IMG/VR virus record: IMGVR_UViG_3300028840_002349
Span: 1 to 22,509 of that record
Source: a virus
Reading direction: 5' to 3' (one strand)
DNA: 22,509 bases
Shown here piece by piece: positions 1 through 22,509 of this stretch. Numbering within the stretch: the stretch's first letter is position 1; each line of letters starts with the position of its first letter. A program made the position numbers and the translations under genes. Under the pieces are notes generated by a model. It was not told the DNA's origin, made no database searches, and saw nothing but the letters and a program-made list of their open reading frames with translations.

Positions 1-30
1 TTCATTTCTTCTATCATTTCCTTATACTTT

Positions 31-219
31 CTATAAATCCCTTCCCGTAATGGTTCTAACCATATAATAATTCACATAGGCTCTTTTGTCGTAATCGTAT
101 CTTTTGTTTCTGTAATAGGAATAAAGCCCCATCACAGCCCCATACAATCCTTTTACTCTACGGCCTTTATAGCCTTTAAGTTTTTCATTTTTAATTGTTT
201 TATAAATTGTTTTTAACAT
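31..219 (-). CDS. Small basic hypothetical protein (62 aa)
   Basis: I do not recognise this protein. It is 62 residues, rich in Lys, Arg and Tyr, with no membrane segment, Cys pair or known motif. The start ATG lies inside the end of the upstream nuclease gene (20 nt overlap), which fits translational coupling in the same minus-strand operon. The upstream AAAGGT-like stretch is only a modest ribosome binding site. The strongly basic character would suit nucleic-acid binding, but that is inference from composition only. It ends in TAG just before the window edge. Confidence 0.5.
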   Translation of the reverse strand: MLKTIYKTIKNEKLKGYKGRRVKGLYGAVMGLYSYYRNKRYDYDKRAYVNYYMVRTITGRDL

Positions 220-685
220 CTTTTACCTTTGTCAAATATTTATCCCATTTGGACTTATCGCCCGCCGTGATCCCCGATCTTGGAAAAACATCCCCAGGAA
301 TCATATAAGATTTAATTGGATTCTCTCCCCCGTCATAGCATATACATAAAAAATAGTCTGGTAATTGCTCCTTACTTGTCCTACTAAAAGTCCATTGAAT
401 CGTGTCCGCTCTATTCTTCCTAACGTAAGGGCGGGAACCTTTTATGTCTATCGTCTTTCCGTTATACTCCGTGTCTATCTTGGCCTTCCTGTCTATCTTT
501 ATTCCCAAAATCCCCTTAACATATTCTTCTACTTTGAAAGAAAAAGCCTCTTCTTGACCGTTTCTTCTCCTATACGCCCTATTAGCACAGGCCTCAGAAC
601 ACCATTTGACCTTCCACCTAGAATATTTTCCCCCCCGTTCCTTAGGTATTAACTTTCCACAATGTAAGCAATATTTATCCGTCAT
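200..685 (-). CDS. Zinc-ribbon plus PD-(D/E)XK-like nuclease (161 aa)
   Basis: The N-terminus has a CxxC...CSxxC zinc ribbon (C6, C9, C29, C33) followed by an Arg-rich helix. The rest resembles a small restriction-endonuclease fold: a helix with glutamates at about 46-54, then beta strands around D80-I81-K82 (motif KTIDIKGSR), matching the D-x-K half of PD-(D/E)XK active sites, then a strand with Q97. This suggests a phage DNA endonuclease, perhaps for recombination, repair or host DNA attack; the specific role is unknown. The start ATG sits only 8 nt after a CATAAT -10 box, so the mRNA may be nearly leaderless. The fold is inferred from motif pattern, not alignment. Confidence 0.6.
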   Translation of the reverse strand: MTDKYCLHCGKLIPKERGGKYSRWKVKWCSEACANRAYRRRNGQEEAFSFKVEEYVKGILGIKIDRKAKIDTEYNGKTIDIKGSRPYVRKNRADTIQWTFSRTSKEQLPDYFLCICYDGGENPIKSYMIPGDVFPRSGITAGDKSKWDKYLTKVKDVKNNL

Positions 686-693
686 ACTGTATG

Positions 694-702
694 ATTATGC
701 CA
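694..702 (-). promoter_or_regulatory. Extended -10 promoter for the 200-685 gene
   Basis: Read on the minus strand, CATAAT (694-699) is preceded by TGG, giving an extended -10 (TGnCATAAT). A poor -35 (TTGCAT) lies 17 nt further up. The start codon at 685 is 8 nt downstream, so transcription would begin at or next to the ATG. Confidence 0.5.
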
Positions 703-744
703 TAAAAGAGTGGGGAATGCAACAAACATGTTGCCACACTCCCC
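701..744 (-). terminator. Rho-independent terminator (minus strand)
   Basis: Read on the minus strand, GGGGA (740-744) and GCAACA (729-734) pair with TGTTGC (719-724) and TCCCC (712-716) around a 4-nt loop with a small internal loop. The sequence then continues CTCTTTTAT. It lies just after the 49-aa gene and just before a new promoter, as expected for a transcription-unit boundary. Confidence 0.6.
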
Positions 745-751
745 GTGCCAA

Positions 752-901
752 TCACTTTTTGTCCCAGTCATCCGTCCTTTCTACTCGATCTCTGTGGTCG
801 CTGTCCCTGCAATCCTGACGTGCCTGGTGCCATGCTTCCCGAACTTCACTTTCATCAACCCCAGTGTCTTCAGCTGCATCATCAACATCGTACGGCCCCA
901 T
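752..901 (-). CDS. Small acidic hypothetical protein (49 aa)
   Basis: This ORF runs from ATG (899-901) to TGA (752-754). A strong AAAGGAG ribosome binding site lies about 8 nt upstream. The peptide begins MGPYDVDDAAEDTGVDESE and is very rich in Asp, Glu and Arg, predicted helical and soluble. It follows the Cys-rich membrane protein gene by about 30 nt in the same operon and ends just before a terminator. I do not recognise a family. The good ribosome site and operon position make it a real gene rather than chance. Confidence 0.65.
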   Translation of the reverse strand: MGPYDVDDAAEDTGVDESEVREAWHQARQDCRDSDHRDRVERTDDWDKK

Positions 902-931
902 CGTCTTGTCTCCTTTCTCTAATGGAAGATT

Positions 932-1618
932 TTAGTTAAACCAACTAATGTTAGTCCATGGCCCTTCCTTACAACCATTAACAGTTCTCATAATTCCATA
1001 ATATTGAATCATTCCTAAAATTCCGGTGTTATCCACGGCAACGTGTCCAAATTCCTGGTGTCCGTCATTCTCCATCTCAAAGCACCATCTGGGGTCCTCT
1101 ACATCCTCGCTAAAACAAACCTCAATAGTGTCCCCACCCATAGCAGACCAGGTAGCTTGAGGAAACCAATTATTAAGTGCGGAGCCGTCCTCGATGGTTA
1201 CCCAAGTAATAGCGGGCGGTCTGGTATCAAGACACCTTGTGTCTGGATGAAACGTGTTTCTTGGTGCTTCATAATCGTTTGGTTTATCCACAGGTTCTTC
1301 ACAAACCTCACAATCCTTATCAACCTTACAAGCGTCTTCGCCCTCTCCCTCAACCAACACACACGCCTCTTCTACACACTCGTTATGAAATACAGGCTCC
1401 CTACACTTTCCAAGATAATCGTTCTCATGCTCTCTTAAATGAAATTGAACAGCATGCTCATCAATAAAAATCGAAACACATTCCTTCTGAGGTTCGCAAT
1501 GACAAAGCCATTGTTTGTGCTCCTTTGCTTCAGCCTTCCCAGTCACAACATATAAGAGAAAAGCAAGCATGGCCCCTAATACAACAGCACCTAGTAAAAA
1601 TTTAATTATGTCCTTCAT
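932..1618 (-). CDS. Membrane-anchored Cys-rich hypothetical protein (228 aa)
   Basis: Residues 5-26 form one hydrophobic N-terminal segment (KFLLGAVVLGAMLAFLLYVV), an uncleaved anchor or signal peptide, so most of the protein probably faces outside the cytoplasm. About 13 Cys follow, in a His/Cys-rich stretch (HCEPQKEC, FHLREHENDYLGKC) and an acidic linker with VDKDCEVCEEPVDKP. The C-terminal 100 residues look globular, with aromatic strands and GHQEFGHVAVDN. The Cys are likely disulfides or metal ligands. The start ATG overlaps, as ATGA, the stop of a preceding frame, and GGGCGGTGAT serves as ribosome site. Family unknown; an envelope, lysis or superinfection role is speculation. Confidence 0.6.
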   Translation of the reverse strand: MKDIIKFLLGAVVLGAMLAFLLYVVTGKAEAKEHKQWLCHCEPQKECVSIFIDEHAVQFHLREHENDYLGKCREPVFHNECVEEACVLVEGEGEDACKVDKDCEVCEEPVDKPNDYEAPRNTFHPDTRCLDTRPPAITWVTIEDGSALNNWFPQATWSAMGGDTIEVCFSEDVEDPRWCFEMENDGHQEFGHVAVDNTGILGMIQYYGIMRTVNGCKEGPWTNISWFN

Positions 1619-1704
1619 TTATAATCACCGCCCTTCATAAACCCAAGCGACTCCCCCAGTACCCTCTCGATCACTGCCTCGTACCAAGAAGAACCAGAAG
1701 GTCG
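1615..1704 (-). other. In-frame coding-like extension downstream of a TAG stop
   Basis: Directly after the TAG that ends the 1705-2076 gene, the same frame stays open for 29 codons and reads like protein (RPSGSSWYEAVIERVLGESL then GFMKGGDYK). It ends in a TGA that overlaps the next start codon as ATGA, the usual coupling arrangement. No ATG with a ribosome site lies in the right place; a GTG would give only 19 residues. The TAG itself lies in the loop of a 6-bp hairpin (AGGTCG/CGACCT). Options are readthrough of TAG, a tiny GTG-started gene, or chance. Confidence 0.35.
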
Positions 1705-2076
1705 CTAAGGCCTACGACCTGCCCACCCTGCCTGACAAGCAAGTTCCATTAGTATTAACAGATCATTTAATTCCATAAGGCACAGCACCTCTTTATCGTT
1801 GTTTTTGCTTGTCATAACTATCGGCATTTTTCCACTGCCTGCGTCGTTTTTTGCCTGTTGCCACGCCTTCCTAAAATTAAGTCGCTCCTGGTTTTTCACT
1901 TCTATGGACACTGGTAAGTTTGTGAATATGTCCCCTTTAAATCTGTCCACCGCACCCGACATAACCATTCTTGTTGCCTCAATGCCGTATTTACCAAGAA
2001 CGTCTTCTATAATTTTTGCTATTTCTTTTTCAAGCCTTGTGCCTTTTGCCTTTCGGCTCTTGCTTGTCTTTGCCAT
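1705..2076 (-). CDS. PD-(D/E)XK nuclease, Holliday-junction-resolvase-like (123 aa)
   Basis: The layout matches small Hjc/RecU/VRR-like nucleases: KGTRLEKEIA with E16 in the first helix, a strand with GAVDRFKGDI carrying D49, and SIEVKNQ giving the E59-x-K61 catalytic pair, followed by a long helix (NFRKAWQQAKND). These residues form a metal-dependent phosphodiesterase site. In phages such enzymes resolve branched DNA or serve general recombination; many are annotated only as putative resolvases. It starts 2 nt from the end of the upstream zinc-finger gene, so they are co-transcribed. It ends in TAG, after which the frame stays open for 29 codons. Confidence 0.7.
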   Translation of the reverse strand: MAKTSKSRKAKGTRLEKEIAKIIEDVLGKYGIEATRMVMSGAVDRFKGDIFTNLPVSIEVKNQERLNFRKAWQQAKNDAGSGKMPIVMTSKNNDKEVLCLMELNDLLILMELACQAGWAGRRP

Positions 2077-2077
2077 A

Positions 2078-2317
2078 CTATGCTCCCATAACCCTTTGTG
2101 TTATTTTGTAAAGTCCTCTAGGGCTGAGTCGCGCGTAATCTTCTGCGCACTGATCACATACAGACAGACCATGAAGCTTTTCCCAACCACTAACAGTCTT
2201 GCTTCGGTCTACAAGTATTCCGCAGAGTGCGCAAGCTCCTTCCTTCTGTTTACTTTTAATGTCTTCTATATATCTCATGGCCTCTGAGGGACTGGTAAGC
2301 GCGTGAATCCTGCCCAT
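2078..2317 (-). CDS. Small zinc-finger protein (79 aa)
   Basis: Two Cys pairs, C29-x2-C32 and C54-x2-C57, separated by 21 residues, form a zinc ribbon or treble-clef. An N-terminal helix (EAMRYIEDIKSKQ) and a basic C-terminus flank it. Such small phage zinc proteins are usually nucleic-acid or protein adaptors; no specific function can be given. The site before ATG 2317 is weak (AAGAATGTGA). The 143 nt upstream contain a strong hairpin that may affect its expression. It is the partner upstream of the resolvase-like gene. Confidence 0.55.
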   Translation of the reverse strand: MGRIHALTSPSEAMRYIEDIKSKQKEGACALCGILVDRSKTVSGWEKLHGLSVCDQCAEDYARLSPRGLYKITQRVMGA

Positions 2318-2403
2318 TCACATTCTTTTTGGGGTAAGCACTTTAAGCTCATAGAGATTTAATAAAGTTAAAGTTATATTTTCTTACCAGCCCCTCGGAA
2401 GCT

Positions 2404-2460
2404 GGGAGACTTGTGGACTGTGAAGCACAAGCCTCCCTCACAATCAGCTAATTCACAGTC
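2404..2460 (-). other. Interleaved inverted repeats (structured RNA) after the lysozyme gene
   Basis: In minus-strand RNA, 2426-2437 pairs with 2404-2415 over 12 bp (one G-U pair), leaving a 10-nt loop (2416-2425). Nine of those loop bases (GACTGTGAA on plus, 2416-2424) are the exact complement of 2452-2460, which begins at the base after the TAA of the lysozyme-like gene. Read as DNA this is two interlocked inverted repeats. The G-U pair, an A-C mismatch on the other strand, favours function as minus-strand RNA. No U-tract follows, so it is not a plain terminator. Confidence 0.55.
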
Positions 2461-3021
2461 TTATAACGCACCAAGAAAACTTCCATTTTGATAGACTACC
2501 CAAGGATTCCACCCTTGTTCCTCCCATAAAGCGTAAGCAGCGTCTATTTGCTGTTCACAACTTACAAGATTTTTAAGACCTCCAAACTTTTCCCAGTGAA
2601 TACTGTTAATTTGGAATAATCCGTAATCTACCGTTTTGTTATCATTAACGTTCATAGCCTCGCAGTTCATATTTGATTCAGCGCTGGCTATCGCTAACGC
2701 AACCTGACAGTTAAACTTTCCCCATTTATCACAAATTGCTATTTCTATAGGAGTATCTATTTCGTCTGGATACTCTATAACGACCACTGGTTGAAGCATT
2801 TCCTTTCCTCTGGTTTTAACTTCAACAGGTTGGTGGAAACTAACTTTAACCGGTCTAGTAAATACAACCTCATGGAAATTAAACCAATCGGCTATCTTAA
2901 CAGCCCCTAAAGTTATAAGCAGAGTTATAACAACCATGCTTAAAGCTCCAACCATAACCTTCTCTCTAGTGGATATTTTAGCAAATTTGCCACTAGAATT
3001 TCTTACATTGTAATATTCCAT
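2461..3021 (-). CDS. Membrane-anchored lysozyme-like / lytic transglycosylase protein (186 aa)
   Basis: Residues 24-43 form a single transmembrane helix after a basic N-terminus, so the C-terminal domain should sit outside the membrane. The domain from about 92 has the lysozyme-fold signature of SLT-type enzymes: catalytic Glu E115 in IASAESNMN, then DYGLFQINS (132-140) and a helix ending in AYALWEEQGWNPWVVY. It would cleave peptidoglycan glycan strands, during cell entry or lysis. Two Cys pairs (C97/C105, C120/C155) could form disulfides outside the cytoplasm. Its ATG overlaps the stop of the upstream gene by 1 nt. Free endolysins usually lack such an anchor. Domain call is confident, role is inferred. 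Confidence 0.8.
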   Translation of the reverse strand: MEYYNVRNSSGKFAKISTREKVMVGALSMVVITLLITLGAVKIADWFNFHEVVFTRPVKVSFHQPVEVKTRGKEMLQPVVVIEYPDEIDTPIEIAICDKWGKFNCQVALAIASAESNMNCEAMNVNDNKTVDYGLFQINSIHWEKFGGLKNLVSCEQQIDAAYALWEEQGWNPWVVYQNGSFLGAL

Positions 3022-3353
3022 TACTTACTCACCTCCTTAGTATTAACTATTCCGTCACAAGCAGGATAGTCTGAACAACCCCAGAACTCCCCCCACTTGC
3101 CCTCTCTTAAAACCATAGGACTTCCGCATTTAGGACAATTAGGCATGTTACCTCCATTTTTCTTAGCCGCTTCCTTCTCTTTAATAACCCTAGTACCCTC
3201 ACCAAACTCCTTAAGCATTTTCTTATAGAAGTAACCGGCAAGTTTGTATGATTTCTCAACCTCTTCCTTGGTCAATTCGTCAGTACCCACCATTACAGTA
3301 TGCTTACCGTCGGTTGAGAATATGATTTTAAGTTTGTAATCTTTTACTTCCAT
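3021..3353 (-). CDS. Topoisomerase-type zinc-ribbon protein (110 aa)
   Basis: The C-terminus (71-103) is a typical zf-C4_Topoisom ribbon: CPKCGSPMVLREG...FWGCSDYPAC, with C73, C76, C93 and C99. In type IA topoisomerases this ribbon binds single-stranded DNA. Here it is fused to an unrelated N-terminal part of about 65 residues that starts with beta strands (KLKIIFSTDGKHTVMVG) and a helix (TKEEVEKSYKLAGYFYKKML), which I do not recognise. It lacks any topoisomerase catalytic domain. It overlaps both neighbours by a few bases, so the three genes form one operon. Possibly a DNA-binding accessory protein of early functions. Confidence 0.65.
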   Translation of the reverse strand: MEVKDYKLKIIFSTDGKHTVMVGTDELTKEEVEKSYKLAGYFYKKMLKEFGEGTRVIKEKEAAKKNGGNMPNCPKCGSPMVLREGKWGEFWGCSDYPACDGIVNTKEVSK

Positions 3354-3685
3354 AGTAACCCCCTTCCTCTAATAGCCTTGCTCCTTTGACTCATATATTC
3401 GTCCCAAGTAATCAGCCCAAAGTTGTAACAAGCTCTTAAATATACTAGTTTGGTTGGATTAGAATCTCTTAGCAAACTAAGTTCGCTAAAACTCCTAACG
3501 TCCCCATTGTATATTCTTGCGAGGCTTAAATCCTTTTTCCTAGTAACCTCACTTACAAGCTCGCTCCATTTATCCACGGCTAGGCTTAAACTAAGTACTT
3601 CTTCAGCAATATCGTCTCTCCCTTGTTCTCTATAGAACTTTACAAGAGCCTTTGTAGCCTTGTTTTCTACAAAACTCACAGTCAT
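3344..3685 (-). CDS. Hypothetical protein, first gene of minus-strand operon (113 aa)
   Basis: The protein is soluble and mostly helical by appearance, with no Cys and no membrane segment. It begins MTVSFVENKATKALVKFYRE and includes a helix-turn-helix-like stretch (CYNFGLITWDEYMSQRSK) near the C-terminus, too weak to call. A GAAAGG ribosome site lies 5 nt before the ATG. A near-consensus promoter lies directly upstream, making this the first gene of the operon running down to at least 2461. I cannot assign a family. Confidence 0.6.
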   Translation of the reverse strand: MTVSFVENKATKALVKFYREQGRDDIAEEVLSLSLAVDKWSELVSEVTRKKDLSLARIYNGDVRSFSELSLLRDSNPTKLVYLRACYNFGLITWDEYMSQRSKAIRGRGLLWK

Positions 3686-3715
3686 TTTTGCCTTTCATAA
3701 CTTTGTACTAATATT

Positions 3716-3744
3716 ATTGTACATAATTATTTAACATTTGTCAA
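3716..3744 (-). promoter_or_regulatory. Near-consensus sigma-70 promoter (minus strand)
   Basis: Minus strand: -35 TTGACA (3739-3744), exact 17-nt spacer, -10 TACAAT (3716-3721). This is the best promoter in the minus block and should drive 3344-3685 and the genes below. The -35 contains the TGA stop of the ribbon-helix-helix gene, so that regulator could sit at or near its own downstream promoter. Confidence 0.8.
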
Positions 3745-3887
3745 GTTTTTAGATAAGACCTTATCATTTCACGCATAAACTCGCTTACGGATCTGCCTCT
3801 CAGCGCAAGTATGGATTTAAGTTGGCGATATTCGTGGATATCTAGGTACAGTGTTACACGTTCTTTTGTGTGATCTATGTTTCGCAT
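3741..3887 (-). CDS. Ribbon-helix-helix (CopG/Arc-like) transcription regulator (48 aa)
   Basis: This ORF runs from ATG 3885-3887 to TGA 3741-3743. Residues 10-46 have the ribbon-helix-helix pattern: a beta strand with alternating residues (RVTLYLDI), helix A (HEYRQLKSILALRG), a turn, then helix B (SVSEFMREMIRSYLK). RHH proteins bind DNA as dimers by inserting the paired strands into the major groove and often regulate their own promoters or act as antitoxins. No toxin-like partner is adjacent. It lies between the divergent blocks, so it probably controls the early/late or lysogeny-like switch; that is inference. The start codon is 6 nt after its -10 box and has no ribosome binding site, suggesting a leaderless message. 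Confidence 0.8.
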   Translation of the reverse strand: MRNIDHTKERVTLYLDIHEYRQLKSILALRGRSVSEFMREMIRSYLKT

Positions 3888-3893
3888 GCGCGT

Positions 3894-3902
3894 ATTATAC
3901 CA
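3894..3902 (-). promoter_or_regulatory. Extended -10 promoter of the RHH gene
   Basis: Minus strand TGGTATAAT: perfect -10 TATAAT (3894-3899) with the extended TG one base upstream. No convincing -35. Only 6 nt separate it from the start codon at 3887, so the transcript would begin at about the A of ATG. Confidence 0.65.
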
Positions 3903-3920
3903 TAATTATTGAAGGTTCTA

Positions 3921-3959
3921 GGGGAAAAACAAAACCCGCTTGACAAAATCAAACGGGTT
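3921..3959 (-). terminator. Rho-independent terminator (minus strand)
   Basis: AACCCGCTTGA (3933-3943) pairs with TCAAACGGGTT (3949-3959) around a 5-nt loop. In minus-strand RNA the one mismatch becomes a G-U pair, giving 11 bp, followed by TTGTTTTT. It would stop minus-strand transcription entering the RHH gene, insulating its promoter. No minus-strand gene is visible above it. Confidence 0.65.
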
Positions 3960-3969
3960 GTGTTATTGT
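3940..3969 (+). promoter_or_regulatory. Candidate plus-strand promoter in control region
   Basis: A perfect -35 TTGACA (3940-3945) lies 18 nt before TATTGT (3964-3969), a 4/6 match to the -10. It overlaps the terminator stem of the other strand. It would start a transcript near 3976 into the candidate small RNA. Confidence 0.4.
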
Positions 3970-3975
3970 ACTTAG

Positions 3976-4047
3976 TATGCTAACTAATTACAAGCATTAT
4001 ACAACACAGGTAAAGAAAAATCAAGCGCCGTAACAGGCGTTATTTTT
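3976..4047 (+). ncRNA. Candidate small RNA ending in a terminator
   Basis: This is a region with no reading frame downstream of the 3940 promoter. ATGCT (3977-3981) and AGCAT (3993-3997) can pair near the 5' end. At the 3' end AGCGCC (4024-4029) pairs with GGCGTT (4036-4041), followed by ATTTTTATT, a plausible intrinsic terminator. The result would be an RNA of about 70 nt. It is a structural prediction only. Confidence 0.3.
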
Positions 4048-4330
4048 ATTGGCAAATAACTGCACGTTAGTTACTTGCTAATAAGCAGGAAGCAGAGGTA
4101 AGCGAAACCTAGTCCGGCCATAATTTTTTGGCGAGCATTAACAGGACTCATCCATCGCTACTGACTAGACCCATACCTAATGTGGTGATGACCTAGACAG
4201 CATTCTAGGAGATACCCATACATTAGGGAGGGGGAGATCAGGAGAACTAGAACAATATACTTTGAAATTATATGACCACAGACTTTAGGAACACCACCCG
4301 ACGGGGCGGGGGTATAAGGTCAATAAGAGT
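4039..4330 (+). ncRNA. Hairpin-dense noncoding stretch, candidate structured RNA
   Basis: No ORF or known RNA family is visible here. Perfect pairings recur: GTTATTT/AAATAAC (4039-4060), TAACT/AGTTA (4057-4073), AGTCC/GGACT (4111-4148), CCTAATGT/ACATTAGG (4176-4227) enclosing CCTAGA/TCTAGG (4192-4209), ATATA/TATAT (4255-4273), and ACC-CCCG/CGGG-GGT (4293-4313) closed by TGACC/GGTCA (4273-4322). Nested helices such as 4176-4227 are hard to get by chance. The location just before the terminase genes also allows a packaging or origin site instead of an RNA. Confidence 0.4.
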
Positions 4331-4334
4331 AATT

Positions 4335-4451
4335 ATGAAACTACACAAGGATAAAAAAATACGTAAGATTCAAAAACGTTGTACAGAGTGGGCGGAGGAG
4401 TTAAGAGATAAAAGAAAAGCTAACGAGATATTTGACGGCACGGTTATTTAA
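4335..4451 (+). CDS. Possible small basic protein (38 aa)
   Basis: ATG 4335 to TAA 4449-4451. The peptide begins MKLHKDKKIRKIQKR and continues as a charged, helix-prone sequence (CTEWAEELRDKRKANEIF). AAGAG 6 nt before the start is a modest ribosome site. No homologue is recognised. It follows the structured region and precedes the late promoter. The amino-acid pattern is protein-like, but the length leaves chance open. Confidence 0.4.
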   Translation: MKLHKDKKIRKIQKRCTEWAEELRDKRKANEIFDGTVI

Positions 4452-4542
4452 AAAAGGCATTGTAGCGGGTCTTATAATATTCTTCTACCTGGTTATTTTT
4501 CATCGCCTGCGGGGTAACTACATAAAAGCCCCGCGCTTGTGA
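4432..4542 (+). CDS. Possible single-span membrane peptide, TTG start (36 aa)
   Basis: A frame starting at TTG 4432 overlaps the end of the 38-aa ORF and ends in TGA 4540-4542. It would read MTARLFKKG, then a hydrophobic helix (IVAGLIIFFYLVIF), then HRLRGNYIKAPRL. Basic residues flank a single membrane span, as in small membrane peptides. There is no clear ribosome site, and a GC-rich hairpin and the late promoter overlap the 3' end, so it is doubtful. Confidence 0.2.
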   Translation: MTARLFKKGIVAGLIIFFYLVIFHRLRGNYIKAPRL

Positions 4543-4548
4543 TATAAT
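4509..4548 (+). promoter_or_regulatory. Late promoter with extended -10, preceded by GC hairpin
   Basis: GCGGGG (4509-4514) pairs with CCCCGC (4529-4534). Just after it is TGATATAAT (4540-4548), a perfect extended -10. The ATG at 4557 is 8 nt below, so this plus-strand transcript would be nearly leaderless. The hairpin may end upstream RNA or hold a regulator site. This is the probable start of the packaging and head operon. Confidence 0.6.
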
Positions 4549-4556
4549 TTTCGTAA

Positions 4557-4724
4557 ATGAAGTTGACTGCAATTTTAGCAAGAACTACAACTGACAAAGT
4601 TAAATCAAAATTATTATCTCCTGGGCTGGCAGAGATAACATTCGAGTGCTATATTGAACCAGAAGAATTTGCAAAACTAATCAACGAATATTTTGACAAG
4701 GAGTTAAATGTCGAAATCACTTGA
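4557..4724 (+). CDS. Small hypothetical protein before terminase (55 aa)
   Basis: ATG 4557-4559 to TGA 4722-4724. The peptide begins MKLTAILARTTTDKVKSKLL and ends EFAKLINEYFDKELNVEIT; it looks like an alpha/beta soluble protein. No family is recognised. It is the first gene after the extended -10 promoter, with only 8 nt between the two. Its 3' end overlaps the terminase small subunit gene by 17 nt and contains that gene's AAGGAG ribosome site, so the two are translationally linked. It may be a regulator or packaging accessory; that is a guess from position. Confidence 0.6.
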   Translation: MKLTAILARTTTDKVKSKLLSPGLAEITFECYIEPEEFAKLINEYFDKELNVEIT

Positions 4725-5112
4725 GAAAAAAGAGGTAGGTAGACCTGCCGCAGATATTGAGGGCTATTTTACGAAAATGGTTCCGTATCTAAATTTGGGA
4801 TTAAGTGTGTACAGAGCATGCAATCAAGCCGACGTTCCTTACACAACCGTTCGTGATTACTACAATCAGGACGAGGATTTTCGTAGGCGCGTGGACTTAG
4901 CAAGAGACGACATTGTTGTTACAAGCAGAGCTAAGTTAGCTGAAGAAGTAAAAAAGAAGAGTTGGAGTAGAACCGACGCACATAAATACGTCCTAGATAA
5001 TCTGGACGAAGATTTCTCAAAACAAAAAAACCAAGGAAACATAAACATAGCAGGAAACGAAATGAGTATCGAGTTTGTCTTGGACGACTATGCCACAGAT
5101 AAAACTACATGA
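4708..5112 (+). CDS. terS: Terminase small subunit (134 aa)
   Basis: It binds the packaging start site on phage DNA and recruits the large terminase. The N-terminal half looks like a helix-turn-helix (ACNQADVPYTTVRDYYNQDE, about 38-57), followed by helices with SRAKLAEEVKKKSWSRTDAHK, a layout usual for small terminases; KSWSRTDAHKYVLDNLDEDF resembles the oligomerisation region of that family. A strong AAGGAG lies 7 nt upstream. It directly precedes and overlaps the large subunit gene, the standard order. Identification rests on fold pattern and context, since small subunits diverge widely. Confidence 0.75.
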   Translation: MSKSLEKKEVGRPAADIEGYFTKMVPYLNLGLSVYRACNQADVPYTTVRDYYNQDEDFRRRVDLARDDIVVTSRAKLAEEVKKKSWSRTDAHKYVLDNLDEDFSKQKNQGNINIAGNEMSIEFVLDDYATDKTT

Positions 5113-6394
5113 GAGTCAGTATGAGATTGCACAAGACAGTCACAGATACCGAATAGTTTGTGCGGGAAGAAGATGGGGTAAATCAGTACTTAGCAGGATG
5201 ATTGTACTGCAGTGGGCATTAAGAGAACAGGGAATTTATTGGATTGTTAGCCCAACATACAAACAATCAAAAATGATTCATTGGCGGGATTACCTAAAAG
5301 AAATTCCGAGCCAATGGGTACAAAAGAAAAATGAAGTTGAACTATCAATTATACTCAAAAATGGATCAATTATCGAGCTTAAAGGCGCTGAAAATCCGGA
5401 TGCTCTTAGAGGAGTTAAACTTAGAGGACTCGTTATTGATGAGATTGCTTCAATTAGAAACTGGGACTGGCTCTGGGCTGAAGTCCTTAGACCAACACTT
5501 ACTGACTATAGCGCTCCAGCCATATTTATTTCCACACCAAAAGGGTTTAACCATTTCCATGATCTATACCAGCTCGGACAACAGCCCGAGGGTGACTATC
5601 GATCTTGGAGATACACAAGCTACGACAACCCCTATATCCGAAACGAAGAGATAGACGCGGCCAAAAAAGAACTGACAGAGGATACATTTGCCCAGGAATA
5701 CATGGCTGATTTCAGAAAGTACACAGGGCTTGTATACAAGAACTTTGAAAGAATACTGCACGTCATCGAGCCTTTTGACATACCCTACGATTGGCGGGGA
5801 ATCAGAGGAGTGGATTTTGGTTCGACGAACCCAACGGCTTGTATTTGGGTGTTATTTGATAAAGACGATAACTGGTACATAGCAGACGAACATTACGAAA
5901 CAGGCAAAACAATTGATTACCACGCAGGAATTATGAATGCACATGCTCTGACACCAAAGATAATTTCAACATTTGGAGATCCTAGCGGCGCACAGTGGAT
6001 GAGAGAGTTTGCTGAACGTGGCGTTTATATAACTCCGGCTAACAAAGACACAGGAACAAGCAACAAAAACTGGGTAAACTTTGGAATTGAGAAAGTAGCA
6101 GAAAAACTCAAACCTATTCCTGGACACTTTGTCGATAAGGTAGGTAAAGACAATCAACCTAAGCTATTCGTGTTTAACAACTGCGAAAACACAATCCGAG
6201 AATTTGAGACATACAGATGGCGGGAGAAATCACCAACAGCAGCGCAGGATTTAAATGAACCTGAAGAACCGGAAAAGGCGAACGATCACATTATGGACGC
6301 ATTAAGATATTGCGTAGTTAGTTATCAAAAACCTGAGTCTGTATATGTTGAACCTCAATGGAAAGAGGAACAATGGAAAATAGGCAAACATTAA
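5090..6394 (+). CDS. terL: Terminase large subunit, ATPase-nuclease (434 aa)
   Basis: This is the motor that pumps DNA into the prohead and cuts it. N-terminal ATPase: Walker A AGRRWGKS (25-32), Walker B RGLVIDE with catalytic Glu (112-118), coupling motif ISTPKG (147-152). C-terminal RNase-H-like nuclease: GVDFGSTNPTA with D242, GDPSG in the middle, and NDHIMDALRY (398-407) supplying the last acidic residues. Length is normal for the family. I chose ATG 5090, with GGA 5 nt upstream; a TTG at 5075 would add five residues. It overlaps the small subunit gene by 23 nt. Confidence 0.95.
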   Translation: MPQIKLHESQYEIAQDSHRYRIVCAGRRWGKSVLSRMIVLQWALREQGIYWIVSPTYKQSKMIHWRDYLKEIPSQWVQKKNEVELSIILKNGSIIELKGAENPDALRGVKLRGLVIDEIASIRNWDWLWAEVLRPTLTDYSAPAIFISTPKGFNHFHDLYQLGQQPEGDYRSWRYTSYDNPYIRNEEIDAAKKELTEDTFAQEYMADFRKYTGLVYKNFERILHVIEPFDIPYDWRGIRGVDFGSTNPTACIWVLFDKDDNWYIADEHYETGKTIDYHAGIMNAHALTPKIISTFGDPSGAQWMREFAERGVYITPANKDTGTSNKNWVNFGIEKVAEKLKPIPGHFVDKVGKDNQPKLFVFNNCENTIREFETYRWREKSPTAAQDLNEPEEPEKANDHIMDALRYCVVSYQKPESVYVEPQWKEEQWKIGKH

Positions 6395-7053
6395 TCTACG
6401 GCACACTTATTTGCCAAAACGCGATAAGTGAAATAAGGCGTTGCATAGAGTCTGTTAGGCCTGTAGTTGATGAGTATTATGTTATGGACGGTGGGTCAAC
6501 AGATGGTACATGGGAAATGCTGAATGATTACAAGGATGTTTATGGCCTTACGCTTTTTCAGAGTAAATACGAAGATCAAGGAGCGCAGAGGAATAAGCTA
6601 AGATCAAAACTTCCTAAGAACATTTGGGTTGTTAATTTAGATCAAGACGAGGAGTTAAACATGGCCGCAAGAAAAGAACTTAGGCAGTTTCTTAATCGAG
6701 TTCAAGTAACGCAGCACGATTTGCCTCTGACTCTTGCAATCAAGAATATTAACTTGGTAAAGGACATGTTTCATTACGATGCTAGTTTAGTGAGCTACTT
6801 TGCCACGAAGATCTTTTATTATGACAAAAACTTACATTTTACACCTGGATATCATATGTCAATTCATTACTTTGACAACGAACAAAATATTAATTCTATT
6901 CCGTGCCCTGAGGATTTTGTTATTAAACATTACGCATGGTTGGATAAAAAGCGTAGAGAAACTGCGGGCAAGGATAATAAACGAGCATATGGAGGAGAAG
7001 AGGGGTTGGAAAGTTCGTGGGATATTAGAGAATTACCAGAGGAGTGGTACTAG
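6373..7053 (+). CDS. GT2-type glycosyltransferase (226 aa)
   Basis: It has the GT-A pattern: an N-terminal strand (LIYGTLICQNAISEIRRCIE), DGGSTDGTWE, the usual nucleotide-sugar loop, and WVVNLDQDEELN with a D-x-D-like metal site. Later His and Trp residues (FVIKHYAWLDKKRRE) fit an acceptor domain. It would transfer a sugar from a nucleotide donor; donor and acceptor are unknown. A GAGGAAC ribosome site decides for ATG 6373 over ATG 6358. It overlaps the end of the terminase gene by 22 nt, so it is made with the packaging proteins, an unusual place for a glycosyltransferase. Confidence 0.8.
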   Translation: MENRQTLIYGTLICQNAISEIRRCIESVRPVVDEYYVMDGGSTDGTWEMLNDYKDVYGLTLFQSKYEDQGAQRNKLRSKLPKNIWVVNLDQDEELNMAARKELRQFLNRVQVTQHDLPLTLAIKNINLVKDMFHYDASLVSYFATKIFYYDKNLHFTPGYHMSIHYFDNEQNINSIPCPEDFVIKHYAWLDKKRRETAGKDNKRAYGGEEGLESSWDIRELPEEWY

Positions 7054-7361
7054 TGATTAAACAAAGTATTAGGACAAGTCTAGCTTCTATAACCAAAGAG
7101 CAGTGGGAAACACATAACAATAACATGTTTATGCAACATCTCCTAAGAGCCGATCCTGACTTGTGGCTTATTAAAGAATACTTAGAACGTTATCACATAA
7201 ACGCAGCTTTGTTACCTCCGATTCTTGAAGCAATGGACGTAGTAAATAAAACAACAGGCTGGGGTAGAGTTGTCATAGAGATTAGAAACAATGTTGTCGT
7301 GCGCTGTCGAGGAGAAAATGATAGATTACTTGAATTGGAGTTAAAGAGGGAAGGTGAGTAG
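7053..7361 (+). CDS. Hypothetical protein (102 aa, GTG start)
   Basis: A GGAG at 7041-7044 with 8-nt spacing favours GTG 7053, overlapping the upstream TAG by 1 nt; a GTG at 7044 would add three residues. The N-terminal part is helical (SLASITKEQWETHNNNMF), the middle has WLIKEYLERYHINAALLPP, and the end is beta (WGRVVIEIRNNVVVRCRGE). No motif identifies it. It is the last gene of the terminase transcription unit, as a new promoter follows within 25 nt. Confidence 0.6.
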   Translation: MIKQSIRTSLASITKEQWETHNNNMFMQHLLRADPDLWLIKEYLERYHINAALLPPILEAMDVVNKTTGWGRVVIEIRNNVVVRCRGENDRLLELELKREGE

Positions 7362-7380
7362 AGAGAAAGTGATTAAGATG

Positions 7381-7389
7381 TGATATAAT
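7381..7389 (+). promoter_or_regulatory. Extended -10 promoter
   Basis: TGATATAAT: perfect -10 TATAAT (7384-7389) with extended TG. The same nine bases occur at 4540-4548. No good -35. Transcription would begin near 7396 and pass through the interleaved hairpins before the gene at 7475. Confidence 0.6.
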
Positions 7390-7404
7390 CCAAACATTAA
7401 TTAA

Positions 7405-7460
7405 GTTCGCGAGCAGTGATCCGGGCATTTCCTCGCGAACGTGCCCGGATCTTTGTTGCT
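7405..7460 (+). promoter_or_regulatory. Leader with two interleaved inverted repeats (pseudoknot or attenuator)
   Basis: Stem 1: GTTCGCGAG (7405-7413) with CTCGCGAAC (7432-7440), 9 bp perfect. Stem 2: GATCCGGGCA (7418-7427) with TGCCCGGATC (7442-7451), 10 bp perfect, followed by TTTGTTGCTT. Each stem has one arm inside the loop of the other. Only one base separates the two 3' arms, too little to cross a 9-bp helix, so the stems probably compete. Stem 2 plus the U-rich tail resembles a terminator; stem 1 would be the alternative state. A ribosome site (AGAAAGG) follows. Confidence 0.65.
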
Positions 7461-7474
7461 TAGAAAGGTTATTT

Positions 7475-8086
7475 ATGTCTAAAAAGACAATAGAAATAGA
7501 AGAACCTAGTGTAGCTAGGTTAGTAGTAAGTGTAATAGGAACAGCTCCGTTCCTTAGCGATAGAATTGATCCTAGATTTTTAGAATCAGAGCACGCTAAA
7601 AGAGAATTATCCCCAGAAGAATTAGATGCTTTGTACGAGAGTAAAAAGTATTATGATGAAAAAATGCGTGCAGGAATTCCCGCCGCCGCCTTCAAGAAGG
7701 CCTTCGAGGAGGCAGCCAAGGGACAGGGTTGGTGGGTGGGGGGTAAGATTAATGGTAAAAGGCTCAAAGGCGCAGTTTCATTGACAGGAGTGGTAATCCC
7801 GCTTGAATCTATTTCCGACGAAAGGAAACTAGAAGAAGTGCGAAGGGAAGATATAGTTAATCAGGGCGGCAGGAAAAGTTCTAAGGTGCTCAGAAGGCGA
7901 GTAGCTTTTTATAACTGGCGTTGTAAGTTACCTTTGGACATCAACGTTAATCTAATGTCCGTTGACGATGTTGTGAAAGTTATTAATATGGCGGGAGTTG
8001 CTGTTGGTGTTGGGAACTGGAGACCGCAGTGTAGTGGTACTTTTGGAACTTTTAGAGTCGAGGAGGTTAAAGATGCAAAAGATTAA
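7475..8086 (+). CDS. Hypothetical phage protein (203 aa)
   Basis: I cannot name a function. The N-terminus is acidic, then SVARLVVSVIGTAPFLSDRI. The middle has PAAAFKKAFEEAAK and a Gly/Trp loop. The C-terminal third ends GVAVGVGNWRPQCSGTFGTF, a Gly-rich pattern I associate, from memory and loosely, with uncharacterised proteins in other tailed phages. A clear AGAAAGG ribosome site lies upstream. Codons 69-90 (7679-7743) are far more GC-rich than the rest. The structured leader suggests controlled expression. It overlaps the next gene by 14 nt. Confidence 0.65.
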   Translation: MSKKTIEIEEPSVARLVVSVIGTAPFLSDRIDPRFLESEHAKRELSPEELDALYESKKYYDEKMRAGIPAAAFKKAFEEAAKGQGWWVGGKINGKRLKGAVSLTGVVIPLESISDERKLEEVRREDIVNQGGRKSSKVLRRRVAFYNWRCKLPLDINVNLMSVDDVVKVINMAGVAVGVGNWRPQCSGTFGTFRVEEVKDAKD

Positions 8087-8555
8087 AGAAATAATATACA
8101 AAGCTAGAGAAGGTGCCCCGTTTGGGGACGAAAAGGCGAAAGAGCTTGCACTTTACATGGAGGAAAACGAACTTGAAAGTCCTGATGAGGTTTTAGACGA
8201 CGCGTTAAAGAATGAGAAATCCCCTTTTAGAGAGTTTATAGAGTGGGATAAGGAAAAGGCGTTTATAAAATACGCGAAGGAAAGTGTTAAACATGTGGTG
8301 GCAAGTATATCCGTCGAGATAAAGTTTGTTGGGGGTGAAACCGTGCGCTTTAAACGTGCCTATAACATTGTTCGTATTGGAGGTGCAAATTTTTATGCCC
8401 CTACTGAGGATGCGCTGACCAGCGAAGAATCCCGTAAGCAGATTTTAAATCGCGCGTATGGTAATTTAAAGGGTTGGCAGGAAACATACGGTAACTATTT
8501 GGAGTTTGCTAAAATAGTATCAGCTATAGACGAGGTCGATCCGTCTGAGTTTTAA
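8073..8555 (+). CDS. Hypothetical protein (160 aa)
   Basis: The start at ATG 8073 is set by a strong GAGGAGG 6 nt upstream; the frame also stays open upstream but without a ribosome site. The protein has helices at the N-terminus (IKEIIYKAREG, KAKELALYMEENELES), then a beta-rich part (VVASISVEIKFVGGETVRFK, IVRIGGANFYAPTED), then helices with WQETYGNYLEFAKIV. No catalytic motif is evident and I do not recognise a family. It is translated with the gene at 7475 (14-nt overlap). The CGC array begins 9 nt after its stop codon. Confidence 0.6.
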   Translation: MQKIKEIIYKAREGAPFGDEKAKELALYMEENELESPDEVLDDALKNEKSPFREFIEWDKEKAFIKYAKESVKHVVASISVEIKFVGGETVRFKRAYNIVRIGGANFYAPTEDALTSEESRKQILNRAYGNLKGWQETYGNYLEFAKIVSAIDEVDPSEF

Positions 8556-8563
8556 ATCTACGA

Positions 8564-8636
8564 CGCAACGCACCGCGCCGCTGCGCAACGCTACGCGCCG
8601 CAGCGCTACGCCTCGCAACGCAACGCCACGCACCGA
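8564..8636 (+). repeat. CGC trinucleotide array phased at exactly 5 bp
   Basis: CGC occurs at 8564 and then every 5 bases through 8629, 14 times without a miss, with two variable bases between (AA, AC, GC, TG, AA, TA, GC, AG, TA, CT, AA, AA, CA); a decayed CGA follows at 8634. The stretch is strongly GC-rich next to AT-rich flanks. All three frames are open but there is no start codon with a ribosome site. The constant core with free dinucleotides differs from a simple slippage repeat. A 5-bp period is half a helical turn. Confidence 0.85.
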
Positions 8637-8647
8637 TAAACTTAAAG

Positions 8648-8762
8648 TTGACGAATAGGCATATATTGTGTTAAAAATGGGGCAACAAAGTTCGTTACCG
8701 GTAGAACTGGGGCGGACATCATAGATTACAAGATTTGTAGTTTGTGGTGTCCGCCTTCTTGT
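8648..8762 (+). promoter_or_regulatory. Portal gene leader: possible promoter and hairpins
   Basis: TTGACG (8648-8653) with a poor -10 (TTAAAA 8671-8676) may be a promoter. Then AGTTC/GAACT (8689-8708) encloses a palindrome TACCGGTA. Next GGCGGACATCA (8711-8721) pairs with TGGTGTCCGCC (8745-8755) over 11 bp with one G-U. Loop bases ACAAGA (8728-8733) match TCTTGT (8757-8762) just beyond the stem, again interleaved. The ribosome site AAAGGAAA follows before the ATG at 8780. Confidence 0.5.
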
Positions 8763-8779
8763 TTTAAAGAAAGGAAATT

Positions 8780-10762
8780 ATGCCAGAAGCTATAGAAGCC
8801 AAAGGTACAAAAAAAGAAAGAGAACAATTCTATATTCTGAACCAACACTTTAAAATGGCACTAGAAGACTTAGAGAATAGATATTCAGGTTGGGATACAA
8901 AACTAGAATTGTTTTATTCGTACATAGATGAATCTGGTTGGCCGTATTCAGCGGAGATATTCGTGCCACAGACATTCACCGCTTTATTTGAGAAAATGGC
9001 ACGCCTTAATGGAGGCAAGCCAAGAGGAAGGCTTATACCAAGAGAGGGAGGAGATATTATTAGAGCCAAGATTAACAACGAATTGCTAAACTACCAATGG
9101 GATGACGCGGCAAGAGTTGATAAAGAGCCAATGGTTGCCAAATGGGCAAGAATGGATCTTAACGCGAGAATATATGGTGCGGCTTTTGGGCTTGTTAAGT
9201 GGAGGTATGAAGTGGATTCAGACGGGGAGGTAGTGTTTGACGGGCCTGTATTAAAAGTACTCAACAACAAGGACTGTCTGCCTAATCCAGCATATTCAAC
9301 AGTAAAAAACTGGTTTCAATATAGGGATTATATAACACTGTATGAGCTTGATAATGTAAACGATACCTGTGGAGAAAAGCCCCGTTACAAGAATTTAAAG
9401 ATACTAAGAGAGTCAATTATTAACAAGTCTACAAAGGGCGGGGATACTAGGCAGCTAAATTATACGCCTAAAGGAAGGGAGTTGTTGGGACTGTCAGATT
9501 ACTTGGGTATGGACGAGGACCCAGACTTTAGAATCGTTGAAATCGTCACCGAATATAGGGACGATAGAATAATTTCCTTTGCACCTAAGCACGGAGTAAT
9601 TATTCGAGACGAGCCAAATCCTTATGCACACAAGCAAATTCCAATTGTCTGTCTAAAGTACATTCCTGTTGACGACGACATTTACGGTCTTTCAGAGATC
9701 GAACCGATTGAGAAAGTACAAAAGGCAATGAACGCACTAACCAGCCAGTTTATTGACGCAATCAACATGGATTTATACAGGATTATGCAAGTTAATCCTT
9801 CGGCAGTTCAGATGCACACACTCGAGTGGGGACCAGGCAAAAAGTGGCTTATGAATGAGCCGGGCAAGTCGGTTGTTCCTCTTGAACACTCAATGACGGC
9901 AACAAATCAATTTGTTAATGTATACTCGGTATTAACACAAATGTTTAAAGAGGCAATGGGGGAGCTGTCAGCAGCCATGTCAACACTTAAACCATTTGGT
10001 AAAGAAAAGACTGCAACAGAAGTAGAGGCTTTAACAACCACAAGGTCTGTGAGAGATAACTTTAATCAGATATTCTTGGCAGAGACAATCAAGGAACAAA
10101 TGCTTTATTGGTTGCAAATGAACCAGCAGTTTATATTCTCCGATCCAGAGAAGCAGTATTTAGCACTTAGGGTAGTTGGCAGAGAGGCTATGAAGGATTT
10201 TGAGAGGCTGGGGCTTGACGGAATGACTCCCGATACAAGTGATTTTGAAATGTACAGCGCAGAGCAGGCAATATTGCAAGGAGGGGAAGGAGAGCTTCCA
10301 ATGGTTCCTCAATATCCTGTTACGGTAGAGGGAGAAACAATTCCAAAGTTTAAGTTGGAGGAAACAGGGGAAATGGGCACGCTGTACGTTGTAGCAGACG
10401 ATTTGTCAGGAAGCTATGATTACATTGCAGACGTAGAGCCTATGCAAGCGGATTCAACAGAAAAGGAGATTCAGGCAGCAAGGGACGCTATAGGAATGTT
10501 AGCTAATCCTACCATTCTACAGCTATTGCAAATGGAAGGGAGAAGACCTAAGGTATCTGAGATGATTATAGATTTATTTGAGAAGACAGGCATTAAAGGT
10601 GCGGAGAAATACTTTGATGTTATGGAATCTCAGGAGGTAATGTATGGCCAACAAGGGCAGGCAGGAACTAACCAAGGAGGAGCAGGACTTGGTGCACAAG
10701 GGGGAGGAGTTGTACCTCCTCAAGCAGCACCCGGGATGGAAGGTTTTGGAGGAATGGCTTAA
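8780..10762 (+). CDS. Portal protein (660 aa)
   Basis: The portal forms the dodecameric ring at the capsid vertex through which DNA enters and leaves. Length and layout fit large portals of the P22/SU10 kind: helical N-terminus (FKMALEDLENRYSGWDTKLE), a wing region with GAAFGLVKWRYE and VLNNKDCLPNPAYSTVKNWF, IVCLKYIPVDDDIYGLSEIE before long stem helices (KAMNALTSQFIDAINMDLYR), and FGKEKTATEVEALTTTRSVR. Position between terminase and scaffold/capsid genes agrees. The last 40 residues are a Gln/Gly tail encoded in the stretch that also encodes the next gene. GAAAGGAAA is the ribosome site. Confidence 0.85.
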   Translation: MPEAIEAKGTKKEREQFYILNQHFKMALEDLENRYSGWDTKLELFYSYIDESGWPYSAEIFVPQTFTALFEKMARLNGGKPRGRLIPREGGDIIRAKINNELLNYQWDDAARVDKEPMVAKWARMDLNARIYGAAFGLVKWRYEVDSDGEVVFDGPVLKVLNNKDCLPNPAYSTVKNWFQYRDYITLYELDNVNDTCGEKPRYKNLKILRESIINKSTKGGDTRQLNYTPKGRELLGLSDYLGMDEDPDFRIVEIVTEYRDDRIISFAPKHGVIIRDEPNPYAHKQIPIVCLKYIPVDDDIYGLSEIEPIEKVQKAMNALTSQFIDAINMDLYRIMQVNPSAVQMHTLEWGPGKKWLMNEPGKSVVPLEHSMTATNQFVNVYSVLTQMFKEAMGELSAAMSTLKPFGKEKTATEVEALTTTRSVRDNFNQIFLAETIKEQMLYWLQMNQQFIFSDPEKQYLALRVVGREAMKDFERLGLDGMTPDTSDFEMYSAEQAILQGGEGELPMVPQYPVTVEGETIPKFKLEETGEMGTLYVVADDLSGSYDYIADVEPMQADSTEKEIQAARDAIGMLANPTILQLLQMEGRRPKVSEMIIDLFEKTGIKGAEKYFDVMESQEVMYGQQGQAGTNQGGAGLGAQGGGVVPPQAAPGMEGFGGMA

Positions 10763-10994
10763 TAAAAGGCTACACCATTCTTGGGTAGATCCAAGAGGAT
10801 TAGATCAAGAAGAATGGGAGTGGGCAGAGCTTAACGCGTTTCATAGCGCAGATGTAGCTAGGCAATTATTGGAGGATGTTGATATGTTGATTGCACAGGC
10901 CGAATATTTAAGAAAGAAGGAAAGAGGAGAGGTAGAAGTAGATAAGTTCAAGGCTTTGTGGGAAAAGCTGAAAGGAGACAAAAATGAAGGTTGA
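10644..10994 (+). CDS. Hypothetical head-region protein overlapping portal (116 aa)
   Basis: A strong AGGAGG (10632-10637) 6 nt upstream fixes ATG 10644 inside the portal gene, so 119 nt are read in two frames. The protein is charged and helical with many Trp and His (HPGWKVLEEWLNKRLHHSW, EEWEWAELNAFHSADVARQL). No Cys or membrane segment. The family is not recognised; small helical proteins beside portals are often adaptor or head-assembly factors, which is only a suggestion. Its stop overlaps the next start by 11 nt. Confidence 0.7.
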   Translation: MANKGRQELTKEEQDLVHKGEELYLLKQHPGWKVLEEWLNKRLHHSWVDPRGLDQEEWEWAELNAFHSADVARQLLEDVDMLIAQAEYLRKKERGEVEVDKFKALWEKLKGDKNEG

Positions 10995-11262
10995 AGATGT
11001 GGTTTCTTATGTAGTAGAAAACTACGATAATAACGCCAAGATGGCAGATAAACTAAATATTGGTTATCCAGAATATGGGGTATTTAAAGAAGCTATGGCG
11101 GCACATGCACATTACTTTTTAGGCTCAAGGCCTCTTAGTATGAACATATTGCCACAATACAAGGTAGTATGGGAGACTATGAAGAAGGCAAAAGAAGAAA
11201 GTTTGGTTGTTAAGCCGGTTGAGGAGAAACCAAAAAAAAGACGTAGGAGAGCAAAGAAATAA
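10984..11262 (+). CDS. Small basic-tailed hypothetical protein (92 aa)
   Basis: The first 60 residues look folded (VEDVVSYVVENYDNNAKMAD, GYPEYGVFKEAMAAHAHYFL). The C-terminus is a Lys/Arg/Glu/Pro tail ending in KKRRRRAKK, likely to contact DNA or an acidic surface. AAAGGAGA is its ribosome site, 4-5 nt before ATG 10984. It ends in TAATG, sharing bases with the next start. The function is unknown; the gene belongs to the head-assembly run between portal and scaffold. Confidence 0.6.
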   Translation: MKVEDVVSYVVENYDNNAKMADKLNIGYPEYGVFKEAMAAHAHYFLGSRPLSMNILPQYKVVWETMKKAKEESLVVKPVEEKPKKRRRRAKK

Positions 11263-11396
11263 TGCCGTTCAAGAGCGAGAAACAAAGAAGATATCTTTGG
11301 GCAAAACACCCGGAGATAGCAGAACGCTGGACAAAGAAATATGGAAGTAAGATCAGAAAAGGCAAACGAAAAAAGTCTAAACGATCTTCCAAGTAG
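11262..11396 (+). CDS. Conserved-type small basic phage protein (44 aa)
   Basis: ATG 11262-11264 overlaps the preceding TAA (TAATG) and TAG 11394-11396 ends it. It begins MPFKSEKQRRYLWAKHPEIA and ends in a Lys/Arg/Ser-rich tail. Short proteins opening with this FKS-x-x-QRR-Y/F-L pattern are frequent in tailed-phage genomes near head genes, from my recollection of phage annotations; their function is not established. The run of basic residues suits DNA or RNA binding. The last 56 nt are shared with the next gene in another frame. The start is coupled to the upstream stop and has no good ribosome site of its own. Confidence 0.75.
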   Translation: MPFKSEKQRRYLWAKHPEIAERWTKKYGSKIRKGKRKKSKRSSK

Positions 11397-11586
11397 TCAG
11401 GACGATTATTGGGAGCATTCAGAGGTTTATCTAAGAGAAATGAAAGAACCAGATAAACACGAGCATGTGTTCAAATACTTGAACTCTAGGGAGATAATAT
11501 GTAAATGTGGCATGGGGTTGTTTATAGGAGAAGGAGATGAGCTAAGAGGCGGGCACTTGTACCACAACAACAAGCTTGTTCTCTGA
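11341..11586 (+). CDS. Small hypothetical protein with CxC motif (81 aa)
   Basis: The frame opens at ATG 11341 inside the 44-aa gene; a second ATG at 11440 follows AAGAGA and could be the true start. The C-terminal half is distinctive: KHEHVFKYLNSREIICKCGM, then GLFIGEGDELRGGHLYHNNK. The His/Cys-x-Cys arrangement might bind metal. I have the impression similar short proteins with CKCGMG occur near portal genes in other phages, but I cannot name the family. The stop TGA lies next to the hairpins that precede the scaffold gene. Confidence 0.55.
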   Translation: MEVRSEKANEKSLNDLPSSQDDYWEHSEVYLREMKEPDKHEHVFKYLNSREIICKCGMGLFIGEGDELRGGHLYHNNKLVL

Positions 11587-11622
11587 TAGCTGGGAAATCT
11601 CAGCTATTAGCTAATAAGCTAA
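11586..11622 (+). promoter_or_regulatory. Tandem hairpins before the scaffold gene
   Basis: ATAGCTG (11586-11592) pairs with CAGCTAT (11601-11607), and TTAGCT (11607-11612) pairs with AGCTAA (11617-11622); all bases match. The T at 11607 is shared, so the stems abut. No U-tract follows. A TATAAA at 11646-11651 overlaps the region of the AAGGGGGTGA ribosome site. Possible mRNA processing or stabilising structure. Confidence 0.4.
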
Positions 11623-11665
11623 AGTTTCGCCAACTACACCGGGCTGTATAAAGGGGGTGAATTTT

Positions 11666-12403
11666 ATGAATGAAAACGAAACGGCCGAACAACAAGAGGC
11701 AGAGGACACTGCCGAGCAGGATTCGCCGACTGCTGAACAAAATACACTTGATGACCAAGAGGATGATTCAGGAGAGAACCTAGACGAAACACCAGACTCA
11801 GACGAAGTTGAGGATGCACAAGCAGCTTCTCAGGATAGAAACTGGAAAGAGGTTAGGGAACAGTTGCAAAAGCTAAAGCAGGAAAACGAAAGGCTAAAGG
11901 GTGAGGAGCCTACTCCTCGCAGGGCAGTAAGAACACAACTTGATAATCTTTACCTTACTCCCGATGAAAATGTAGCTTTGAGTAAAGACGAGCTAAAAGC
12001 CGAGCTAAAGTACCCGGATCTTGAAAGTAGAAATCCCTTTTCCGCCGCTGTGTATGGTGAGTACCGCATGGCTTTGGATGAATACAATCTGAAAAAGTCA
12101 TTAGGACAACCAACTAGATTGCCTTCTGCTTACGAGATCGCTACTCGTGTAAAGCAGGACATAGACACTGTTTATGGAAAGGCAGATAAATCAGTTGCGG
12201 ATAAAGTTAAGAGAGCAGAAGCTGAAGGTGCCAAGAAAGCCAAGAAAGCCAAAGAAGGCCGAGAGGCTACCGTTGAGGCCGAGGGAAGAAGCTCTAGAGC
12301 AAGAGCCGCCAGAACATCTGCGGAACTAGAGAAACTTCAGGACGACTCAAGACATGGAAACCTCGACGCTGTGGCAGAAAGGATTTCTCGTAGCAAACTT
12401 TAG
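11666..12403 (+). CDS. Scaffold-like acidic coiled-coil protein (245 aa)
   Basis: A scaffold helps the capsid protein assemble into a prohead and is then lost. The first 50 residues are almost all Glu, Asp, Gln, Thr and Ser; then a coiled coil (NWKEVREQLQKLKQENERLK, about 62-81), a middle conserved-looking part (DNLYLTPDENVALSKDELKA), and a basic helical C-terminus rich in Ala/Lys/Arg (EGAKKAKKAKEGREATVEAE) of the sort that binds the capsid inner surface. Position just before the capsid gene is classic. ATG 11666 is chosen because AAGGGGGTGA ends 6 nt before it; the GTG 11657 lies inside that site. Confidence 0.75.
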   Translation: MNENETAEQQEAEDTAEQDSPTAEQNTLDDQEDDSGENLDETPDSDEVEDAQAASQDRNWKEVREQLQKLKQENERLKGEEPTPRRAVRTQLDNLYLTPDENVALSKDELKAELKYPDLESRNPFSAAVYGEYRMALDEYNLKKSLGQPTRLPSAYEIATRVKQDIDTVYGKADKSVADKVKRAEAEGAKKAKKAKEGREATVEAEGRSSRARAARTSAELEKLQDDSRHGNLDAVAERISRSKL

Positions 12404-12429
12404 TTTAAGTAGGAGGTGACAAGAGAAAA

Positions 12430-13350
12430 ATGGCAGAATTTGGATTGATTACATATGACGATGCAGTAAGACGTGAGGATTTATTGGATATCATTAGCGA
12501 TGTTTCGCCCGATGATAATCCTTTGTCCACTATGCTTGCAACTACAACTGCAAAAGGAACCTACCACGAGTGGGCAGAAGACTACATTGATCGTCCTTCT
12601 AGCGTTGCTTCTTCTTATGAAGGTCAAGCAACTTCCTACTCAGATCTGACACAACCTAGTAGGAGAGGTAACTTTACACATATTATCTCTCAGAGCTACA
12701 GAGTATCAGGAACTGAAAGAGCAGTCTCTGTTGCAGGAATGTCCGATCCTTTTGCATATCAAAAAGCAAAAGCACTTAGACAATGGAAGAACAATCTTGA
12801 ATACGCACTCTTAAGAAGTACAGCCGCTTCTGGCTCCTCTGGTGTTGCTAGAACTATGATTGGTATCTCCGCTGTGGTTACGAGCCACTATACCAACAGA
12901 AACTCTGGTACATCATTAACAGAAGACATGCTTCTTGACGGTATCCAGGATGTTTGGACAGATGTTGGTGGCGATTCAGTCTGTGACTTAATATTAACAA
13001 CAATGCCTTTGAAGAGAAGAATTTCTTCATTCACTGCAGGTTCAACCAAATACATTGACGCATCTGACAAGAGACTTGTTAGACCAGTCGAGGTATACGA
13101 ATCTGATGCAGGTCTTGTTAGGATTATGGCTCACAAAGACGCTAGAAACGCTGCAGCAACTCCAGGACCTGAGCTTTTGGGTCTTAGAGAAGATAAGTGG
13201 AGAGTCGCTTACTTGCGAAGACCGACTTCCGAAGATCGACCTAAAGACGGTGACTACACCGCTGGGGAGATAATCGGAGAAATGACGCTTGAATATTTAG
13301 CACAGAGAGCGAACTTCAGGCAGACCGGATTTGTCTTAACAGGTATATAA
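12430..13350 (+). CDS. Major capsid protein, SU10 / DUF5309 type (306 aa)
   Basis: The shell-forming HK97-fold protein. The N-terminus (REDLLDIISDVSPDDNPLST, then TTTAKGTYHEWAEDYI) and the later RVSGTERAVSVAG followed by DPFAYQKAKALRQWKNNLEY match the pattern of SU10-type capsid proteins (Pfam SU10_MCP, formerly DUF5309), as does the C-terminal LEYLAQRANFRQTGF. Length is usual. No propeptide or decoration domain is evident. AGGAGGTGA lies 11 nt upstream, a long spacing. The -35 of the next promoter lies in its last codons. The assignment comes from recalled family motifs plus the preceding scaffold gene. Confidence 0.88.
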   Translation: MAEFGLITYDDAVRREDLLDIISDVSPDDNPLSTMLATTTAKGTYHEWAEDYIDRPSSVASSYEGQATSYSDLTQPSRRGNFTHIISQSYRVSGTERAVSVAGMSDPFAYQKAKALRQWKNNLEYALLRSTAASGSSGVARTMIGISAVVTSHYTNRNSGTSLTEDMLLDGIQDVWTDVGGDSVCDLILTTMPLKRRISSFTAGSTKYIDASDKRLVRPVEVYESDAGLVRIMAHKDARNAAATPGPELLGLREDKWRVAYLRRPTSEDRPKDGDYTAGEIIGEMTLEYLAQRANFRQTGFVLTGI

Positions 13351-13424
13351 GGTTATAATCGGAGTTAGGCAAGCTCTGTTACTCAATTGCCCCTGCCTCG
13401 TGGAAGGCGAGGTGAAAGGTATGT
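13331..13424 (+). promoter_or_regulatory. Sigma-70 promoter and structured leader
   Basis: TTGTCT (13331-13336), 17-nt spacer, TATAAT (13354-13359), spanning the capsid stop codon. The leader of about 60 nt contains GGCAA/TTGCC (13368-13391) and CCTCG/CGAGG (13396-13412). The second hairpin takes up the GAGG part of GAGGTGAAAGG, leaving the GAAAGG ribosome site free. It would allow the sugar cassette to be expressed apart from the head genes. Confidence 0.65.
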
Positions 13425-13796
13425 ATGTTAGTTGAAGATAAGCTGACAGGCAGATTAATAAGAGATAAACACCAAGCATTTATAGATAAGGTTATAAAGT
13501 TGAAGAATACAAAAGGTGTTTGGGCGGCCATAGATTTAATGATTAAGGAATGGGAAGAATCTAATCCGCAAGAGTTTAGGTCTTACGTAGTGTCGGTTGA
13601 GGATAAAAAGGAAACTAGAGAAACCAGGTATGGTTCCAATAAGCAAAAAACTATTAGACAGACAGTTGATTTTCCCCAGGAGATTCAAAATAGAATAAGA
13701 GCAATTTACAAAGCAGACGAACTTCCTTTTGATAAGAAGTTTTTTAAAATGTTTTGGGAAAGGTATCCGCAGTATAGGGTTGCGGAAAAATATTAA
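13425..13796 (+). CDS. Hypothetical protein after capsid gene (123 aa)
   Basis: A charged, helical protein (DKHQAFIDKVIKLKNTKGVW, AAIDLMIKEWEESNPQEF) with aromatic-rich C-terminus (KKFFKMFWERYPQYRVAEKY). No known motif. Its place directly after the capsid gene would fit a head-completion protein, but it shares a promoter with the sugar cassette and ends TAATG into the first glycosyltransferase. Therefore a role in either module is possible. The ribosome site GAAAGG is 5 nt before the ATG. Confidence 0.6.
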   Translation: MLVEDKLTGRLIRDKHQAFIDKVIKLKNTKGVWAAIDLMIKEWEESNPQEFRSYVVSVEDKKETRETRYGSNKQKTIRQTVDFPQEIQNRIRAIYKADELPFDKKFFKMFWERYPQYRVAEKY

Positions 13797-16306
13797 TGGC
13801 AAAAATAGCACTAGCAATGATATTAAAAGATAGCGAACCTACAGATATGATAATGAGGTGTTTGTATTCTGTGGCTCCGCATGTGGATGGAATATTTTTA
13901 ACAATCAACGGTAGAACTAAGAAAGAGACTAAAAAGGCAATTCAACTGAAAAAAGAATTAGACATACTTTGTATTTCAAGAAGTTATCCAGAAGTCCAGT
14001 TTTCTTATACTAAGTGGGAGAAAGACTTTGCCAAGGTACGTAATTTTAACTTTGGACAAGTCCCGAGCGAATACGATTTTATTATTTGGCTAGATGCAGA
14101 CGATATTCTTCGAGGTGGAGAGAATCTGCATGATTTAGCAGACGAGTGCTTGCAAAAGGGATTTAGTGCGGTGTTTTTTAATTATCTTTACCGTGTAGAT
14201 CTCGATGAGAACATGAAAATACGCCAAGTACTGATAGAACACCTCAGAGAACGCCTTATTAGAAACGATAATAGCTATATGTGGATATCTCCGATACACG
14301 AGACTTTGATAGAACAAAGAGAGACAGTTAAGACTGATTCTGGGCTTTGCGATGTTGTGCATTTGTCTAGCGATAAAAGAGCGGACGCAGCTATTCACCG
14401 AAACATTGAAATACTTGAGAAACAACTAGAGGACCAGGGAGACAGAAAAGATCCTCGAACGCTCTATTATTTGGCCAAAGCCTACTTTGATTTAAGGGAA
14501 GACGAGTATTGGTTGAAGGCGGAAGATTATATTAAGAAATACTTACACGGGTCTGAGGAAAACACACCTTCGGGTTGGGCAGAGGAAAGGGCGCAGGCTT
14601 GGGAGTATTTAGCTGAGATTTATAGAGACTGGGGGCTTTACAATAAGGCCATAAAAGCTGTTTCAAATGCGCTTATAGAAGATCCTAAGTTCCCTAACTT
14701 TTACATAGATATGGCAATGATCTATATGTATATGCACGATTGGAGAAAAGCAAAACATTGGGCGCTTTTGGCACAACAGGTTCCCTATCCAAAGACCACT
14801 CTTGTTACCAATCCAAGGGATATGCAGGTAAGAACGATTGAAGTTTTATTAAACGTTGCCATTAACACAAACGATATTGATGGGGCATGGGCAATGGCCT
14901 CTAAGTCGGCGGAGATCTTTCCTAACGACGATGTGATATTGGACAGGTTTAAACATCTTACTGAGATAAAACGCCAAAACGAGGTAGCTCATGAGATTAT
15001 AGATTTGGCAAGGTACTTGGACGAAAGAGGACAAACCGATAAGCTAGTCTCACTCGTTGGCTCAATTCCCAGAGAGATCGAAGAAGAACCTGTAATGATT
15101 AGCTTGAGGCGGGATTTTACCCCAGCGAGAACTTGGGAAGAAGATGAAGTGGCTATAATGTGTGGCAGAGGTTTTGAAAAATGGAGTCCTAAGAATCTTG
15201 GTACGGGAATAGGCGGTAGCGAAGAGGCGGTTATTTATATGGCTAAAGAACTTAGCAGTCTTGGGTGGAGAGTGACAGTTTTTGGCGATCCGCAAGAGGA
15301 TGCTGGAATGCACGAGGGTGTAAGATACGTTCCTCATTATAAGTTAAACCCTAAAGACGAGTTTAATATTTTGATAGGTTGGAGAAGTGTTTCTTTCTTT
15401 GATCACGACTGGCACGCTAAGAAAACGTATTTGTGGCTGCATGATATACAAAACCCTAATGAATATACTCCAGAGAGACTTGACAGCATCACAAGAATAT
15501 TTGCTCTCTCCGAGTGGCAAAGGAACAACATGCCTAATGTCCCGGACGACAAGTTTCTTGTTACGGGAAACGGCATTGATCTTGATAGCTTCAGACAGCT
15601 TGATAAAAGCCCTATTAAGAGAAATACAAAGAGGTGTATTTATACCTCAAGCTATGATAGAGGGCTTGAGCATTTGTTGAAACTATGGCCTGAGGTTAAA
15701 AAAGAAGTTCCGGAGGCAGAGTTACATGTGTTTTATGGTTGGAAACTATTTGAGTCTTTCTATGCAAACAACCCCGAGAGGATGGCGTGGAAAGAAAGGA
15801 TAGACGAACTAATGAAGCAGGACGGTGTTTACCATCACGGGAGAGTAGGGCAGCTTGAGGTATTGGAAGAAACATATAAATCAGGTATATGGGCATATCC
15901 TACTCATTTTGGTGAAATATCCTGTATAACAGCTATGAAGTGTCAAGCAGCGGGAGCGATACCGGTTGTTTGTGATTATGCGGCTCTCAAGGAAACTGTG
16001 CAGTTTGGAAAGAAGGTAAATGTTGATGAGGAGGACATTTACGTTAAAGATACCCAAGATAAGTACACCAAAGAGCTAGTTGCAGCTCTCAAAGACACAG
16101 AATGGCAAAATTCCATACGTAAGGAAATGATGGCATGGGCTAGGGCTAGGTTTTCTTGGGGTTCGGTAGCGGAGCAATGGGATAAGGAGTTTAGAACAGA
16201 TGAGCTAAAGGATGCTGCCAAGGTTTTAACAGACCACGACGAAAGTTTAAAAAAATATTTACCTGTACAGTTACAAGAAAGGCTTGGATATGAGCAAACT
16301 TATTGA
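13796..16306 (+). CDS. Tri-modular glycosyltransferase: GT2 - TPR - GT4 (836 aa)
   Basis: Residues 1-200 are a GT-A (GT2) domain: KIALAMILKDSEP, then YDFIIWLDADD with the D100-x-D102 metal site. About 205-330 has TPR-like helix pairs (RTLYYLAKAYFDLREDEYWL, AWEYLAEIYRDWGLYNKAIK, FYIDMAMIYMYMHDWRKAKH), probably for protein contact. About 450-830 is a GT-B (GT4-like) domain: GIGGSEEAVIYMAKELSSLG, GNGIDLDSF, RGLEHLLKLWPEVKKEVPEA, and a donor-site GEISCITAMKCQAAGAIPVV. It could add two successive sugars to one acceptor. It starts within TAATG at the end of the upstream gene. Donors and target unknown. Confidence 0.85.
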   Translation: MAKIALAMILKDSEPTDMIMRCLYSVAPHVDGIFLTINGRTKKETKKAIQLKKELDILCISRSYPEVQFSYTKWEKDFAKVRNFNFGQVPSEYDFIIWLDADDILRGGENLHDLADECLQKGFSAVFFNYLYRVDLDENMKIRQVLIEHLRERLIRNDNSYMWISPIHETLIEQRETVKTDSGLCDVVHLSSDKRADAAIHRNIEILEKQLEDQGDRKDPRTLYYLAKAYFDLREDEYWLKAEDYIKKYLHGSEENTPSGWAEERAQAWEYLAEIYRDWGLYNKAIKAVSNALIEDPKFPNFYIDMAMIYMYMHDWRKAKHWALLAQQVPYPKTTLVTNPRDMQVRTIEVLLNVAINTNDIDGAWAMASKSAEIFPNDDVILDRFKHLTEIKRQNEVAHEIIDLARYLDERGQTDKLVSLVGSIPREIEEEPVMISLRRDFTPARTWEEDEVAIMCGRGFEKWSPKNLGTGIGGSEEAVIYMAKELSSLGWRVTVFGDPQEDAGMHEGVRYVPHYKLNPKDEFNILIGWRSVSFFDHDWHAKKTYLWLHDIQNPNEYTPERLDSITRIFALSEWQRNNMPNVPDDKFLVTGNGIDLDSFRQLDKSPIKRNTKRCIYTSSYDRGLEHLLKLWPEVKKEVPEAELHVFYGWKLFESFYANNPERMAWKERIDELMKQDGVYHHGRVGQLEVLEETYKSGIWAYPTHFGEISCITAMKCQAAGAIPVVCDYAALKETVQFGKKVNVDEEDIYVKDTQDKYTKELVAALKDTEWQNSIRKEMMAWARARFSWGSVAEQWDKEFRTDELKDAAKVLTDHDESLKKYLPVQLQERLGYEQTY

Positions 16307-17102
16307 CGCTGTAAGAACAATAAGAAAAGAATTAATAATAAAAGACGAGCCACTCAAGGCATGGAAGCTATTGGAAGCGATTGATTCAAAAGAGCTGAAT
16401 CCTGAAAGAGATAGAACATGGACAATGATAAACCATGTTTATGACGAGGATCGCTACCAGGAAATCTATGGCATGCAAGGACAAGATCAAATACCAAACG
16501 CAGAGCTTGTGGAACCCAGAGACTATATAACTAATGCAGGGAAAAGATATTACAGATATCAGTGGATAGTTGAGGAGGCAGAAAGGAACAAACCCAGTAC
16601 TTATATGGATCTTGCTTGTTATGTTGGCAGTCTTGTTACTACAGTAGCTAATATGGGTATACATTCAATCGGTGTAGATATGACGGAAAGAGCTATAGAG
16701 TTGGCAAAAGAAAGAGCAAAGTCTGCGGGAATCGAAAACTGTGAATTTTATGTAGCCGATGCGACAAAGTTTAAAAAGAAAAAAGCCGACATGGTTTCTG
16801 CTTTTGAGGTGTTTGAACACGTTCCTGATCCAGATCAGTTTATTGAACACCTGCTTTCTCTAGTGAATAAAGGAGGTTGGTGCTATATAACAACACCGAA
16901 CGGTCCTTTTGATAACGGGAGAGGAAACCTAGGTCATTGGGATATACCAAATTATAGGGGACACGTGAGAGTATTTACTAAGGCCACACTACTTAAAATT
17001 ATGGACAATCATAACTGTGAAATAGGTTACTTGGAAGGCGAGCACGACGGCCTTTTGTGGTTAAAGTTTAGAAGAAAGGAGGTTAGCAATGAAAATGTTT
17101 GA
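16290..17102 (+). CDS. SAM-dependent methyltransferase, class I (270 aa)
   Basis: It transfers methyl from S-adenosylmethionine, here probably to a sugar. A helical N-terminal part of about 80 residues precedes the Rossmann-like domain: motif I YMDLACYVGSLV (105-116, a variant of DLGCGxG), acidic D130 in SIGVDMTERAIELAK, NCEFYVADATKF, and FEVFEHVPDPDQF followed by GGWCYITTPNG, the usual methyltransferase 11-type ending. ATG 16290 has GAAAGG 7-8 nt upstream and overlaps the previous gene by 17 nt. The cassette suggests glycan O-methylation; the substrate is inferred. Confidence 0.82.
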   Translation: MSKLIDAVRTIRKELIIKDEPLKAWKLLEAIDSKELNPERDRTWTMINHVYDEDRYQEIYGMQGQDQIPNAELVEPRDYITNAGKRYYRYQWIVEEAERNKPSTYMDLACYVGSLVTTVANMGIHSIGVDMTERAIELAKERAKSAGIENCEFYVADATKFKKKKADMVSAFEVFEHVPDPDQFIEHLLSLVNKGGWCYITTPNGPFDNGRGNLGHWDIPNYRGHVRVFTKATLLKIMDNHNCEIGYLEGEHDGLLWLKFRRKEVSNENV

Positions 17103-17229
17103 AGGAGAGTGTCCTAAGTGTGGTAAGAAGGTGTTTCTACCTACACCGGATGCTGTTAGGTTTTGTTCCAGGGTATGTGAAACAAATTATAAGTTTGAAA
17201 AAGATAGGATGTTAAAAAGATTTGTATGA
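17089..17229 (+). CDS. Small zinc-ribbon protein (46 aa)
   Basis: ATG 17089 to TGA 17227-17229. It has an excellent AAAGGAGG ribosome site, overlaps the methyltransferase end by 14 nt and the next start as ATGA. The sequence has CPKCGKK (C8, C11) and RFCSRVCETNYKFEKDR (C26, C30), a small treble-clef-like ribbon. The CxxC/CSxxC signature also opens the nuclease at 200-685. No enzyme domain is attached. Its job within a sugar cassette is unknown; it may be an adaptor or a separate regulator. Confidence 0.75.
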   Translation: MKMFEGECPKCGKKVFLPTPDAVRFCSRVCETNYKFEKDRMLKRFV

Positions 17230-18011
17230 AACCTAAGATACTATTCGTTTTAAGACACGAATATCAAGATATTTGGAAAGACGGGCTTTTTAAGGCAATA
17301 GAACTATTGTCCTATGACTACGATATAACTGTCCACAACTTGATCGATGGGGATCCGACCTCTACTGTAGGCTATGATTTCGTTCTGGGCTGGGGAGCCT
17401 TTGGAAGTCAGGTTGACTATTTTATGCACAGAATTGATAACAAGAAGGGGCTTTGTATAGCAGGCACTCCTTCCCCGACGCTTGGTGGCAGGAATTACGA
17501 TATCTTGTTTTATGAAACCGATTGGTATAAGGAGAAGATTAAAGAACACCCAAGAGCCATTAAGGCTTTCGGGATAAACACAGATATTTATAAGCCCGAA
17601 GATACTGAAAAGTTTTTTGACTACATAACGGTAGGGGCATTTGCTTTGTGGAAGCGACAACATTTTCTTTTACAAAAAGAGGGCAGAAAGTTAGCAATAG
17701 GGGAGATTCAGAAAGATAATCCACAGGAGTCCTTGGGGATAATTGCAAGGCTTCTAGCGGGCGGGGTTTTTATCTCCGACATGGTTGAGCCGGAAGCGCT
17801 CGCCACTTTATACAACATGAGTAAAAAGGCATACATACCAGCGAGTGTAGATGGTGGCGGAGAAAGAGCTGTTTTAGAGGCAAGGGCTTGCGGTATAGAT
17901 GTAGAGGTAGAAAGCGATAACCTAAAACTACAAGAACTCCTGGATTGTCCCATATACGACCAGGAAGATTATTTTAAAAAGTTAAAGGAGGGCATTGAAT
18001 TGTGTCTATAG
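17226..18011 (+). CDS. GT-B fold glycosyltransferase, GT4-like (261 aa)
   Basis: The N-terminal half (KPKILFVLRHEYQDIWKDGL) and LGWGAFGSQVD look like a short acceptor domain; FGINTDIYKPE then DYITVGAFALWKRQHFLL is the usual linker to the donor domain, which ends with PASVDGGGERAVLEARACGI, matching the E-x7-E-like GT4 donor-binding region. At 261 residues it is shorter than typical GT4 enzymes (350-400), so both domains are trimmed. It starts by the ATGA overlap with the zinc-ribbon gene. Donor and acceptor are unknown. Confidence 0.72.
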   Translation: MKPKILFVLRHEYQDIWKDGLFKAIELLSYDYDITVHNLIDGDPTSTVGYDFVLGWGAFGSQVDYFMHRIDNKKGLCIAGTPSPTLGGRNYDILFYETDWYKEKIKEHPRAIKAFGINTDIYKPEDTEKFFDYITVGAFALWKRQHFLLQKEGRKLAIGEIQKDNPQESLGIIARLLAGGVFISDMVEPEALATLYNMSKKAYIPASVDGGGERAVLEARACGIDVEVESDNLKLQELLDCPIYDQEDYFKKLKEGIELCL

Positions 18012-18865
18012 CTGTAGTAGTACCAACAATAAGAGAAGAATGGTGGAAAAAGTTTGTTAAAAAGTGGAAGCCCTTATTCTTACGTCATAATTGCCACGTT
18101 ATTAAGGTGGAGGATGGCGCATCTCCGAGACTTATTCATCTAGATAACATTTTTGATGTTCACGATGTAATGGGGGAAAACAAAGATCTGATTTACAACC
18201 AATCTGATTGTGTTAGGAATCTCGGATTTGCTTATATAGCCAAATTTATGCCTGATATTGAGTACATAATTACTCTAGACGATGATGTAAGCCCAGTTGG
18301 GGATACCATAGCCGATCACCTCAAAACATTGTCAAGAAGAGTTCCTATATCTTGGTTGAGTACTCTTATTGAAGATTATTCGCGGGGGTTTCCGTATGGG
18401 ATAAGAGACGAGGCCGAGGTTGTTCTTTCTCACGGACTTTGGGAAGGGGTAAAGGACTATGATGCTCCAACACAGCTTGTCAAAGAGGATTGTTTTTCTG
18501 ATTATTATGTTGGGCCTATACCAAAGGGTGCGTATTATCCTATGTGTGGCATGAACGTCGCATTTAAAAGGAAGATGCTACCATACATGTACTTTGCTCC
18601 AATGGGCTACATGGTCGGCCTTGACAGGTTTGCAGACATATGGCTAGGGATTGAGAGTAAAAAAGTAATTGATAAGAATAAATGGGCTGTATTTACTGGA
18701 GGAGCCGTTGTCCACCACGAGAAAGCCTCTGACGTGTGGGTTAATATGAAAAAGGAGTTACCTGGTTTGAAAATGAACGAGAGCTATGGAAAGGGTAATT
18801 ATTTTGAATTATACAAGGAGAAAAGAGAGCGGTGGCAAAAGTTAATCTTAAAGCTGATAAGTTAA
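18002..18865 (+). CDS. UDP-arabinopyranose mutase / reversibly glycosylated polypeptide homologue, GT75 (287 aa)
   Basis: Family members interconvert UDP-arabinopyranose and UDP-arabinofuranose and glycosylate themselves on Arg. The signature is clear: VVVPTIREEWWKKF, YIITLDDDVSP (DDD at 93-95), YSRGFPYGIRDE, VVLSHGLWEGVKDYDAPTQL (SHGLW 143-147) and YPMCGMNVAF (PMCGMN 180-185), followed by GGAVVHHEKASDVWVNMKKE. R128 and R135 keep the 7-residue spacing of the two Arg that, as I recall, are needed in rice UAM. It starts at GTG 18002 after AAGGAGGG. It is somewhat shorter than plant enzymes (about 350). It could supply a furanose sugar to the cassette's transferases. Confidence 0.82.
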   Translation: MSIAVVVPTIREEWWKKFVKKWKPLFLRHNCHVIKVEDGASPRLIHLDNIFDVHDVMGENKDLIYNQSDCVRNLGFAYIAKFMPDIEYIITLDDDVSPVGDTIADHLKTLSRRVPISWLSTLIEDYSRGFPYGIRDEAEVVLSHGLWEGVKDYDAPTQLVKEDCFSDYYVGPIPKGAYYPMCGMNVAFKRKMLPYMYFAPMGYMVGLDRFADIWLGIESKKVIDKNKWAVFTGGAVVHHEKASDVWVNMKKELPGLKMNESYGKGNYFELYKEKRERWQKLILKLIS

Positions 18866-19287
18866 ATTTAGGTTGTGGTAATGAGTTTATGGAGGGTTGG
18901 GAAAATATTGATTTGTGGGAATACGATCCTAGAGTTATTCCGATAGATTTGGAAAAGGCTAGTTTGCCCTACAAGACTAGTAGTATTGCGGAAGTACGTG
19001 CGCACCATGTTCTTGAGCACGTGTTTAATTATATAGAGTTGTTGAATGAATGCCACAGGGTAATAGTTCCAAAGGGATTTATTGATATACACGTTCCTAA
19101 GTTTCCCCATCCAAGTAGTGTTAAGGATCCGACACATGTTAGGTTTTTTAATGAGGAGACTTTTAAGTACTTCAGTGAGTACTTGGATCTTGGTTGTTTT
19201 AGTATGTATAGGATAAAACCATGGGATTTGCATGACATTAGATTTGAGGAATCCGAGATACAGGCTGTAATGAAGCCAATTAAGTGA
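18832..19287 (+). CDS. Small SAM-dependent methyltransferase (151 aa)
   Basis: A compact class I fold: KLNLGCGNEFMEGWENIDLW is motif I with the acidic strand, then SIAEVRAHHVLEHVFNYIEL, the EHV-type motif after strand 4, and a VPKGFIDIHVPKFPHPS strand. Similar short methyltransferases are common in surface-polysaccharide clusters. GTG 18832 with AAGGAG 10 nt upstream; it overlaps the GT75 gene by 34 nt. Motif I is a canonical GCG, unlike the methyltransferase at 16290, so the two need not act on the same position. Confidence 0.8.
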   Translation: MAKVNLKADKLNLGCGNEFMEGWENIDLWEYDPRVIPIDLEKASLPYKTSSIAEVRAHHVLEHVFNYIELLNECHRVIVPKGFIDIHVPKFPHPSSVKDPTHVRFFNEETFKYFSEYLDLGCFSMYRIKPWDLHDIRFEESEIQAVMKPIK

Positions 19288-19293
19288 TTTTAT

Positions 19294-19851
19294 ATGAAAG
19301 AATTTGATACAAAAATTAGTGTAGTAGTGCCTTACTACGAGAACAGACCCGAGAAAAGGGGCATGCTTTATAGAGCTGTTGATAGCTTCAGAGGGTACGA
19401 TGAGCTTTTACTTATTTGGAACGATAAGATGGGGTTTTCAAAGGCAGTTAATACAGGGTACAGGCTTGCTAAGGGAGATTTTATTATTATGGCAAGCGAT
19501 GATTGTTATGTTGAGGAAGGCAGTCTTAGGGATTTAGCTGTGGGTGGATTTGTTACATCTCCTGTGGTGAACAAAATATCTAATGATTTCTCCGGAGTTA
19601 TGTGGTGCGTACCAAGAGAGATATATGAACAATATGGAATGCTGGATGAGGGTTATTCTGAGGGGATTCTTTATGAGGACGAAGACTATTTAAACATGCT
19701 TAGGTTTGAGGGCATTTCCCACAAGTGCGTTGAATCAGTTAGGATTATACATCCGGAGGGAGGAGCCACATTGACAAGAGATCCGGAGTTTCGTAGAAAA
19801 GCCGACATAAATCTTAGCTACTTTAATGATAAGTGGAAGGATAGACTATAG
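19294..19851 (+). CDS. GT-A (GT2-type) glycosyltransferase (185 aa)
   Basis: The start ISVVVPYYENRPEKRGMLYR, the stretch GFSKAVNTGYRLAKGDFIIM and the ASDDC metal-type motif fit GT2 enzymes. Later GMLDEGYSEGILYEDEDYL contains an acidic residue pair at the place of the catalytic base. It is short, so it lacks a C-terminal acceptor domain. No typical ribosome site is visible (GTGATTTT before the ATG), and the stop of the upstream gene is 6 nt away, so translation probably depends on coupling. Confidence 0.78.
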   Translation: MKEFDTKISVVVPYYENRPEKRGMLYRAVDSFRGYDELLLIWNDKMGFSKAVNTGYRLAKGDFIIMASDDCYVEEGSLRDLAVGGFVTSPVVNKISNDFSGVMWCVPREIYEQYGMLDEGYSEGILYEDEDYLNMLRFEGISHKCVESVRIIHPEGGATLTRDPEFRRKADINLSYFNDKWKDRL

Positions 19852-20478
19852 ATGGGCGTGTTGATGCCAAATAGTATATTCTTTCATGTTCCAAAGACAG
19901 GAGGTACTTGGGTTACTACAGTTCTTGAGAATACAGTGCCTGGTGCCGAAAAGCTGCACATTGATTATGAAAATAAGCTGAATTTACGTCGTCAGCACGT
20001 TTATCCTTCTAAGGTGCCTAGGAAAGTAAGAGGGAGCAAGCTGCTTTTTTGCTTTGTAAGAAACCCTTATGAGTGGTACAGATCTTTTTGGTCTTATAGA
20101 GTCCCGGCCGGTTGGGATTTAGGACATGAGAACGAGAACATTAATCCTAGTGTTGTGGATGTTAGATGTGGCAACAAGGACTTTAATGAATTTGTTCTCA
20201 ATTGTGTTAAGGTGTTTCCAAAGGGTCTGCTTACGACCATATACAAAAAATACGTGGATCACGTGCATTTTGTTGGTAGACAGGAGAGTTTGCGTGAAGA
20301 TTTGGTAAAAATCTTGTCTTCTGCAGGAGAGACTTTTGATTACAAATACATAATGGGAAAAGGTAAGCTGAACGAGTCCTCAGCCAATTACAAAGTGAAT
20401 AGTGTTTACTTAGATGAAACAAAAGAAAGGCTTTATGAAAATGAAAAATGGGTATTTGAAAGATTTGTATATAATTAG
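19852..20478 (+). CDS. PAPS-dependent sulfotransferase family protein (208 aa)
   Basis: It would move sulfate from PAPS to a carbohydrate hydroxyl. The 5'-phosphosulfate loop is IFFHVPKTGGTWV (K15-T-G-G-T) and the 3'-phosphate motif is FVRNPYEWYRSFWSYR (R70, S78), the spacing seen in carbohydrate and Stf0-like sulfotransferases. The C-terminal half is helical (VFPKGLLTTIYKKYVDHVHF, then GRQESLREDLVKIL). Length is at the short end for the family. ATG 19852 follows the upstream TAG directly; ATG 19864 is an alternative. The enzyme needs PAPS from the host. Confidence 0.82.
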   Translation: MGVLMPNSIFFHVPKTGGTWVTTVLENTVPGAEKLHIDYENKLNLRRQHVYPSKVPRKVRGSKLLFCFVRNPYEWYRSFWSYRVPAGWDLGHENENINPSVVDVRCGNKDFNEFVLNCVKVFPKGLLTTIYKKYVDHVHFVGRQESLREDLVKILSSAGETFDYKYIMGKGKLNESSANYKVNSVYLDETKERLYENEKWVFERFVYN

Positions 20479-20490
20479 TTGGGAGAGTAT

Positions 20491-21174
20491 ATGGAGAAGT
20501 TAGATGTTTTAGTAACTGGTGGTGAGGGATTTATTGCAAAGGGAATTGTTCCGCATCTTGGTAAACGCTCTGTTTTTTGTTACTCGTATGACCTTATCAC
20601 CGGCGCTGATATTTTTGATAAGGAAAAGCTTGCAGAAGCGTTGGAAGGAAAAGACGCTGTTATTCACCTTGCCGGCCTTCACGGCCCTAGTTGCGATATG
20701 TTTGGGCACGTTGATAAGGACTATAAGCGTATAAATTTAGGGGGATCAAAAGCTGTTTTTAGAGCCGCTAAAAAGGCAAAGGTTAAGAGACTGGTTTTTG
20801 CATCTTCTATAGAGGTCTATGGATTTAAGTCTGTTTGGGCTGATTGGTATAACGATACCCCAGAGTTGCCAATAACGGAAGATACAGAGCTTCCTAAGAA
20901 ACAACATCCTTACGCGAAGTACAAACTTGAGACAGAAAAGTTCTTTAAGGAAAATACCAAGGATGGAGAGATTACTGTAGTAGCAATAAGGTTTGGAGGA
21001 ATAAACGGAGAAAGTCCTTGGTCAATAAAATGGGAGAATCTAGCAGAGGCTTTTAATTTAGCGCTTAGAACTGATAAGGTAAAGGGCTTTGAACACGTAA
21101 CAATCTGCGATTTAGATAGAAATGGTGTAGATCTTGATAAGGCAAGGAGGGTGCTAGGATATGTCAAAAATTAG
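20491..21174 (+). CDS. NAD-dependent epimerase/dehydratase, extended SDR (227 aa)
   Basis: A Rossmann-fold nucleotide-sugar enzyme. The NAD loop is VTGGEGFIAKGI (residues 8-19; G10/G11-x-G13-x-x-A16, with Ala for the third Gly), VIHLAGLHGPS follows, and the catalytic set is SSIEVY (105-110) with Y141-x3-K145 in HPYAKYK. At 227 residues it is shorter than typical members (about 310-340), with most of the C-terminal substrate domain absent. It may convert a UDP- or GDP-sugar for the transferases. ATG 20491 is preferred, with GGGAGAG 4 nt upstream; a TTG at 20479 is less likely. Confidence 0.82.
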   Translation: MEKLDVLVTGGEGFIAKGIVPHLGKRSVFCYSYDLITGADIFDKEKLAEALEGKDAVIHLAGLHGPSCDMFGHVDKDYKRINLGGSKAVFRAAKKAKVKRLVFASSIEVYGFKSVWADWYNDTPELPITEDTELPKKQHPYAKYKLETEKFFKENTKDGEITVVAIRFGGINGESPWSIKWENLAEAFNLALRTDKVKGFEHVTICDLDRNGVDLDKARRVLGYVKN

Positions 21175-22003
21175 TGTAATGAACCTAACAAATAGATACG
21201 GGGGAATAGATATTCTGTGGGCGAATATGAAAAGGCAAACCGAACAGGATTTTGAACTAATTATTGTAGACGCTCTTTGGAAAGAGAGGGAAAAAGAAAT
21301 TAAAGAGTACATAAACGACCCAAGACTTAAATATATAAGGCAATCAGACAAGAAAGAGGGTGCGCTTACTAATCTTGCACACGCAGATAACGAGGGCTTT
21401 AGGGCGTGTACAGGAGATTTAATAGTTTTGTTGCAAGACTATATTTGGATACCTCCTACAGCACTTGAGAAATTTTGGTTTCACCACGAACACGCTGACG
21501 GAAGAATCCAGATAACTGGGGTCGGGCACCAATACGGCAAGCCTTCAGGAGAAGATATTGTTAATCCTAAAGGTAAGATTACGGTTTTTGAGAAGCCTTA
21601 TGTCAAAAAGCCTAGCGAACAATGTTGGACAGATCCGAGAATGAGAACTGATTTTGGCACATTTTATGAATGTACGCCACAGGACATAGAGTTTAATTAC
21701 TGTGCTGTTCCCAGAAGAATGATTGCAGATCTCGGGGGTATGGACGAACAGTTTGATTTTGAGGGATTTGCTTGGGACAACGTTTACATGGCAGTTAAAG
21801 GAGATATGGCTGGATATAGCCCTATGATAGACCAGACCAATGAGTGTATGGGATTTGATCATGACGGATGGTGGCCAAATCCTCTAAAAGTTAATAGGAT
21901 AAGTCCGGCTGCTTATTATCACGACCAAGTAGCAAAGTTGCGTGCAGGGCTTGTGCCTTTCAAACTTCCTTATGTGGTATACGAAGATATGAATGCATAT
22001 TGA
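21161..22003 (+). CDS. GT2-type glycosyltransferase (280 aa)
   Basis: N-terminal ISVMNLTNRYGGIDILWANM, QDFELIIVDA and LAHADNEGFRACTGDLIVLL form a typical GT-A start; the usual D-x-D is replaced by QDY in LLQDYIWIPP, a notable change that may alter metal use. The C-terminal half is aromatic (FNYCAVPRRMIADLGGMDEQ, DFEGFAWDNVYMAVKGDMAG, GFDHDGWWPNP). Overlaps the epimerase by 14 nt with AAGGAGGG 9 nt before the ATG. Its stop lies in the -35 of the next promoter. Last gene of the sugar cassette in this window. Confidence 0.78.
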   Translation: MSKISVMNLTNRYGGIDILWANMKRQTEQDFELIIVDALWKEREKEIKEYINDPRLKYIRQSDKKEGALTNLAHADNEGFRACTGDLIVLLQDYIWIPPTALEKFWFHHEHADGRIQITGVGHQYGKPSGEDIVNPKGKITVFEKPYVKKPSEQCWTDPRMRTDFGTFYECTPQDIEFNYCAVPRRMIADLGGMDEQFDFEGFAWDNVYMAVKGDMAGYSPMIDQTNECMGFDHDGWWPNPLKVNRISPAAYYHDQVAKLRAGLVPFKLPYVVYEDMNAY

Positions 22004-22028
22004 CTATCTATAGCTGCGAAAGTATAAT
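22000..22028 (+). promoter_or_regulatory. Strong sigma-70 promoter
   Basis: TTGACT (22000-22005), exact 17-nt spacer, TATAAT (22023-22028). The -35 contains the TGA stop of the upstream glycosyltransferase, as at the RHH gene and similar to the capsid stop. Starts near 22035 and drives the gene at 22099. Confidence 0.8.
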
Positions 22029-22060
22029 GTGACAAAAGTTGAAAGGAACGAATCCTAAAA

Positions 22061-22092
22061 CCCACATAGCTGACTTGGCGTGTGGGAGTTTT
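22061..22092 (+). terminator. Terminator-like hairpin in the leader (possible attenuator)
   Basis: CCCACA (22061-22066) pairs with TGTGGG (22081-22086), followed by AGTTTTTT. It lies between a strong promoter and the start codon at 22099, so it would cut the transcript to about 60 nt unless overcome. GGGAG in the 3' arm is the only ribosome-site-like sequence before the gene. Confidence 0.55.
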
Positions 22093-22098
22093 TTATTT

Positions 22099-22509
22099 AT
22101 GGACAGAAAACCATTATCAGAAACAGTTGACAAACCAACTGAGGCAGAGGTCGCTGTACAAGAAGAACGTGCAGCAAAAAATATTGAACAAATGGGGTTT
22201 AATGACCTAGACGTATTCAATGCGTCCAAAGACTTTAGGCAGTTTTGCGATTTTCTTCAGATAGATGTGGGTTTGGGTAAAGAAAACCAAGACGAGTTGC
22301 TTTTCTTGGTTGATTGGGCAAAAGAGAAGTCTAGTAGTGAGGATATGGTGGATATTACCTACGAAATAAAGAAAATGAAAGACTCTCTGGGGTTTAACGA
22401 CGTAGGTCTTACCTCTGTAAAAAGGTTATATCAGTATATAAGATTGACGGACGAACAGGGAAAAATCTTTGATCGTCTTAAAAGAATTAAAAAAGAAAAG
22501 GAGTTATTA
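22099..22509 (+). CDS. Hypothetical protein, 3' end beyond window (137+ aa)
   Basis: ATG 22099-22101 opens a frame with no stop through the last base. It begins MDRKPLSETVDKPTEAEVAV and is acidic and helical, with DFRQFCDFLQIDVGLGKENQ and a Lys-rich helix at the edge (DRLKRIKKEKELL). It might be a tail or neck protein, or the start of a longer structural protein, but no motif shows this. It has its own promoter and a terminator-like leader, so it begins a new transcription unit. Confidence 0.65.
   Translation, partial: MDRKPLSETVDKPTEAEVAVQEERAAKNIEQMGFNDLDVFNASKDFRQFCDFLQIDVGLGKENQDELLFLVDWAKEKSSSEDMVDITYEIKKMKDSLGFNDVGLTSVKRLYQYIRLTDEQGKIFDRLKRIKKEKELL

Follow-up and report, generated by a model that had tools for sequence, protein, structure and literature searches.

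The locus

The window analysed here, 22,509 nucleotides of IMG/VR virus record IMGVR_UViG_3300028840_002349, carries phage packaging and head genes: terminase small subunit at 4708, large subunit at 5075, portal at 8780 and major head protein at 12430. Between the terminase and portal genes lie the following features.

7475 to 8086, plus strand: vipr, encoding a 203-residue protein of predicted RAMP fold, phrog_4652 (PHROG E 3.8e-20; homology)
8006 to 8017, plus strand: codons of the Vipr glycine-rich loop GVGN, residues 178 to 181 (translation; alignment of 57 Vipr rows)
8073 to 8555, plus strand: putative accessory gene, vap-like, phrog_15946 (PHROG E 7.5e-11; blastp)
8564 to 8633, plus strand: in all likelihood the vrRNA repeat tract, 14 CGCNN units, a design that recurs in many viral loci
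8634 to 8680, plus strand: possible vrRNA 3' tail, beginning CGATAAACTT, placed by its position after the array, limits approximate

The PHROG database assigns no function to phrog_4652. Against the PDB, phmmer matched the 203-residue protein to 36pp_D, 'SUSP1 Vipr protein' (E 2.9e-7), its four other matches being weak (E 0.048 and above) and to unrelated proteins; a profile of the 57-member Vipr family matched a single PDB sequence, again the SUSP1 Vipr protein of 36pp (E 1.6e-10), an entry that contains six chains of it. When an AF2 model of the window Vipr (pLDDT 77, pTM 0.75) was submitted to Foldseek, the best 50 rows were all CRISPR RAMP subunits or effector complexes (best E 3.2e-6, TM about 0.5). 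The same open reading frame was recovered by tblastn with the conserved gene of the array loci described below (25% identity, E 2e-7). The residue that follows GxG in its G-loop is N181. For the accessory gene we prefer the ATG at 8073, which is preceded by GGAGG, to the TTG at 7998 with which the list of open reading frames begins it. Its product matched proteins of Mycobacterium phage Brocalys (blastp E 4e-10) and of the Gordonia phages Ecliptus (5e-9) and Pipp (4e-8), all three encoded near Vipr and themselves phrog_15946.

The earlier note had described 14 error-free CGC triplets at 5-bp intervals, with variable dinucleotides between them, lying between the stop of one gene and the portal, and this description was borne out. 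Triplets start at 8564, 8569 and so on to 8629 without departure from the 5-nt step, the last ends at 8631, and the final free pair occupies 8632 to 8633. The array begins 8 bp past the stop of the gene that ends at 8555, with the portal gene downstream at 8780, in surroundings of GC content about 0.4. The 28 free bases read AA AC GC TG AA TA GC AG TA CT AA AA CA AC. At the base composition of the window, 14 in-phase CGC triplets have a probability of about 1.4e-30 per start; five in-phase CGCNN units gave 10 overlapping matches in the window, every one within the array, and none across 100 dinucleotide-preserving shuffles of it. No second array was found in a longer, 44,469-base record of the same phage (G017), and megablast of the window against 50,697 phage records gave no match.

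Two other functions for this interval were considered and set aside. A structured RNA or terminator at 8556 to 8680 was rejected since the segment folds no better than shuffled sequence (z +0.87) and no Rfam family reached threshold in the 12 sources searched. A coding function was rejected since the gene caller placed no gene there; the repeat (CGCNN)n is free of stop codons in any forward frame, so that long open reading frames through such arrays, as at L016, can be meaningless.

Elsewhere in the window, a strong inverted repeat with a T-rich tail lies at 8711 to 8755, directly ahead of the portal gene. By eye, hairpin-like repeats occupy this position in the portal relatives L135 and L136 too, with other sequences, and these elements look as if they were terminators or attenuators ahead of the portal. 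Glycosyltransferase-like proteins (phrog_13126 and phrog_2170; 6358 to 7053 and 13796 to 16306) are encoded amid the head and packaging genes.

Distribution of CGC arrays and their linkage to Vipr

When IMG/VR was scanned for runs of eight CGCNN units in phase, at least 120 stretches were returned. The matches listed contain 210 arrays that have at least eight units and five or more kinds of NN; of these arrays, 38, spread over 25 loci, had the exact ending CGCAACGCAACG. True slippage arrays, in which one NN is repeated, also occur among the scan matches (for example, L021 and L050). A stricter CGCNN pattern found five stretches in 84,980 bacterial and archaeal genomes, a figure that is not like-for-like with the IMG/VR scan; Vipr is present in four of the five (L130-L133).

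Linkage was assessed over 121 loci, the 120 IMG/VR matches listed and the window, L065 and the window being one phage. In 96 of these loci there are five or more kinds of NN, and Vipr was found within the stretch read in 73 of the 96, leaving 23 without it, and in 7 of the 25 loci of low NN diversity. With wider profiles Vipr was detected in 84 of the 120 IMG/VR matches listed; seven of these 84 loci (L020, L025, L055, L066, L090, L099 and L112) have GGC/GGY arrays near Vipr. None of 27 control loci, made up of six portal relatives and 21 loci recovered by patterns from the window guide, contained Vipr or a six-unit CGC array. The earlier note would have weighed relatives without the array against a selected function, and the six portal relatives (L135-L140, 49-68% identical) do literally lack it; Vipr is missing from them as well, so that array and protein are absent together.

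Gene context was examined in 17 records, 10 whole and 7 in part, with a simple purpose-made gene caller. Sixteen of the records contain a total of 130 arrays of five or more units, of which 128 lie outside called genes and 128 are on the same strand as the upstream gene. Arrays often occupy stretches of non-coding DNA several hundred bases long that flank one conserved gene, on one side or on both. This gene is vipr; tblastn with it gave matches in most array loci as well as in the window. Vipr is present in 15 of the 17 records, the exceptions being G018, a record read in part with no array in the first 20 kb of its 43 kb, and G006. The latter (43,338 bases; loci L027, L039 and L164-L166) has five CGC arrays, and Vipr was not detected anywhere in the whole record; its arrays may be served by a Vipr supplied in trans, or its Vipr may be too divergent to detect.

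Conservation of the triplet and of the free pair

The earlier note had called for a comparison of CGC with NN conservation. Over seven pairs of related phages, CGC differed at 113 of 907 aligned sites (12%) and NN at 302 of 542 (56%), gaps excluded; an eighth pair, L017/L126, is identical and was omitted from the sum. The exact figures are soft, because the aligner is drawn to CGC matches, L016/L056 aligned poorly and some phages stand in two pairs. Between L018 and L042, differences occur at 38 of 1273 flanking sites, at 19 of 26 NN bases and at 0 of 45 CGC bases.

The earlier note had suggested selection for a protein-contact or DNA-shape pattern. Selection for protein contact fits the evidence, in that the triplet is kept, the pair is hypervariable and a gene for a RAMP-fold protein lies nearby. 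Because the arrays follow the coding strand, sit in non-coding gaps and travel with Vipr, the protein contacts are most likely made on the transcript, with the free bases carrying target information.

Probable assignment to VIPR

VIPR is described in one 2026 bioRxiv preprint (PMC13142463), the only paper describing the system that a full-text literature search on Vipr and vrRNA found. Its vrRNA consists of 9-16 units of 'GGY/NN motifs, or a related consensus', and targets are read with a 1-nt skip (PMC13142463). CGC as a triplet has no occurrence in the main text of the preprint, and a literature search for pentanucleotide CGC or CGCNN arrays in phages found, in the portion of the literature that it covered, no paper on such arrays.

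The window has a Vipr RAMP homologue at the locus and, beside vipr, a vap-like accessory gene at 8073 to 8555. Its fixed triplet with hypervariable NN agrees with the published description only by way of the 'related consensus', as 14 of 14 units carry CGC and none the literal GGY. The array is not a CRISPR array, having 5-nt units, 2-nt variable parts and no repeat/spacer layout. We consider it highly likely that the array forms the repeat tract of a VIPR guide RNA (vrRNA), encoded on the same strand as vipr and an accessory gene. The system is very probably a CGC-scaffold form, which differs in its triplet from the published GGY.

By analogy with the published relatives, and with the Paracoccus guides decoded below, the array would be expressed as RNA, bound by Vipr and used for repression. 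In such a system the vrRNA transcript would be bound by several Vipr subunits, perhaps one for each 5-nt unit, and each subunit would grip the fixed triplet, here CGC, and expose the two free bases. The target DNA would be matched by the NN pairs together in the pattern NNxNNxNN..., one target base being passed over for each unit; once bound, the complex would block transcription of a rival phage or mobile element.

The VIPR systems of the SUSP1 and P. fulva clades (type II; PMC13142463) likewise combine a RAMP-fold Vipr with a small accessory gene and an intergenic, sense-strand array whose 5-nt units each consist of a fixed triplet and a hypervariable pair; the window has 14 such units. Their vrRNAs have a GGY triplet and a conserved structured 3' tail, whereas the window has CGC and no evident structured tail. 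GGY arrays also lie near Vipr in eight named phages: SUSP2, Silverhawkium, Gordonia phages Pipp and Ecliptus, Mycobacterium phage Brocalys, Pseudomonas phages LESphi2 and Medea1, in the last of which the array is weak, and DSL-LC04. The accessory gene of SUSP2, LESphi2 and Medea1 is phrog_5926, unlike the phrog_15946 of the window. In contrast, phrog_15946 is common to the window and the systems of Pipp, Ecliptus and Brocalys, but these have GGC/GGY arrays in place of CGC, and their Viprs are at most about 34% identical to that of the window over the tree columns. The window system is therefore closest in its parts to the actinophage form, with another triplet. The main CGC group of uncultivated phages (L079, L016, L133 and others) has CGC/NN arrays near Vipr as the window does, but represents another Vipr lineage, often with several arrays per phage and with R after GxG where the window has N. 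Finally, the class 1 CRISPR-Cas RAMPs (Csm3/Cas7) share the RAMP fold with the window Vipr, whereas the window has one small protein, a non-contiguous 5-nt code and no CRISPR repeats or spacers.

Reading the guides

The code could be tried on L133, a Paracoccus litorisediminis contig (625 to 1290) with Vipr and three CGC guides, of which two, g1 and g3, formed the test and the third, of low complexity, was left out. Guide g1 (11 units, two of them imperfect, closing AA units excluded) gives a 22-base gapped pattern at a 1-nt skip. With up to two mismatches this pattern has sites in 52 of 101 Paracoccus genomes, many with no mismatch, while the reversed control has none in 101; skips of 0 and 2 likewise gave 0 of 101 and a skip of 3 gave one, namely the array itself. 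All eight sites that were fetched encode, on the opposite strand, (V/I)(D/E)VVVVYKIDR, a motif of resolvases (serine recombinases), and the skipped bases at these sites fall on wobble positions. Pfam identified the proteins as resolvases in all four cases scanned.

Guide g3 (10 units, one imperfect, closing AA units excluded) has sites at a 1-nt skip in 5 of the 101 genomes, two of them with no mismatch in 20, against 1 of 101 for its reversed control and 0 of 101 at a skip of either 0 or 2. Four of the five sites lie within GpA-type phage terminase genes; the fifth, in an unrelated hydrolase gene, we take as chance. Since both guides match at a 1-nt skip and neither at 0 or 2, the published skip holds, on the evidence of sequence, for both of these CGC guides. 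The Paracoccus sites suggest that guides target conserved motifs in the integrases and terminases of rivals. Against the skip rule, a test of 184 guides from perfect arrays, imperfect units excluded, over a small database of 1.9 Mb of phage loci showed no difference between skips 0 to 3.

For the window guide, one 10-unit and four 8-unit exact patterns found no target in IMG/VR. Extended matches reached 16-23 of 28, which is about chance, the best (23 of 28) being in L368, one of the 25 loci of its scan. In the gathered phage sequence the best match was 19 of 28 at skips of 0, 1 and 2 alike; at a skip of 3 the guide found itself (28), the next best match being 20.

Alternative explanations

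The plain alternative offered by the earlier note was a repeat eroded unevenly, considered here as a functionless pentanucleotide slippage repeat such as (CGCAA)n. Genuine one-NN arrays do occur among the scan matches, as at L021 and L050, and AA is among the commonest NN, but measured from a (CGCAA)n ancestor the window array departs at 0 of 42 triplet bases and at 14 of 28 free bases (Fisher p 2e-7), and related phages repeat the contrast at 12% against 56%. Slippage also leaves the linkage to Vipr unexplained. In the main, the CGC/NN contrast refutes this reading, which we now find scarcely credible. A DNA site for packaging or cleavage, a replication iteron or a nucleoid-type site, its half-turn spacing recognised by a phage protein, would suit both the 5-bp phase, close to half a helical turn, and the position between the terminase and portal genes. 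It does not account for portal relatives that have no array, nor for the arrays of other phages, which keep to the strand that is transcribed, are frequently numerous in neighbouring gaps around Vipr and diverge widely in NN, nor for two decoded guides that match mobile-element genes. We regard such a site as very improbable; these roles, and the recombination hot spot proposed alongside them, found no support in arrays that follow the coding strand and Vipr.

In TRAP-like attenuation a ring protein binds triplets set apart by two spacer bases; we dropped this candidate since the neighbouring protein is Vipr and the decoded guides match mobile-element genes. The array might instead be a vrRNA by descent, now disused or served only by a Vipr in trans. 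The window has a single array, for whose guide no target was found, and one whole record (G006) has arrays and no detectable Vipr, which would fit; in the window, however, neither vipr nor the accessory gene nor any of the 14 triplets is damaged, and we think disuse or service in trans very unlikely here. The reading that we favour remains a vrRNA encoded together with its own Vipr.

Change of the scaffold triplet and the G-loop

The main Vipr tree has 57 rows, 47 with CGC and 10 with GGY arrays. It was derived from a first tree of 78 rows, prepared after removal of nine duplicate or cut loci and of proteins shorter than 140 residues, by manual removal of 21 more, namely L066 and members of the main CGC group, which was thinned. 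The arrays of L020, L066 and L099 are GGC, and L020 and L099 were counted as non-CGC in the 57-row tree. CGC Viprs do not form one clade in this tree: at least four changes are forced on starred branches, and the AU test, chosen after the trees were seen, rejects a single CGC clade (p 0.0006). The window Vipr clusters with L127 and L120 (CGC) and with L020, L099, Gordonia and Mycobacterium (GGY), with support of 99/95. A second IMG/VR scan, for GGY arrays, returned at least 120 stretches, and Vipr was found in 91 of the 120 matches listed. In a quick tree of 141 rows, from which near duplicates, rows with an unreadable G-loop and loci with an unclear triplet were left out, at least five triplet changes fall on starred branches, with eight on the best tree; the window lies outside every starred set that comprises half the rows or fewer. 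Long branches in these trees make single placements unsure, that of the window included.

The residue after GxG, read by text pattern with near copies counted, was obtained for 161 readable Viprs, 16 GGY and 5 CGC rows being excluded as unreadable and 6 for want of a clear triplet. It is D or E in 74 of 87 GGY Viprs (the others being 8 T, 4 R and 1 L); in the 74 CGC Viprs it is R in 67, T in 4, N in 2 and E in 1, so that 1 of 74 is acidic. Nearly all of the R residues come from one Vipr group, and starred branches provide five independent pairs only, mostly with two the same way, none opposite and three tied (median p 0.5). The G-loop residue thus tracks the triplet in raw counts, an association that is not significant once descent is allowed for and that we treat as a lead only. 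Exceptions to the proposed rule are L228, L237, L282 and L342: GGY arrays lie near their Viprs, although these carry R after GxG and are placed inside the main CGC group.

A wider reading, which we put forward as possible rather than probable, is that the triplet is a switchable code. At least four or five times, Vipr lineages would have exchanged one triplet, GGY or CGC, for the other; the residue after GxG would set the triplet, an acidic one going with GGY and R, N or T with CGC; the guide languages of rivals in the same cell would not cross-react; and guides would be aimed at conserved protein motifs. A single guide of this kind, passing over the wobble bases, could then disarm an entire class of mobile elements.

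VIPR is a class of RNA-guided DNA recognition that is months old and has a gapped code. The occurrence of a CGC-scaffold form in many uncultivated phages provides independent sequence support for its 1-nt skip rule, and indicates both that the scaffold triplet can change and that one loop position may set it. If the loop rule is true, a CGC system and a GGY system could be run in parallel, free of crosstalk, and single-residue swaps would offer a test of how RAMPs acquired their hold on guide RNAs.

Several smaller observations concern other loci. In L060/L155 (L155, 5831 to 6736) an in-frame stop codon interrupts the Vipr gene. Inverted repeats were seen by eye between successive CGC arrays at L079 (8965 to 9030) and L131 (5755 to 5830); here too no match to an Rfam family reached threshold. 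In part of the main CGC group a gene beside Vipr (L081, 6461 to 6904, and homologues) has no match in Pfam, NCBIfam or PHROG, and is a candidate for a new accessory protein. At L127, on the minus strand, a repeated hairpin-like element with a TCTTTCG core follows several arrays, again by eye, and is possibly a structured vrRNA tail or processing site in that CGC lineage.
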